From Olegusella massiliensis (lineage in GTDB: Bacteria > Actinomycetota > Coriobacteriia > Coriobacteriales > Atopobiaceae), in assembly GCF_900078545.1 (NCBI RefSeq), contig NZ_FLLS01000002.1, forward strand, positions 124,001 through 188,000: DNA of 64,000 nt, written 5' to 3'. The translations under genes were made by a program, and so were the position numbers. This document shows positions 1 through 64,000 of this stretch, one piece after another; positions within the stretch are counted from its first letter, which is position 1, and the number at the start of each line of letters is the position of its first letter. The notes beneath the pieces were generated by a model, which made no database searches, had not been told where the DNA came from, and worked only from the letters and a program-made list of their open reading frames with translations.

Positions 1-470
1 GGTTCGGATTCAGTGGTATCAGTCAAGCGTGCGGGTTCGTGGGCAGCATGCAGAGCGTCTGGAGCAGTCTTGTTCTTTTTACCAGTAATTTTGTTGACTA
101 ATCCTGCAGCAGCAGAAGCAGCATGATCAACGACCTCACCAGCAGCAAGGGTTGCATTAGAAGCAGCGCCTGAGACATTGGACATATCACTCAAAATACC
201 ATCAAGCTCTGCCAAATTGGCATTCAGTAAATCCACTGATGTCGTGGCCTTGAGCAACATAGGATTGACATGCTTCATAGAAGGCTGTAAATCGTCAACC
301 ATACCATCAGCCTTAGCGATAATAGGCTGGACTTGCTCGATAGCCTCATGTGCAGAATGTGTAACTTCCTCAACAGCGCTGCGAGTTTTGCGCAGCGTAA
401 GAGCAAGTTCAACAATGGCCCAGATGCCTGCGACAACCAAGACGATGAGGGCAATCTGTAGCGGTTCCAT
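1..470 (-). CDS. DUF948-like membrane-anchored protein (3' part cut off by window edge)
   Basis: The reading frame opens with ATG at 470, preceded by a strong GGAGG, and runs off the window at base 1, so about 156 residues are visible. It starts with one hydrophobic segment (about residues 5-23, LQIALIVLVVAGIWAIVELA). A soluble helical region of alternating small and charged residues follows (EEVTHSAHEAIEQVQPII, then repeats of the ADGMVDDLQPSM type). This is the layout of the DUF948/YtxG-like single-pass proteins, whose role is poorly defined; a cell-envelope or stress role is usual for the family. It lies 58 bp downstream of rarA and may be the end of that transcript. The family call rests on architecture only. 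Confidence 0.55.
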   Translation of the reverse strand, partial: MEPLQIALIVLVVAGIWAIVELALTLRKTRSAVEEVTHSAHEAIEQVQPIIAKADGMVDDLQPSMKHVNPMLLKATTSVDLLNANLAELDGILSDMSNVSGAASNATLAAGEVVDHAASAAAGLVNKITGKKNKTAPDALHAAHEPARLTDTTESE

Positions 471-528
471 TTAAGCCTCCAAATACGGTGACTGCCATAT
501 TGAGCACATTCTACCCAACTTGGCCGTA

Positions 529-1851
529 CTACTTGTCTGACTGTTCTATACGGTCACGTCCTGTTGCCTCTATACGCCATGCCTCCCAGCCACGTGTGCT
601 TGGCGTATAAAAATCACCTTTTTTCAAACCGTCAGGCAGATATTGCTGTTTGACCCAGCCTGCAGGGTAGTCATGTGGATAGAGATAGCTGCCATATTCA
701 TCGGAGCCAGGACGATGACGGTCACGCAAATGACTGGGTACTTCGCGGCGGGGACCCTGCCGTACTTCGGCTAAGGCGGCATCAATACCTGCTTCAGCAG
801 CATTAGATTTGGGAGCTAAGGCGTTATAGATGGCTGCCTGTGCAAGATTAATACGACATTCAGGATAGCCAATCACTTCTGCTGCCTTAAATGCAGCTTC
901 TGCCACAAGCAAAGCTTGCGGATCAGCGTTGCCAATATCTTCAGATGCAGCAATCATAATGCGACGGGCAATAAATTTGGGATCTTCTCCCCCATCAATC
1001 ATCCGAGCCAACCAGTAGAGTGCCGCATCAGGATCCGACCCACGCATAGACTTGATAAAAGCCGAAATAATGTCGTAGTGCATGTCGCCAGATTTGTCAT
1101 AGGTCAAGCCTCGTCGAGGGTTGGCATCCCGTACATGCTCAAGGGTAATAGTAGAGGGCACTTCGTGAGTACCTGGATTGCTCATCTGACTTGCAAGCTC
1201 TAAGCTGGTCAGCGCAGCGCGGGCATCGCCACCCGCAAGTGTAACAATCTCTGTGAGCGCCTGAGGTGCCAAAACATACTTTCCCGCAAGGCCATTTTGA
1301 CTCGTTAATGCGCGAGTTACGAGCTCACGAATATCTTCGTCACCCAAAGGATGTAGCTCGATAACTCTTGAGCGACTAATCAGGGCAGAATTCACTTCAA
1401 AAAAAGGATTTTCAGTAGTAGCACCGATAAGCACTACTGTCCTGTCTTCCACAGCGTGAAGCAGAGCATCTTGCTGTGAACGATTAAAGCGATGGATTTC
1501 ATCAACAAACAAAATCGTGCGGCGTCCAGAACTTAACAGACGACTACTTGCAAGCTCAATCTCGCGACGCAAATCTTTGACCGTGCCCGTGATTGCTGAG
1601 ACTTCAACAAATTCAGCATGAGTGGTATGAGCAATGATGTGTGCCAAAGTTGTTTTGCCCGTACCTGCAGGACCATAAAAAAGCACCGAAGAGAGGGCGT
1701 CGTGTTCAATGGCGCGGCGTAGCCAACTCCCCTCGCCTACCGCTTCTGTTTGTCCCACATACTCAGCAAGAGTTTGCGGACGCATACGAACAGCAAGCGG
1801 CGCATTGAGATTGCGCTTATAACGTTCTATGTCAGAAAAAAGAGTATCCAT
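529..1851 (-). CDS. rarA: Replication-associated recombination protein A (MgsA/RarA AAA+ ATPase)
   Basis: A 440-aa clamp-loader-like AAA+ ATPase of the RarA/MgsA/WRNIP1 family, which acts at stalled replication forks. The N-terminal AAA+ domain has Walker A GPAGTGKTT (about residues 60-68), Walker B ILFVDEIHRFN and the sensor-1 stretch IGATTENPFFEVN. The C-terminal half holds the family's tetramerisation region, with GLTYDKSGDMHYDIISAF and the DPDAALYWLARMIDGGEDP block. Length matches the family (430-450 aa). It begins 25 bp downstream of the dgt-like gene in the same direction and probably shares its transcript. Confidence 0.96.
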   Translation of the reverse strand: MDTLFSDIERYKRNLNAPLAVRMRPQTLAEYVGQTEAVGEGSWLRRAIEHDALSSVLFYGPAGTGKTTLAHIIAHTTHAEFVEVSAITGTVKDLRREIELASSRLLSSGRRTILFVDEIHRFNRSQQDALLHAVEDRTVVLIGATTENPFFEVNSALISRSRVIELHPLGDEDIRELVTRALTSQNGLAGKYVLAPQALTEIVTLAGGDARAALTSLELASQMSNPGTHEVPSTITLEHVRDANPRRGLTYDKSGDMHYDIISAFIKSMRGSDPDAALYWLARMIDGGEDPKFIARRIMIAASEDIGNADPQALLVAEAAFKAAEVIGYPECRINLAQAAIYNALAPKSNAAEAGIDAALAEVRQGPRREVPSHLRDRHRPGSDEYGSYLYPHDYPAGWVKQQYLPDGLKKGDFYTPSTRGWEAWRIEATGRDRIEQSDK

Positions 1852-1876
1852 ATCTTTAATAGTAACGCACTACGCG

Positions 1877-3133
1877 CTAGGGTAAGGCGTTCTCAAAATA
1901 AGTACGACGGGGAAAGATTTCGGCAGCCTCGGGAAAAAGTGCCTCACAGCTGGCCATAAAGTACTCATCTGTCATGGAAGAAATAAAATCCATCACCGTT
2001 AGATCGAGATCATCTTCCCAATGATATGCATTGCCATAAGGTGCCAGATGACGACATATAGGCTCGATATGCTGAACAAAAATGGCAGAACTGGTATCAC
2101 CCGATTTGAGCGCCTCCAGCTCGTGCATATACAGATGCGAGAAAAAATCCTCAATTGGTCCTGCAAAATCGCCATTGACCTCACTGGAGGTATAAATCTT
2201 TGTCGCATTTTCACGCTTTGCCCGGCGCAGCTCCGCAAAGCCCTGCTCACTCATCTCAATTCGATCTTTGCCAAAACTATTCTCAACAACATCAGCAATA
2301 AAAGCAGAAAGTGCCCAAGAATTATAAGCACCACCTAAGCCATCATCAAAAGTTTCTTCACTTGCAAGACCTGCACGGATAGCGTCTTGGCGATCTTTAC
2401 CTATATAGGCAATCATATCGGACACGCGCACAACGCAACCCTCAAGTGTCATCGGACGCATATGAGAGATAACTTCATCACCGCGCTCCCAACAAGAATC
2501 GACAACACGATCAAAGGTGTCAAAGCTCGTAAGACCACTCGTCTCAAAAACTTGCTGTTCAAACTCGCCATTGTGACAAATGACTCCATCGAGGGTTTGC
2601 AAGGTAAGATTGCGCCCACCCAGCACATCAAGTACCCGCACACTCTGAACATTATGGCGAAAATAGCGTCCCGTACGTTTATGGAAAATCGCATCAAGGT
2701 AGTGTTCTCCAACATGCCCAAAGGGGGTATGTCCAATATCGTGGCCCAATGCAATAGCCTCAATGAGGTCTTCGTTAAGGCCCAAACCACGGCCAATATC
2801 ACGAGCAACACGACCTACTAATTGCACATGCAGACCGCGACGAGCCAAATCGTCATCTGCGCGAAAAGAAAAGACCTGCGTCTTACCTGCAAGGCGATTA
2901 TACGCACCCATGTGCATGATTTTTTCGATATCACGTAAAAAAGCAGGACGAAGAGCCGTGTCACGATCACGATCAGAAAGGTCGCGACGGATTGCTGAAC
3001 TATTTTTACAAGCAAAAGGCGACATCTGACCCGATGCGCGCAAATCGGCAACGCGAGCCATAGTTTCAGCAGAAATTTTAATGGGTAAATCGGGTGCAAG
3101 ACGATTAATCCGAGTCTCTTTTTCTATATCCAC
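1877..3133 (-). CDS. dgt: dGTP triphosphohydrolase-like HD-domain protein
   Basis: A 418-aa protein of the dGTPase-like HD superfamily, which cleaves dNTPs to deoxynucleoside and triphosphate and helps set dNTP pools. The HD metal site is clear: ALGHDIGHTPFGHVGEHYLD (about residues 148-167). The upstream RLAGKTQVF segment and the downstream ICHNGEFEQQ histidine also fit the family. The start is GTG at 3133, with GAGGAGGG about 3 bases upstream; no better start lies nearby. It precedes rarA by 25 bp, giving a nucleotide-pool plus fork-repair pairing. Substrate preference cannot be read from sequence, since many members act on several dNTPs. Confidence 0.9.
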   Translation of the reverse strand: MDIEKETRINRLAPDLPIKISAETMARVADLRASGQMSPFACKNSSAIRRDLSDRDRDTALRPAFLRDIEKIMHMGAYNRLAGKTQVFSFRADDDLARRGLHVQLVGRVARDIGRGLGLNEDLIEAIALGHDIGHTPFGHVGEHYLDAIFHKRTGRYFRHNVQSVRVLDVLGGRNLTLQTLDGVICHNGEFEQQVFETSGLTSFDTFDRVVDSCWERGDEVISHMRPMTLEGCVVRVSDMIAYIGKDRQDAIRAGLASEETFDDGLGGAYNSWALSAFIADVVENSFGKDRIEMSEQGFAELRRAKRENATKIYTSSEVNGDFAGPIEDFFSHLYMHELEALKSGDTSSAIFVQHIEPICRHLAPYGNAYHWEDDLDLTVMDFISSMTDEYFMASCEALFPEAAEIFPRRTYFENALP

Positions 3134-3198
3134 AGGCCCTCCTCAGGCTCAATATTGTTTGTCTAAAAAAAGTATAGACGCTCACCAAGACAGCAGAA

Positions 3199-4395
3199 TC
3201 AGTACGTCTGGAATATGGCTTCCAAACGGCGAGCAATGGACTTGTGAGCTGCATCCCCTGGCAAACCGCTGTTACCTCCAAGAGCACGCAGGCGACCTTC
3301 CATAAGCTCACACCCATCTACAAGACGCATCTGATCATGAGCTGCAACATTGGCTTCAAGCATAAAAGACAAGCTCCCAAAGCAGCTGCGAGGGTGAGTT
3401 GGCGAACTTTCCTCATCATGCCAAAACGGTGTCAATACCCAACAAGGAGTATGTGGCCACACGCGCGCAATTTCAGCGAGAAAAGCTCTGACATTGCGCG
3501 CAACTTCTCGCTCTTGACACGGCTCATGACGCAAACTCTCGCCAAATGACACCACAATGCCTGCAAGTGAAAGCTTTGCTTCACAAAGACTCGCGGCCAT
3601 GCCAGGCTGAAATACCTGGCCCACGATACCTTGATTAAGCAAATCCCAAGCATTGGTACGCGCAAGTCGCGCGGCCCAGGTGCGTGCAGGATCTCCCGCT
3701 GCCAGTCCTTGAGTAGCTGCATCACCCATAACCAGCAAAACTGGACGCTTATCCACAGCTTTTAGATAGGTGCCATCACCAAAAAGTCGGCGAATTTCTA
3801 CTGCGTAGAGGCAGGGTAGCCACAGACGTACATGATGTGTTTTTCCTAACCCAGGAAGCGCCCTTAAACCAGCTGCTGCAGCTGTCGCAGAATCACTGAG
3901 CACAAAACTCACTAGACGACAAGGATCAAGGCGGAGCTGTCTTTTTGTCGCTTTCTCGTCAGCGGAATCTTCTGAGGAGGATAATTCCTCAGCAGTTGGT
4001 ATACGCGGCTTGCCCCATGAGGGCAAAAGCCATCTGCCGTCAACCTCACAAGAAACACCGTCATAGTTTTCATTGCCCATAGCAGCAGATGCGACCAGTG
4101 CCTTTATTCCACCCCAAAGTGGTTCAACGCGCAGCTCAAGAGCAACTTCATGAGAATCTGTCTCAAACTCAAGACAAATTCCTGCACTCGTACGCCCCAT
4201 TTGACGATACAGCCCTGGATGCCATGCTTGACAACTACCGAGAGCACGCTGTTGTACGGGCAAAAAACGCACTGGCTGTTTCCAGCCAACATCTTCTTCA
4301 TATAAATCGAGTGCGCCATGCAAAAAATCTGCTGCTGGCGCTTCAATGAGCAGTGAGCAATATTTTTCATTCTCAATCATCTGTATCAGACTCAC
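3199..4395 (-). CDS. SGNH/GDSL-hydrolase-fold protein with a substituted nucleophile
   Basis: A 398-aa protein with an N-terminal beta-rich region (about 1-200, carbohydrate-esterase-2-like) and a C-terminal SGNH-fold domain. Block I, normally GDS, reads VLLVMGDAATQG, so the nucleophilic Ser is Ala226 (GCA codon). Block V is kept as GDAAHKS, giving Asp381 and His384. Block III (usually GxND) is degraded to FGESL. The fold is therefore recognisable but catalysis by the standard Ser mechanism should be lost. The GTG start overlaps the upstream glycosylase stop by one base (TAGTG). It may be a carbohydrate-binding or scaffolding remnant, or use another residue. No signal peptide is seen, so the product is probably cytoplasmic. 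Confidence 0.7.
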   Translation of the reverse strand: MSLIQMIENEKYCSLLIEAPAADFLHGALDLYEEDVGWKQPVRFLPVQQRALGSCQAWHPGLYRQMGRTSAGICLEFETDSHEVALELRVEPLWGGIKALVASAAMGNENYDGVSCEVDGRWLLPSWGKPRIPTAEELSSSEDSADEKATKRQLRLDPCRLVSFVLSDSATAAAAGLRALPGLGKTHHVRLWLPCLYAVEIRRLFGDGTYLKAVDKRPVLLVMGDAATQGLAAGDPARTWAARLARTNAWDLLNQGIVGQVFQPGMAASLCEAKLSLAGIVVSFGESLRHEPCQEREVARNVRAFLAEIARVWPHTPCWVLTPFWHDEESSPTHPRSCFGSLSFMLEANVAAHDQMRLVDGCELMEGRLRALGGNSGLPGDAAHKSIARRLEAIFQTY

Positions 4396-4910
4396 TACAA
4401 CTCACCCGCCTCATCAGCGGCAATGCGCACTGGCTCCCATGCCACAATTAAATCAGCAAGACGCATACGCGCATTAGCAGGACTTGTCGATGGCAACTGA
4501 ACACAGGGTAGACCTAAGCTTGGTTCAATCAGCTTGCGGTAAAGACGTGTCGCTGTAGTTCCCGTGCAAAATACCTTTTGAATGGATGCACAATCACAAA
4601 TGCGACGCAAATCATTAGGCACGGCATTTGTGATAGTTGAGTCTGCAGCACCCGAGATATGACAACTTGCTAGCACATCATCAATAGCAAGACGATGTCT
4701 GCGACAAAAATCGCGACGCTCAGCATCAGTGCTGGGTTTTTCTTCCTGCCAAAGAGCTGCGATGACCGGCCAAAAGCGATTGCGTGGATTAGCATAGTGA
4801 AACCCCAGCTCACGCGAGAGCGGACTGGGCATCGTACCAAGCAAGAGTACACGGCTTTGCTTATCAAAAATTGGTGGCAACGGATGGGTCACCAACTGGG
4901 AGACTTGCAT
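4395..4910 (-). CDS. DNA-deoxyinosine / family 6 uracil-DNA-glycosylase-type protein
   Basis: A 171-aa single-domain enzyme of the uracil-DNA glycosylase superfamily, closest by motif to family 6 (hypoxanthine-DNA glycosylase). That family removes deaminated adenine from DNA to start base excision repair. The N-terminal motif LLLGTMPSPLSRELGFHYAN and then PRNRFWPVI match the family pattern of a GxxPS loop followed by a Tyr and NxFW. The C-terminal block VQLPSTSPANARM supplies the DNA-intercalation loop. The ATG at 4910 directly follows the TAA of the upstream phosphatase gene, with an AAGGA site inside that gene's end, so the two are translationally coupled. Confidence 0.85.
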   Translation of the reverse strand: MQVSQLVTHPLPPIFDKQSRVLLLGTMPSPLSRELGFHYANPRNRFWPVIAALWQEEKPSTDAERRDFCRRHRLAIDDVLASCHISGAADSTITNAVPNDLRRICDCASIQKVFCTGTTATRLYRKLIEPSLGLPCVQLPSTSPANARMRLADLIVAWEPVRIAADEAGEL

Positions 4911-5732
4911 TTATTCGTCCTTGCCCACAGGCTCGTAAAATTCCGACCCATCATCAAGACGTAAGAAAAGCAGCTTGCCAAAACCATAGCCACCCGCACA
5001 ACCCGAATCGATATCCCAACGATCGGCAACATTGCCCGTCTCTGCACAGGCTCCCACACGCACCATGCGACCCAAACCATCCTTATCAGCGCCGCTGCGA
5101 TCAGGGCGGTCAGCCATGCCATCTAAATAGGGAGTAGGCGTATGACCTGCAACAACAATGATACCTTTGCCTTCTTTATCCACAAGACCAGTAGGATGTC
5201 CCCAAAACTCCTGACGCACCCACATCAATGCTTCGGGGTTCTGCTTGTCTACAATGGCGTGAATGCGGTCTTCATCACGAGCATTCACATCAAGTGCCGT
5301 TGCAGGCACAGGAATGATTGGCTGAATACCCGCATGGGCAAAGAGATAGAGCTGCTCCGAAACACGGGTATAAGCAGAAAGTGGCAAGGCACGCACCCAA
5401 TCAAGCAGGTCCAGAAGCTCTTCTTTGGGCAGAGTCTCGAGTTGCTCTTTGGTAGTACCGCCTCCATTTATTGCCCAATTAGCAAAATTGCTTAGCTCGC
5501 TAGGGTCGTCGTAATAGGCAAGCATTAAATCTTCGTGGTTGCCCATCAGCACGGTAGCTCCTCCATCGGCAAGCCCGCGACAAATGCGCAGGACAGCCAA
5601 GGGATCAGGTCCACGATCAATCATGTCACCCAACATAAAGATATGATCATCGGCAGCAGGCGAAATACGGTCGAGTAGGCGCTCAAGCGTCCTTGCATGA
5701 CCATGAACGTCCGAAAAAACATAGGTCGCCAT
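4911..5732 (-). CDS. PPP-family metallophosphoesterase (serine/threonine phosphatase or Ap4A hydrolase type)
   Basis: A 273-aa two-metal phosphoesterase. All PPP signatures are present: SDVHGHARTLERLL, GDMIDRGPDPLAVL, MGNHEDLML, FAHAGIQP and VVAGHTPTPYLD. Members act either on phosphoproteins or on diadenosine polyphosphates, and sequence alone does not separate the two. I chose ATG 5732 rather than an upstream in-frame start at 5777: the upstream start would overlap dxs by 35 bp, and GGGAGG sits 6 bases before 5732. The conserved domain also begins at residue 3. It lies 10 bp after the dxs stop, in a tight operon. Confidence 0.88.
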   Translation of the reverse strand: MATYVFSDVHGHARTLERLLDRISPAADDHIFMLGDMIDRGPDPLAVLRICRGLADGGATVLMGNHEDLMLAYYDDPSELSNFANWAINGGGTTKEQLETLPKEELLDLLDWVRALPLSAYTRVSEQLYLFAHAGIQPIIPVPATALDVNARDEDRIHAIVDKQNPEALMWVRQEFWGHPTGLVDKEGKGIIVVAGHTPTPYLDGMADRPDRSGADKDGLGRMVRVGACAETGNVADRWDIDSGCAGGYGFGKLLFLRLDDGSEFYEPVGKDE

Positions 5733-5742
5733 CGCTACCTCC

Positions 5743-7515
5743 CTACTCGCTTTGCATCTTCTCCAATTGAGAGACAATATCTGCAGCTACTGCTGCTGGC
5801 TCCAAATGATAACGCTGACGCATAACCGCCGCTGGCATACGATCAATGAACTCTTTGGTGCCGCCAAAGCAGATGGTTCGCACCTTAGTGTGACCAAGAT
5901 ATCGTGCCACCTTTTCGCCAAAACCACCAAAAAGAATGCCGTTTTCAAAGGTTGCAACTAAATCGTGATTGCGAGAAATATCATCGAGTAAACGCCAATC
6001 CAATGCTGAGTAGGCTGTGGCCGAAATAATCGTGGGATCTATATTGCTGGCAAACTGCAGTTCATGTGCCACTTCACCAAGCAAATCAACCGCAGGTCCA
6101 AGACCTAAAAGCGCCACTTTGCTACCGCGTTTGAGTACATCATAGCGAGCCACGTCAGCCGTGGTAAATGCCTTTGGGGTTTCAATGCCCATGTCGGCAT
6201 CAGTAAGTACATGGTCGGGCACACGAATAACCACGGGTCGATCATTTTGATCAATTGCCCAGTCCAGCATTGCCACGTATTGCTCTCGACTTGCTGGAGA
6301 CAAACAAGTCAATCCTGGAATATTGCCTGTAAAGCCAATATCAAAAACGCCAATATGGGTCGAGTCCAGCGATGAGAAGCCTCCTTCAAAAACGAGGATA
6401 ACCACGGGCGCATCGTTAAGTGCGAGATCAGAAATCAGCTGGTCATAGGCCCTCTGCAAGAAGGTCGAATGTACAAAAAAGACTGGTTTTGCTCCGCCGC
6501 GAGCAATTCCCGCACAAAAACTCACCGCATGCTGCTCACAGATACCCACATCTACGTACTGCTTGCCTGCCGCCTCGCGAAACTCCACAGGCAAGCCACA
6601 GCCACCAGGTGCTGCCGCATTAACAATAACAACTGAAGGATCGCCTTTGAGCTTATGTGCCATAAACGAGCGGGTAATTGCACGGTAATCAAGTTCAGGA
6701 GGCAGAGGATGTGTGTCTGCTGCGAGTATCGAATGTGAAGCCTCGCGATGCTGCTCACCCCAAGCCCACCCTTTGGATTTAGTGGTATGGATGTGGATTA
6801 CGATGGGATGATCGATATCTTTGACCTCATTAAAGACGCGCACAAGCTCAGCTACATCATTGCCCTGCTCGACATAACGATAGTCCAGCCCAAAATCACG
6901 GAAGATATTGCGGGTAGAGTTCCCATTGCTTGCGCGGAGCTCGGCAAGTCCCGCGTACATACCGCCCGTGTCTTCCTTGATAGACATCTCATTATCGTTA
7001 AAGACAATGATAAGACCGCTGTCCAGCTCCGCGGCATTATCCAAACCCTCAAAAGCCTCGCCGCCCGACAAGGCACCATCACCAATAAGGGCCACCACAC
7101 GGTTGTGCCCACCCATAAGATCTCGAGCTTTTGCCAAACCACACGCAAGACTAATTGAAGTTGAAGTATGACCACAACGGAACAAATCATGTTCACTTTC
7201 AGCAGGATTGGTAAAGCCAGAGACCGAACCATAGCGTGCAGGATTGGTATAGGCATACGCACGACCCGTCAACATCTTGTGTGTATAGCTTTGATGAGAC
7301 GTATCAAACACAATTTTGTCGCGTGGTGAATCAAACACATAGTGTAGGGCCACCGTTGCCTCGACAACAGCCAGATTCGAACCCATATGACCACCAGTCT
7401 CGGTTACGGCCGAGATAAGGGTCTCACGAATCTCTGTTGCCAGGCTCCGGAGTTCATCAACCGTAAAGGATTTAAAGTCCTCCGGCCCTTCGATCCCCTC
7501 GAGCAAGGATGGCAT
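5743..7515 (-). CDS. dxs: 1-deoxy-D-xylulose-5-phosphate synthase
   Basis: A 590-aa thiamine-diphosphate enzyme that condenses pyruvate and glyceraldehyde-3-phosphate, the first step of the MEP isoprenoid pathway. The N-terminal part carries GGHMGSNLAVVEATVALHYV, DTSHQSYTHKMLTGR and the ThDP/Mg motif GDGALSGGEAFEGLDNA ending in NDNEMSI. The central pyrimidine-binding domain has GICEQHAVSFCAG. The C-terminal transketolase domain ends the chain. It is slightly shorter than the usual 620 aa because the loop between the first two domains is compact. It starts 3 bp after the upstream gene's stop. Confidence 0.95.
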   Translation of the reverse strand: MPSLLEGIEGPEDFKSFTVDELRSLATEIRETLISAVTETGGHMGSNLAVVEATVALHYVFDSPRDKIVFDTSHQSYTHKMLTGRAYAYTNPARYGSVSGFTNPAESEHDLFRCGHTSTSISLACGLAKARDLMGGHNRVVALIGDGALSGGEAFEGLDNAAELDSGLIIVFNDNEMSIKEDTGGMYAGLAELRASNGNSTRNIFRDFGLDYRYVEQGNDVAELVRVFNEVKDIDHPIVIHIHTTKSKGWAWGEQHREASHSILAADTHPLPPELDYRAITRSFMAHKLKGDPSVVIVNAAAPGGCGLPVEFREAAGKQYVDVGICEQHAVSFCAGIARGGAKPVFFVHSTFLQRAYDQLISDLALNDAPVVILVFEGGFSSLDSTHIGVFDIGFTGNIPGLTCLSPASREQYVAMLDWAIDQNDRPVVIRVPDHVLTDADMGIETPKAFTTADVARYDVLKRGSKVALLGLGPAVDLLGEVAHELQFASNIDPTIISATAYSALDWRLLDDISRNHDLVATFENGILFGGFGEKVARYLGHTKVRTICFGGTKEFIDRMPAAVMRQRYHLEPAAVAADIVSQLEKMQSE

Positions 7516-7518
7516 TCC

Positions 7519-8535
7519 TCAGCTCTCCCCTCCATCGTTAATAAGCGTTGCTGCAGTCTGAGCCTGCACGTACGTTTCAGGCAAATCATCTGCGACTACT
7601 TCACCGCTGAAATTAAGACCGCCCGTCAAGAGATTGGCCGCCCTCTCATCAAAATCAGTCGCAAAGAACGTCCGTATTGCACTCTGAACGCGCTCCTGCG
7701 CTGCTCGATACAAATCCCAAAAGCCCTCACAACGTAATTTACCCGTAAAAGGGTCGGTCCAAGTCGCACGCTCACGATTGTCAAAATCTGATGTAGCCTC
7801 AGCACGAAGACGATGCGCCATCGCACGATAAAGCGAGTAGCGCTGGTGCGAAAATTTTTGCTCAAGCTTGCCGAGCAACTCGCGCTTAGCGACATATGGT
7901 GCCCAAAAGAGATGCTGCACCAAACGGAAGGACTTTACCGCGTGCGTAAAGGTATTACGTGGCAAACTGCGCCCATACGTCCAACGAATAGCGTAGGAGT
8001 ACATCTTGTCGATTGTGGCGAGTGTGGCGTCACTTGCACGCAGGCATTCCTTCCAAGGAATATGTTCCTTAACGGTGACGCCTTTGTGTGAGAAAAGCAC
8101 TGCTTCATCGAGGTCGCGTTCAATCTCAGCATGGACACGACCACCATCGCTGCGGTCAAGTTCTGGAATACCTGCATCACAGATGCCGTACTGCTCGGCA
8201 AATACCAACGGATGAACTGTAGAATCCAGTAGGTAATGACACAAAAAGCCAGCTGCATAGGCCTCTGCAACATGACGCTCAGCAAAAGGCAAGGTAGCAA
8301 GCGAATCGTGCAATGCCAAAAGAAGCTGCGCTGGGCGTAAATGATGCATGAGTTCGCCAACATCATGCGTACGCGAGTCAATGAGCGGATCAGCAAGCAG
8401 ATAAAACAAAGGATCGGGGCCTTGGTTTCCCAGCAAAAAAGCATCGTGCTCATCAAAGCTTTCAAAGCCAAGAACCGATGAAACTGCTCCGAGCGAATCT
8501 TGTCCAAAAAAATCATGCGTAAGAATAGCAGGCAT
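7519..8535 (-). CDS. Zinc-dependent phospholipase C-domain protein (paralog 1)
   Basis: A 338-aa protein with the zinc-dependent phospholipase C (PF00882-like) pattern at its N terminus. Metal-ligand candidates are the His after MPAILTHDFFG, LLGNQGPDPLFY, and the motif GFLCHYLLDSTVHPLVFA (His-x3-Asp-x3-His spacing). No signal peptide is visible, which is unlike secreted clostridial phospholipases, so the role is probably intracellular and unknown. A shorter paralog lies at 50196-51131 with the same N-terminal blocks. Start ATG 8535 has GGAGGGAG 8 bases upstream. It heads the run that continues into dxs 3 bp later. Confidence 0.75.
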   Translation of the reverse strand: MPAILTHDFFGQDSLGAVSSVLGFESFDEHDAFLLGNQGPDPLFYLLADPLIDSRTHDVGELMHHLRPAQLLLALHDSLATLPFAERHVAEAYAAGFLCHYLLDSTVHPLVFAEQYGICDAGIPELDRSDGGRVHAEIERDLDEAVLFSHKGVTVKEHIPWKECLRASDATLATIDKMYSYAIRWTYGRSLPRNTFTHAVKSFRLVQHLFWAPYVAKRELLGKLEQKFSHQRYSLYRAMAHRLRAEATSDFDNRERATWTDPFTGKLRCEGFWDLYRAAQERVQSAIRTFFATDFDERAANLLTGGLNFSGEVVADDLPETYVQAQTAATLINDGGES

Positions 8536-8657
8536 GGATATTCTCCCTCCATCAGTGTGAGGTTAGCGCATGTTATACCAACCGCACAATCAAAAGGAAG
8601 CCAGACGGCCAATGCACACGGTAGGCGCACGCTTGGCCGATGTCTTAAGCTGGACTC

Positions 8658-8687
8658 TTGCACAAAAGTAGGACAAACGCCTAATCT
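8658..8687 (+). promoter_or_regulatory. Possible sigma-A-type promoter for the 8721-13073 module
   Basis: TTGCAC at 8658 and TAATCT at 8682 are separated by 18 bases, about 35 bases before the GTG start at 8721. It lies in the 185-bp divergent region between the phospholipase C-domain gene and the ankyrin-like gene. The hexamers are a moderate match only. Confidence 0.35.
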
Positions 8688-8720
8688 CAATTCAGCGAAC
8701 AACCATAAGAGGGGTAGCCT

Positions 8721-9836
8721 GTGAGCAACACTCAGTTTCAGCAATATCAACAGTCAGCTATCGAAGACGCTTCAGGTATCAACTTAGAAGAGCTGCGTAA
8801 GCTTTCGCCCATTGCCTGTGTTGATCAGTTAGAACGTGCGGCAGCAACAGGCGATGTTGCGCGCATTTCAAATCTATATAGCGCGTTAGGCACAATCACC
8901 GGTGATACACATCCTTTTATCTATGAGAGTTGGGCGCTTGTATTGGCGCTGCGCTATGCGCAAGTCGAGGCGGCGCGTGAGTTACTTACTCGTGAAGTAG
9001 ACTTGCTTGCCTCTCCCCGCCACCCCCATTGGGCTGGGGTTTTGTTGCACTCCGATGAGGCACTTACCCGTTTTGCTCTCACGCGGCGTAGTGTAACTTT
9101 TTTGCTCAATCCTATGGACCCTACTGTTGCTACCGAAGTTTTTCGTCCCTCCCATGATCATGAGCAGCTATGCGGTGCACCATACGAAACAAATTTTGAT
9201 ATTGCGCGTTGCTGCGCAACTGTACTTACCCTTGCCCAAGAAGCGAGGTTTTCCGCAACGGTATTTTGCGATTTATTTCGTGCATCATTGGTCCGCGCCT
9301 GGCATGCTTTGCGCCATGACAAACAAGATCAAGAGATTGCGCGGGAGTGTTTAACGCTCTGTCATCACCTACTTGAATTGCATCGCTTACATCCTTATGA
9401 CCCACATTTTGGTGATGAGCGTCTCCTTGAGCTGATGCGCAAGATGTTTGTCCCCCGAGGCAGCATACGTGTCATGAAATTTATCTGTATGGAGGAACCC
9501 TCTGCGTTTTTTGCGGCACTCGAGGAACTCAGCTGGCTACGTAAAGATTTTGAGCTGGTACAACAACTGGCCCAGGCAATTAATCTTTCTGCTGCAAAAG
9601 ATGCTCGTGAAAAGCAAATCGCCTATTTGCTTGAAGTGCTCGCGTCAGCAGGCGATATGGATCAGGTCAAACGCTGGTCAAGTTTAGCTCAAGTCGGCAT
9701 AAAGGAACTCCGTCGTGCACTCGATGCAGCCTCACGAGCGGGCAAAACAGAACTTGTTGCCTGGCTGCTGAGCGCCATTGCCACAACAGATACAGTAGCT
9801 ACTCCCAATTCCTCATTAAACGACCTTCTCCTATAG
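8721..9836 (+). CDS. Helical-repeat (ankyrin-like) protein of a MoxR/VWA module
   Basis: A 371-aa soluble, mostly helical protein with no catalytic motif that I recognise. Two stretches resemble ankyrin repeats: LERAAATGDVARISNLYSAL near residue 36, and LRRALDAASRAGKTELVAWL near residue 333. The middle is Leu/Arg/His-rich helix. It starts at GTG 8721 with GAGGGG upstream. It is followed after 91 bp by the metallopeptidase/VWA gene and then the AAA+ ATPase, all in the same direction, so it is likely the substrate-binding or adaptor subunit of that module. The function is inferred only from context. Confidence 0.6.
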   Translation: MSNTQFQQYQQSAIEDASGINLEELRKLSPIACVDQLERAAATGDVARISNLYSALGTITGDTHPFIYESWALVLALRYAQVEAARELLTREVDLLASPRHPHWAGVLLHSDEALTRFALTRRSVTFLLNPMDPTVATEVFRPSHDHEQLCGAPYETNFDIARCCATVLTLAQEARFSATVFCDLFRASLVRAWHALRHDKQDQEIARECLTLCHHLLELHRLHPYDPHFGDERLLELMRKMFVPRGSIRVMKFICMEEPSAFFAALEELSWLRKDFELVQQLAQAINLSAAKDAREKQIAYLLEVLASAGDMDQVKRWSSLAQVGIKELRRALDAASRAGKTELVAWLLSAIATTDTVATPNSSLNDLLL

Positions 9837-9927
9837 TCGACCGAGGCGCGAAAGACTATTGATTCTGTTGCTTACTGTGAGACGATGGATACATAAAATA
9901 TTCTAAGTACTTACAAGGAGGTGAGCG

Positions 9928-11538
9928 ATGAGTGGCATCTTGATACCTCAAGGGATAGATGACAAACAAAATGCAGAGCATACGGCTCTCGCACACAAAG
10001 TACTAGAACTTACTCGCAGCCAAATCATCGCCACAGCACCTTTTTTGGCTTCAGCAACAGGGGTATTGCGACCACAAATACAGCAACTTCCCTGTGCGAT
10101 GGCAACTGACGGTACAACGCTATGGGCAAACCCCGAAATTCTGTTGGGCAATTTTGCGCGGACGCGCAAATTGCCCACACACGAATATGCACACACTCTG
10201 CTGCATTGCATTTTGCTCCATCCTTTTGTGGGCGAGATTGAGCATGCGCTCTGGGATGTAGCGGCGGATATGGTCTGCTGGGCACTTTGTGAAGAGATTT
10301 TTAACAAGACGGGCATCATACCCAAAACAACCACTGAACTTCCCACCAGTTATAGTCAAGCTGAGCGCGATCCATCTGAGAGCGAGCGTCTTGAAATTCT
10401 CCGACTTGTAGCATCGGAACTTAACGGTCCACTCACAACAGAGCGGATTTATCATCTTTTTGCTCGTGGACAACACAAAGAAAAAATTGCGCACTGGTCT
10501 CGACTTTTTTTGGTAGATAGTCATCAAGCATGGCACTCGTCAGAGCAAAGCTCTTCGCAATCTCCAAATAACAAGCAATCCAACAGCAAGCCCACAGAAG
10601 ATGAGGGTACATCGTCTGAGATTGCCCAACAGAGCGAGCAAAGTTCGAGTGTCGCCGATAGCAGCTCCCATGACTCCAGCGATGAGCATATCTCAGGCCA
10701 GCTCCAATCAAGCGAGATGCTCAACGAACTTTCCTCTGAAGCTGAAAAAACATGGGAGCACATCGCCCAGCAAATGCGGGTTGATCTCGAAACACTTTCC
10801 CGCAATCAAGGTACTTCTTTGCAAACTCTTATGGGATCTCTTGAAGTTTCTCACCACAAACAGCGCGACTACCGTGAATTTCTCCGTCAATTTGCCGTTG
10901 AAAGTGAAGACTTACGTCTCTCTGAAGATGAGTTTGATTACGTTTTTTATACTTATGGACTTGAGCTCTACAACGACATGCCTCTGATAGAACCTCTGGA
11001 ATATCGCCAAGAACATCGTGTTCGTGACTTTGCAATTGTTATTGACACGTCTAGTTCAGTTACCAAAAAAGTTGTGCAAGATTTCATCGATGCCACATAC
11101 GATGTACTCACTACCGAAGGCGGCTTTTTTGAGCGGGCCTGTATCCATATTATTCAGGCAGACACCCGCGTTCAATCTGACGTTCGTATCAACAATGCAG
11201 CTGACCTTGCACGTTGGCGCAATCATATAGAGCTGCGCGGACTAGGCGGTACCGACTTTCGTCCCGCCGTTCGCTATGTGCAACAACTTTGGCAGGAAGG
11301 TGAATTTACCAACCTGCGAGGCTTAGTTTATTTCACCGATGGCTGGGGTATTTATCCCCGTCAAGCACCGCCATTCAAATGTGCATTTGTCTTTTACGAT
11401 GAAGACCATCGACCAGAAATTGTCCCTGCCTGGGCAGAGCAACTAGTACTTCATCCAGGCGAATTCGAATCTTTATCTGTCTATGGCAAACGCAAAAACA
11501 GGCAAGTCACACACACCGCTCAAGGAGGAACGCGATGA
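9928..11538 (+). CDS. Putative metallopeptidase-like/VWA-domain protein (DUF2201 type)
   Basis: A 536-aa cytoplasmic protein of the COG3864-like family. The N-terminal region has a zinc-peptidase-like motif THEYAHTLLHCI (HExxH, about residues 88-92) with the further helix WDVAADMVCWAL. A Ser/Gln/Glu-rich low-complexity linker follows (about residues 200-270). The C-terminal VWA-like domain has MIDAS-type residues in VIDTSSSVTKK, GLGGTDFRPA and FTDGWG. Such proteins pair with MoxR AAA+ ATPases, which remodel or metal-load client proteins. The gene ends in an ATGA overlap with the ATPase. An AAGGAGG lies before the next start, so the two are translationally coupled. Peptidase activity is unproven for the family. 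Confidence 0.8.
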   Translation: MSGILIPQGIDDKQNAEHTALAHKVLELTRSQIIATAPFLASATGVLRPQIQQLPCAMATDGTTLWANPEILLGNFARTRKLPTHEYAHTLLHCILLHPFVGEIEHALWDVAADMVCWALCEEIFNKTGIIPKTTTELPTSYSQAERDPSESERLEILRLVASELNGPLTTERIYHLFARGQHKEKIAHWSRLFLVDSHQAWHSSEQSSSQSPNNKQSNSKPTEDEGTSSEIAQQSEQSSSVADSSSHDSSDEHISGQLQSSEMLNELSSEAEKTWEHIAQQMRVDLETLSRNQGTSLQTLMGSLEVSHHKQRDYREFLRQFAVESEDLRLSEDEFDYVFYTYGLELYNDMPLIEPLEYRQEHRVRDFAIVIDTSSSVTKKVVQDFIDATYDVLTTEGGFFERACIHIIQADTRVQSDVRINNAADLARWRNHIELRGLGGTDFRPAVRYVQQLWQEGEFTNLRGLVYFTDGWGIYPRQAPPFKCAFVFYDEDHRPEIVPAWAEQLVLHPGEFESLSVYGKRKNRQVTHTAQGGTR

Positions 11539-13073
11539 ATATACTCGAAGCAAGCAAACAAATCGAAGGGGCAGTACGGGCCTATCTAAGCCAAGACGAA
11601 CATGGCATGTGGCGCATTCCACCTCAGATGCAGCGCCCTATCATCCTGATGGGTCCTCCAGGCATCGGCAAAACCGCCATCGTCGCGCAAATTGCAGATC
11701 GTCTAGATATCAACTTTGTAAGCTATTCCATTACCCACCACACGCGCCAGAGTGCACTTGGCCTTCCTTATATCGCAAGCTCCAACTTTGGAGGCAAAGA
11801 GTTCCGTGTTTCTCGCTACACGATGAGCGAGATTATTGCAGCAGTTTTCGACGCAATTGAGGACACAGGTGAGTCCCAAGGCATTCTCTTCCTTGATGAG
11901 ATTAACTGTGCAAGCGAAACCTTAGCCCCTGCTATGCTGCAGTTTTTGCAGTACAAAACCTTTGGACAGCATCGCTTGCCCGATGGTTGGGCCATTGTAT
12001 GCGCAGGCAACCCACCCGAATACAATCGCGCTGCTCGCCCCTTTGATCCTGCAATGATGGACCGTCTCAAAAAAATTGATGTAGAACCCGACCTTGATAT
12101 ATGGCTGGATTATGCCCGCATCCACGGTATTCACCCAGCTATTACCAGCTACCTTGAGGGCAAGCCAACAAACTTCTACCGCGTCCGCCCCTCGGGCACC
12201 GATGCCCGCATCGTAACGGCACGCGGCTGGGAAGATCTCTCACGTATGATGCAAGCTTATTCCCACGAGGATCTGCAAGTTGACAGCGAGCTCATTTCGC
12301 AGTACTTGCAGGATCGCGAGGTTGCAGAAGACTTCAACCTCTATTTTGAGCTCTTTGCCAAATACGAGGATGACTATAAAGTTGCTGATATTTTGTCAGG
12401 CAAGCTTGATGAAAAAATCTACACTCGAGCGCGAGATGCAGCCTTTGACGAACGTGTTGCGGTGGTCAATCTACTGCTGGCAGCTATCACCGCAGAGCTC
12501 CACGAGACAGACGCCACCGAACTTGCGCTCCATGCTCTACGTGAGGACGTTATAAGCTGGCAGAGCAGCTGCACCGAGTCAACCGAAGCTCAGCCACTTG
12601 CACTGCTTGACGAAATTCTCAATAAGCTTCGTCACCGCTACGAAGATGGACGCTCTCGGGGTAGTCATGGCCAACGCCAACTTGTCTTTCTACATCATCT
12701 TGAGTTGCTCGAACAGCTACGTGAGCAAGTTGCTCGTAGGGTGATGGCAGGCGCTGACAAGCAAATCTGTCTTGATAGCGCAAAATCTTGCTTTAACGAA
12801 GCAGTACATACAACTGCAGCTATGTGCAACGAAACCGCGCTTCGTTTGGATCGTGCCCTCGCTTTTCTTGAGAGAGCTTTTGGTGACGGTCAGGAAATGA
12901 TTGTTTTTTGCTCCCACCTTGCGTGCGATACCACCGCAATGCACTTTGTGTCGGCACATGGACCTGTAAGTTTTGCCACACATGCAAAGTCACTCATGCT
13001 AGAAGAGCGAGGATTAGAGCTTCTAGGTGAGGTGGATGCAGCACTAAAAACAACAAGCCCTAGCGAGCAATAG
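11535..13073 (+). CDS. MoxR-like AAA+ ATPase
   Basis: A 512-aa AAA+ ATPase with Walker A GPPGIGKTAI (about residues 38-47), Walker B GILFLDEINCAS, and sensor-1 IVCAGNPPEYN; these lie in the first 200 residues as in MoxR proteins. The remaining 300 residues are helical and have no motif known to me. MoxR ATPases act as chaperones with VWA-domain partners, and the preceding gene supplies such a partner through a 4-base ATGA overlap. Its last 14 bases overlap the end of the convergent HAD gene. Confidence 0.85.
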   Translation: MNILEASKQIEGAVRAYLSQDEHGMWRIPPQMQRPIILMGPPGIGKTAIVAQIADRLDINFVSYSITHHTRQSALGLPYIASSNFGGKEFRVSRYTMSEIIAAVFDAIEDTGESQGILFLDEINCASETLAPAMLQFLQYKTFGQHRLPDGWAIVCAGNPPEYNRAARPFDPAMMDRLKKIDVEPDLDIWLDYARIHGIHPAITSYLEGKPTNFYRVRPSGTDARIVTARGWEDLSRMMQAYSHEDLQVDSELISQYLQDREVAEDFNLYFELFAKYEDDYKVADILSGKLDEKIYTRARDAAFDERVAVVNLLLAAITAELHETDATELALHALREDVISWQSSCTESTEAQPLALLDEILNKLRHRYEDGRSRGSHGQRQLVFLHHLELLEQLREQVARRVMAGADKQICLDSAKSCFNEAVHTTAAMCNETALRLDRALAFLERAFGDGQEMIVFCSHLACDTTAMHFVSAHGPVSFATHAKSLMLEERGLELLGEVDAALKTTSPSEQ

Positions 13074-13902
13074 CAGGAAGCTGACCCCCACTAGCAGCAA
13101 TCTCTTCCATAATCTGAGCCGGAGCGTCATCAGATGCATCTCCGATGATCCAGCGTCCCAACTTGCGTGCAGCGTCCGAGCAGTTTGACACCACAAAAGT
13201 TTGCGTGAGACGCTCAAGCATCGTGACGTCATTATCTGCATCACCAAAAAAGACAACTTCATCAAGGCTTAGCCCTAGATAGTCAATCAACGCCACCGCT
13301 CCATCAGCCTTGGAAAGCCCTCGAGGCAGCACATCAAAAACATGGGGGGACGGACAAACGAAATCAAACTCAGGAACAATATCTCGCATTTTTTGCGCTG
13401 CTTGCTCAACGCTACCTAAGGAGTCCCCAAAAAGAATGCTCATCGTATAAATAGGCTGGTCAGGAAGCTCATCAATAATTGCAATATCGGGAGACACCAA
13501 CGTGTCATCTACCATGCTCAAAATTTTTGCACGAGTAGTCTCGACCGCAGAAAACGTACTATTTCCCCTCTCATCGGGAGTACAGATAAAGCCAAAGCAA
13601 TCATCCACATCTCGCAGAGCTTCGACCAAACGATTCATCAGCTTGGGATCCATTGGCTGAGAATAGATTGTCTCACCCTGATAACGCACCATCTTGCCAT
13701 TGGCAAAAACGCCCGTCTGATAACAATCGGCATCATTGCGAAAATACGAGGCAAGATCAAAAGACAAGCGCCCCGTCGCAGGTCCAAAGGCAATTCCTGC
13801 ATCAAGCAGCTTGTGAGCTGCAGCAATCGTGCGATCAGAAACGCTCATCTTACCAAAAGGCACAACGGTGCCATCCATATCGGTCAATACGAGCTTAATC
13901 AT
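13060..13902 (-). CDS. HAD-superfamily (Cof-type) phosphatase
   Basis: A 280-aa member of the Cof/HAD-IIB family, magnesium-dependent phosphatases usually acting on sugar phosphates or small metabolites. Motif I is LTDMDGTVVPFG (residues 5-16), motif II lies near ATGRLS, the Lys is in GLSKADG, and motif IV is FFGDADNDVTMLE. I chose ATG 13902 rather than the TTG 15 bases upstream because an AGGGGG lies 5 bases before it and the family starts right at motif I. The gene's 3' end overlaps the convergent MoxR gene by 14 bp. Confidence 0.9.
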   Translation of the reverse strand: MIKLVLTDMDGTVVPFGKMSVSDRTIAAAHKLLDAGIAFGPATGRLSFDLASYFRNDADCYQTGVFANGKMVRYQGETIYSQPMDPKLMNRLVEALRDVDDCFGFICTPDERGNSTFSAVETTRAKILSMVDDTLVSPDIAIIDELPDQPIYTMSILFGDSLGSVEQAAQKMRDIVPEFDFVCPSPHVFDVLPRGLSKADGAVALIDYLGLSLDEVVFFGDADNDVTMLERLTQTFVVSNCSDAARKLGRWIIGDASDDAPAQIMEEIAASGGQLPAIAR

Positions 13903-13950
13903 GCTATCCCCCTGCAAAATGAGTACGCTACGGCATGTACTAATGCGTTC

Positions 13951-16900
13951 TTAGTCCACACTTTTGAGACTTTCAACCATATCCACACGATCCAGCTTGC
14001 GGCGCATCATCATAAGAACCGCAGCTGCAAAGAGCAGCGTCAGACCAAATGCAAAGCCGTAACTGGCCGGATGTATGAGGCGGCCAAACATCACATAGTC
14101 AACCTCGGCCGCAGTTACTACAAATCGCTCGAGGAAGGTGCCCAATATGAGGCCTACAATATCGCCAATAATCACAAGCATACCAATCTCGCGGAAGATA
14201 TAGGCATCAACCTCGCGACGAGTAAAACCTAAAACCTTGAGTGAAGCAATCTCACGTTTACGCTCCTCAATATTAATGTTGGTCAGGTTGTAAAGCACAA
14301 TAAATGCCAGCGCTGCTGCCGAAACAATCAGCACGACAACAACCTTATCAACAACCGAGAGCATCGAGCGATAGGTGTTAATAGTCTCATCCACATATTC
14401 AACGGTCGCGACACCAGTCAAATCATGCAGACCGGCAGAAAGTTTTCCTTTGTTAGTATCAGCAGCACGAGAAAAGAATATCGTAGAAAAGACTGGATTG
14501 GCAGCATCCTTGCCATCTGTCAGCGCGCCGCCAATTTTTGACCAGCTCGCACGACCCACGTATACCAGATTGCCTACGTAGTTTTCCGCAATACCCGTAA
14601 CACGCAGACGCTGAGGTTCTCCTACCGCACTACCGATAGCGTCCTGCTTGTATAACTCAATCTCATCTCCCACTGAAACGCCTAATAAATTTGCGGCTTT
14701 TTCAGTAACAAAAACTGAATCATCGCTGAAGTCTAAGTTATGTCCTGACAAGCGATCCTGGAAGCTAATTGCCTTGTCAAACTCCTTGGCATCCTGCGGA
14801 ATTATGACTTGCGTGCGCAGATGTTTGTTCCCATAAAAAGCAGAGCTCGCCTGTAGGTTTTCTTGGCGAGCACGTACCAGATGGCTCGCATCCGTTGAGT
14901 TTAAAAGATAGCTTGCTACTGCATCTACGTTGGCCGTCGTCGAACTGTCATTAAGACCGACTGTCGTGTCATAGTGCACCACAGGCCCAAATTGTCGATC
15001 GATAATATCCCAGATTGAATCATGAAGGCCAAAGCCCACCAGCAGCAAAGCCGTACAACCTGCAATGCCAATCGTTGTCATCAAGAAACGACGCTTATAA
15101 CGAAAGAGATTGCGAAAAGTAACCTTCCATGAGAAGGACAAGTGGCGCCAAATGGGACTTATGCGCTCTAAAAGAATGCGCTTTCCCGCCTTGGGCGCAC
15201 GTGGCAACATCAGCTCTGCAGGCGTAGAGCGCAAGCTGGAGACCACAGCACCCCAAGTTGCAAGCAGGGTCACACCAACACCCAGCCCTCCTGAAAAAAG
15301 CGCAATTACAGGGTCGATAGGCAGGGGAACTTTAAGTTCAGGTACAGCATAAATAATCGAATAAGAGCCCGTGATAACCGAAGGCAAAATTTGAGTCAAA
15401 ACCAAGGTCCCGATTATCGCGCCTGTAATGCTTGCTGCAGCTGCATAGACTAAATACTTACTCGCGATCGTTGCGGTACTAAAGCCCAGCGCCTTATAGG
15501 TGCCAATCTGTATACGATCGTCCTCAACCATGCGTGTCATCGTAGTGAGCGATACAAGAGCAGCTACGAGAAAAAACATGAGAGGAAATACGCGCGCGAT
15601 ATGATCCATACGTTGCGCATCTGCATGATAGGTTGCCGCACCCTCACTCTTTGTACGATTAAGCACATAAAGATCAGGTAGCTCTATCTCATCGATTTTG
15701 CGCTGAGCTTCAGCAAAATCATTTTCGGCATCAGCAAACTTTTTGTCAGCATCAGCACGATTTTGCTCGTATTTTGCTTTACCGTCATAATACTTTGTCC
15801 AAGCATCGTCTAACTTTGTACGAGAGTTACTTAACTGCGTACTTGCGTCATCAATCTTTGCCTGTGCCGCATCAAGTTTTTTATTAGCTTCATCCTTCTG
15901 TGTCGCAAGTTCATCACAACCAGACTGAAGTTTTGATTTGGCGGTCTGTAGCTGATCGATGCCCTCACTAGCAAAAGTCAGCTGACTGCGGGAAGCATCC
16001 AACTGCTGGCGCTGAGTCTCAAGCTGGGAAAGCTTTGCTTCAGGATTATCTCCCAGTTGAGTTGTGAGCGCGTCAAGCTGCGTTTGTAAGCTCTCAAGCT
16101 GAGCTTTTGCGGCGAGGAGCTGTTGTTCCTGCTCGTCTGTCCAAGCCAGACCAAGTTGTAGTTTGGCCTGCTCTAGCTGAGAGACAACAGCTTGTGCCTG
16201 GACAAGAGCGTCTTTTAGTTGAGCAAGACCATCAATGCCTTGCTTCAACTGATCAATTCCTTGATCGAGCTGCCGTATACCAGCATTGAGCTGCTCTAGA
16301 TTGTTTGCAACTATCTCTTTTGCAGAAGACAAATCTTTTGGGGCAGGATCTAGTTTAGAGAGACTCGCTAACAACTCTGTTTCTTTTTTATCGAGCTGCT
16401 TTTTACCCTCATTTAGTTTCTTTTCTGCTTCAGCAAACTGCTTGCGAGCATCGTTGCGTTTACGGCTGAGTTCTGCCGCGCCATCATCACGCTTTTTCTT
16501 GCCCGAGGCATATTCTGTCTCGCCGTCCTCAAGCTTGCTGCGAGAATCAACAAGTTGTTGCCGTGCATCATCGAGCTTTGCTTCCGCATCTGAGCGCTGA
16601 GCATCAAAATCTGCGCGTTTATCATCAAGTTTGGTCTGTGCCTCAAGTATAAGATCCTTCTGGCGAAAACGAGCAAGCTCGCCTTCACGATCCTCCAGGC
16701 GCCCGGCGACCTTAGCAACCACCTTTTCATAGGCAGAAGACTCACTCAGCTGCGCTTCAGCACCTCGCACCCGCACATAGACCTGCGTATAAGGCAAGTC
16801 CTGGGTAAAAGCAACTTCACGGACGTATAGATACTCGTCAAGTTGTCCTGTGCCCAACGTCGTTGAGCCAAAGTTTTTCGTATATGGATAGTCAGAGGCA

Positions 16901-17490
16901 CTTACCGTGCCCACTACCTTGAAGCGCTGCACTGCAAGCATGTCATTCAAATTATCAGTACCGTAGAGCACTTCAACGGTATCTCCCAGCTTGAAATGTC
17001 CTACTGCATCTGCAGAAATCACGCATTCATCCGCGGTTTTGGGCCACCTGCCCTCGCGAAGCATTGGACGATTAAGATAGCGCGCATCCTTGGAAGCTAC
17101 GGTATAACGGCCTGTAAGTTCTGATGCAAGCGCTGCATTCACATCAATTGAGGTAATACGTGCTGCAATTTGTGCATTTCCGATGCTCATCATGACATCG
17201 CAAGACTTGGCAGGCATCGAGACTTCAACGCCTGGGGTCGCATCAATGCGAGCAACATCATCACTTGAAAAGCCCAACGTAGAAACAATACGCAAATCCC
17301 AAAGGCGCGTTCCGTCATACCAACGGTCAGCTGCATCGCGCATGTCGGGACCAGCCATCTGCAAGCCCGCAAAAAAGCCACAGCCCAACGCAACGATACC
17401 CATAATCGCCAAAAAACGTCCCAATGATCCGCGAATTGAGCGAATCACTTCTCGCCTAAAGCTGTGGCTGTTGTGAGGACGTATTGTCAT
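13951..17490 (-). CDS. ABC transporter permease, FtsX/MacB type, with a giant extracytoplasmic coiled coil
   Basis: About 1179 aa. One transmembrane helix near the N terminus (FLAIMGIVALGCGFFAGL) is followed by a MacB-like periplasmic part. A long helical insert then runs from about residue 280 to 620, made almost only of Lys, Glu, Asp, Gln, Ala, Ser and Leu heptads (for example QRSDAEAKLDDARQQLVDSR). Two FtsX permease units follow (starting near VFPLMFFLVAALVSLTTM and VVDKVVVVLIVSAAALAF), with the connecting helix IASLKVLGFTRREVDAY. It is paired with the ATPase gene ending 17 bp upstream, so the likely role is envelope or lipoprotein handling rather than uptake. ATG 17490 has GGGGGCAG 7 bases upstream and is preferred over ATG 17514. 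Confidence 0.85.
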   Translation of the reverse strand: MTIRPHNSHSFRREVIRSIRGSLGRFLAIMGIVALGCGFFAGLQMAGPDMRDAADRWYDGTRLWDLRIVSTLGFSSDDVARIDATPGVEVSMPAKSCDVMMSIGNAQIAARITSIDVNAALASELTGRYTVASKDARYLNRPMLREGRWPKTADECVISADAVGHFKLGDTVEVLYGTDNLNDMLAVQRFKVVGTVSASDYPYTKNFGSTTLGTGQLDEYLYVREVAFTQDLPYTQVYVRVRGAEAQLSESSAYEKVVAKVAGRLEDREGELARFRQKDLILEAQTKLDDKRADFDAQRSDAEAKLDDARQQLVDSRSKLEDGETEYASGKKKRDDGAAELSRKRNDARKQFAEAEKKLNEGKKQLDKKETELLASLSKLDPAPKDLSSAKEIVANNLEQLNAGIRQLDQGIDQLKQGIDGLAQLKDALVQAQAVVSQLEQAKLQLGLAWTDEQEQQLLAAKAQLESLQTQLDALTTQLGDNPEAKLSQLETQRQQLDASRSQLTFASEGIDQLQTAKSKLQSGCDELATQKDEANKKLDAAQAKIDDASTQLSNSRTKLDDAWTKYYDGKAKYEQNRADADKKFADAENDFAEAQRKIDEIELPDLYVLNRTKSEGAATYHADAQRMDHIARVFPLMFFLVAALVSLTTMTRMVEDDRIQIGTYKALGFSTATIASKYLVYAAAASITGAIIGTLVLTQILPSVITGSYSIIYAVPELKVPLPIDPVIALFSGGLGVGVTLLATWGAVVSSLRSTPAELMLPRAPKAGKRILLERISPIWRHLSFSWKVTFRNLFRYKRRFLMTTIGIAGCTALLLVGFGLHDSIWDIIDRQFGPVVHYDTTVGLNDSSTTANVDAVASYLLNSTDASHLVRARQENLQASSAFYGNKHLRTQVIIPQDAKEFDKAISFQDRLSGHNLDFSDDSVFVTEKAANLLGVSVGDEIELYKQDAIGSAVGEPQRLRVTGIAENYVGNLVYVGRASWSKIGGALTDGKDAANPVFSTIFFSRAADTNKGKLSAGLHDLTGVATVEYVDETINTYRSMLSVVDKVVVVLIVSAAALAFIVLYNLTNINIEERKREIASLKVLGFTRREVDAYIFREIGMLVIIGDIVGLILGTFLERFVVTAAEVDYVMFGRLIHPASYGFAFGLTLLFAAAVLMMMRRKLDRVDMVESLKSVD

Positions 17491-17507
17491 AATTGCTGCC
17501 CCCACAC

Positions 17508-18209
17508 TTACCATTCAAGCGACATTGCGTCGACAGGCGCGGCATTGAGCTCAACGCTTTTTGCACGACCCTCACGAACACTGATAACGCGATCAGCAAT
17601 CTGTGTAAAGGCAGAGTTGTGCGTCACGATGGCAACGGTACGTCCACTCTTGCGGCAACTATCCTGCAAAAGCTTAAGTACTTGGTGACCTGTTTGATAA
17701 TCCAAGGCACCCGTCGGTTCATCACAAAGCAACAGCTTGGGATTTTTGGCCAAAGCGCGCGCAATTGCCACACGTTGCTGCTCTCCACCCGATAGTTGGG
17801 CTGGGAAGTTATCTTGGCGATCTGCGAGTCCCACTTCAGCAAGCACCTGCTCTGCTGGCAAGGGATTACGGCAAATCTGACTTGCAAGCTCAACATTTTC
17901 AAGCGCCGTCAAATTTTGCACGAGATTATAAAACTGGAAAACAAAACCAATATCATGACGACGATACTGAGTGAGCTGACGCTCGTTCATAGCCGAAACT
18001 TCGCTACCATCAAGCAAAATTGTGCCTGATGTGCAAGAATCCATGCCGCCGAGCATATTAAGCACAGTTGTCTTGCCCGCACCCGATGGGCCTACGATAA
18101 CGCAGAGTTCACCTTCTTCAATTTCAAAATTCATGCCATCGACGGCACGAACTTCGACCGAACCCATCTGATATATTTTGCGCACGTCACAAAATTTGAC
18201 GAAAGCCAT
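17508..18209 (-). CDS. ABC transporter ATP-binding protein (LolD/MacB type)
   Basis: A 233-aa ATPase with Walker [11 protein letters not shown]-loop [14 protein letters not shown], signature [15 protein letters not shown], Walker [13 protein letters not shown] and the switch His in IVTHNSA. The QFYNL element is typical of the LolD/MacB/FtsE group, which powers FtsX-type permeases. The permease gene starts 17 bp later. I chose ATG 18209 (AAAGGA upstream, family start [12 protein letters not shown]) because an in-frame start at 18278 would overlap the preceding small gene. Confidence 0.92.
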
Positions 18210-18228
18210 CGTTGTCAATCCTTTAAGT

Positions 18229-18492
18229 CTAATGGCGCTGTTCTCTTTCGTTATCGCCAGCCAAATGCTTTGCATCACGCTGACGCTCCACGCCCAAATA
18301 AGTCAAAGCAACACCTACCAAAAGCAATGCAACGTAGCATACCGTTGCAATAAATCCCGGTGCAAGCGACTGGTCAGCACCAAGCCTCCAAGCCGCCAAA
18401 CAAATCAACACGATGCCAAGCAGAGCTTCGAGAATCGCAGGTACACTCGCTCCGCGTGTGGTCCGTATAGGTGAGTAGTTCTTTTTAGCCAA
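18229..18492 (-). CDS. Small membrane protein, two predicted transmembrane helices
   Basis: An 87-aa protein with a short charged N terminus (MAKKNYSPIRTTRG), two hydrophobic helices (about 18-36 and 46-65, LLGIVLICLAAWRL and YVALLLVGVALTYLG) and a charged tail ending in EREQRH. I do not recognise a family. It lies 19 bp before the ABC ATPase in the same direction and is probably co-transcribed with it. It could be an accessory subunit, but nothing in the sequence shows this. Confidence 0.6.
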   Translation of the reverse strand: MAKKNYSPIRTTRGASVPAILEALLGIVLICLAAWRLGADQSLAPGFIATVCYVALLLVGVALTYLGVERQRDAKHLAGDNEREQRH

Positions 18493-18558
18493 AATGTCCT
18501 GCTTCCTATAAAAACGAGCTATCTACCACACAGCTGACAGGCTCGAATCAATCCGTCT

Positions 18559-19959
18559 CTATGATATACGTTTGCGCTGCTTGGCGCGGGAGTTGGCCTT
18601 GCGAAGATCGACGGTAACATCCTCTTGGCGACTGAAACTTTTTCCTGCTCTAAGCTGCGAATAGTCGTGTGCGAGACGATAACGCAGACGATTCAAGCGC
18701 ACGGCAAGGCTTTCAGTATGACTGGACTGCAATCCAAGGAGAGGGGCTGCCGCCAAGATGGGCAAAAGGTATTCCACCATACGCCAAACGACAAAAGCCG
18801 CAGCCACCTGTGTACCAAAAATAGGTGAAAAGAGCACGGTAAAACCACCTTCAGCTCCACCAACGCCACCTGGCAACGGTACAGCTGACGTCAAAAGCTC
18901 AAGCATCGAGCCACAAGCCATGCAGGTAATGAGATCTGCTTGGTGACCAAAGGCGCGGGCGACAAACCACGGTAAGGAATACAGACAAGCAAGCTGCAAC
19001 ATCGTAACGACTAGGGTCATCAACATATTGCGCACATTGCCTGCCGCCTGGCGAAAGCCCGAGGAAAACTCCCCCACCTGTACCGTCACCACATCAGTCC
19101 AATGATCGGTTCGTTTCATCCAACCACGACGCGAAGTAAAGCGAATAATCCAGCTACCTGCACGACGCACAAAACCAGGGCGGAGACATACCAGCAAAAG
19201 GCCACCGACCTCAACGACCTTAAATCCAAAAAGAATGATGCCGATAAACGTGACATTGCCATAGGTGGTTGTCAGCCATTCCCAACGAAAAAGCAGCATC
19301 AATGCGGCAAAAATGCCTTCTCCCGCTTCATACATGATGAAGCGGGTATACTGCACTGCGCCCGCTCCACCCGCAGAAAGTCCTGCACGAGTGAGGCGAT
19401 AAATCTGTGCTGGCGCGCCACCAGCACCGTTTGGCGTAAGGTTGGAAAAAAAGATACCCGAGGCTTCAACACTCATCAGGTCACGGATACCAATTCTGCT
19501 TTTACGGTCACTGATAACCGCAAGCAAATATGCCAGTACACCCCAGAAGAAATACACGACATATGCAAGCATAGCTGCAACGACCCAGCGACGACGCACT
19601 CCTGCCATCGCCGTCAAAAATTCGTCCATCTGTCCAGAAAACACGAGATAAAGAGCGTAGACAATCGTAGCGATACCGATAAAGATAAGACCTTTACGCG
19701 CTTGACCCATGCTCTGATCGCGAGTTTCGCGCTGAGCCTTGCTCGTGGCGGTGGCGCCAGACACCTTGAGACGAAGCTTTTTGCTCCGCTTTGTAAAACT
19801 AGATTGTGGAGTGGTAGCTTGCTTGGTAACAGGGATCTGCGGCTTTGTATTGTTTTGCTTGTTAGGGGCCGTTTGTAAGGTAACGTTTCCCTGCTTAGCC
19901 GCTGACTGGGGCATAGGTACAAAGTTCGACGAAGGCTTCTTTTTGAAACGAATCTCCAT
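18559..19959 (-). CDS. LPG synthase transmembrane-region family protein (YbhN/flippase-like)
   Basis: A 466-aa protein with a polar, basic, Gln/Thr-rich N-terminal tail of about 90 residues, followed by 6-8 transmembrane helices. The family motif PLPGGVGGAEGGFTVLF (about residue 365) and FSNLTPNGAGGAPAQIYR identify the lysylphosphatidylglycerol-synthase transmembrane region superfamily. No aminoacyl-transferase domain is attached, so the protein resembles the stand-alone flippase-like members of unknown substrate. ATG 19959 has GGGAGGG just upstream. The upstream region leads to the divergent tRNA-Leu. Confidence 0.85.
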   Translation of the reverse strand: MEIRFKKKPSSNFVPMPQSAAKQGNVTLQTAPNKQNNTKPQIPVTKQATTPQSSFTKRSKKLRLKVSGATATSKAQRETRDQSMGQARKGLIFIGIATIVYALYLVFSGQMDEFLTAMAGVRRRWVVAAMLAYVVYFFWGVLAYLLAVISDRKSRIGIRDLMSVEASGIFFSNLTPNGAGGAPAQIYRLTRAGLSAGGAGAVQYTRFIMYEAGEGIFAALMLLFRWEWLTTTYGNVTFIGIILFGFKVVEVGGLLLVCLRPGFVRRAGSWIIRFTSRRGWMKRTDHWTDVVTVQVGEFSSGFRQAAGNVRNMLMTLVVTMLQLACLYSLPWFVARAFGHQADLITCMACGSMLELLTSAVPLPGGVGGAEGGFTVLFSPIFGTQVAAAFVVWRMVEYLLPILAAAPLLGLQSSHTESLAVRLNRLRYRLAHDYSQLRAGKSFSRQEDVTVDLRKANSRAKQRKRIS

Positions 19960-20103
19960 GTACCCTCCCCTCTCAGCTACTTTTTTATTGCATCTAAAGA
20001 ATTACTGTACCCGAGATGCCGAAAAAAACACGCCGTTCAACTGCTCCTTCACAAGAGAGGCCTGCGCAGTCGAAAAAAATCCACAACCAATCAAAATTTA
20101 GAC

Positions 20104-20131
20104 TTGCCAAATACTGTGAGCGTGATACTAT
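20104..20131 (+). promoter_or_regulatory. Promoter of tRNA-Leu
   Basis: TTGCCA (20104-20109) and TACTAT (20126-20131) with a 16-base spacer; the mature tRNA begins 20 bases later, as expected for a short leader. Confidence 0.65.
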
Positions 20132-20150
20132 ATTCCTCGCTTGAAACCAC

Positions 20151-20241
20151 GTCGGAGTGGCGGAATTGGCAGACGCGCTAGCTTGAGGTGCTAGTGACTG
20201 ACTAAAAGGTCGTGCGGGTTCAAGTCCCGCCTCCGACACCA
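20151..20241 (+). tRNA. tRNA-Leu (GAG)
   Basis: A 91-base type II tRNA with encoded CCA. The acceptor stem GTCGGAG pairs with CTCCGAC. The anticodon arm is CTAGC-TTGAGGT-GCTAG with anticodon GAG. A long variable arm and the T-loop TTCAAGT follow. A terminator hairpin comes directly after it. Confidence 0.97.
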
Positions 20242-20250
20242 GAAATTCCA

Positions 20251-20276
20251 GGCCCCTTTGGGGGCCTTTTTCTTTC
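20251..20276 (+). terminator. Rho-independent terminator of tRNA-Leu
   Basis: The stem GGCCCC/GGGGCC closes a TTTG loop and is followed by TTTTTCTTTC. Confidence 0.9.
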
Positions 20277-20297
20277 TAAACTCCTTTTATGTGAATC

Positions 20298-20563
20298 AGC
20301 CACCGCGTTTCATCTCATGCCACTTCAAGGCAGGTGTCAAAAGCCACGTTCTACTTCACTTTTTTAGCCAAAAGCCACGTTTCATTTCACGCGAGAAAAA
20401 TCTACCTGGGCAAACGTCAGGCCCTTTGAAACAGAATGTGGCTTTTGACATTTTTTCTGAAATAGAACGTGGCGTTTGACAAGTAGGACTGGTCTGCTTG
20501 AAATGATCCGTGGCGTTTGGCAAGTAGGACCGGGCTGCTTGAAACAGTTCGTGGCTTTTGGCA
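20298..20563. repeat. Cluster of degenerate direct and inverted repeats
   Basis: This intergenic stretch contains at least six diverged copies of a 22-24 base element with core AAAAGCCACGTT or its complement. Forward copies lie at 20335-20358 and 20368-20389, with a weaker one at 20298-20318. Complementary copies lie at 20428-20450, 20459-20481, 20500-20522 and 20541-20563. The last three form a tandem array with an exact 41-base period, in which AAGTAGGAC and CTGCTT are also repeated. Forward and reverse copies could pair into a long hairpin. No protein-coding gene is credible here, and I see no similar element elsewhere in the window. Confidence 0.8.
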
Positions 20564-20599
20564 GGCTGTGCAAGCAGGCAGAGCTACGTATCCCCACAT

Positions 20600-20640
20600 A
20601 AAAAAAGCATGCCGTGGGCAATGATTCGCCCACAGCATGC
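20600..20640 (-). terminator. Rho-independent terminator of the alcohol dehydrogenase gene
   Basis: Long stem GCATGCTGTGGGC / GCCCACGGCATGC (minus strand, one wobble) with an 8-base loop, followed by a run of seven U on the minus strand. It lies 14 bp past the dehydrogenase stop. Confidence 0.9.
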
Positions 20641-20653
20641 CCCTATGCAATGC

Positions 20654-21817
20654 TTAGCCAAGTGAAGACTGATAAATTTCAACAATATCCTGCACGGACA
20701 GAGGAACAAATGAACCGCGGCTACCTTTAGCAGCTTTTTCTGCCATCTCAGCAAAGTGGATATCATCCTCGATACCTACCGCCTTCAGTGTGGCAGGCAT
20801 GCCCATCGTCTCAAAGAAGAATTCACGTGTTAGCTTAATTGCCTCGCGTGCCGCTTCCTTGTCGTTTGTAGTCTTTACGCCCCACACATTACGCGCATAA
20901 CGTGCAAAGACGGGTGCGGTTTTGTCATCAAGGATGTATTCCATCCAAGCTGGTGTCAAAATCGCTAAACCCTCGCCATGCGTAATGTCATAAAAAGCAG
21001 AGAGCTCATGCTCAATGGGATGAATGCACCACGTAGGCGAGCAGCCCTCAGAAATCAGACCATTAATCGCATGGCTGGATGCCCACATCAGATTGGCGCG
21101 TGCTTCGTAATTGTCGGGCTGCTCAAGCGCAATAGGACCATATTTAATGCAAATTTTAAGAATGCTCTCAGCAAAGGAATCCTGCAACTCACAGCCCTGC
21201 TCAAAGTGAAAATAATTCTCAAAGGTATGACTCATCATATCTGCAGTACCCGCTGCCGTCTGATGCTTTGGCACCGAGAACGTATAAGTCGGATCTAACA
21301 CAGCCATCTTGGGGATAAAAAGAGGTGAACCGGCGTCCCACTTCTCGTTTTTGCTGAGATCTGTGATAACTGCAAACGCATCCATTTCAGAACCTGTAGC
21401 AGCAATAGTAAGCACAGCATATACAGGCAGCGCTGCCTTGATAAGCTCACAGTGCAATACCAAATCCCAAGCGTCTCCATCATAGCAAGCGCCTGCAGCC
21501 ACTACTTTTGCACAATCAATCGAGCTGCCGCCGCCAATAGCAAGTACCATGTCAATGTGTTCGTCATGGCATAGCTGAACGCCTTTACGCACTGTCTCAA
21601 TACGAGGATTGGGCTCGATGTCAGGCAACTCAAAGACCGTCAGTCCCGCTTCGCCCATAACGCGTAGAGCCTCAGCATAAATTCCATTCCGTTTGATAGA
21701 ACCGCCACCATAGCACAGCAGTACACGCGACCCACTCTCAGTCAACTCTGCCAGATGAGAAATCTGACCTTTGCCAAAGTGAATCTTCGTTGGTGCATAG
21801 TAAGTAAAATTGAACAC
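20654..21817 (-). CDS. Iron-containing alcohol dehydrogenase (butanol dehydrogenase/YqhD type)
   Basis: A 387-aa NAD(P)H-dependent alcohol/aldehyde reductase of the group III Fe-ADH family. The N-terminal part shows FNFTYYAPTKIHFGKGQI and the nucleotide site AIGGGSSIDCAKVVA (about residues 94-108). Metal ligands are expected at Asp/His in GTADMMSHTFENYF and at His in ITHGEGLAILTPAW. I chose GTG 21817: AAAGGGGG lies 5 bases upstream and the length becomes the family norm. A longer open frame to 22228 runs through tRNA-Val and has no dehydrogenase similarity. The gene stands alone with its own terminator, so a fermentative, redox-balancing role is likely. Confidence 0.93.
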   Translation of the reverse strand: MFNFTYYAPTKIHFGKGQISHLAELTESGSRVLLCYGGGSIKRNGIYAEALRVMGEAGLTVFELPDIEPNPRIETVRKGVQLCHDEHIDMVLAIGGGSSIDCAKVVAAGACYDGDAWDLVLHCELIKAALPVYAVLTIAATGSEMDAFAVITDLSKNEKWDAGSPLFIPKMAVLDPTYTFSVPKHQTAAGTADMMSHTFENYFHFEQGCELQDSFAESILKICIKYGPIALEQPDNYEARANLMWASSHAINGLISEGCSPTWCIHPIEHELSAFYDITHGEGLAILTPAWMEYILDDKTAPVFARYARNVWGVKTTNDKEAAREAIKLTREFFFETMGMPATLKAVGIEDDIHFAEMAEKAAKGSRGSFVPLSVQDIVEIYQSSLG

Positions 21818-22131
21818 GCTGCCCCCTTTTGTTGTTTGTTGCTCATCGTTTCCACTATACATCTGCAAAAACACATCATATCCGAGAACGAATAAGGGTC
21901 CAGTGGACCTATCAATATCTATCAATATATGACCATTCCCACTCATGCCACATATCGCCGGCATCAATAATGTGTAACAGTGAGCCGTTCTGTAGCACAA
22001 GCACAACAAGATCAAGGCACAGCCAAAGTTTTTCATTTGAAAAATTCTTCTTGCATACAGAGACACATTCGCGTAAGATACTCTCTGCTGCATGTGAGCA
22101 CCCCCGCTTATAACTTTGCAGTTACCTATTC
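21818..22131. other. Intergenic region between alcohol dehydrogenase and tRNA-Val
   Basis: About 314 bp with no credible gene. It must hold the minus-strand promoter of the dehydrogenase and the plus-strand promoter of tRNA-Val, but I could not assign clear hexamer pairs to either. A TATAAC at 22110-22115, some 17 bases before the tRNA, is a possible -10. Confidence 0.5.
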
Positions 22132-22206
22132 GGGCGTTTAGCTCAGGGGGAGAGCGCTTCCCTGACACGGAAGAGGTCACAAGTTCAAATCTTGTAACGC
22201 CCACCA
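22132..22206 (+). tRNA. tRNA-Val (GAC), integration target
   Basis: 75 bases with encoded CCA. The acceptor GGGCGTT pairs with AACGCCC, the D-arm is GCTC/GAGC, and the anticodon arm is CTTCC-CTGACAC-GGAAG with anticodon GAC. The T-arm is ACAAG-TTCAAAT-CTTGT. From the second anticodon base to the CCA, the sequence is repeated at 24561-24602. That copy has one change which breaks the T-stem, so this upstream copy is the functional gene. Confidence 0.97.
22165..22206 (+). repeat. Left attachment-site repeat (attL) in tRNA-Val
   Basis: 42 bases identical to 24561-24602 except at 22194 (G here, C in the right copy). It runs from the anticodon to the CCA end, the standard crossover segment for tRNA-targeting tyrosine integrases. 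Confidence 0.9.
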
Positions 22207-22215
22207 TAAACGCAG

Positions 22216-22247
22216 GTAGAGACCTCAATTTGAGGTCTCTACTTTTC
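22216..22247 (+). terminator. Terminator after tRNA-Val (inside the element)
   Basis: Perfect 12-bp stem GTAGAGACCTCA / TGAGGTCTCTAC with an ATT loop, followed by TTTTCG. It lies inside the left end of the element and so replaces the terminator at 24612, which ended the tRNA transcript before integration. Confidence 0.88.
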
Positions 22248-22350
22248 GTTTAAAACAGCAAGGTAAGCTCAAAAGTAAGATAAAACTGAAAAGGCGAACT
22301 CATCCCGGAGGCTCCCAAACTCGCGACCCGTATGCACGAGAACGGATGCC

Positions 22351-22372
22351 TCGGCGGGCTAGCGCCCGCCGA
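22351..22372. other. GC-rich perfect hairpin in the left end of the element
   Basis: Arms TCGGCGGGC and GCCCGCCGA around TAGC, with no U-run on either strand. It could be a DNA-processing or protein-binding site of the element, or a leader structure; the sequence does not decide. Confidence 0.5.
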
Positions 22373-22400
22373 GAGTAGAACACGAAAAAACGTGAACCAC

Positions 22401-22427
22401 GTACCGATAGCGGTACTCGAACGGTAC
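22401..22427. other. GGTAC motif cluster, possible integrase arm sites (left)
   Basis: GTACCG at 22401, CGGTAC at 22411 and CGGTAC at 22422; the last two are 11 bases apart, one helical turn. The same GGTAC core recurs at 24461-24513 near the right end. Paired motif groups inside both ends are typical of tyrosine-integrase arm sites. Confidence 0.45.
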
Positions 22428-22595
22428 GCGGGCAAACACGATGATGCGATAAAGTCCCTCCGACGTGCTACGGACGGCACGCCGTGGGGACTTTCAACGT
22501 CCACCGAGAATTAGCTCACAGCTAAGGAAACATGACGGTGCGAGCGAATAGAATGAAAGCCATAGGTATTGCGCCGAGGCAAAAGGAGAGCAGAC

Positions 22596-22817
22596 ATGTC
22601 GGTTATTTATCAAACGAATGAGTGGAAGGGCTACGGTAAGCAGAACTACTACTACAACGAGTATCGTCTTGAAGGCGATACCATTAAGAAGTACAAGTGC
22701 CACCGCTATAAGTTCTTCGACGGAGACGAAAGCAACTGGGGGTATGATGAGAAGCTCGTAGACTCTTGGTCACGCGATGACCCCAACATGCCAGATTGGC
22801 TCAAATCGTATCTGTAA
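22596..22817 (+). CDS. Small uncharacterised element-borne protein (73 aa)
   Basis: A 73-aa acidic, aromatic-rich protein starting at ATG 22596, with AAAGGAG 7 bases upstream. It reads MSVIYQTNEWKGYGKQNYYY at the start and ends DDPNMPDWLKSYL; Tyr, Lys, Asp and Trp dominate and there is no hydrophobic segment. I do not recognise a family. Base composition is closer to the host than to the GC-rich relaxase remnant. It is the only apparently intact gene of the element, so it may be cargo (regulator or excision-type protein), but this is a guess. Confidence 0.6.
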   Translation: MSVIYQTNEWKGYGKQNYYYNEYRLEGDTIKKYKCHRYKFFDGDESNWGYDEKLVDSWSRDDPNMPDWLKSYL

Positions 22818-22877
22818 ACTCACTCGCCGGGATAACCGAGACCTCCCCGAGGCGTGCCATGGATACGCTCAGCGTTC

Positions 22878-23742
22878 TCAGACGCCCGCGATACCGTTGC
22901 TTGGACAATTGACACGGGTCTGAGCATTGCATGCCCTCTGTGCGTCTCTGACGCGGCCACCGAGCGCCATCCACGCGCGACCGATGCCCGACACGATGCC
23001 CGCGAACTTATTGTTGCGTGAGAGGTCGCGGAGAGCCTTTGCGCCGGACGGCCATACCTCGGCCATACCTCGGCCACGACGCCGACGATTGCTATACTGA
23101 CGGCACGCGGGACGGCCTTCGTGTCCGCGTTCACGCCGTTGAAGCCTATGGCGTCAGCGTACTCCTTGGCGGCACGTGTCATTTCGGACGCCTCGACGGC
23201 GGCAGTGTCCGCGTCGGCTTCGCACTGCGCTTTGACGAGCATCGCGGCACGTGAGGCCTCGGCTTCACGCGTCACGTCGGCGGCGGTCTGGCGTGCAGTT
23301 GCCGTCACCGTCGCGGCCTCTGTCTGCGCGTCGCTCACGATCGTTTCGGCGTGTGTCTTCGCGGCGGTCTTGGTCTTCATCGCGTACTCGTCGGCGTCTG
23401 TCTTCACGGCTTCGACTTCGGTATTCTTGGCCTCGACTTCTTGCGCCTTCGCGGTCAGCCTTTGCTCTTCAGCGCGTGCTTCCCGCTTCGCGCGTTCCGT
23501 GCGCGCGTACTCGTTCGCGGAGCGCCCGGACTGCTTCTTCTCGTACGTCCCGTCGTTGACCTTTTCTTGACGCGTCTTGTGCGGTTCCATGTCCCAACCA
23601 CGCGCGCGCATCTCGCGCACGAACACCTTGTGTAACGCGGACTTTCGCGACGCCTTGTTGTATGTCTCACCGACCGCGAGACGGCCATCTTTCGTGAGGC
23701 GCTGAGAGAACAAATGCAAGTGAAAATTGGCGTCGGTCGACC
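22878..23742 (-). pseudogene. Truncated, frameshifted relaxase (Mob_Pre/MobV-like C-terminal part)
   Basis: The minus-strand frame begins abruptly with FHLHLFSQRLTKDGRLAVG, matching the His-x-His region and following segment of plasmid mobilisation (Mob/Pre) relaxases. It continues with ASRKSALHKVFVREMRARG and a long Ala/Glu/Lys coiled coil. The N-terminal catalytic part is absent: just upstream the frame runs into antisense integrase sequence. An 11-bp tandem duplication at 23050-23071 shifts the frame. Removing one copy restores continuity from VVAEVWP to SGAKALRDLSRNNKFAGIV and the stop at 22878. The gene is therefore dead twice over. Confidence 0.7.
23050..23071. repeat. 11-bp tandem duplication causing a frameshift
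   Basis: GGCCATACCTC occurs twice head to tail. Since 11 is not a multiple of 3, it breaks the minus-strand relaxase frame, and the two frames join sensibly if one copy is dropped. Confidence 0.85.
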
Positions 23743-24446
23743 GGTCGGCATCCGGAAACGCCCTTACCGAGGCTGAGTACCGTAAGTGCGTCGAATGGCT
23801 GCTCGCGTGCGCCCCCTCCGACGGATGGCCGTCGAAGAAGCGCGCGTACAGGCCACGACCGGACACAATCTTGAAACGCGCGGTCGCGCTCGACCTAGCC
23901 GCGACGCAGGCCACAACCGGACTGCGCATCGCGGAGGGCTTGGCGCTGGAGAAACGCGACGTGGGGGAGGACGCCGACGGGCGCGTGCTAATCACCGTCC
24001 GACCTGAAGTCTCGAAGACCCACAAGGGGCGTACCATCTACGGCCTCGACCCGAGAGCAGCGGAACGCGTGAAAGACCGCTCAGCGGTGCTCAGCGCCCC
24101 CACAGACCGGGTTTTCAACTCACCCGGCGGCGTCATGGAGCGAGGCGCAGACAGCAAAAAGCGCCGCGTGGCCGTAGTAGGTCGCGAATGGAACCGCGAG
24201 AATGCACAAGCTGCGATGCGCAAGCTCTACGACGAGATGGCGGACGCCTGCGACGTGCCGCTGCTCCATGACGTGAGCACCCACGTATGGCGTGCCACGC
24301 TCAACGTCATGTGGATGGAAGCCAAGGTGCCCGCCGAGATTCGTGCCGCATGGTTTGGCCACACGGAGGCCATCAACGTGAAGGCATACATGGACGTCTC
24401 GGACATTGCGAGCATGGCAAACGTCATCGAAAAAAGTAAGGTCTAA
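23727..24446 (+). pseudogene. Tyrosine integrase, catalytic domain only (N terminus deleted)
   Basis: The frame encodes about 235 aa, beginning at LTEAEYRKCVEWLLACAP, the normal start of the catalytic domain. The active site is complete: Arg in TTGLRIAEGLAL, Lys in SKTHKGRTIYG, His-x-x-Arg in STHVWRATLN, His in WFGHTEAIN and the nucleophile Tyr in NVKAYMDV. The arm-binding and core-binding domains (about 150-170 residues) are missing; upstream bases are antisense relaxase. A TTG at 23727 could start it but has no convincing ribosome-binding site. It ends about 115 bp before attR, the usual position and orientation for the integrase of a tRNA-targeting element. Confidence 0.8.
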
Positions 24447-24460
24447 AACAGGTTCACGTA

Positions 24461-24514
24461 GGTACAACGAAGGTACACAGAAGTACACCAAAACGATAAA
24501 ACAGCGAGGTACCC
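24461..24514. other. GGTAC(A) motif cluster, possible integrase arm sites (right)
   Basis: GGTACA at 24461, GGTACA at 24472, AGTACA at 24482 and GGTACC at 24509 lie between the integrase stop and attR. The first three are spaced 11 and 10 bases, one helical turn. They match the GGTAC cluster at the left end. Confidence 0.5.
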
Positions 24515-24560
24515 ATATGTACGCATAGGGTATACGCAGGGTTAACAGAATCATCGTAAA

Positions 24561-24602
24561 ACACGGAAGAGGTCACAAGTTCAAATCTTCTAACGCCCAC
24601 CA
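24561..24602 (+). repeat. Right attachment-site repeat (attR)
   Basis: 42 bases equal to the tRNA-Val 3' half with a single G-to-C change at 24590 that disrupts the T-stem. No 5' half of a tRNA precedes it, so it is an attachment-site remnant and not a second gene. Confidence 0.9.
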
Positions 24603-24611
24603 CAAAAGACG

Positions 24612-24645
24612 CAGGTAGATGGGATAGACCATCTACCTGTTTTTC
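24612..24645 (+). terminator. Ancestral tRNA-Val terminator, now cut off from the gene
   Basis: Perfect 11-bp stem CAGGTAGATGG / CCATCTACCTG around GATAGA, then TTTTTC. It sits just outside attR, where the tRNA-Val terminator would have been before integration. Confidence 0.85.
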
Positions 24646-24902
24646 TTTTGGATAGCACCTCCTACTGATGGATGGCGAACATTTTTTGCGTATATAACTT
24701 CATGCTCAATGAGGCGCCTCGCTCTGAACTTGCTTCGTGACCATGTCAAATCCTGCGATTTGGTAGGTACTATGCAGAGTTTCTTATTTCTCCCTTTACA
24801 TACTCTTAAATGACTGAATTTATATAGCAGAATAAGTTAGGCAAGGCTATCCTTATGCGGATTTCTTTGAACGCAGGCTAACGCCGTTGGAGGATGAAAA
24901 GT
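24646..24902. other. Intergenic region upstream of the split LTA-synthase pair
   Basis: AT-rich, no gene. It contains a perfect 6-bp inverted repeat CAAATC-CTGC-GATTTG at 24747-24762 and a TATATA near 24822 that may be part of a promoter, but no -35 with acceptable spacing is evident. A GGAGG at 24889-24893 serves the next gene. Confidence 0.45.
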
Positions 24903-25916
24903 ATGTTCTTGATATTTTTCTCTGGCTTATTGGTTGTAGGGCTGGTAATAGCTCTTGCTCAGTTTGTCCCACAAAAGCTCTTTCACTTTTTACCCCAACT
25001 GAATCGAATTTCGTGGATATGGACGGGTATTTTTCTTGCATTACTTCTTTTTTTGAGCGTATATGCAGGTTTTGGACTCATTCAAACCCACTGGTTGCCA
25101 GCCATCTTATGCACGAGTGTGCTTGCAATAGCTGCCATCGTTTCGCTTTATAACAAGCAAATCCGCGCAGCATTCAACACTCTTTTTGCTTACCAGCGTT
25201 TGCTGTTAGAAATTGGACTGCTGCTTATTGGAACTTTTTTGACTTTCATAGCTATTGAATTGCCTTCTAATCCAGCTATCGCCGGATTTTGGATAGAGGG
25301 TCTTATTCTCGAAAATGTCATTATTCTCGTTATATTTCTGATATTTCATCTCCTCTTTCAACGCAGTGGTGCAGGAGCTGTCATTGCAGCTTTTCTTTTT
25401 GAATGTGCCGGCCTTGCAGAATATTTTGTAGTGTCGTTTAAAGGTGTGCCCATCATTGCGAGCGACATACTTGCACTCGGCACGGCAGCTACGGTAAGTG
25501 GCAGCTATAGCTATGTTCTCAATGAGAGAGTACTCATTTCATTTGCCGTATTCGCGCTAGCTCTAGTTGTACTTTCTCTAACACCAAAGCCACAACATGC
25601 AAAAAGGCCTGCCATTGCGTTTGTAGCCAACACTTTTGGCGGACTCATCATGGCTGGTATAGCCGTCTTTATTGCAACAACAGTAAGTTTTTCAGAATTT
25701 CCTGGTATCAAATACAACGCTTGGATTCCGCTCGACAGCTACCATCGTGAAGGCTTTATTTCATCGTTTGTCACGCAAATTCAGTCTTTCCGTCCCGTTC
25801 AGCCCAAAGGTTATTCCAAAGAAGAAGCCGAAAAACTTCTTTCAGGCTACGCTAACAAATACGAAGAAAATCTCGCTCATGCAGACTCTTCATCCTCAAG
25901 CAACACCAACTCCTAA
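24903..25916 (+). CDS. LTA-synthase-like protein, membrane domain only (split half 1)
   Basis: A 337-aa protein with about eight hydrophobic helices. It matches the first 310 or so residues of the fused 713-aa paralog at 47963 block by block. Examples are FIAIELPSNPAIAGFWIEGL against FVCIELPSNPRIDSFWIEGM, and VVLSLTPKPQHAKRPA against LMLSLTPKPKHTKKLA. It ends just after the shared KGYSKEEAEKLLSGY segment with a tail SSSSSNTNS that the paralog lacks. No catalytic residue is present. The catalytic part is the next gene, 112 bp downstream. ATG 24903 (GGAGG 9 bases upstream, protein start MFLIFF like the paralog's MFAIEF) is preferred over ATG 24894, which abuts the ribosome-binding site. Confidence 0.85.
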   Translation: MFLIFFSGLLVVGLVIALAQFVPQKLFHFLPQLNRISWIWTGIFLALLLFLSVYAGFGLIQTHWLPAILCTSVLAIAAIVSLYNKQIRAAFNTLFAYQRLLLEIGLLLIGTFLTFIAIELPSNPAIAGFWIEGLILENVIILVIFLIFHLLFQRSGAGAVIAAFLFECAGLAEYFVVSFKGVPIIASDILALGTAATVSGSYSYVLNERVLISFAVFALALVVLSLTPKPQHAKRPAIAFVANTFGGLIMAGIAVFIATTVSFSEFPGIKYNAWIPLDSYHREGFISSFVTQIQSFRPVQPKGYSKEEAEKLLSGYANKYEENLAHADSSSSSNTNS

Positions 25917-26028
25917 CTCTTTGCTCGAGGCTGAATAACCCGCTATATGGCTCAGGGTTCTGTGTTTTCGCACTTCTGTAATTGTTCGCATGTTTTCGAT
26001 TGCCAGCTACATCTCAAGGGGCATTTTC

Positions 26029-27417
26029 ATGAAAGAATTTATCCACACCAATATTTCTCGTCGTACTTTTATTTCAGCAGTCGGAACTGCTGGTATGTTA
26101 GCTACCCTCAACGCATGTGGCGCAGGTGGAATCAAAAAAACTGCCGCCGCCATCACAGCCGAGCAGAAAAGCTCGAGCAAAAACGCCACAATTTCACCCG
26201 ATTCCTCAGCTTCGTATGCCGAGCAGTACGCCCATATTTTTGGCAACACGCAGGCAAGAAAAGCCGCAGAAAAGCAATTTGACGAACTCAAACCCAGCGT
26301 GGTCGTCGTTATGAATGAGTCCTTCTCCGATCTGTCATTGTTCAATGAGTTGGATGGGAGCTATAAAGGCCCCGAGTGGTTTAATTCATTCGAAGGTGGT
26401 CTTGCAAAAGGAAAGCTCTACGTCTCCCCTTATGGTGGCGGCACTTGCAACAGTGAGTGGGAAATGCTCACGGGCTGCTCGATGGCATTTATGGGATCGG
26501 GCGTCTATCCCTATATGGTCTATGACATGTCTCGCGTCGACAATCTTGCCCGCCAACTCAAATCCATTGGATATAAAGCAAATGCCATGCATCCCAATCT
26601 AGCGACCAATTGGAATCGTCATATTGTCTATCCTGCCTTTGGTTATGATCAATTCCTTTCTGAACCTGATTTTGGTGCCGCGCAACGCTATCGCAATCTC
26701 ATCAGCGACGCCGCTACCTATGACAAAATTCTTGAGCTACTCGACGCCGATGAGGCACCACAGACGATTTTAGATATCACCATGCAAAATCATGGCGGAT
26801 ACAAAACCAACGCGCTGCCAGCAAATCTCGTTAAGCACCACACAATTAAAGGCGTTGATCATCCAGATCTCGATGAGTATTTATCACTGATGGATATCTC
26901 TGACAAAGCTTTGCAAGAGTTCATAGATAAGCTTTCTAAACTCAAGCGCCCTGTGGTATTGCTGCTTTTTGGAGACCATCAGCCAGCTCTTGCAGCGCCT
27001 TACAATGATGCGCTTGTGACCAACGATTCCAGTGAGCTTGTCCACCAACAGCGTGCTCATACCACCAGCTATCTGATGTATGCTAACTACGACGTTGCGG
27101 GCGCCAAGACAGGAACAATACTCGATACCAGCACAAACTTCCTCATTGCTAATCTTGCACAACTCATTGGAATGCCCTTGAGTGATTTTCAAAAAGCCCA
27201 ATTAGTCATGCAGCATCAAGGTATGTATGCAATAAATATGCTGGGCTTCCAAGATAGCACGGGCAGTTGGCACGATATCAAAGACAATAAGGAAGGCGAT
27301 ACTGCTCAGCTATGCCAAGACTTGCAAACCTTACAATACCTGGAGCTCTTTGGTGATGGCGTACATTATCAAGTAGGCAGCGGAAAGACAGGGACAATTA
27401 CAGGCCGCCTGCAATAG
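26029..27417 (+). CDS. LTA-synthase-like catalytic domain as a Tat-type lipoprotein (split half 2)
   Basis: A 462-aa protein equal to the C-terminal catalytic domain of the fused paralog at 47963, but with its own signal. The signal has a twin-arginine start SRRTFIS, a hydrophobic core and a lipobox TLNAC (Cys about residue 26). Alkaline-phosphatase-fold residues are conserved: Glu in MNESFSDLS, nucleophile Thr in GGGTCNSEWE, His in MQNHGGY and the metal site FGDHQPAL. LtaS-like enzymes transfer phosphoglycerol or related groups to envelope polymers outside the membrane. ATG 26029 has AAGGGGC 6 bases upstream; an in-frame ATG at 25990 would spoil the signal. It is probably co-expressed with the membrane half. 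Confidence 0.85.
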   Translation: MKEFIHTNISRRTFISAVGTAGMLATLNACGAGGIKKTAAAITAEQKSSSKNATISPDSSASYAEQYAHIFGNTQARKAAEKQFDELKPSVVVVMNESFSDLSLFNELDGSYKGPEWFNSFEGGLAKGKLYVSPYGGGTCNSEWEMLTGCSMAFMGSGVYPYMVYDMSRVDNLARQLKSIGYKANAMHPNLATNWNRHIVYPAFGYDQFLSEPDFGAAQRYRNLISDAATYDKILELLDADEAPQTILDITMQNHGGYKTNALPANLVKHHTIKGVDHPDLDEYLSLMDISDKALQEFIDKLSKLKRPVVLLLFGDHQPALAAPYNDALVTNDSSELVHQQRAHTTSYLMYANYDVAGAKTGTILDTSTNFLIANLAQLIGMPLSDFQKAQLVMQHQGMYAINMLGFQDSTGSWHDIKDNKEGDTAQLCQDLQTLQYLELFGDGVHYQVGSGKTGTITGRLQ

Positions 27418-27451
27418 TCTGCTTGAGAAGACAGCTTTTAAACACCGCGAG

Positions 27452-27661
27452 ATGAACAAAGCAATATGGCATGAGAAACGTATTACAATCAATCAGGGTA
27501 TGGCCGACAGTGATGTTGACAAGTTTGAACGCTGAGGACGTCCAGGCCGTGCAGCAGCTGACCTGCAGGAAGTAAATCTCGATACCGCTGATGACAGCTA
27601 CGAGTCTCTTGCGGAATGGCGTGCGAAGAAGTATGACCAACTTATGACCGCTGAGAAGTAA
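27452..27661 (+). pseudogene. 70-codon ORF interrupted by one TGA, upstream of metK
   Basis: A frame from ATG 27452 to TAA 27659-27661 has a single internal TGA at 27533. Both sides read like real protein: MNKAIWHEKRITINQGMADS before it, and DTADDSYESLAEWRAKKYDQ then LMTAEK after it. I do not recognise the family. The simplest explanation is a small decayed gene. Selenocysteine or stop-codon readthrough is possible in principle, but no SECIS-like hairpin is evident. It lies between the split LTA-synthase pair and metK, and its end merges with the metK leader. Confidence 0.4.
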
Positions 27662-27675
27662 GCTTTTTGCTTGTC

Positions 27676-27697
27676 GCCTTGCTTTACAAGGCTTCTT
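27676..27697 (+). other. Short hairpin in the metK leader
   Basis: GCCTTG-CTTTA-CAAGGC followed by TTCTT, 20 bases before the metK start. It may be a weak terminator for upstream transcripts. I see no SAM riboswitch consensus here. Confidence 0.4.
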
Positions 27698-27716
27698 AGC
27701 GTGGAAAGGATTTTAT

Positions 27717-28967
27717 ATGTCCCGCTCGAGCTATCTGTTCACATCTGAATCTGTCACCGAAGGACATCCTGACAAAATAGCAGATCAAATTTCTGATGCT
27801 GTCCTTGATGCACTCATCACCAAGGAGTCCAAACTTGAGTCCCAAGGCTACATTTCCCCTACCGGTGTCCCAGCTCGTGTTGCCAACATTCGTTGTGCCG
27901 TCGAAACACTTCTCACGACGGGCACAGTGATTATCGCTGGTGAAGTTCGCACGGCTTCGTATGTAGATGTACAACAGATAGCTCGCGAGACAATTCGTCG
28001 CATAGGATACGACCATGCGGAGTATGGCTTTGATTGTGATACCTGTGGTGTCATGAACCTTATTCATGGGCAAAGCTCCGATATCGCACAAGGAGTAGAC
28101 GGTAGTTTTGCTCGTTTGGAAGAAGACGAAATTTCCCGCATTGGTGCCGGAGATCAGGGCATGATGTTTGGCTATGCCACCGATGAGACGGACGTTCTCA
28201 TGCCTATGCCTGCTCATCTGGCAAATCGTATGGCAGAGCAATTAGCCCGTGTGCGCAAAGATGGAATTCTTCCCTATCTAAGGCCCGATGGAAAAACGCA
28301 GGTCACTATACGCTATGAGGACGGTATCCCCAAAGAGGTAACGACGGTGGTGGTATCAGCCCAACACGCAGAGAATGTATCGCTCGAGCAGATTCGTAAA
28401 GATATTTATGATTACGTTATTGTGCCTGTATTAGAAAGCTCTGGTCTTAGCTGGGATAATCTCAAAACTTATATCAACCCAACGGGTCGTTTTGTTATAG
28501 GTGGCCCCACAGGCGACACAGGCCTCACAGGTCGCAAGGTTATTGTTGATAGCTATGGAGGCATGGGGCGGCATGGCGGCGGCGCGTTTTCTGGCAAAGA
28601 TTGCACAAAAGTAGACCGTTCAGCAGCGTATGCAGCACGCTGGGTAGCAAAAAATGTTGTTGCAGCGCATCTAGCACATAGGTGCGAAGTCGAACTCGCT
28701 TATGCCATTGGCATACCCAAACCTGTCTCGATTACGGTAAATACTTTTGGTACAGGAGCTGTGTCTGACCAGCAAATTGTTGCTGCAATCAAGACGGTAT
28801 TTGACTTGCGGCCCGGAGCCATCATTCGAGATCTCAAGCTGCATCGCCCCATTTATGAGAAGACCGCCGCCTATGGACATTTTGGACGAGAAGATCCCGA
28901 CTTTACTTGGGAGCAAACAGATCGTGTTGACGCTCTACGCGATGCGCTACATACGACCAGCGCCTAG
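27717..28967 (+). CDS. metK: S-adenosylmethionine synthetase
   Basis: A 416-aa cytosolic enzyme making SAM from methionine and ATP. Signatures are [18 protein letters not shown] at residues 17-34 (ATP/Mg), [12 protein letters not shown] (methionine-adenosyltransferase signature 1), and [20 protein letters not shown] with [19 protein letters not shown] (signature 2 and phosphate loop). Length is slightly above the usual 385-400 aa because of two small insertions. Start ATG 27717 has AAAGGA 7 bases upstream. Confidence 0.97.
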
Positions 28968-29315
28968 CTATGCAACGTAGCACCACGTATATATACAGAT
29001 ATATTTCCCCTCTGTACCCAAATGCATAATTTATTCCTCAATACGCAATTGATTCCTCATAAATACAGACGAGGCTATTTTCGCAATCATTATGTGCAGA
29101 AGTCACTCAAAAAAGAAACGTTGTTATATATCGAACGCGTATGCTTGTATTCAAATGTTTTCATCAAGAAAACAATAGAGGTTCCAGGCTGCACATATCC
29201 GCCTATCATAGGTAAAGTCTCACCGAACACGTAAGCATCCGTGCATAAGCTTGATTGACAATTTATATGTCTTTTAAGCTCTGCACTGCCGCACCATCGA
29301 TTGGGGGCATCCTTT
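28968..29315. other. Intergenic region metK-asnA
   Basis: 348 bp of AT-rich sequence without a convincing gene; a 70-codon frame here has no ribosome-binding site and low-complexity content. A TTGACA lies at 29255-29260, about 55 bases before asnA, but no clear -10 follows at the right distance. I found no T-box or other riboswitch signature. Confidence 0.5.
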
Positions 29316-30323
29316 ATGGCCTTGTACCTGCCTGAACATTACGACCCACATATGAGCGTTCGCGAAACCGAAGACGCAATCAAATATATTCGCGATACCT
29401 TTCAACGCGAGATGGACCGTGAAATGCATCTTTCACGTATCTCAGCACCGCTTTTTGTTGAGCAAAGCTCAGGCCTCAATGACAACCTTAATGGCACTGA
29501 GCGACCTGTTTCCTTTGATCTGCCATGGAAAGCAGGTGAAACCATCGAAGTTGTGCACTCACTTGCAAAATGGAAGCGCATAGCGCTGGGCAAATATGGT
29601 TATCAGCCTCACGAAGGTATCTATACCAATATGAACGCTATTCGCCGCGACGAAGAGCTAGATAATCTCCATTCCTGCTATGTTGACCAGTGGGATTGGG
29701 AGCGTGTCATCACGCATGAAGAGCGCACCGCAGAGACCCTGCGTGCAACAGCATCTGAGGTGTTCCACATTATCAAACACATGCAACATGAGGTGTGGTA
29801 CAAGTACCCCGAAGCGTTTTATCACTTGCCCAGCGAGATGCACTTTGTCGACAGCGAAGAGCTACTACAGCGCTACCCCGACCTCTCTCCTCGTGAGCGC
29901 GAGGATATTATCTGCCGTCAGTATGGCTGCGTGTTTTTGATGCGTATCGGCGAGAAGCTCTCCTCAGGCAAACCCCATGATGGACGCGCGCCCGACTATG
30001 ATGATTGGCAGCTCAATGGCGACATTCTCTTTTGGTATGAGCCTTTAAAGCGTGCGCTCGAGATTTCGAGCATGGGCATCCGTGTTGATGCGGCATCTCT
30101 ACGCTCCCAATTGGAAAAAGCAGGCTGTCCTGAGAGAGCAGAACTCCCCTATCATCGTATGGTGCTTAAAAATGAACTGCCCTACACCATCGGTGGCGGC
30201 ATAGGACAGTCACGTTTGTGCATGTTGTTGCTGGGTCGTGTGCATATAGGCGAAGTACAGGCGAGCATTTGGCCTGACGATATGGTTGCCGCCTGCGAAG
30301 CCCACAACGTACATTTATTGTAA
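29316..30323 (+). CDS. asnA: Aspartate-ammonia ligase (asparagine synthetase A)
   Basis: A 335-aa enzyme of the class II aminoacyl-tRNA synthetase fold that makes asparagine from aspartate, ammonia and ATP. Recognisable blocks are [32 protein letters not shown]-like (here [14 protein letters not shown]), [20 protein letters not shown] and the C-terminal [23 protein letters not shown] 29316 follows a GGGGG 8 bases upstream; the TTG 15 bases earlier would sit on that site. It converges with glgP across a long hairpin. Confidence 0.96.
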
Positions 30324-30348
30324 GCGTGCACGACTTGTTGTAAAAATG

Positions 30349-30417
30349 CACGGCTGCAGACCGTAAGCAAAACACTTTGCTTGTCTTGGCTTGGCTTTGC
30401 TTTGGTCTACAGCCGTG
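30349..30417. terminator. Long-loop hairpin between convergent asnA and glgP
   Basis: The 14-base arms CACGGCTGCAGACC and GGTCTACAGCCGTG (one mismatch) enclose about 41 bases of CTTGG/CTTTG-rich sequence. It sits between two gene ends, so a bidirectional terminator is likely, though neither side has a proper U-run. Confidence 0.5.
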
Positions 30418-30437
30418 TTAACTCACCCATAAAAGAT

Positions 30438-32693
30438 TTACAGATTCCAAATATCTTCTTGGTATTGCGCAATGGTACGGTCTGAGGAAAAATAACCTGC
30501 TTTACCAATATTTACCAGGGCTTTTTGTGCCCACGCACGTTGATTTTGCGCATCTTTCAGTGCGCAATCTTTAACCTGGCAATAGCTCTCAAAGTCAGGG
30601 AAGGTCATAAACCAGTCCTTACCAATGAGCTCGTTGCGCAGACGTTGCAGATTGTTCTCATCACCCTTCTCAAGCATCTCTGGACCCACAAGGAAGTCAA
30701 CCGCAGCCGCAATATCCTCACTACTTTCGTAATAAACCTGAGGGTTATAGTCACCCCGAGCATAGCGAGCAATAACCTTATCTGAGCTCTCACCAAACCA
30801 ATAAATATTCTTCGTGCCTACGAGCTCAGCAATCTCAACATTAGCGCCATCCATGGTGCCCAAAGTAAGTGCGCCATTAAGCATAAACTTCATATTGCCC
30901 GTGCCTGAGGCCTCCTTTGAGGCAAGGCTTATCTGCTCGGAAATATCGGCTGCAGGAATGAGTTTTTCGGCAGCGGTAACGTTGTAGTTTTCAATCATCA
31001 CTACTTGTAGATACTTGCTAGCAACAGGGTCGCTTGCAACCACCTCACCAAAACTCAAAATGGCATGAATAATGTCTTTAGCGATCACATAGGCAGGTGC
31101 CGCTTTAGCACCAAAAATCATTGTCACTTTGCGGTCAGGCAACTTGCCCGCACAAATGCGCTGATACTGCCTAATACCCCACAACAAATTGAGCTGCTGG
31201 CGTTTGTACTCATGCAAACGTTTAGACTGCACATCAAAAATCGAGTCAGGATCAATTTCGGTGCCTTGGTGCGTGCGCACCCAGGTAGCAAATCGCTGCT
31301 TATTTTCTTTTTTGATAGCAATGAGCTGTTCAAGGAATGCTTCATCTTGTGCATAGGCAAGCAGACCCTCCAGCTGCACCGCATCCTTCTTCCATCCCTC
31401 TCCTAGCTTTGAAGACACTAATGCGGCAAGACTGGGATTGCATGAAACCATCCAACGACGGAAAGTAATACCATTTGTTTTGTTGTTGAATTTCTCGGGA
31501 TACAGCTTATGGAAGGGCGCGAGTTCAGACTCTTTGAGAATCTTGGTATGAAGTGCAGCAACACCATTAACCGAGTGTGAGAAATGAATATCGAGGTTTG
31601 CCATATGCACGTTATGCCACTCATCGATGATCCGAACAAAGGGGTCATCAGAGCGTTTGGCAGCCTTAGCATCAAGCTCTTTGATAATGGGTACCAGCTG
31701 GGGCACAACTTCCTCTAGGTAGTGCAGAGGCCACGTCTCCAATGCTTCGGCAAGGATGGTGTGGTTGGTATACGCACATACATCTTGCACGATACTAATG
31801 GCTTCATCCATAGCGATACCGCGCTCTTGCAGCAAACGAATAAGCTCAGGTATCACCAGGGTGGGATGCGTGTCGTTAATCTGAATCGCGGCGTAATCTG
31901 CAAGGTCATGCAGGTTGCTACCACGCTCAATACATTCATCAAGCATGAGCTGCGCCGCGTTGCTTACCATAAAATACTCTTGGTATACCCTTAAGATACG
32001 TCCTGCTTCGTCAGAATCATCAGGATAGAGGAACAGCGTAAGGTTTTTCTCCACCTGCCTTTTATCAAAGACAATCCGATTTTTTATCTGACGCTCATCG
32101 ACGCTATCGATATCAAAAAGACGCAGGCGTCCACACTTGGAATCATAGCCAGTCACGTCCATATCGTAGAGCGTAGAGGTCACAGAAAAGCTACCAAACC
32201 GCACCGTATAGTGACGCGCAGACCGACTCATCCAGCTCTCTTGGCCCCAAGTAAGCCAGGTATCAGGAGTTTCGTATTGCTTGTTTGCTGAGAAGCTCTG
32301 CTTGAAAAGACCGCAATGATACGCAAGGCCCACACCATCCGCAGGAAGACCCAGAGTTGCGCAAGAATCCATAAAGCAAGCAGCAAGTCGGCCGAGACCT
32401 CCATTGCCTAGTGATGGTTCGTGCTCAAACTCTTCCAATTCAGCAATGCACTTTCCTGCAGCGGCAAGCTCGTCTTTAATATCCTCATATAAGCCAAGAT
32501 TGATGAGATTATTGCTGAGAAGCTTTCCAATAAGAAATTCTGCCGAGATATAGTAGAGCTTCTTTTTTCCCTCGTTGTAGCCTCTCTCGGCGCAGGCATC
32601 CTTTGTAAGCCTAAGCACTGCATTAAATAGCTCGAGATTTGTGCAAACGTTAAGAGGCTTATCCAGATAAGCTGCAAGTGAATGCGTTGACAC
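30438..32693 (-). CDS. glgP: Glycogen/maltodextrin phosphorylase (GT35)
   Basis: A 751-aa PLP-dependent phosphorylase releasing glucose-1-phosphate from alpha-1,4-glucans. The N-terminal part has KKLYYISAEFLIGKLLSNNL and the NGGLGRLAACF region. The C-terminal PLP site is EASGTGNMKFMLNGALTLGT, followed by DGANVEIAE. I chose GTG 32693 (AAAGGA 8 bases upstream, family start THSLAAYLDKPL), since the open frame's upstream extension to 32876 overlaps the divergent regulator and has no phosphorylase similarity. A 181-bp divergent spacer separates it from the AraC gene, which probably regulates it. Confidence 0.94.
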   Translation of the reverse strand: MSTHSLAAYLDKPLNVCTNLELFNAVLRLTKDACAERGYNEGKKKLYYISAEFLIGKLLSNNLINLGLYEDIKDELAAAGKCIAELEEFEHEPSLGNGGLGRLAACFMDSCATLGLPADGVGLAYHCGLFKQSFSANKQYETPDTWLTWGQESWMSRSARHYTVRFGSFSVTSTLYDMDVTGYDSKCGRLRLFDIDSVDERQIKNRIVFDKRQVEKNLTLFLYPDDSDEAGRILRVYQEYFMVSNAAQLMLDECIERGSNLHDLADYAAIQINDTHPTLVIPELIRLLQERGIAMDEAISIVQDVCAYTNHTILAEALETWPLHYLEEVVPQLVPIIKELDAKAAKRSDDPFVRIIDEWHNVHMANLDIHFSHSVNGVAALHTKILKESELAPFHKLYPEKFNNKTNGITFRRWMVSCNPSLAALVSSKLGEGWKKDAVQLEGLLAYAQDEAFLEQLIAIKKENKQRFATWVRTHQGTEIDPDSIFDVQSKRLHEYKRQQLNLLWGIRQYQRICAGKLPDRKVTMIFGAKAAPAYVIAKDIIHAILSFGEVVASDPVASKYLQVVMIENYNVTAAEKLIPAADISEQISLASKEASGTGNMKFMLNGALTLGTMDGANVEIAELVGTKNIYWFGESSDKVIARYARGDYNPQVYYESSEDIAAAVDFLVGPEMLEKGDENNLQRLRNELIGKDWFMTFPDFESYCQVKDCALKDAQNQRAWAQKALVNIGKAGYFSSDRTIAQYQEDIWNL

Positions 32694-32874
32694 AAGGGAT
32701 CCTTTCTCACGAGGCTCAAAGTTCTTGAGACAAAAAACGCCATTACTGTCAAATGCCAAACCTGCTTTGTTACCTGAACTATATGAGTATTGATATGCTT
32801 TGTTCTTGCACCAATACAGCAAATACTTGTACGATACGAGCATATCCTGCATTTTGTGAAAAGATGGAGCTGGC

Positions 32875-33810
32875 ATGAAGTTTGATGAATATGCGCAGTA
32901 TCGAGAAACTCAAGTACACGAACAGCCGGGATTTCCTTACAACACCTATCTCTGCACAATTCCCCTAGATTTTGATAGCGTGGCGCCACATTGGCATGAC
33001 CAAATGGAAATTATTTATGTCAAAAAAGGACAGGGTTTTGTTTCGCTTGGCTTTGAGCGACATCCTGTATGCGCTGGCTCTATTGTGGTAGTGCCACCAG
33101 GCGAGATTCACGCCATAGAAGGCGATGGACGCACGCGAATGGAGTACGAAAATATAATTTTTTCTCTTTCTATCTTGGGCGGCAGCAGCGAAGATGTCTG
33201 GTTTAGACACAATATCCTAGAGCCCCTCCAAACTAATTCCATCAGTTTGCCCTATCCCCTGCCTACGGAAGGAAAAATGTACGCCGAGGTCAAAGCTGCT
33301 CTTGATGCATCTGACCGAGCCTGCGAAAAACGTCTGCCAGGGTATTCTCTGATTGTGAGAAGCAATCTTATCTTGCTGCTTCATGCGCTTTTTATCCATG
33401 GAGATATCCGGCGCCCCACAAATAAAAAGGCAGCATCCGCGCATATCAAAAACGTGCTCATCTATTTGAGGGAACATTACAACGAACCGCTTAGCATTAA
33501 AGATGTTGCCAACATAGCCGGCTACAGCAAAGCGCATCTCATGCGCAGTTTCAAACAGGAAACGGGGCAAAGTTTTGTGTCGTATCTCACTGACTACCGA
33601 CTAACAGCCGCTAGTCACCTTCTGCGACGTACCCAAGAGCCCGTCACTGCCATTGCAGCCAGCTGCGGTTTTGAGAGCCTTTCTTACTTTATACGTAAAT
33701 TCAAGACACGGTATGGCATCTCTCCTGGCACTTATCGCAAACAACGAACTGGTACGGAGAAAGTAACAAACAAGCTGCTATCTCAACTTGCCCCCGACTC
33801 ACAAGCGTGA
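32875..33810 (+). CDS. AraC-family transcriptional regulator with cupin sensor domain
   Basis: 311 aa. The N-terminal cupin-like effector domain (about 20-130) includes PHWHDQMEIIYVKKGQG and VVPPGEIHAIEG. The C-terminal pair of helix-turn-helices (about 200-300) includes LSIKDVANIAGYSKAHLMRS and VTAIAASCGFESLSYFIRK, the classic AraC second-helix signature. Regulators of this layout respond to sugars or other small molecules. It is divergent from glgP, so control of alpha-glucan breakdown is the natural guess. Start ATG 32875 has GGAGCTGG just upstream. Confidence 0.9.
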   Translation: MKFDEYAQYRETQVHEQPGFPYNTYLCTIPLDFDSVAPHWHDQMEIIYVKKGQGFVSLGFERHPVCAGSIVVVPPGEIHAIEGDGRTRMEYENIIFSLSILGGSSEDVWFRHNILEPLQTNSISLPYPLPTEGKMYAEVKAALDASDRACEKRLPGYSLIVRSNLILLLHALFIHGDIRRPTNKKAASAHIKNVLIYLREHYNEPLSIKDVANIAGYSKAHLMRSFKQETGQSFVSYLTDYRLTAASHLLRRTQEPVTAIAASCGFESLSYFIRKFKTRYGISPGTYRKQRTGTEKVTNKLLSQLAPDSQA

Positions 33811-33868
33811 TACCGTGAGCGTATAGAAAACTGCAGTCGGAAGACTGCGACCTGCGAGGAGGCGAACC

Positions 33869-33955
33869 ATGGAAAATGTCCCGTTATGCGAGGACCACAA
33901 TGCCGCGTTACCACCGCTGTGCACATGGCAAAGTCCTCGCGCTGAGCTTGCGTAA
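33869..33955 (+). CDS. Possible leader peptide of mgtA (28 aa)
   Basis: A 28-codon ORF (start MENVPLCEDHNAALPPLC, end PRAELA) with GAGGAGG 6 bases before ATG 33869. It contains an acidic N-terminal half and Pro-Pro, features that in other bacteria's mgtA leader peptides couple ribosome stalling to magnesium. Homology to those peptides is not visible. It may be chance, but the ribosome-binding site is among the best in the region. Confidence 0.4.
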   Translation: MENVPLCEDHNAALPPLCTWQSPRAELA

Positions 33956-34070
33956 AACATCAAATATGTCCTGACTGGACGCTTTGATGAGACTTTCCTG
34001 TGTACAAGACAGTATGTGACGTGATTCTTTGGGATCTCGCCGCGCGGCTAGCTGGCCTTCCTACGTCGGA

Positions 34071-34098
34071 GGTGCAGAGATTTTTGCACCACTTTTTC
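34071..34098 (+). terminator. Terminator-like hairpin just before mgtA
   Basis: GGTGCA-N8-TGCACC followed by ACTTTTTC, ending about 10 bases before the mgtA ribosome-binding site (AAAGGAGG). Its position means readthrough is needed for mgtA expression from upstream promoters. Confidence 0.6.
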
Positions 34099-34120
34099 TC
34101 GACACGCAAAGGAGGCAGTT

Positions 34121-36847
34121 ATGTCTACTATCACTACCAAGAATAATTCTCGTTCTGAACTAGGCCGCGAGCTTGCTTTTGCTGCACGCCACGATGTGGC
34201 GCGCACGCTTACACGACTAATGTCTACACACAACGGACTCGCAGCAGATATTGCCCAAGCAAAACTCGATCTACTGGGTACCAATGAACTCTCGCCTACA
34301 CAAGTAGCATCACCTGCAAGAAGGCTCTTTGATGCCTTTGTGAGTCCATTTACGTTGATTTTACTGGCATTGGCTGCGATTTCTCTCTACACCGAGGTTA
34401 TTGCTGTGGCACCCGAATCACGCGACCCTTCCACGGCAATCATCATAGGCTTGATGGTGGTGATTTCAGGTGTTTTGGGCTATGTCCAAGAAGCAAAGAG
34501 TGACCGTGCAGCAGCAGGTCTACGCACAATGGTCACTTCAACATGCTCAGTCACACGCCGGGATCCTGAGACAGATGAGCCGCAAACGAGCGAAATCCCT
34601 ATTGCACAGGTTGCCGTAGGCGATGTAGTAAATCTTGCAGCAGGCGATATCATCCCAGGTGACGCACGGGTTGTGAGCGCCAAGGATCTTTTTGTGGCGC
34701 AGGCTGCACTCACTGGCGAGTCCGAGCCTGTGGAAAAAACACCTGATACAGTCCACACACCACGCATGCGCTCAGGTCGCCGCCGCCCGCTAACCATTGC
34801 TGATTGCAGCAACATTTTATTTGCTGGTACCACAGTGCAAAGTGGCAGCGCTACGGCAGTAGTTGTTGCAACAGGCGACAACACCTACCTTGGTCACATG
34901 GCCGAAACTCTCGCTGAAACTCCTGCAAAAACAGCCTTTGACCAAGGTATTGAGGATGTCTCACGTGTACTCGTCAGATTTATGGCAGTTATGTGCCCCT
35001 TTGTTTTACTTGTCAACGGACTAACCAAGGGTGATTGGCCAGCTTCCCTGTTATTTGCACTGTCAATTGCAGTAGGTATTACACCGCAGATGTTGCCCGT
35101 CATTGTTACCACCTGTCTAGCGCGTGGCGCCACCGAAATGAGTCGTCATGATGTCATCGTCAAAGGCTTAGGTTCTATCCAAAATCTCGGCGCAACAGAT
35201 GTACTGTGCTGCGATAAAACAGGAACGCTCACCGAAAACCGTGTCATACTTGAGCGCCACTTAGATGTAACTGGACGTGATGACAACGACGTCCTGCGCT
35301 TTGCCTATCTCAATAGTTCACTACAGACAGGGCTAGTTAACCTCATCGATCAGGCAGTAATTGACGCGACACGCGAGCTTGAAGCAGCCGATCCTCGCCT
35401 GTCAGTATTGGATAGCCGCTACGAAAAAATTGATGAGATTCCTTTTGATTTTGAGCGCCGTCGCATGAGCGTGGTGGTACGCGAAAAGGCAACGGGGCTA
35501 ACCGATATTGTGACCAAAGGCGCTGTTGAAGAGGTGCTGTCTACCTGCAGTTCTGTGCGTTATCACGGCAAGGAGCTGCCACTTCGCGGAGATCTCGTAC
35601 GCAAGGTAGAAGCCGAGGCAACACGTCTGGGCGATGAGGGGTTGCGCGTGATTGCTGTGGCACGACGCTCTCATCAATTGCCCGTGGGAGCATTTTCGGT
35701 GGCAGATGAAAGCAATATGACCCTCGTAGGTTACCTAGCTTTTTTGGATCCGCCCAAAGCTGGAGCTGCCGAAGCAATCGCACGTCTAGAGGCTAGTGGC
35801 GTAGCTGTCAAAGTACTTACCGGTGACGCTGAGCGTGTGGCTGCTGCCGTATGCAAAAAAGTCGGCATTGATGTACAAGACATACTAACGGGCGCTGATG
35901 TTGATGAACTAAACGATGAAAAGCTCGCTGCACGCGCCGAAAGCTGCAGACTCTTTGCCAAACTCTCTCCCCTACAGAAAGCTCGTGTAGTACGCGTATT
36001 GCGCGAACACGGTCACACCGTCGGCTTTTTGGGTGACGGTATCAATGACGCGGCGGCAATGCGTGCAAGCGACGTAGGTATTTCTGTTGATACTGCTGTG
36101 GATGTGGCAAAAGAGACGGCAAATATTATTTTGCTCAAAAAAGATCTCATGGTGCTCGACCATGGAATTGAGGAGGGACGCCGCACCTATGTCAATACCA
36201 TCAAATACATAAAGATGACTGCCGCATCGAACTTTGGAAACGTGCTATCTGTCATGGTGGCAAGCATAGCTTTACCTTTTCTGCCAATGACATCACTTCA
36301 GTTGTTGCTACTGGGTTTGACTTACACGCTCGCTGCAGCAGCGCTGCCGTGGGATCGTGTAGACGAAGAGCTGCTGCAAGCTCCACAGCGTTGGGATGCA
36401 GGGTCAATTACCAAATTTATGGTGTGGATTGGACCTACAAGCTCGGTGTTTGATCTGCTGACTTACGCAGTGCTGTTCTGGGTGGTATGCCCCGCTCTTG
36501 CAGGTGGCACTTGGCATATGGCGCCTACAGGAATGTTTGTTGCAGCATTTCAGACTGGCTGGTTTGTCGAGTCGATGTGGAGTCAGACGCTGGTCATGCA
36601 TGCCCTCCGCACTGAAAAACTCCCCTTCATAGAGAGTCGTGCTTCTTGGTCTCTCTCACTGCTCACAGCCTTGGGTGTATTGCTTGTAACAGCCATGCCC
36701 TACATGCCGACTGTCGCCAACGCCTTGGGTTTAATACCACTTCCTGCAAGCACGCTACCGATACTTTTAGGTGTCATTATTGGTTATCTCGTACTCGTTG
36801 CTTTAGCAAAAAAACTGTATATCCGCAGGTTTGGCCGCCTGTTATAG
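34121..36847 (+). CDS. mgtA: Magnesium-translocating P-type ATPase
   Basis: A 908-aa P3B-type ATPase importing Mg2+. The N-terminal cytoplasmic part is followed by two transmembrane helices, the actuator motif ALTGESEPVEK, and the phosphorylation site LCCDKTGTLTENRV. The nucleotide domain has TKGAVEEVLSTC, and the hinge is VGFLGDGINDAAAMRASDVG. Six C-terminal helices follow, starting near KMTAASNFGNVLSVMVAS; the NFGN motif is typical of MgtA/MgtB rather than Ca or Na/K pumps. ATG 34121 has AAAGGAGG 6 bases upstream. Expression is likely governed by the leader described at 33811-34120. Confidence 0.92.
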   Translation: MSTITTKNNSRSELGRELAFAARHDVARTLTRLMSTHNGLAADIAQAKLDLLGTNELSPTQVASPARRLFDAFVSPFTLILLALAAISLYTEVIAVAPESRDPSTAIIIGLMVVISGVLGYVQEAKSDRAAAGLRTMVTSTCSVTRRDPETDEPQTSEIPIAQVAVGDVVNLAAGDIIPGDARVVSAKDLFVAQAALTGESEPVEKTPDTVHTPRMRSGRRRPLTIADCSNILFAGTTVQSGSATAVVVATGDNTYLGHMAETLAETPAKTAFDQGIEDVSRVLVRFMAVMCPFVLLVNGLTKGDWPASLLFALSIAVGITPQMLPVIVTTCLARGATEMSRHDVIVKGLGSIQNLGATDVLCCDKTGTLTENRVILERHLDVTGRDDNDVLRFAYLNSSLQTGLVNLIDQAVIDATRELEAADPRLSVLDSRYEKIDEIPFDFERRRMSVVVREKATGLTDIVTKGAVEEVLSTCSSVRYHGKELPLRGDLVRKVEAEATRLGDEGLRVIAVARRSHQLPVGAFSVADESNMTLVGYLAFLDPPKAGAAEAIARLEASGVAVKVLTGDAERVAAAVCKKVGIDVQDILTGADVDELNDEKLAARAESCRLFAKLSPLQKARVVRVLREHGHTVGFLGDGINDAAAMRASDVGISVDTAVDVAKETANIILLKKDLMVLDHGIEEGRRTYVNTIKYIKMTAASNFGNVLSVMVASIALPFLPMTSLQLLLLGLTYTLAAAALPWDRVDEELLQAPQRWDAGSITKFMVWIGPTSSVFDLLTYAVLFWVVCPALAGGTWHMAPTGMFVAAFQTGWFVESMWSQTLVMHALRTEKLPFIESRASWSLSLLTALGVLLVTAMPYMPTVANALGLIPLPASTLPILLGVIIGYLVLVALAKKLYIRRFGRLL

Positions 36848-36877
36848 TGGCAGATTGAGCTGTCTTAAGCACCGACA

Positions 36878-37975
36878 CTACAACAGAGAACTAAAGGGGG
36901 CTTGAGGAATGGGTCCTGCAACAATACCGCCACCAAGACAGCGCTCACCCGCATAAATTACTGCACTCTGACCAGGTGCAACACGTTTTTGAGCATCGCT
37001 GTAGTGTGCACAGAGCGCCCCATCACTGATGTCTATCTGCACGGCTGTCAAAGTGCCCGTATGACGCGTGCGCAGTAAATACCGGCCTGCCGCTGGTGCC
37101 TCTCCGCTAATCCAACAGACATCATGAAGCTCAATTTCGCGAGTCCAAAGCCCCGGACACATACGGTCAGCTGTTACATAGACAAGATTTTTTTGCACAT
37201 CCGTTGACACGACATAGCGAGCAGGTCCTCCACCAAGGTCAAGACCCCGTCTCTGCCCCACCGTATACAAAAACGCCCCGTCATGATGCCCAAGTACGCG
37301 ACCCGTCTCCCACTCGACAATATCTCCCGCGCGTCGATCGAGCTCATCCAACAAAAATGTGCGAATTCCCACTGGCCCCACAAAACAAATCCCATCGGAA
37401 TCTGGCTTGTTTTCAATGCCGAGACCACGTTCGGCGCAGGCAGAGCGCACTTCAGCTTTACTAGCAAAACCACCTATAGGAAACAAGCTTCGCGCCAACA
37501 CCTCTTCGCCAACACGCCAAAGAAAATAGGTTTGATCTTTGTGCTCATCACGGGCACGGAACAGTTGAGTATGACTCTCCTCTTTGTATACACGCGCATA
37601 ATGGCCTGTAGCAACAAAGTCAGCGCCTTCAGCAAAGGCGCGTTCGGCAAAGCTACCAAATTTGACTGTCTGATTGCACATCACATCAGGATTAGGCGTA
37701 AGACCCTGACGGTAACTCTCCACCAAATAATCGACAACTGTACGCTTGTACTCAGCCTCAAAGTCCCAGACTTCAAGGTCAACACCAAGTGTGACCGCAA
37801 TACGCTCAGCATCTGCTAGCTCGTCTGCCCACGGACAATGAAAACCTGGCAAATCGCGCGACCAATTACGCATGTAGATGGCCTTTACATCGTAATTTTG
37901 CTCGACAAGCAGAGCTGTCGCCAACGCAGAATCAACTCCACCAGAAAGACCAACATAGACCTTTCCCTTGCTCAC
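36878..37975 (-). CDS. mnmA: tRNA 2-thiouridylase
   Basis: A 365-aa enzyme that thiolates U34 of Lys, Glu and Gln tRNAs. The PP-loop is GLSGGVDSALATALL at residues 9-23. The two catalytic cysteines lie in MCNQTVKFGSFAERA and DSDGICFVGPVGIRTF. A C-terminal beta-barrel follows GQRRGLDLGGG. The GTG start overlaps the stop of the cysteine desulfurase gene in a GTGA tetramer, with GGGAGG 5 bases upstream. The sulfur donor and the thiolase are therefore translationally coupled. Confidence 0.96.
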   Translation of the reverse strand: MSKGKVYVGLSGGVDSALATALLVEQNYDVKAIYMRNWSRDLPGFHCPWADELADAERIAVTLGVDLEVWDFEAEYKRTVVDYLVESYRQGLTPNPDVMCNQTVKFGSFAERAFAEGADFVATGHYARVYKEESHTQLFRARDEHKDQTYFLWRVGEEVLARSLFPIGGFASKAEVRSACAERGLGIENKPDSDGICFVGPVGIRTFLLDELDRRAGDIVEWETGRVLGHHDGAFLYTVGQRRGLDLGGGPARYVVSTDVQKNLVYVTADRMCPGLWTREIELHDVCWISGEAPAAGRYLLRTRHTGTLTAVQIDISDGALCAHYSDAQKRVAPGQSAVIYAGERCLGGGIVAGPIPQAPFSSLL

Positions 37976-39216
37976 CGGGTACCTCCCATCGAGACAGAAG
38001 CAGAATCCCTCGCCGCTGCAAGCTCTGCCTCAGTAAGACCAAGCCGAGTGAGCTCGGAATGCACAACCTCAATAATTTGCTCAGCCGCATACTCAATATC
38101 TGCCTCGCAACTGCTGCGACCCAATGTGAGGCGCAAACTACCCTGCGCTACAGCCGCTGGTACGCCAATTGCTTGTAACACATGCGACTGACGCATCTTG
38201 CTTGCAGCGCAGGCACTCCCTGTACCAACATAAACGCCGCGACGCTCAAGTGCTATCACCAGACGTCGTGCATCCAACAGGGGGAAGGATATATGTAACA
38301 AGCTGGGCAAACGCTTCTTAGCATTGCGAGGACCCGATACCAAAGCCCAAGGAAATTCACTCACCAGTCTACGCTGCAGGCGGTCCCGCAACTGCTGCAA
38401 GCGCAGCGCCTCCTCAGCTCGACCAGCAATGGCAAGTTCTAATGCCGCAGCAAAGCCTACCGCCCCAGCAACATTTTCAGTACCAGAACGCACGCCTGAT
38501 TCTTGGCCACCACCTAAAACCAAAGGTCGCAAAGGCACGCCTTCTGCCGCCCAGAGGAGTCCGACTTGCTTGGGACCATAGACTTTAGCTGCTGACATCG
38601 TCATCAGATCACAGCCCAAGGAGGATACATTTGTAGAAAGATAACCTGCAGCCTGAGAAGCATCTGTATGCAACCAGAGCGGACGTAGCTCACCTGCAGC
38701 AAGACGTCGTATACGCTCGGTAACAATCACACGTGCTATCTCACGAATTGGCTGGATACTGCCAATTTCACCATTTGCTAGCTCAATTGAGATAAGTTCA
38801 GTCTCCGGGCAAATAGCTGCGGACAGAGCAGCTATATCAACGCGGCCATCATTGCATACACCAACCACATCACAAGGATGAGTAGCAGCACAATTCAGCA
38901 CGCTCTCATGCTCAATTGCATCTACGATAACGCGAGCTTTGTGATCTGCGACCACAGCAAAAGCAAGGTTATTGGCCTCGGTAGCTCCTGCTGTCACCGT
39001 TACACAGCCAGGACGTGCCCCAATAAGGTGCGCGATACGCGTACGTGCATCCTCATAAGCTGCGCGAGCGCTACGCGCTGGCGCATAAGGGGCTGAAGGA
39101 TTGTAAAAGCATTCTGAAAAATAGGGAAGCATAGCGCGAGTGACTTTATCCGCCATGGGAGTTGCCGCAGCAAAATCTAAATAGACTTCGCGAGCTGCCA
39201 CATGTATCTTACCCAA
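37972..39216 (-). CDS. Cysteine desulfurase (NifS/IscS family)
   Basis: About 414 aa, PLP-dependent, supplies persulfide sulfur, here most probably to MnmA encoded directly after it. Blocks are REVYLDFAAATPMADKV, TAGATEANNLAFAV, HTDASQAAGYL, the PLP Lys in MSAAKVYGPKQVG, RSGTENVAGAVGFA and the catalytic Cys loop GTGSACAASKMRQSHVL. The residue before the PLP Lys is Ala where most members have His. The start is uncertain: TTG 39216 (GGGGAG 5 bases upstream) or GTG 39201. The ATG at 39300 is rejected because it lies inside the tRNA-Cys terminator. Confidence 0.9.
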   Translation of the reverse strand: MGKIHVAAREVYLDFAAATPMADKVTRAMLPYFSECFYNPSAPYAPARSARAAYEDARTRIAHLIGARPGCVTVTAGATEANNLAFAVVADHKARVIVDAIEHESVLNCAATHPCDVVGVCNDGRVDIAALSAAICPETELISIELANGEIGSIQPIREIARVIVTERIRRLAAGELRPLWLHTDASQAAGYLSTNVSSLGCDLMTMSAAKVYGPKQVGLLWAAEGVPLRPLVLGGGQESGVRSGTENVAGAVGFAAALELAIAGRAEEALRLQQLRDRLQRRLVSEFPWALVSGPRNAKKRLPSLLHISFPLLDARRLVIALERRGVYVGTGSACAASKMRQSHVLQAIGVPAAVAQGSLRLTLGRSSCEADIEYAAEQIIEVVHSELTRLGLTEAELAAARDSASVSMGGTR

Positions 39217-39287
39217 AACCACTCCCCACCGCGCGTTTGTCTCCTCAAGGCGATTTTCCGCCAAAAGACCTATGTACGCAAAGCATA

Positions 39288-39320
39288 CAAAAAAGGACAC
39301 CCGCTTGCACGAATGCCCTT
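39288..39320 (-). terminator. Terminator after tRNA-Cys
   Basis: Minus-strand stem AAGGGCA / TGTCCTT (one G-U) with a 14-base loop, followed by a U-run (TTTTTTG). Confidence 0.75.
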
Positions 39321-39328
39321 TACAATTC

Positions 39329-39402
39329 TGGAGGCGAAGCCCGGATTCGAACCGGGGATCAGGGCTTTGCAGGCCCGTGCCTTACCACTTGGCTACTTCG
39401 CC
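39329..39402 (-). tRNA. tRNA-Cys (GCA)
   Basis: 74 bases with encoded CCA. The acceptor GGCGAAG pairs with CTTCGCC, the anticodon loop CCTGCAAAG has anticodon GCA, the T-arm is CCCGG-TTCGAAT-CCGGG, and the discriminator base is U. Confidence 0.97.
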
Positions 39403-39429
39403 GTACGCTGACGCATGAGCGTCAGATAA

Positions 39430-39453
39430 AGAAAAGGCCGAACGAATCGGCCC
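39430..39453 (-). terminator. Terminator between tRNA-Gly and tRNA-Cys
   Basis: Minus-strand stem GGCCGA / TCGGCC with loop TTCGT, then CTTTTCTTT. Readthrough may still feed tRNA-Cys. Confidence 0.75.
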
Positions 39454-39463
39454 GGGTAAACCA

Positions 39464-39539
39464 TGGAGCGGGCTACGGGGGTCGAACCCGCGACCTCCAC
39501 CTTGGCAAGGTGGCGCGCTACCAACTGCGCTAAGCCCGC
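39464..39539 (-). tRNA. tRNA-Gly (GCC)
   Basis: 76 bases with encoded CCA. The acceptor GCGGGCT pairs with AGCCCGC, the anticodon arm is CCACC-TTGCCAA-GGTGG with anticodon GCC, and the T-arm is CGGG-TTCGACC-CCCG. Confidence 0.97.
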
Positions 39540-39552
39540 GACGCAAGAAAGT

Positions 39553-39581
39553 ACTATACGGGAGTCAGCTCATGGATGCAA
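39553..39581 (-). promoter_or_regulatory. Promoter of tRNA-Gly (and tRNA-Cys)
   Basis: Minus strand TTGCAT (39581-39576) and TATAGT (39558-39553) with a 17-base spacer; the tRNA starts 14 bases downstream of the -10. Confidence 0.75.
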
Positions 39582-39644
39582 GTACAAATTTGGAAAAATG
39601 TACCATTTGAGGAAAATTTTTCTTAAATCAAGTAAAACAGCAGC

Positions 39645-40424
39645 TTAGACACCCCGTGCAAGCTTCACAATTCTTACTACCGTGCCTGAACCGACGGTTT
39701 TGGGAACAATAGTAACCGAATCAGCAAGCAGTCGCATAAGTTTAAGACCACGACCACGAGCTTGCCAGCAGTCCTCTTCTGCTGCATCATCAGCAATATG
39801 CGAAATTCCCAAGCTACCATCAGCCAGCGCCGCGCTCCAACTATCAGCACAGCCACAACCGCAGTCACTTACTTCTACCACAACGCGATCGCGATAGCCC
39901 ACAATCTCTACAAGCGCACCCTGGCCATCTGTGTGGTCAACTGCATTACCAACGGCCTCTCCTACCGCTAAGTTGGCATCAAAGCGCTCATCACTACTCA
40001 AGGGAAGCAGCTCGAGCAACTCACTGACCTTAGAACGTGTCGCTGCAGGGTCTAGCGGATTAATACGCAGGACACGCCTCCAAAGCGGCAGCGTGCCAGG
40101 CTCAAGCTCGGGCACCTCATCTTGTTCTACCACTGTTGAAACGGGAATAAAGTCCACCACACGTCTCAAGGCGAGTGCCCTCAGTACCACAGGCGAAACG
40201 TTAATAAGAGACATGAGACCACCAGCTGCTCGCATACGCGCAATCTCACGGATGATAAGTCCCATCCCCGCCGAATCAATAAAACTCACATCGGCCATAT
40301 TCAAAATTACGCGCCGACAACCCGAGCTAATAAGGCTGTCGATGCTACGCCGCACGGCAGGTACGGTCATAACATCAAGATCAGCCTTGAGGGGTACTAC
40401 GGCTATGTTGATATCAGGTCTCAT
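39645..40424 (-). CDS. STAS anti-anti-sigma domain fused to an anti-sigma histidine-kinase-like domain
   Basis: A 259-aa fusion. Residues 1-100 are a STAS domain (INIAVVPLKADLDVMTVPA, with the phosphorylatable Ser in FIDSAGMGLIIREIA). Residues 125-259 are an RsbW-type HATPase domain with N-box NLAVGEAVGNAVDHTDG, G1 VVEVSDCGCG and G2 GRGLKLMRLLADSV. Normally the antagonist and the kinase are separate proteins that swap partners around a sigma factor. The adjacent upstream gene encodes the matching SpoIIE-type phosphatase. ATG 40424 (GGGGAAG 9 bases upstream) is preferred over an ATG at 40472 that lies inside the phosphatase gene. The target sigma factor is not in the window. Confidence 0.85.
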   Translation of the reverse strand: MRPDINIAVVPLKADLDVMTVPAVRRSIDSLISSGCRRVILNMADVSFIDSAGMGLIIREIARMRAAGGLMSLINVSPVVLRALALRRVVDFIPVSTVVEQDEVPELEPGTLPLWRRVLRINPLDPAATRSKVSELLELLPLSSDERFDANLAVGEAVGNAVDHTDGQGALVEIVGYRDRVVVEVSDCGCGCADSWSAALADGSLGISHIADDAAEEDCWQARGRGLKLMRLLADSVTIVPKTVGSGTVVRIVKLARGV

Positions 40425-40453
40425 ACGGGAAGTCTTCCCCGCAATAACGTACC

Positions 40454-42769
40454 TTAATCTGATGTTGTGCATCCAAATTTGTCAAAGCGCAAAGAAACAA
40501 GGGCAACGTCATCTTCTAGGTGACAATCAGTGAACTCATCGAGTCGTGTCAACAGGCGATCAAGCAGACCCTCAAAGCCTACTGGAAGCTCCGCCATCAC
40601 CGCCTCACATAGTCCTGTTTCGCCAAAAAACGCCCCATCTGGCGCACGAGCCTCAGTGGTACCATCCGTATAAAGCAGCAAAACATCACCGGGAAAGAGC
40701 TTGACGCGGCCATTGCGATACTCCATCTCGCGGAAGGCTCCCACCACGCCTGACTGCACATCCAACGTGCTCAGATCACCCGTCTGAGCACGAGCAAGTA
40801 TCGCTGGTGGATGACCAGCAGAACAATAACTCAAATCTGCTCGATTAAGGTCAATGATGCCCACAAACAGCGTTGCAAAAGTTTCTAGGCGAGTAAAGCC
40901 AAGCAAAAAATCGTTGAGTAAACGCACCATGCGAGCAGGACTTAGTCCTTCCCAGGAGTAAGCAGCAAGTGCTGTTTTGACAGCAGCTGATACTGAGGCT
41001 GCTTCAACACCTTTGCCCGAGACATCACCCATAATGACACAGGCGCGATCCTTAGGTAGACGAATGAGATCATAAAAATCGCCGCCAACAAAAGCGGACT
41101 GCGTTGCCGATGTATAAAAACCTGCAGCAGTCACACCAGGAACTTTTTGTAACTCATTACGCATGCCAGTTTGCAAGGCCTGAGAAATATGTCGATCACG
41201 TTCGTAAGCCTCTTCAACCTGAGCAGCATCGTGGATATCCTCAGCGAGCCTACGAAGAAAGCTCATTTCAAGTTCATCGAAAGGTTCAAATTCCTCATCA
41301 CGCAGCAGAAGCATTGCGCGACGGACACCCCCAACAATGCCCAGATCAAAAAACGCACCCTGACAAGGCTCCCCCGCCTTAACAAGCCAAGCACCCAGAT
41401 CATCTGTAGGACCAATGGCAACTACACTCGTCTCACCCTTATCTTCATGATGGCAAAGCATCTCTGACGGGAGCACGCAACGACCATGCATCGGCAAATC
41501 AACAAGGTAGTCACCATGTTCAGAAAGCGGATGCGGACGCAGGAAAACCACCGAACACAACAAAGCCTCGCTCAATAAAGTGCGAACCTTGTCATTCATC
41601 TCTTGCCGTTTTTCAGCAGAAGCATCCATACTCTCGGACAACTCAGCTTCTGCCAGTGCATTCCCTGCATCCAAGATGAGTCCACAAAGCTGGTTACCTA
41701 GCTCTGCTAATTCGCGTTCGCGCTGCTGCCGTAGAGTTGCAACGGCACCTGCTAACTGCACAGATAGATAACTTGCCACCGCATCAAGAAGTTGTGCATC
41801 ATCACGACGGATTTGCTTGGCAAATTCCCATCCCACAATAATTGCCGCAATAATATGATTCCCAAACCATACAGGCGCCAACAAAAAGCTTTTGTAAGGC
41901 GGCACTATCGACTTGTGTACACGAAAGGTTTGGCGTGTTTCTTCGTCAATCAATTCACGAACTTTTAGCTCGCCTTGACGCAGATCTTCTCGGCAAGGGT
42001 CAAGCACGCGTAAGCGCAAGCCACTGCCCACCTCGCGCAGTCTATGTTCAAAAGCTTTGCCAGGCACAAAGAAGTGCTTGACCTGAGAGGTGTTGCTGCC
42101 TTCGCTTGCGCCATACAAGCGAAAACCCTCACTTTCTGCAAGATAAAGCAACGCTCCTGTTGCTTCAAGCGTAGAAGAAATTTCTCGTAGTACATCAGTA
42201 AAAAGAGCTGCCATATCGGTTGCATCAATCGTACCAAGCACAATTTTGAGCGTACCCGATAGTCGTCTATTAGCACGTGAAAGCTCCTCAAGCAAGCGCT
42301 CGCGTTCACGACTTGCAGCTTCCTCATCATGAACAATTGAAGCCACTAATAAATATATATCTTTGGGAGCCTGTACACGATCAGCACGCACATTCAGCTC
42401 GCGAGCGCGGCCATCTGCACTTGTACAGAGCAGACGCCGTGTACTCCCATCCACAGAAAAAGGCAGATCAGAAAGCTGAAAATCCGTCTTGGGAGCATGT
42501 CCTAGCGCAGGTGGAAAAAGCATACGGACATCAAGATCTTGAATACTTGATACCGAAATACGATTTTTTACCGCCTGTCCCAGCAACTCCTCGGCTTCCT
42601 CGTTGGCAAGCAGAATGTGTCCTGCTCCATCAAAAGCCAAAGCGGCATCACTGATCATAGCCAGCAGGCGCGCAAGCAAGCCTGATGTCGCACGATCTAC
42701 CTCTGTCGAAGCTTGCAGTATCATATGCTCCTTGCGTTCTATGCTCGCCTTGGGCATCTCTTCTGCCAC
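40454..42769 (-). CDS. PAS/GAF-domain SpoIIE-type PP2C phosphatase
   Basis: About 771 aa. An N-terminal PAS-like segment (MISDAALAFDGAGHILLANE) is followed by one or two GAF-like domains with helical linkers. The C-terminal SpoIIE/RsbU phosphatase domain has FVGGDFYDLIRLP, CVIMGDVSGKGVEAA, CSAGHPPAILA and LLLYTDGTTEARAP. Such proteins dephosphorylate STAS antagonists in response to a signal sensed by PAS/GAF. The next gene encodes a STAS-kinase fusion, the likely substrate. GTG 42769 (AAGGGA 6 bases upstream) is my start; ATG 42829, which overlaps the polA end, is an alternative. Confidence 0.88.
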   Translation of the reverse strand: MAEEMPKASIERKEHMILQASTEVDRATSGLLARLLAMISDAALAFDGAGHILLANEEAEELLGQAVKNRISVSSIQDLDVRMLFPPALGHAPKTDFQLSDLPFSVDGSTRRLLCTSADGRARELNVRADRVQAPKDIYLLVASIVHDEEAASRERERLLEELSRANRRLSGTLKIVLGTIDATDMAALFTDVLREISSTLEATGALLYLAESEGFRLYGASEGSNTSQVKHFFVPGKAFEHRLREVGSGLRLRVLDPCREDLRQGELKVRELIDEETRQTFRVHKSIVPPYKSFLLAPVWFGNHIIAAIIVGWEFAKQIRRDDAQLLDAVASYLSVQLAGAVATLRQQRERELAELGNQLCGLILDAGNALAEAELSESMDASAEKRQEMNDKVRTLLSEALLCSVVFLRPHPLSEHGDYLVDLPMHGRCVLPSEMLCHHEDKGETSVVAIGPTDDLGAWLVKAGEPCQGAFFDLGIVGGVRRAMLLLRDEEFEPFDELEMSFLRRLAEDIHDAAQVEEAYERDRHISQALQTGMRNELQKVPGVTAAGFYTSATQSAFVGGDFYDLIRLPKDRACVIMGDVSGKGVEAASVSAAVKTALAAYSWEGLSPARMVRLLNDFLLGFTRLETFATLFVGIIDLNRADLSYCSAGHPPAILARAQTGDLSTLDVQSGVVGAFREMEYRNGRVKLFPGDVLLLYTDGTTEARAPDGAFFGETGLCEAVMAELPVGFEGLLDRLLTRLDEFTDCHLEDDVALVSLRFDKFGCTTSD

Positions 42770-42818
42770 TACGTTCCCTTTCCATGCTTTTTCTTGAGAA
42801 TAGTCGTCGGGCAAAACC

Positions 42819-45530
42819 TTACTTTGCATCGGCCCAGGTCGTACCGTAGCTTACATCAGCTACCAGCGGCACCTTGAGCGTAACAATACCTTCCATGGTT
42901 TGCTTGACGAGTACCGAGAGAACTTCAAGTTCGTCTTTGGGCACCTCGAAATCTAATTCGTCGTGAATCTGCAGGACAAGCTTGGATTTAAGCCCTTCTT
43001 TATCAAGACGATTCTGCACACGAATCATCGCCAATTTGATGATATCGGCAGCAGTACCCTGCATCGGATGATTCATCGCTGTGCGCTCTCCAAAGGCAAC
43101 AAGCTGGCGGTTGTGCGCAGAAATCTCTGCAATATGACGTTTGCGACCATACATCGTCGCAACCCAACCCTGCTTGTGTGCAAGCGCAACTTGCGCATCA
43201 AGGAAAGTACGAACACCAGGATAGGCTGCGTAGTAGCGGTCAATCATCTCTTGTGCCTCAGCGCGCGGAATCTTGAGCGAAGTGGACAAACCGTACGCTT
43301 GTTGACCATAGACAATGCCAAAGTTTACCGCCTTGGCACGACTGCGCAGTGCCGGTGTTACTTCAGATACAGGCACGCCAAAGACGCGTGCAGCCGTTTC
43401 AGCATGAAAGTCCTCACCCTCGCAAAAGGCACGGATGAGATGCTCATCGCCTGATAGATGTGCAAGTAAGCGAAGCTCAATTTGGCTGTAGTCGCAGGCC
43501 AAGAAGACCGCATCCTCAGGTACCGTAAAAGCACGACGTACGCGATGACCCAACTCAGAGCGCGTAGGAATATTTTGCAAATTAGGCTCGGAACTCGATA
43601 AGCGCCCTGTTGCGGTTACTGTCTGATTGAGTGTGGTATGAATACGTCCATCACTTAAAATAAGTGCAGGTAAAGCATCTAAGTAGGTAGACTTTATCTT
43701 TGCACGCTCACGGTAATCAAGCACTTCGGCAACAATTGGTTCTTCTTGAGCAAGGTCCTCAAGCACTTTGGCATTAGTGGAATAGTAGCCGCGCTTAGTC
43801 TTTTTGAGACCATAGCTTGGCAAGCCCAATACCTCAAAAAGCACATGAGAGAGTTGCATAGGACTATCGACATTAAACTCTTCACCTGCAGCTTCGTGAA
43901 TATCTGCAACCATCTGACTGACTTCACGAGCAAGTTCGGCAGATTGAGCAGCAAAAATCTCTGAATCAGCTTTAAGACCCGTACGCTCCATCTGCAAAAG
44001 CACAGGCAGCAACGGCATCTCAATAGTGTTAAAAATCTCCTCAGAGCCATCTTCAGCAAGCAGAGCGGCAAGCTTGGGCTGCAACAAACACGCACCCAAA
44101 GCATCAAGTGCCGCTTGTGGGAGTTTGTCACTCGGCTCAGGCAAAACAACATCAGGAAGAAAAGCTCCCATCAGTGAGCTAATATCCAAACCGCTGCGTG
44201 CAGAATCGAGCAGATATGCAGCGATGCCACAGTCAAAAAGACGAGCAGAACGTAGTTCATGAGGCTCTACACGTGCAGGTAACGCAGAGTCATACGGACA
44301 AATCGCGTGTATCAATGTCTTGATATCAGCTGCAACAAGCTTGCCCTTGCGAGCTAGTTGCTCAAGCGTAGCGAAAGCTATTTCACCCTCAAAACTCAGT
44401 ATATTTGCGCGTGTCGCGAGCCAAAGTGTCTGTTGTGGCTGGCTATCTTCTCCCAAATCCAAGGTCATCTGCCCAGCTTTACCCTCAGCAAGCCCCAGAG
44501 CAACGCCTATCCACTCTCCTTCTTCAAGGGCGCTATCGAGAGCAGCCTGAGCTTCTTTTCCGCTAAGCGGGCTATGAATTTCAAAGGAAGGCTTAGACGC
44601 AACGCTTTGCTTGTCACCCTCAGTAGCTGCCGTGGCCGGGGCAAAGGCAAGCATGCGCTTGGTCAGGCTGGTAAAGCCCAATGCAGTAAAAGCAGTACGC
44701 AGAGTTACGGGGTCAAAAGTTGGCCATTTAGCATCAGCAAAATCCATATCAAGTGGTGCGTCTGTACGAATCCGCGCTACCTCACGCGAAAGCAACGCAT
44801 CCTGAATATGCTCACGCAGGCTTTCGCCCACCTTACCTTTGACCTCATCAGCATGAGCAACGACCGCATCAAGATTGCCATACTGTACGATAAGTGCGCT
44901 GGCTTTTTTGGGACCAATACCTGGAACGCCAGGAATATTGTCTGAACTATCGCCTTTAAGACCGTAGAAGTCGGGAACCAGTTCAGGCGTAATCCCGTGA
45001 TAGAGGTTCTCAACTGACTCGGGCGTCATAATTGCAACGTCAGACATACCTTTGCGCGTTGAGACAATATGCACATGATCTGTCGAAAGTTGATACATAT
45101 CACGGTCACCTGTGATGAGATACATGTTGTAACCAGCTTCTTCACCACGGCGGGCAAGAGTGCCGAGAATATCGTCACCCTCCCATCCATTGAGCTCACA
45201 CACGGGCACATCCATCGCATGAAGCAGCTCTTTTACTTTGGGAAACTGCTGATGTAATGATGGATCCATCGAAGGACGCTGAGCCTTATACTCAGGCAAC
45301 ATTTCCATGCGCACAGCAGGCTTGCCCTTATCAAAGGCACAAATTATGCCGTCTGGACGGAAGATCTCGACCATCTTGATAAACATGCTCATAAAACCAA
45401 ATATCGCATTGGTTGCGCTACCATCAGGCGCAGTCATGGTAGGCGGAATCGCATGAAAGGCACGGTGCATAAGCGAATTGCCATCAATAACGGCAATGGT
45501 ACGATGGTCACTAAACGTATTCTCAGGCAT
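42819..45530 (-). CDS. polA: DNA polymerase I
   Basis: 903 aa. The N-terminal 5'-3' exonuclease (1-290) has AVIDGNSLMHRAFHAIPP, GWEGDDILGTLAR and GLKGDSSDNIPGVPGIGPK. The middle domain lacks the DxE proofreading residues (EEGEWIGVALGLAEGK where the motif should be), so 3'-5' exonuclease activity is probably absent. The polymerase domain has DYSQIELRLLAHLSGDE, RAKAVNFGIVYGQQAYGLS and LQIHDELDFEVP. ATG 45530 has AGAGGAGC 7 bases upstream. It is divergent from glnN across 191 bp. Confidence 0.97.
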   Translation of the reverse strand: MPENTFSDHRTIAVIDGNSLMHRAFHAIPPTMTAPDGSATNAIFGFMSMFIKMVEIFRPDGIICAFDKGKPAVRMEMLPEYKAQRPSMDPSLHQQFPKVKELLHAMDVPVCELNGWEGDDILGTLARRGEEAGYNMYLITGDRDMYQLSTDHVHIVSTRKGMSDVAIMTPESVENLYHGITPELVPDFYGLKGDSSDNIPGVPGIGPKKASALIVQYGNLDAVVAHADEVKGKVGESLREHIQDALLSREVARIRTDAPLDMDFADAKWPTFDPVTLRTAFTALGFTSLTKRMLAFAPATAATEGDKQSVASKPSFEIHSPLSGKEAQAALDSALEEGEWIGVALGLAEGKAGQMTLDLGEDSQPQQTLWLATRANILSFEGEIAFATLEQLARKGKLVAADIKTLIHAICPYDSALPARVEPHELRSARLFDCGIAAYLLDSARSGLDISSLMGAFLPDVVLPEPSDKLPQAALDALGACLLQPKLAALLAEDGSEEIFNTIEMPLLPVLLQMERTGLKADSEIFAAQSAELAREVSQMVADIHEAAGEEFNVDSPMQLSHVLFEVLGLPSYGLKKTKRGYYSTNAKVLEDLAQEEPIVAEVLDYRERAKIKSTYLDALPALILSDGRIHTTLNQTVTATGRLSSSEPNLQNIPTRSELGHRVRRAFTVPEDAVFLACDYSQIELRLLAHLSGDEHLIRAFCEGEDFHAETAARVFGVPVSEVTPALRSRAKAVNFGIVYGQQAYGLSTSLKIPRAEAQEMIDRYYAAYPGVRTFLDAQVALAHKQGWVATMYGRKRHIAEISAHNRQLVAFGERTAMNHPMQGTAADIIKLAMIRVQNRLDKEGLKSKLVLQIHDELDFEVPKDELEVLSVLVKQTMEGIVTLKVPLVADVSYGTTWADAK

Positions 45531-45721
45531 AAAAGCTCCTCTGAAGCTCTTTTTTGATAGCTGTTCTCTCTATTCTACCCGCCCCTTATGACAGCAAACG
45601 TCGACACCACGCGCCAGCGCACACGTAACATTTGTGCGTATAGGCCAATGACAGCAAAAATGCAGCATTTCGGCGTAAACTTGTGCCGCATGACCGCACA
45701 TGAGTCCCGAGAGGATTTGAT

Positions 45722-47812
45722 ATGGGCAAAGACAAGGTCTCGCAAGAGTACGGCAGTCTGTTATTTACCGATACTGACATGCAGGAACGCCTGCCAAAGC
45801 CAACATACAAAAAGCTCCTGCAGGTCACTCAAGATGGTGAGCCTCTTGATCTTGATATTGCAAATGAGGTTGCCCACGCAATGAAGAGCTGGGCACTTGA
45901 GCATGGCGCCACCCACTTCACTCACTGGTTCCAGCCGCTCACAGGCATCACTTCCGAAAAGCACGACAGCTTCATCACACCTCGCGATGACGGCACCGTG
46001 TTAATGGCGTTTTCGGGTAAAGAGCTTATCCAAGGTGAGCCCGATGCATCATCTTTTCCTTCAGGTGGTTTGCGTGCAACTTTTGAGGCGCGCGGTTATA
46101 CCGTCTGGGATCCAATGAGCCCCGTCTTTATCAAAGATGAAGTGCTTTGCATCCCAACCGCCTTTATTAGCTACACCGGAGAAGCTCTGGACAAAAAAAC
46201 CCCGCTTTTGCGCTCACAGGTTGCTATCGAACGGCAAGCAAAGCGTGTACTTGCTCTTTTTGGTCACAAACCTCGCCGCGTGGTCACCACCTGCGGTCCC
46301 GAGCAGGAGTATTTTCTTATTCGTGAGCAGGACTTTGCTGCTCGCCCTGATCTGGTGCTAACTGGCCGCACACTTTTTGGTTGCCCACCCGCCAAGGGGC
46401 AAGAACTCGAAGAACATTACTTCGGCGCTATTCGCCCTACCGTCAACGCCTTTATGAAGGAGGTTGACGATGAACTCTGGAAGCTCGGCGTGCCCGTTCG
46501 TACCAAGCATAATGAGGTTGCACCCTCACAGCACGAACTTGCTCCCATTTTTGAGCAGGGTTCAGTTGCTATTGATGACAACCTCCTTACCATGGAAAAA
46601 CTTAAACTGCTGGCAACCCGCCACGGACTTGCGTGCCTACAACACGAGCGACCTTTTGAGTATGTCAATGGCTCGGGTAAGCATGACAACTGGTCGCTTT
46701 CTGCCGATGGACAAAACCTACTGGAGCCTGGGGATGAGCCTGAGGAAAATTTGCAATTCTTGGTATTTTTGTCCTTCTTGGTTGCGGCGGTCGATGAACA
46801 TGCAGACTTATTACGTGCAAGCATTGCATCGGCCGGCAATGACCATCGCCTAGGCGCCAATGAGGCACCTCCTGCTATCGTATCCGTCTTTCTTGGAGAC
46901 GAGCTTGCGCCTGTTGTAGATGCACTGATCAACGACCGTTCCGTGCATTCTCATAGTCGCACCGAGGTTGACTTGGGAGTCCCTCAATTACCGAACTTCT
47001 TCCGCGATAATACCGATCGCAATCGCACTTCTCCTTTTGCCTTTACGGGCAACAAGTTTGAGTTCCGTATGTGTGGTAGCCAGCAAAATCTTTCTGGTCC
47101 CAACGTCGTACTTAATACCGCAGTAGCCGAGCAATGCGATCGCTTTGCCAACGATCTTGAACGCGTTCCCGCTGACAAATTCGTCGAACATGCTCTGGCA
47201 TGGGTCAAACGCACCTTCCGCGAGCATCGCCGGATTATTTTTGAGGGCAATGGCTACTCTGAGGACTGGGAGCTCGAGGCTACAAGTCGCGGCCTACACA
47301 ATCTCAAGACGACTCCTGATGCTCTGCCCGCACTGATTGCTCCACAAGCCATCGCTCTTTTTGGTCGCTATGGTGTACTCAGCGAGTCTGAGCTCCGTGC
47401 TCGTTACATTTCAGCAGCCGAACAGTATGCGAAGCTCCTCAATATCGAAGCTAATACCATGGTAATGATGGCACGCAAGCTCTACTTGCCAGCGCTAACT
47501 AGCTTCTCTTCCGAAATTGCTACTGCAGTAGCGGCCAAAGAGGCCATCGGCATCGATAGCCCCACCGAAAAAGAAACGGTCCGCATAGTCACCGAGGGTA
47601 TCTCCGCAATCGCTGCTGCTGCCCATACCTTAGAAGAGCGCAATACCGCTATCCAAGCACTCGCAGATCCTGCTAAGCAGGACAATGCCTATCGCGACGA
47701 TGTTTTGCCCGCAATGGCAGACCTACGTCAACAGGTCGATGCTATGGAAGAAATTTGTGGTGAGGATTGGTGGCCTGTACCTAGCTACAACTCGCTGCTT
47801 TTCTGGGTCTAA
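45722..47812 (+). CDS. glnN: Glutamine synthetase, type III
   Basis: A 696-aa GSIII enzyme, far longer than type I/II (450 and 370 aa), that assimilates ammonia into glutamine. Recognisable blocks are GATHFTHWFQPLTGITSEKH near residue 60, TTCGPEQEYFLI, RTKHNEVAPSQHELAPIFEQ, NGSGKHDNWSLS and NDHRLGANEAPPAIVSVFLG. The helical C-terminal extension is typical of the type. ATG 45722 has AGAGGA upstream. A strong terminator follows. No PII gene or amtB is adjacent. Confidence 0.96.
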   Translation: MGKDKVSQEYGSLLFTDTDMQERLPKPTYKKLLQVTQDGEPLDLDIANEVAHAMKSWALEHGATHFTHWFQPLTGITSEKHDSFITPRDDGTVLMAFSGKELIQGEPDASSFPSGGLRATFEARGYTVWDPMSPVFIKDEVLCIPTAFISYTGEALDKKTPLLRSQVAIERQAKRVLALFGHKPRRVVTTCGPEQEYFLIREQDFAARPDLVLTGRTLFGCPPAKGQELEEHYFGAIRPTVNAFMKEVDDELWKLGVPVRTKHNEVAPSQHELAPIFEQGSVAIDDNLLTMEKLKLLATRHGLACLQHERPFEYVNGSGKHDNWSLSADGQNLLEPGDEPEENLQFLVFLSFLVAAVDEHADLLRASIASAGNDHRLGANEAPPAIVSVFLGDELAPVVDALINDRSVHSHSRTEVDLGVPQLPNFFRDNTDRNRTSPFAFTGNKFEFRMCGSQQNLSGPNVVLNTAVAEQCDRFANDLERVPADKFVEHALAWVKRTFREHRRIIFEGNGYSEDWELEATSRGLHNLKTTPDALPALIAPQAIALFGRYGVLSESELRARYISAAEQYAKLLNIEANTMVMMARKLYLPALTSFSSEIATAVAAKEAIGIDSPTEKETVRIVTEGISAIAAAAHTLEERNTAIQALADPAKQDNAYRDDVLPAMADLRQQVDAMEEICGEDWWPVPSYNSLLFWV

Positions 47813-47815
47813 TCC

Positions 47816-47871
47816 AAGAGCAGGTGGATTGTATTTCGCAGTCTACCTGCTCTTTTCTATTTTTTTCATTA
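47816..47871 (+). terminator. Terminator of glnN
   Basis: Stem AAGAGCAGGTGGA / TCTACCTGCTCTT (one G-U), loop of about 13 bases, then TTCTATTTTTTTC; it starts 4 bases after the stop. Confidence 0.9.
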
Positions 47872-47962
47872 ATTTTCAACTGTCTTAAGTTTATATCCAT
47901 GTACACCGTGGGAAACTTATACCTATTGGAGTCAACTCGTAAAGCCCGTCGAAAGTGTTGTC

Positions 47963-50104
47963 ATGTTTGCTATTGAGTTTGTTTTTCTCTGTCTTGTGAT
48001 AGCAGCTTATGTACTTGTGCCGCGCAAATTCAAGAAAGACGATATGAGACCTGCTGATTGGGGTTGGAGCATTGTCTTTACTCTTCTTCTTATAGGTATT
48101 GGCATCTACGATATAGCAGGGCTTGTGAACGCAGGTTTGCTGGAGCGCGTTGCTCTTAGCGCTGCATTAACAACTGGCTCGATTGTGTCGCTTTGGCACA
48201 ACAACATCCGCAATAAACTTTCTGAGCTTCACAAACCTGCACCTCAAATTCTTGAGGCACTCATGTTGCTGTTAGGCGCTTATCTCACATTTGTGTGCAT
48301 TGAGCTGCCTTCAAACCCACGTATTGACAGTTTCTGGATTGAAGGCATGATTCTTGAGATTGCTATCATTTTGCTTGTGATGGTAGCGCTCCATTTTTTG
48401 ACTCAGCGTTCTGGTGTTGGTGCCACAATCGCCGCTCTTATTTTTGAGCTCGCTGGTATTGCCGAATTCTTTGTGGTTACCTTCAAAAACACCCCTATCA
48501 TGGCAGGCGATATCTTGGCATTGGGTACTGCTGCAGCTGTCGGTGGTGGCTATACCTACGCTATCAATGGCAAGGTTTTGCTCTCTGTGGCTTTGCTTGC
48601 TTTGGTAATCTTGATGCTGTCACTCACTCCCAAACCCAAGCACACAAAAAAGCTTGCAGCCGTCGGTGCAAACTTATTGGTTAGCGCTGCCACTTGCCTC
48701 GTACTTGGTCTGGGTTGCACGCAAATTAGCTTTGGAAATACTTTTAATATTGTCTATAACGCTTGGATTCCTCTAGAAAGCTACTGGCGGGAGGGCTTTA
48801 TAAGCTCCTTTTTAACCCAGCTTCAATCTTTCAATCCCGAAAAGCCCAAAGGCTACTCCAACGAATCTGCCGAAAAGCTCTTTGCTAACTATGTTGCCCA
48901 GTATGACGCTACTCTGGGCGCTACCGCCGAGCACAAAGCCGCGGTCAAGCAGTTCAATGAGGAGAAGCCCTCTGTTATCTGTATCATGAATGAGTCTTAT
49001 TCTGATTTATCCCGCTATGCAAATCTGGGCGGCGCATACAACGGGCCTGAATGGTTCAAAAACTATCAGGGTGCACTCGCCAAGGGCGCTCTCTACGTTG
49101 CACCTTACGGTGGAGGTACCTGCAACTCTGAGTGGGAGTTGATGACAAGCTGCTCGATGGCATTTATGGGTTCTGGTGTCTATCCCTACATGGTCTATAA
49201 CATGGAGGGTGTACCTAACATGGCCGCCAGCTTCAAAAAACTGGGGTATGACACCATTGCGATGCATCCTAACCTTGCCACTAACTGGGGACGCGATGTG
49301 GTCTACCCTACCTTTGGCTTTGATCGTTTCCTTGATATCAACGACTTTACTGGCGCTGATCGCCTACGCAACATGGTTACCGATGAGGCAACTTACGACA
49401 AGATTTATGAGAGTCTTACGACCAGCAAAAACCCGCAGTTCTTCCTCAATGTCACTATGCAAAATCACGGCGGTTATGAGACAGGCGCTCTGCCTACAGA
49501 TATGGTCAAGCACTACCGCGTACATGGTATTAATAACCCTGCTTTGGATGAGTATCTGGCTCTTATCGATGAGTCGGACCGTGCAATGGAGAAGTTCTTA
49601 GAGCAACTCTCCAAGCTTGATCGCAAGGTTGTGGTGGTCTTTTTTGGTGACCATCAGCCTTCCATTGCAAATGAGTACAACAAACTCATCACCGATGATC
49701 CATCCGATTTGGTGCATCAGGAGCGTGAACGCACTACTGAATACATGATTTGGGCTAACTATGATGTTGCTGGTTCAAAGAAAAACCAGCAGCTCGATAC
49801 CAGTACCAACTTCCTTGCAGCCGATATGCTGCAGCTCATCGGTGGTCCGCTCACCGACCTCAACAAAGCTGAGCTGGTTATGCGCCATAGCGACATGCCT
49901 GTTCTTAACCTCTTGGGCTACCAAGATAAGTCAGGCACGTGGAATGATATCAGCACGAAAGCCGCGCAAAAGGCAGGCACGCCCGCTGCCCGACTACGTC
50001 TTGATCTACAGACCCTGCAATATAAGCAGCTTTTTGGCGACGGCGTCAAATTCCGCACGGGCGCTGGGCACGAAGGGACTGTCTGGGGACGTATTGGTGG
50101 TTAA
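47963..50104 (+). CDS. LTA-synthase-like membrane phosphotransferase (intact fused form)
   Basis: A 713-aa protein with about eight N-terminal membrane helices (1-270), a linker around KGYSNESAEKLFANYVAQ, and an extracellular alkaline-phosphatase-fold domain (about 335-713). Catalytic residues are Glu in MNESYSDLS, nucleophile Thr in GGGTCNSEWELM, His in MQNHGGYE and the metal site FGDHQPSIA. This is the LtaS/MdoB-type architecture used to transfer phosphoglycerol or similar groups to envelope glycans or lipids. The split pair at 24903-27417 matches it end to end. The start has only a weak ribosome-binding site (GAAAG); the hydrophobic helix begins at residue 1, which supports it. Confidence 0.88.
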   Translation: MFAIEFVFLCLVIAAYVLVPRKFKKDDMRPADWGWSIVFTLLLIGIGIYDIAGLVNAGLLERVALSAALTTGSIVSLWHNNIRNKLSELHKPAPQILEALMLLLGAYLTFVCIELPSNPRIDSFWIEGMILEIAIILLVMVALHFLTQRSGVGATIAALIFELAGIAEFFVVTFKNTPIMAGDILALGTAAAVGGGYTYAINGKVLLSVALLALVILMLSLTPKPKHTKKLAAVGANLLVSAATCLVLGLGCTQISFGNTFNIVYNAWIPLESYWREGFISSFLTQLQSFNPEKPKGYSNESAEKLFANYVAQYDATLGATAEHKAAVKQFNEEKPSVICIMNESYSDLSRYANLGGAYNGPEWFKNYQGALAKGALYVAPYGGGTCNSEWELMTSCSMAFMGSGVYPYMVYNMEGVPNMAASFKKLGYDTIAMHPNLATNWGRDVVYPTFGFDRFLDINDFTGADRLRNMVTDEATYDKIYESLTTSKNPQFFLNVTMQNHGGYETGALPTDMVKHYRVHGINNPALDEYLALIDESDRAMEKFLEQLSKLDRKVVVVFFGDHQPSIANEYNKLITDDPSDLVHQERERTTEYMIWANYDVAGSKKNQQLDTSTNFLAADMLQLIGGPLTDLNKAELVMRHSDMPVLNLLGYQDKSGTWNDISTKAAQKAGTPAARLRLDLQTLQYKQLFGDGVKFRTGAGHEGTVWGRIGG

Positions 50105-50153
50105 ATCACCAAGCGAAATGGCTCGCCTTGGGATAGGATGTATTTGTTATTTC

Positions 50154-50178
50154 CAACAGCCGCCTTGCGCGGCTGTTG
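50154..50178 (+). other. Perfect hairpin between the LTA-synthase-like and phospholipase C-domain genes
   Basis: The 10-base arms CAACAGCCGC and GCGGCTGTTG with a CTTGC loop. No U-run follows, and the AAGGAG of the next gene begins 4 bases later. It is probably a weak terminator or a translation-modulating structure. Confidence 0.6.
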
Positions 50179-50195
50179 CTATAAGGAGAATATAG

Positions 50196-51131
50196 ATGCC
50201 AGCTATTATTACTCATCACCTCTTTGGCGAAGATGCCGCAAAACTTCTACCTAAAGATATTGTGAGTGACGAAGAGGAGCTCCTTGCCTTTCTATTGGGC
50301 AATCAGGGTCCCGACCCCCTCTTTGCCTGTATAAGCACCTTTCCTGAACAGGCCAAACTCTGCCACAAACTAGGGTGGGAACTCCACGAACGTAAGATTG
50401 TTGATGCATTTTGGGTACTACGCGATGCGGTAAGTCACCTGCGTTGCGAAGACGAGCGCATCGGCCTTGCTTGGTCATTGGGCTATTTAGGCCACTATGC
50501 ACTCGATAGTGCCGCTCATCCGCTGATTTATGCTCAACAGGATGAGCTGGCACGCGCTGCATATGGTCTTGAAGATGCTAGCGAAGAAATCCACGCTCTG
50601 CTCGAAAGCGAAATTGACGTTTGGATGCTGCGCCAGCTACGTGGCATAAACGTTACAGATGTGCCCACGTATTCTTATCTAGCACGTACCGAACGCATTT
50701 CACAAGTCGCAGGTGCACTGATGGCCCAAGTTGGACTGCAGGTCTACGGTTTGCCAATAGGTGTTGCTGCCTATGGTGGAGCGGTTGCTGATTACGAATT
50801 GGTTTATCGTTTTATTGAACCAGCAGGTAGTATGCACACGCGCCTCGCAACAAAGATCGAGCAACTGATACGTCCAAATCACTACTCGCGAATTTTGGCC
50901 ATGACGCATGTGGTCAGTGAGAGCGACGCCTGTGCAGCAGCAAATCTTGAGCAGCGTAGATGGATTAATCCTGCCGATGGTAAACCACGAACTGAAAGTT
51001 TCCCTGACCTCTATCATTTGGGTCTTGAGCGCTGGGAATCATTGTCACACTGCTTGTCCTCGGGTGACCGCAAAGGCTTTGCGCAAATCGTCAATAGTCT
51101 TAACTTTGATGGTAAGCCCGATATGGGGTAG
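50196..51131 (+). CDS. Zinc-dependent phospholipase C-domain protein (paralog 2)
   Basis: A 311-aa paralog of the protein at 7519-8535. Shared blocks are MPAIITHHLFGEDAAK, LLGNQGPDPLFAC, GYLGHYALDSAAHPLIYAQQ and a mid-protein acidic helix ALLESEIDVWML. Candidate zinc ligands are the N-terminal His and the His-x3-Asp-x3-His cluster. No signal peptide or membrane helix is present. ATG 50196 has AAGGAG 7 bases upstream. It follows the fused LTA-synthase-like gene by 91 bp with a hairpin between them and converges with mntP 59 bp away. The substrate is unknown. Confidence 0.75.
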   Translation: MPAIITHHLFGEDAAKLLPKDIVSDEEELLAFLLGNQGPDPLFACISTFPEQAKLCHKLGWELHERKIVDAFWVLRDAVSHLRCEDERIGLAWSLGYLGHYALDSAAHPLIYAQQDELARAAYGLEDASEEIHALLESEIDVWMLRQLRGINVTDVPTYSYLARTERISQVAGALMAQVGLQVYGLPIGVAAYGGAVADYELVYRFIEPAGSMHTRLATKIEQLIRPNHYSRILAMTHVVSESDACAAANLEQRRWINPADGKPRTESFPDLYHLGLERWESLSHCLSSGDRKGFAQIVNSLNFDGKPDMG

Positions 51132-51190
51132 CGTCTACGGTTTTTGAGCGCGCTATTGCAGCACTCTTTTTGTCTGCATGGGTACCTAAG

Positions 51191-51775
51191 CTATATGCCA
51201 AAGAAAGCTTTGAGGCCAATTCCTACAAGAACGATACCGCCTACAACTTCAGCTCGATTACCCAGCAATGTGCTCAATTTCTTGCCCAGCACAATCGCGA
51301 TGACGCAACAAAGTGCCGTAGTGAGGCCAATGGTAGTAACCGAAAACGCAAGGTTTACCGACTGCGCACGCAGGCTCACACCTACCGCAAAGGCATCGAT
51401 AGCGGTAGCCACTGCCTGAAAAAACAACGTAGTCAAGGTCATACGACGGCGAACAGCGCAGACCTCGCCCTCGATGTTTTTACTGCGGCGTGCGGCAAGT
51501 AGAGCGCTGCCACCTTCGCAAATCATATGGCCACCAATAATGCCCAAAATCACGAGGGTCACCAAGCCTGCGTAACGCTCGATAAGAAAAGCAGCCACAC
51601 TGCCCAAGAAATAGCCCAAGAGCGGCATCAAAGCCTGGAATACTCCAAAGAAAAGTGGCATCAACATCAGACGGCGCTTAGGTTCTTCGCTATAGATAAA
51701 GGTGTTGGAAACAGTCACCGAGAAAGCATCTGCTGAGAGCGCAAGCCCCAACAGCAAAATCTCTACTAGGGTCAT
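51191..51775 (-). CDS. mntP: Manganese efflux pump MntP
   Basis: A 194-aa membrane protein with six helices, of the MntP/YebN family that exports Mn2+. The two internal repeats carry the conserved Asp motifs ALSADAFSVTVSNT (residues 11-24) and ATAIDAFAVGVSLRA, and the chain ends in GIVLVGIGLKAFFGI. ATG 51775 has GGAGGG just upstream and matches the family start; a start at 51802 would add a Gly/Arg-rich tail with no support. No yybP-ykoY riboswitch is seen in the short upstream region. Confidence 0.92.
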   Translation of the reverse strand: MTLVEILLLGLALSADAFSVTVSNTFIYSEEPKRRLMLMPLFFGVFQALMPLLGYFLGSVAAFLIERYAGLVTLVILGIIGGHMICEGGSALLAARRSKNIEGEVCAVRRRMTLTTLFFQAVATAIDAFAVGVSLRAQSVNLAFSVTTIGLTTALCCVIAIVLGKKLSTLLGNRAEVVGGIVLVGIGLKAFFGI

Positions 51776-51797
51776 CGACCCTCCCCCTCTTGCAAGA

Positions 51798-51836
51798 ATC
51801 AAACAAGCAGCCGTTTCCTCTCCCCGGCCGCTTGTT
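51798..51836 (-). terminator. Hairpin between ligA and mntP (ligA terminator)
   Basis: Arms CAAACAAGC / GCTTGTTTG, extended by GCCG/CGGC past a single mismatch, 29 bases after the ligA stop on the minus strand. The following U-run is weak. Confidence 0.6.
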
Positions 51837-51864
51837 TGCCTACAAATTATCTGTGGCGCACATT

Positions 51865-54072
<2,208 letters not shown>

Positions 54073-54134
54073 TTATTTATCCTAACGCATGCAGACGACA
54101 CAAAATGTCTGCCTATCTAACTTCTGAGATACCA

Positions 54135-54170
54135 CGAAACGGTTCTGCCACGTAAGGCAAAACCGTTTCG
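54135..54170. other. 15-bp inverted repeat between htpG and ligA
   Basis: Arms CGAAACGGTTCTGCC / GGCAAAACCGTTTCG with one mismatch and a 6-base loop. It lies 36 bp past the htpG stop and about 90 bp before the ligA start. It is a likely terminator for htpG, though there is no U-run. Confidence 0.6.
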
Positions 54171-54205
54171 CTCATGTTTGTACTAATGAGGCTGTCTAGC
54201 TGGAT

Positions 54206-56197
54206 TTATGCCATCAACTTGCACACATTTTGGGCAAAGTTTACAGGATCTTTCACAGGAAGGCCCGCCATAAGCAATGCTTGATCTAACAACAATGAAC
54301 TCATCAAATTGAGCTTGTCGGTATCTCCTGCCTGCTGAGCCGCGCGCAACTTTTCAAAGACAGGATGCGTTGCATTAAGCTGCAGGACACGCTGAGCACC
54401 AATCTGGGGCATACCTTCGGGACCTTCAGATATGACACGCTCCATCTCCAGAGAAATGGGACCTTCGGAGGCAATGACGGCAGGAGCATCTGTGGCAAGC
54501 GGCGATACGGCAACTTTTGAAATTGCATCACCCAACGCTGCCTTCATAGCTTCAAGCAGTTCCTTGTTTTCATCCGCTGTTTCCTCGGCTTGTTTCTTTT
54601 CCTCATCCGTTGCCAAATCAAGCTCGCCTGAGCTAACGTTTTTGAATGCGCACGTGCGCTCCTTGGCTTCCTCACCTTCTTTGGCCTCAGGGGTCCAGCG
54701 GTAGTCGCGCATCATTTGCAAGCAGAACTCATCAACATCTTCTGTCATCAACAGCACGTCAAAGCCATGGTCAAGCACTGAATGCACCACGGGCATCTTT
54801 TCTAGACGCTCGCGATCTTCACCTGCAGCATAGTAAATAACATCTTGTCCTTCAGGCATAGCAGCTACATACTCGGCCAAGGTCACCAGTTTCCCCTGCT
54901 GTGCCGACCAATACAGCAACAAGTTTGCAAGCGAATCTTTCTTGGCACCATAACTAGCGTAAATACCGTACTTTAGGCCACGGCCAAAGTGCTCAAAGAA
55001 CTTCTCATAGTCTTCGCGTGCATCGTTGCGCATGGTCTGCAGTTCACTGGAAATCTTGCGCTCTACACGCCGAGCAATTGCCTGAAGCTGACGCGTCTGT
55101 TGCAGGGTTTCACGCGAGATATTGAGTGCGATATCGGGACTGTCAACTACACCATGAACAAAGTTGTAATAGTCAGGAAGTAAATCTGCGCACTTATCCT
55201 GGATTAACACACCACGACTATAGAGTTGCAGGCCTTTTTCATAGTCACGACTATAAAGATCAAAGGGAGGCTCACTAGGCACAAAGAGCAGTGCATTATA
55301 TTCAAGCGTCCCTTCGGCATGCAGAGAGAAGGTGCGCAAAGGCTTCGAATAATCATGGAAGCTTTGCTCATAGAACTCATCGTATTCGTCCTGACTCACC
55401 TCAGAGGGACGACGGCGCCAAATAGGTGTCATAGAATTTAGTGTCTCGAGCTCGGTATACTCTTCCCACTCAGGCGTATAATCCTCGGGCTTGGGCTCAG
55501 GGGCAGGCTTTTGGCGACTCTTAGTCACCAGCATACGCACGGGATAACGTACATAGTTGGAATAGCGTTTAATCAAATCACGCAGCTGCCACTCTTCCAA
55601 ATAGCCGCTATATTTTTCGTCGTCGGTATCATCGCGCAACGTCAAGATAACATCGGTACCATGATTGCGACCCTCAAGCAATGCATCTGCATCGATAGGA
55701 TTAACACTGTAGCCATCAAGGCCATTGGACTCCCACACATGAGCCTCATCAGAGCCAAAGGCACGACTTACCACGCGCACGTTCTTTGCCACCATAAAGG
55801 CAGAATAAAAGCCCACGCCAAACTGACCAATAATCTCAGCTGCGCTATGGGGATTATCCTCGTTTTCCTCATCTGCCGCCTGCGTATTGGCTGCCTTGAA
55901 TTCCTCTGACCCAGAATGTGCAATGGTACCTAGATTACGATCAAGATCCTCTGCGCTCATGCCAATACCGTTGTCCGAAATCGTCAACGTATGCGCATCT
56001 TTATCCACGCTCAGGCGAATCTGTAGTTCGTCATCCCCCAGTTTACAAGCAGGGTCAGTCAGGCTTGCAAAATGCAGCTTATCAACCGCATCAGACGCGT
56101 TAGAGACAAGTTCACGTAAGAAAATCTCGCGATTGGTGTAGATAGAGTTAATCATAAGGTCCAAGAGCTTTTTGGACTCAGTCTTAAATTGGTGCAT
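54206..56197 (-). CDS. htpG: Hsp90-family chaperone HtpG
   Basis: A 663-aa ATP-dependent chaperone. The N-terminal GHKL domain has REIFLRELVSNASDAVDKL, the ATP-lid DNGIGMSAEDLDRNLGTIAH and GQFGVGFYSAFMVA. The middle domain has YNALLFVPSEPPFDLYSRDY, VLIQDKCADLLPDY and the Arg in LNISRETLQQTRQL. A charged, Glu/Lys-rich segment near residue 520 precedes the C-terminal dimerisation domain. ATG 56197 (GGGGGC 9 bases upstream) is chosen over an in-frame start at 56239, since the family starts at QFKTESKKLL. Confidence 0.96.
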   Translation of the reverse strand: MHQFKTESKKLLDLMINSIYTNREIFLRELVSNASDAVDKLHFASLTDPACKLGDDELQIRLSVDKDAHTLTISDNGIGMSAEDLDRNLGTIAHSGSEEFKAANTQAADEENEDNPHSAAEIIGQFGVGFYSAFMVAKNVRVVSRAFGSDEAHVWESNGLDGYSVNPIDADALLEGRNHGTDVILTLRDDTDDEKYSGYLEEWQLRDLIKRYSNYVRYPVRMLVTKSRQKPAPEPKPEDYTPEWEEYTELETLNSMTPIWRRRPSEVSQDEYDEFYEQSFHDYSKPLRTFSLHAEGTLEYNALLFVPSEPPFDLYSRDYEKGLQLYSRGVLIQDKCADLLPDYYNFVHGVVDSPDIALNISRETLQQTRQLQAIARRVERKISSELQTMRNDAREDYEKFFEHFGRGLKYGIYASYGAKKDSLANLLLYWSAQQGKLVTLAEYVAAMPEGQDVIYYAAGEDRERLEKMPVVHSVLDHGFDVLLMTEDVDEFCLQMMRDYRWTPEAKEGEEAKERTCAFKNVSSGELDLATDEEKKQAEETADENKELLEAMKAALGDAISKVAVSPLATDAPAVIASEGPISLEMERVISEGPEGMPQIGAQRVLQLNATHPVFEKLRAAQQAGDTDKLNLMSSLLLDQALLMAGLPVKDPVNFAQNVCKLMA

Positions 56198-56257
56198 AGC
56201 GCAATGCCCCCTTCGATTGGATACAGAATCAACAAACATATGGTACCCAAAAGAAGG

Positions 56258-56284
56258 AAATCTAAGCGCTACGCACTAAGATTT
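56258..56284. promoter_or_regulatory. Inverted repeat upstream of htpG
   Basis: Arms AAATCTAAGCGC / GCACTAAGATTT (10 of 12 pairs) around a 3-base centre, about 60 bp before htpG and 31 bp past the glgA stop. It could be a heat-shock operator or a glgA terminator. It matches neither CIRCE nor HAIR consensus. Confidence 0.4.
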
Positions 56285-56315
56285 CTACTTTTTCTTCCCG
56301 TGCCCTGCTAGCGGT

Positions 56316-57791
56316 CTAGCTCAGCATATTTTGGTAAAGCTCTTCGTAGCGCTTGGCAGAGACGTTCCAGCTAAAGTCACGAGTCATAGCACGGCATACC
56401 ATCGCATCCCAACTGTGCCTGCGCGTAAAGTAAACCGTCTTGGCATAGTTAATCGCATTGAGCAGCAACCATGAATTGTAGTGGTTAAACGAGAAGCCCA
56501 CGCCTGTCTCATCATATTCGTTATACGGCTCAACCGTGTCACGCAGACCACCAGTTTCACGCACAATAGGCAGTGCACCATAACGCATCGCAATAAGTTG
56601 TGTGAGGCCGCAGGGCTCAAAACGACTAGGTACCAACATAGCATCGGCTGCTGCATAAATCTTGGAAGACCGCTCGCTCGAGTACATGATGGAACTAGAA
56701 ACGGTACCGTGGTGACGCCACTCAAGATCGCGGAACATATTTTCAAGATTGCTGTCGCCTGTACCAAGCAAAACAAACTGCGTATTACCGTCAGCAACCA
56801 TATCCTCAGCAATGGTACCCACCAAGTCGAGCCCCTTTTGGTTGGTAAGACGCGAAATCAAACCAATGACCATCTTGCTTGGATCCACAACAAGGTCAAG
56901 TTCACGCTGAAGTGCCAGCTTGTTTTCGGCCTTGCCTTTAATGACATTGCGCGAGGAATAGTTATAGGTCAGATGCTTATCAGTCTTGGGGTTGTTGACC
57001 TCATAGTCAATACCGTTAACAATACCCACCATCTTGGAGGCATGGTAGCGCATAATGCCATCAAGATCTTCGCCATACTCACTAGTCTGGATCTCTCCTG
57101 CATATGTCTCAGATACCGTAGTTACTCGGTCAGCGTAAACAATGCCACCCTTGAGCATGTTGGCATCATTGCGATAGGCATTTGCTGCACTTGAATAACC
57201 ACATTTATCCAGTGCAAATGCCTCATCAGGAATACCCGAAACGCGCTGCATGCGCTCGCGTTCACAAATACCTTGGAAACGCAGGTTGTGAATGGTGATT
57301 ACACATTTGGTATTGCGCGAAAGATCCGTGTCATAAAAAAGCGTACGTAAAAACACGGGCACAAGCCCTGCTTGCCAATCGTGACAATGGATGATATCAG
57401 GAATCCAACCAATAACAGGTAATGCTGCTAGTACCGCTTTATCAAAGAAAATGAACTTTTCGATGTCGTCATACATATTGGTATAGGGTGCGCCCCAACC
57501 AAAGAAATCCTCATTATCGAGGAAGTAATAGGTAACACCATCTTGGTCGAAGGTCTCAACACCCACAAAATGGTTACCAATACCTCCCATATCCATCCAA
57601 AAGTCGCATACATGCGTCATGCGATCTTTATACTCTTGGGGCAAGACACTGTATTTGGGAATAATGACGCGCACATCCACACCATCGGCTACCAAAGCCT
57701 TGGGCAGCGCGCCCATAACATCAGCGAGTCCACCTGTTTTAATAAAGGGGTAGCATTCGGAGCCAACGAACAGAACCTTAGGTGCAGCCAT
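56316..57791 (-). CDS. glgA: Glycogen synthase (ADP-glucose type, GT5)
   Basis: A 491-aa glucosyltransferase elongating alpha-1,4-glucan from ADP-glucose. The N-terminal KTGGL motif is in YPFIKTGGLADVMGALPKAL (residues 12-31). The C-terminal GT-B lobe has GLISRLTNQKGLDLV, LVPSRFEPCGLTQLIAMRYG and VRETGGLRDTVEPYN. ATG 57791 has GGGAGG 9 bases upstream and is preferred over 57815. It lies downstream of the maltodextrin operon on the same strand but after a terminator. No glgC or glgB is in the window. Confidence 0.95.
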   Translation of the reverse strand: MAAPKVLFVGSECYPFIKTGGLADVMGALPKALVADGVDVRVIIPKYSVLPQEYKDRMTHVCDFWMDMGGIGNHFVGVETFDQDGVTYYFLDNEDFFGWGAPYTNMYDDIEKFIFFDKAVLAALPVIGWIPDIIHCHDWQAGLVPVFLRTLFYDTDLSRNTKCVITIHNLRFQGICERERMQRVSGIPDEAFALDKCGYSSAANAYRNDANMLKGGIVYADRVTTVSETYAGEIQTSEYGEDLDGIMRYHASKMVGIVNGIDYEVNNPKTDKHLTYNYSSRNVIKGKAENKLALQRELDLVVDPSKMVIGLISRLTNQKGLDLVGTIAEDMVADGNTQFVLLGTGDSNLENMFRDLEWRHHGTVSSSIMYSSERSSKIYAAADAMLVPSRFEPCGLTQLIAMRYGALPIVRETGGLRDTVEPYNEYDETGVGFSFNHYNSWLLLNAINYAKTVYFTRRHSWDAMVCRAMTRDFSWNVSAKRYEELYQNMLS

Positions 57792-58010
57792 AGCTTGCCT
57801 TCCTCCCGTTCGCACCGGCTCTTACGTCCGGGCGTCGTCGTCATTTTTTAGTTTAGCGAAACTGACTCAATCTCGCAGCAGTACTGCCAACCAACCCGTA
57901 AGCGGCGTTAAGTAGAGCCTTGGAATGCACGTAAAAGCATGCGCTTGCCTCGCACTCTAGGCAATTTCCAGCCCCAGCTAATCTGCACGGAACGGACATG
58001 ATGGCCTGTC

Positions 58011-58042
58011 ACAAAAAGGCAGCCCACAAAAAGTGAGCTGCC
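58011..58042 (-). terminator. Terminator of the maltodextrin operon
   Basis: Minus-strand stem GGCAGCTCAC / GTGGGCTGCC (one mismatch), loop TTTTT, then TTTTTGTG; 30 bases past the stop of the ABC ATPase gene. Confidence 0.88.
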
Positions 58043-58072
58043 GACAGAGGGGGCGCAAGTAAAATCTAGAGC

Positions 58073-59278
58073 TTAAAACTCGAGGTTATGTTCGTCTTCC
58101 TTAGAGAAGAGATGTACCGCATTGCCTGGGAAAGAGAAAGAGATCATCGTTTCAGGAGCAAATGCTGTTAATCCTGACTTTGCTAGCTCGGTAGTCTGAA
58201 CAATAACGATAACGTCTTGACCCTTGGCATTCAGATGCAAATGAATTGAAGAACCCATCATCTCGGAGACTTCAACGCTGCCATTAAGCGTATTAGCTGC
58301 GGGAGGTTCATTAGCATCAAGTACCAAGTGCTCGGGTCGAACGCCCAGCGTAATGGCCTGGCTCTGGACATCATGTGCAAGAAGACGCTTCTGCTTATCT
58401 GAGCTTGGCTCAACTACAACATCACCTATGACCACCGAGTAGCTATCACCCTTGCGTACAAGCTCGGCATCAAAATAGTTCATCTGAGGCACACCAATAA
58501 AGCCTGCAACAAAGAGGTTTGCAGGATGGTCAAAGACTTCCTGAGGGGTGCCAACCTGCTGTACCACACCATCTTTCATGATGACAATGCTGTCACCCAA
58601 CGTCATAGCCTCGGTTTGATCGTGCGTGACATAGATAAAGGTAGTGTCAATACGCTGACGCAGCTTGATAATCTCTGCGCGCATCTGGTTGCGCAGCTTT
58701 GCGTCAAGGTTGGAGAGCGGCTCATCCATGAGCAAAACCTTGGGCTCACGAACAATAGCGCGACCGATAGCAACGCGTTGACGCTGACCACCAGACAGTG
58801 CTTTGGGCTTGCGCTCGAGGTACTCAGTAATGCCTAAAATCTCTGCAGCTTCACGAACCTTGCGGTCAATCTCACTTGCCTCAACCTTGCGAAGTTTAAG
58901 GGGGAAAGCAAGATTGTCATACACGGTCATATGAGGATAAAGGGCATAGCTCTGGAAAACCATCGCGATGTCGCGATCCTTGGGCGCCACATCATTCATA
59001 AGTTTGTCGTCAATCAGCAGCTCACCGCGGGTAATCTCCTCTAGACCCGCAACCATACGCAGGGTAGTAGACTTACCGCAGCCCGAAGGTCCAACAAGAA
59101 CAACAAACTCACGGTCAGCAATTTCGAGGTTGAAGTCCTCTACTGCCAAAACTCCCTCATCGGTTACCTTAAGATTGTGCTTCTTCTTGGGTGCCTGAGC
59201 TTTTTTGCCAAACAAGCCCTTCTTTGCCTCGGTGTTGGGATACACCTTTTCGATATGACGTAGACTTACTGTTGCCAT
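58073..59278 (-). CDS. msmK: Sugar ABC transporter ATPase (MsmK/UgpC/MalK type)
   Basis: A 401-aa ATPase of the carbohydrate-uptake group 1 family. It has Walker [12 protein letters not shown]-loop [19 protein letters not shown], signature [15 protein letters not shown], Walker [15 protein letters not shown] and a C-terminal TOBE/OB region with [14 protein letters not shown]. About 20 basic residues ([17 protein letters not shown]) are inserted near residue 17, which is not usual for MalK. It overlaps the malQ end by 13 bp and has AAAGGAG 10 bases upstream. It energises the permeases encoded upstream and possibly other sugar importers. Confidence 0.92.
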
Positions 59279-60774
59279 GAGTGCTTCACACTCCTTTCAT
59301 ACTGGGTGGTGAGGTCGGCAATGTGTGCCGCCAAACTTTGACTCAGCTGGCCAGGCACAAGACGCCACTGCCAGTTGTCACCGAGAATTCCCGGCGAATT
59401 GATACGAGAATCTGCACCAAGACCCAGATAATCCTGAATCTGTGCCATAAAAAGCTGTGCTTTGCTTGCCATACCTGCGCGCACAAAAGCCCAAGGCAGA
59501 TCGGACTCATCTTTTGCCTTGAGATATTTGATTGCCGCAGCTAAATCACTTGCTTGCACCTCTTGTGCCCATGCAGCAATAGGCGCGTTGTCATGAGAGC
59601 CCACATAGCACACACAATTTTGGGGATAGCCTTCTGGCATAACGCCTGTATTGTCCTGATCGCGTGAGTCAAAGGCAAATTGCATAATCTTCATCCCCGG
59701 AAGGGCAGATTGAGCAAGCAAATCACGTACTTCAGTGGTCAGGTAACCCAAATCCTCAGCAATCAAGCCGCAATCCCCAATGGCAGATTTAATAGCGTGG
59801 ACAAGACGGATGCCAGGACCTTTGACCCAGTGGCCGCCTTTGGTGGTCGTCGCACCATAGGGTACCGCCCAGTAACTCTCGATACCGCGGAAGTGGTCGA
59901 TGCGAATAACATCAAACAGACGAGCAGCACCAGCAGCACGGCGACGCCACCAGCCAAAACCATCAGCTTCCATAGCCTCATAATCGTACAAAGGGTTACC
60001 CCAAAGTTGACCTGTTGCTGAAAAATTATCAGGTGGTACACCTGCAACAAACGTAGGGACGTTCAGTTCATCCAACTGAAAGTTGGAAGGCTCCGCCCAG
60101 ACATCAGCAGAATCCATTGCCACATAAATTGGCATGTCACCAATGATGCCCACGCCCCGTTTATGTGCGTAGTAACGCAATTCTTCCCACTGCTGGAAAA
60201 AGAGATATTGCGTATACACAAAGAGGCGAACATCACTCGCAAGCTTTATGCGATATGCTTCGCAAGCTTTGCTTTCATGAAGGCGAATAGCCTCATCAGG
60301 CCAATCAGTCCAAGCAACCATACCAAAGTGACGCTTTACGGCCATAAACAACGCATAGTCATCAAGCCACGTGGCATTTTCCCGAGCAAAGCGTGCAATT
60401 TTTGCAGCATCACGCTGCCAGCCACGCTCGCAAGCCAAGGCTAAAAGTGAGAGGCGATGCTCATAGAGTGCTTGATAATCAACACGCGCAGGATCATTTC
60501 CCCACTCAACTGCCATAAGCTCTTTGGTCTCTAGAAGTCCATCTTGGACAAGCAAATCAAGGTCGATCAAGTAGTGATTACCTGCAAAAGTCGAAGGACT
60601 TTGGTAAGGCGAATCTCCATAGCTCGTAGGACCTACCGGTAGCAATTGCCACCAGCTCTGCTTTGCTGCTGCAAGAAAATCAATCCACTCGTATGCAGCG
60701 GCACCTAAGCTACCGATACCATAAGGCGATGGTAGTGAAAATAGTGGAGCTATGATGCCACTCGATCTCTCCAT
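59266..60774 (-). CDS. malQ: 4-alpha-glucanotransferase (amylomaltase)
   Basis: A 502-aa GH77 enzyme that disproportionates maltodextrins, yielding glucose and longer chains for phosphorylase. Catalytic positions are Asp in [16 protein letters not shown], Glu in [10 protein letters not shown] and Asp in [12 protein letters not shown]. The N-terminal [11 protein letters not shown] and [20 protein letters not shown] complete the family pattern. It starts 2 bp after the permease stop, with AAGGG at the junction, and overlaps the ATPase gene by 13 bp, so it is embedded in the uptake operon. Confidence 0.96.
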
Positions 60775-60776
60775 GA

Positions 60777-61643
60777 CTAACCCTTCACGGCGCCAGCTGC
60801 GACACCCTTGATGATGTGCTTCTGGCAGGCAAGATAGAAGGCAACAACAGGAATAATGGCAAGCAAAATCAAAGCCATCGTTGCGCCTAAATCAACGGTG
60901 CCGTAACTACCCTTGAGATACTGAATATGAATAGGAATCGTGCGGTATTCATTGGTATCAAGTACCAAATAGGGCAGGAGATAGTCGTTCCAGACCCACA
61001 TTATTTCAAGGATACCTACAGATATCAGGGTAGGTTTAAGCATGGGCAATACTACGAGGAAGAAGGTACGAACAGGTCCGCAGCCATCAATTGCAGCAGC
61101 TTCTTCAATCTCAAGAGGAATTGCCTTCACAAAGCCCGAGAACATAAAGATGGCAAGACCCGCACCAAAACCTAAATAAATGATAGGAATGGTAAAGGGA
61201 TTGTCCATGTGTAACACATAGGCTGTGCGAGATAGGGTAAACATAACCATCTGGAAGGGCACTACCATCGAGAAGACGCACAGGTAGTATACAACCTTGC
61301 AAAATGGCGAGTTTACACGCTGAATATACCAAGCAGCCATCGAGCAGAACACCAAAATAAGTGCTACTGATAAAACAGTAATAATGACCGAATAGAGAGC
61401 AGAGCTGGCAAAGGGATAGTTACCGAAGGTCATTCCCTTGATGAAGTTACCCCAACCAGCAAAGCTTTCTGCTGTAGGCAAAGCAAAGGTCTCGGTCTTG
61501 ACAAAAGTATTTTTCTTAAATGAGTTGATAACCACGGCAACCATGGGCAACACCCAAGCAATGCAGATGATTGCAAGTGTCACCGACAAGGTAGTCTTGG
61601 TACGACGCTCGGCAGCGAGCGTCTGTTCTTTTGTCTTTGCCAT
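60777..61643 (-). CDS. Carbohydrate ABC transporter permease (MalG type)
   Basis: A 288-aa inner-membrane permease with six helices. The EAA loop reads EIEEAAAIDGCGPVRTFFLV and is followed by PMLKPTLISVGI. The chain ends in HIIKGVAAGAVKG, as in MalG/MsmG proteins. Its ATG shares one base with the stop of the MalF-type gene (TAATG). With its partner it forms the channel for maltodextrin or maltose uptake; specificity is inferred from malQ in the same operon. Confidence 0.93.
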   Translation of the reverse strand: MAKTKEQTLAAERRTKTTLSVTLAIICIAWVLPMVAVVINSFKKNTFVKTETFALPTAESFAGWGNFIKGMTFGNYPFASSALYSVIITVLSVALILVFCSMAAWYIQRVNSPFCKVVYYLCVFSMVVPFQMVMFTLSRTAYVLHMDNPFTIPIIYLGFGAGLAIFMFSGFVKAIPLEIEEAAAIDGCGPVRTFFLVVLPMLKPTLISVGILEIMWVWNDYLLPYLVLDTNEYRTIPIHIQYLKGSYGTVDLGATMALILLAIIPVVAFYLACQKHIIKGVAAGAVKG

Positions 61644-62545
61644 TACTGCTGCACCTCCCTTCTACGGGTGTAAAAGAGCTGAGCCAAACCAAGTGCCGCG
61701 ACAAGTACAAAGAAGATGACCGCCTTGGCCTGTGCAACACCGCGAGCGGCCGTAGCAGAGCCATAGAAGGTGTTGAAGATGTTAAGTGCCAACATCTCAG
61801 TCGTATTGATGGTATTGCCATCAGGCTGGATGATATAAGGCAGACCACCAGTAAGAGCAAGGTTCTGGTCAAAGAGCTTAAAGCCATTAGTGAGCGACAA
61901 GAACATGCAAATAGTAATCGAGGGCATGACGTTGGGAATTGTCACCTTAAAGAGGGTCTGTAGCTTGGTTGCACCGTCAATCTTGGCGGCCTCAAGCATA
62001 TCCTCGGGCACTGCCTGCAGACCAGCAATATAAATAATCATCATATAGCCAACCTGCTGCCAGCACATCAAGATGATAAGGCCCCAAAAACCGTAGGAAG
62101 TATTAAGCAAGATTGACGTGTTATAGGCGCGCAATATGCCATCAAAAATCATCGACCAGATATAACCCAAAACAATGCCACCAATGAGGTTGGGCATGAA
62201 GAAGACCGTACGAAAAAGATTGGATCCCTTGATGTTTTGGGTAAGCACGTAGGCAACGGTAAAGGCCAGCACATTGATGAGCACAAGACTTACTACTGCA
62301 GTAAGAGCTGTGTACCAGAACGAGTGCTGGAAACTTTCATCAGCTAAAGCCGTTGCAAAGTTTGAAAACCCAACAAACTGAGCGTTGGAGACAAGCCTAA
62401 AGCTACACAGCGACAAATACATGCCTTGGATAAAGGGCCAAATGAAGCCGATGCAAAATGCAGCAAACACTGGCAGAATAAAAAGCCATGCCCAATGGCG
62501 CGTAGACCGGCGGATTGAATTTCCCGTCTTGAGCTTAGCAGCCAT
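61643..62545 (-). CDS. Carbohydrate ABC transporter permease (MalF type)
   Basis: A 300-aa six-helix permease without the large periplasmic insert of E. coli MalF, as is usual for Gram-positive-type systems. The EAA loop is VPEDMLEAAKIDGATKLQTL. The first helix is WLFILPVFAAFCIGFIWPF. It lies downstream of the binding-protein gene across a 124-bp gap that holds a strong terminator-like hairpin, so its expression probably comes from partial readthrough. Confidence 0.93.
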   Translation of the reverse strand: MAAKLKTGNSIRRSTRHWAWLFILPVFAAFCIGFIWPFIQGMYLSLCSFRLVSNAQFVGFSNFATALADESFQHSFWYTALTAVVSLVLINVLAFTVAYVLTQNIKGSNLFRTVFFMPNLIGGIVLGYIWSMIFDGILRAYNTSILLNTSYGFWGLIILMCWQQVGYMMIIYIAGLQAVPEDMLEAAKIDGATKLQTLFKVTIPNVMPSITICMFLSLTNGFKLFDQNLALTGGLPYIIQPDGNTINTTEMLALNIFNTFYGSATAARGVAQAKAVIFFVLVAALGLAQLFYTRRREVQQ

Positions 62546-62597
62546 TCTCTCTCCTTTCTGCTTCTCAAAATGAATTCAATGCATAAGGGCATTTGGA

Positions 62598-62636
62598 TAA
62601 AAAGCCAAGACGGGGCAATTTCATCCCGCCCTGGCT
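62598..62636 (-). terminator. Intercistronic terminator between the binding-protein and permease genes
   Basis: Minus-strand stem AGCCAGGGCGGG pairing with CCCGTCTTGGCT (all 12 pairs if two G-U are allowed), followed by TTTTTATCC. It lies 33 bases past the binding-protein stop and 50 bases before the permease start. Confidence 0.85.
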
Positions 62637-62669
62637 CCAAACTAAATCGCTAGTACGAACTGCTCAAGC

Positions 62670-63998
62670 TTAGGCATTTGCCTTTGCGTACTGGGTTGCC
62701 CAACCATCGACAAATGCAGTTTTAACTGCCTCCCAGTTTGCATCGGTCTGATCAGCGCAGTAAGCATTCATAGCCGAGACAAGAGCTTTACGATAATCAT
62801 CAACGTTGGGCTGATAGTTGGTAGCCCAGTCCATGATATAGTTGCCCTTCTCGGTGTAAGCAGCAGCATCGCTGAGATAGGCGTTGGTGGACTTCGCAGC
62901 GTTTTGGAACGGCATAATACCGAGCTGCTCGACGAGCTGAGCAGAAGCGTCTGCATCGCTCACCAACCAGACCATGAAGTCCTGGGTTGCCTTCTGCTGC
63001 TCTTCAGAAGAGTTAGCGTTGATGGCCCAGCAGTTCTCGGTACCGCAGTTGAGGCCAGCCTTCTCCTCGCCTTCGACACCACAATAATACGGAATCATCG
63101 TGGTGTTCTTCTGTGCCTCTGCATAGGTGGCATACTGCCAGCTGCCCTGAATATCGAAGGCTGCCTTGCCATCGATAAACTCCTGGCCATTGGAATAAGA
63201 AGTATCGGTAGAGAGGGTCTTGGGATCAACGGTGCAGTTATTAATGCACAGATCAAAGAGCATCTTGTAGTTAGGCAAGAACTCACCTGTGATGGTCTTG
63301 GGGCACTCCTCCCACTTCTTGCCAGCCTTCTTCTCCTCATAGAAGTACTCGAGGTTTGCCATGTGGCCCGTAAAGCGCCAAGAACTGTCATCGGTCATAT
63401 CACATGCAGTGAAGGCGTCAAATCCAAGCTCATCCTTGCGAGCATGAATGTCTTCGACAACCTTCTTGAGACCATCAAAGTTGGTGATATCATCCATGCT
63501 GTGGCCGGCCTTCTCAACAAGGTCCTTGTTGACGATGATGCCGTAGCACTCATAGCAGTAACCCTGGGAGACCATCTTGCCCGTCTCATCAAAGAGGTCG
63601 TAGGTATCGTCAATCTCTTCCTTCTGGATTGCGGTGCCCTTGAGGTCAACTGCATATTCACCCCAGGACTTGACGCCTGCGGCGTTACCAATAACAAAGA
63701 GCGTGGGGGCCTTGTCAGCCTTGTCCATGTCAGCGGTAAGGGACTGCTCATAGATACCCGCTGCTGCAGTCTTAACCTTGACAGAGACGCCCTTCTCATC
63801 GCTGTACTTCTTTGCGAGCTTCTGGAGAAGCTCATCAATCTCGGGCTTGAAGTTGAGCCAATAAACGGTAGCGCCACCCTCGTCTGCGGAGGAACCAGCA
63901 CCACCCTTGCCACTCTTGCCACCGCAAGCAGCGAGAGTTGTTGCTGCAACAAGACCTGCGGTACCCAAGAAGGCCTTACGTGTCATTTTCTTGCTCAT
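62670..63998 (-). CDS. Sugar-binding lipoprotein of the maltodextrin ABC transporter
   Basis: A 442-aa extracellular solute-binding protein (family 1). The signal has a TRKAFLG start resembling a twin-arginine motif with Arg-Lys, a short hydrophobic core and the lipobox LAAC (Cys about residue 25), then a Gly/Ser linker. The mature part has the family pattern from ATVYWLNFKPEIDELLQKLA through KAAFDIQGSWQYATYAE to AINANSSEEQQKATQDFM. ATG 63998 lies 2 bases from the window end, so the ribosome-binding site and promoter are not visible. The ligand, maltose or maltodextrin, is inferred from malQ. Confidence 0.9.
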   Translation of the reverse strand: MSKKMTRKAFLGTAGLVAATTLAACGGKSGKGGAGSSADEGGATVYWLNFKPEIDELLQKLAKKYSDEKGVSVKVKTAAAGIYEQSLTADMDKADKAPTLFVIGNAAGVKSWGEYAVDLKGTAIQKEEIDDTYDLFDETGKMVSQGYCYECYGIIVNKDLVEKAGHSMDDITNFDGLKKVVEDIHARKDELGFDAFTACDMTDDSSWRFTGHMANLEYFYEEKKAGKKWEECPKTITGEFLPNYKMLFDLCINNCTVDPKTLSTDTSYSNGQEFIDGKAAFDIQGSWQYATYAEAQKNTTMIPYYCGVEGEEKAGLNCGTENCWAINANSSEEQQKATQDFMVWLVSDADASAQLVEQLGIMPFQNAAKSTNAYLSDAAAYTEKGNYIMDWATNYQPNVDDYRKALVSAMNAYCADQTDANWEAVKTAFVDGWATQYAKANA

Positions 63999-64000
63999 AG

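Follow-up and report, generated by a model that had tools for sequence, protein, structure and literature searches.

Introduction

Can an enzyme of the GacH/LtaS type be encoded as two separate proteins and still act as one? This question is raised by two consecutive genes of Olegusella massiliensis, located in a stretch of 64,000 nucleotides that was analysed as a whole (hereafter, the window), which encode a membrane protein and a putative catalytic lipoprotein. To our knowledge, the known GacH/LtaS-type glycerol-phosphate (GroP) transferases are made as one chain. GacH and SccH are the streptococcal GroP transferases for rhamnopolysaccharide side chains, LtaS is the lipoteichoic acid synthase, cleavage of which releases eLtaS, and LtaP is the primase. 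LtaS/GacH-type enzymes need the full-length protein in vivo, and what their membrane domain contributes is a question that a natural split pair may help to answer. In GacH, the membrane domain occupies amino acids 1-395 and is followed by the extracellular catalytic domain (PMC12282279). The same-chain N-terminal membrane domain, a feature of such transferases, is here the product of a separate gene in two species. What is new is a naturally split, putative transferase of the GacH/LtaS superfamily, known so far from these two species, and no natural split or Tat-exported LTA synthase was found in the literature searched.

The split pair and its fused paralogs

Table 1. Features of the split pair and of the fused paralog (window coordinates)
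Feature	Position	Strand	Description
Upstream region	24683..24893	+	conserved with oral taxon 810: 84% across 239 nt that extend into the membrane-half gene
Ribosome-binding site of the membrane-half gene	24889-24893	+	GGAGG
Membrane half	24903..25916	+	337 aa; 8 transmembrane helices, 2 further short helices, linker helix, Ser/Asn C-terminal tail
Spacer between the halves	25917..26028	+	112 nt
Predicted Tat-type signal with lipobox	26029..26118	+	MKEFIHTNISRRTFISAVGTAGMLATLNAC; Cys = residue 30
Catalytic half	26029..27417	+	462 aa; alkaline-phosphatase/GacH/LtaS fold; E97, T139 (nucleophile), H255, D316, H317
Fused paralog	47963..50104	+	713 aa; syntenic in four other genomes of the genus

The first-pass annotation had described an intact fused protein in the same genome that matches the two genes almost end to end, and local alignments bore this out: the membrane half aligns with fused residues 1-318 (153 identities, 48%) and the catalytic half with residues 308-712 (233 identities, 58%). 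The Ser/Asn tail that it reported on the first product is also there. A third, more distant fused paralog (C2:1311712-1313781; L079 7695-9851, minus strand), with orthologues in the genus, had been missed, and these three are the only Sulfatase-family proteins of the genome. Homologous genes also lie close together in several Atopobiaceae genomes.

The break was correctly placed in the linker region, but it is not a clean cut, as both halves carry linker sequence matching the same approximately 11 fused residues, on which the local alignments overlap. In the structural models, this sequence corresponds to a helix at residues 309-335 in the membrane half and to another at residues 59-72 in the catalytic half. 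As the two products both retain linker and the route of export seems to have changed, the pair is more than the genome-encoded counterpart of a cleaved enzyme, and that part of the earlier interpretation is abandoned. The pair may instead go back to a duplication after which each copy lost the part that the other kept; the linker overlap would suit such an origin.

Two independent genes conserved in a second species

The same two genes are found at the same locus in Atopobium sp. oral taxon 810 str. F0209 (NZ_KE952949), with amino acid identities of 89% for the membrane half and 91% for the catalytic half. Between the two species, neither gene has a single indel at approximately 10-12% nucleotide divergence. 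Substitutions are distributed over the three codon positions as 25/14/65 in the membrane half (p 9e-10) and 33/15/120 in the catalytic half (p 4e-25), which rules out a pseudogene. The dN/dS values are approximately 0.18-0.25 for the membrane half, 0.08-0.14 for the catalytic half and 0.08-0.12 for the fused paralog; the membrane half thus evolves faster than its neighbour. As judged from these substitution patterns, both halves are conserved in the two species and under purifying selection.

The start of the membrane half was assigned to 24903, 10 nt downstream of GGAGG, since the alternative at 24894 (340 aa) has no ATG in oral taxon 810. Similarly, a longer ATG for the catalytic half at 25990 is not conserved and is replaced by a stop in oral taxon 810, which leaves 26029 as the start. 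The last approximately 35 nt of the spacer, including AAGGGG (26016-26021), are conserved and correspond to the ribosome-binding site of the second gene, and the rest of the spacer contains indels relative to oral taxon 810. From start to start, the two genes lie 1135 nt apart in one species and 1143 nt apart in the other, which gives a different relative frame in each. Together, the conserved starts, the indel-bearing spacer and the variable start distance indicate that the two genes are translated independently. As no match to a terminator or promoter was detected in the spacer between these adjacent genes of the same strand, their co-transcription is likely.

These comparisons bear on the suspicion that the pair is a decaying duplicate or that the break is a sequencing or assembly error. 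Its position between a mobile element and gene remnants might suggest decay, and in a few relatives the copy is indeed truncated or interrupted by a nonsense codon (e.g., G041 and G059). However, the same split in a second species, with its divergence, its lack of indels and its strong third-position bias, excludes a sequencing error or frameshift, which the earlier annotation had named as the observation that could undo its claim. Because the relative frame differs between the species, no single correction fuses the two genes, and a programmed frameshift or readthrough joining them is ruled out as well. In addition, separate starts and ribosome-binding sites serve the two genes, and the second opens with a signal that is absent from the fused form. 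We therefore regard decay or error as extremely improbable.

Fold and active site of the catalytic half

The catalytic half matches the Pfam Sulfatase family (3e-32), and its model has pLDDT >90 over most of residues 60-440. By sequence, its nearest solved relative is GacH (3e-22), ahead of LtaP (6e-8) and LtaS (8e-8); by fold, the nearest match is again GacH, in the structure with sn-glycerol-1-phosphate (E 2e-20), with LtaP and LtaS at approximately 1e-12 to 1e-16. Residues E97, T139, E143, H188, R197, H255, D316 and H317 have identical counterparts in GacH and do not vary among 66 homologues, in agreement with the earlier observation that all catalytic residues are kept. F246, which at least 90% of the homologues conserve, is Thr in both split forms.

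The initial label of an LTA-synthase-like enzyme holds at the superfamily level, where LtaS and LtaP share the fold and the catalytic set, but GacH is closer in both sequence (3e-22 versus approximately 1e-7) and fold. Identity as an LTA synthase itself is not supported: against the NCBIfam LtaS model NF053595, which has a cut-off of 970 bits, the catalytic half scores 46.8 bits and the fused paralog 52.3 bits, and the number of membrane helices also differs from that of LtaS. Resemblance to GacH/SccH likewise has its limits, as GacH is one chain, the pair consists of two genes with a Tat-type lipoprotein-like signal on the second, and no polysaccharide operon is evident around it. Nevertheless, the active site and the modelled fold provide good support for the view that the pair would work like a GroP transferase of the GacH/LtaS type.

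Predicted export and anchoring

The N-terminus of the catalytic half carries the motif SRRTFIS in the window and SRRSFIS in oral taxon 810, within a signal that has a 22-residue uncharged run. Tat substrates are expected to show an S/T-R-R-x-F-h motif and a weak uncharged hydrophobic stretch, in a genome with Tat genes; the signal fits these rules, although the protein falls below the cut-off of the NCBIfam Tat models. The lipobox of oral taxon 810, LSAC, fits a PROSITE-like pattern, whereas that of the window, LNAC, deviates by Asn at position -2. Genes for TatC and Lgt are encoded in the window genome. The SRRTFIS motif and TLNAC lipobox described earlier are thus present, and a Tat-type lipoprotein-like signal is supported; we infer from it that the catalytic half is exported by Tat, and it is probably lipid-anchored. 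Derivation of the Tat motif from an HREGFISS segment was considered as an idea and not adopted.

The membrane half

Hydropathy and the structural model agree on 8 membrane helices in the membrane half. LtaS-type enzymes have five (PMC4192460). All 20 residues that are at least 90% conserved in fused homologues are kept (20/20), some of them located after the last membrane helix, which indicates that the old constraint on this domain persists. No solved structure related to the membrane half was found by sequence or by fold.

Origin and distribution

The separate trees of the two domains that had been proposed as a check were built from 376 columns (catalytic) and 327 columns (membrane). In both, the split halves fall in one starred 7-row clade with the fused enzymes of the genus (100/99 and 98/95), and the g6 enzymes branch beside it; the branching order within the genus clade is unresolved in both trees. 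This agreement excludes unrelated origins of the halves, the second outcome that could have overturned the original proposal, and places both as descendants of the same fused ancestor. The Tat signal, which is without a counterpart in the fused enzymes, might suggest that the catalytic half came from another source and settled next to an unrelated membrane protein, but the shared genus clade and the shared g6 neighbours make such an acquisition barely credible.

Four further genomes of the genus (G031-G034) have the fused gene of 47963 in the same surroundings, namely a metal-dependent phospholipase-like ORF, an mntP-like gene and DNA ligase, and, where the sequence extends far enough, glutamine synthetase on the opposite side. 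This synteny indicates that the fused gene represents the ancestral one-chain form and that the split pair is the derived extra copy.

A search of Coriobacteriia for both forms, also suggested at the outset, revealed that the fused form is widespread: 94 of 140 genomes of the family and 181 of 398 genomes of the class were positive, with lower-scoring genomes checked separately. No other organised split was observed among the matches listed from the 181 positive genomes; among these matches, the remaining members are one chain without a second signal, bar copies that are truncated, nonsense or at contig ends. Other apparent splits were rejected as short frames at contig ends (G033, G049, G068 and G101), a truncated copy (G041), copies with an in-frame stop (G059 and G094) or a broken copy (G089); G405 (483 aa), with a frame that starts approximately 330 nt from a contig end, was left out of inspection. 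All 26 clostridial loci (26/26) are fused. Within the surveyed genomes, the organised split is so far known only from the two Atopobium species.

As a separate observation, the fused homologue of G059 (L068 3491-5656, minus strand, on one contig) contains one in-frame TGA at a position that is Trp in relatives. This TGA falls between the membrane and catalytic parts and no second signal follows; the gene is probably a nonsense copy.

A candidate two-subunit transferase

The reading that we favour, with some confidence though well short of certainty, is that the two halves come together again, on the outer side of the membrane, into a GroP transferase of two subunits. In this model, duplication of the one-chain enzyme followed by gene fission would have occurred in the Atopobium lineage. 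The membrane half would be inserted via the Sec/SRP route, and the catalytic half would leave the cytoplasm through Tat, probably with its fold complete and its metal bound, and be anchored by lipid at Cys30, after which the two parts would re-form one enzyme. Thr139 would take the GroP head group from phosphatidylglycerol, the presumed donor by analogy with GacH, SccH, LtaS and OpgB, and pass it to an envelope glycan or glycolipid, and the membrane half may give substrate access and positioning through its conserved membrane-proximal helices and linker.

Several lines of evidence argue for the two-subunit enzyme: the split at the same locus in a second species, with no indels, a codon-position bias in the substitutions and the kept residues; the GacH-like active site and fold, the agreeing trees and the genes for TatC and Lgt; and the adjacency on one strand with no terminator match, the pair being intact amid remnants. 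The atypical -2 position of the lipobox in the window species and the change of F246 to Thr in both split forms count against it. In Staphylococcus aureus LtaS, which is also parted into membrane and extracellular portions, but by signal peptidase, expression of the two domains from two plasmids reportedly restores no activity (PMC10865820, citing Wormann 2011), and domain swaps of LtaS fail (PMC4192460). Function of the two domains in trans, as first suggested, is plausible, but both results speak against its being easy, and such reported failures of engineered constructs are what make a natural pair informative.

The main rival holds that the catalytic lipoprotein is self-sufficient and serves as a tethered GroP transferase or hydrolase with soluble or wall-bound acceptors, and that the membrane half has a role of its own, e.g., in lipid handling. 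A precedent is offered by Escherichia coli OpgB/MdoB (phosphoglycerol transferases I and II), where one gene yields a functional free catalytic form beside the membrane-bound form, and the released soluble phosphoglycerol transferase II moves phosphoglycerol between glucans (PMC3818809). The confident, self-contained domain model of the catalytic half and the faster evolution of the membrane half point in the same direction. The free form of OpgB is, however, a released, soluble catalytic domain for which no separate membrane subunit has been proposed. Moreover, if the membrane half had been freed for another role, relaxation of its residues, linker helix and adjacency would be expected, but it retains all near-invariant residues of the fused family together with the linker helix, and the two genes are adjacent in both species. 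A stand-alone lipoprotein thus appears unlikely, although it deserves to be taken seriously. More doubtful still is a role of the catalytic half as partner or regulator of the intact fused paralogs in place of its neighbour; such paralogs exist in both split-bearing genomes and the halves are homologous to them, but selection on the adjacent membrane half would be left unexplained.

A stronger form of the two-subunit model, which we put forward only tentatively and at somewhat less than even chances, is that the enzyme has come to depend on both proteins. Its catalytic domain would have given up Sec insertion as part of a polytopic chain for Tat export in the folded state, with a lipid anchor, and would meet the membrane domain in trans. 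If true, the pair would stand as a natural exception to the failure reported for engineered LtaS splits, and its acceptor might be new. As both halves are under selection, the natural pair provides subunits that can be separately cloned or deleted, so that the contribution of each is testable without engineered breaks, and the genome comes with an internal control, the syntenic one-chain paralog. In addition, the pair is a case where a domain seems to have changed its export route in evolution.

Genomic surroundings

The two genomes share a block of tRNA-Leu, alcohol dehydrogenase and tRNA-Val, beyond which the pair is located. A DUF4143-type ATPase gene is intact upstream in oral taxon 810 and survives in the window as a 3' remnant (from 24683). 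On the other side, approximately 16 kb of other genes separate the pair from metK in oral taxon 810, the last being a radical-SAM gene that is intact next to metK (L142 2657-4201). A remnant of a radical-SAM 3' end with one internal stop lies between the pair and metK in the window (about 27445-27660). Given the full gene beside metK, the 16 kb are either missing in the window or inserted in oral taxon 810. The pair is intact in both species, and the window neighbours on both sides are rearranged and survive only as remnants.

Beside tRNA-Val (22132-22206), an integrated element at 22207-24602 has a GC content of 59%, compared with 49.5% for the window. It contains a tyrosine-recombinase-like ORF (23727-24446) and a copy of the 3' end of tRNA-Val (24562-24602); a similar tRNA-end copy lies beside the same tRNA-Val in oral taxon 810. 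After tRNA-Leu, at 20335-20580, imperfect direct (41-nt period) and inverted repeats of approximately 24 nt are arranged around 'AAAGCCACGTT', and this repeat cluster is also found at the same place in oral taxon 810.
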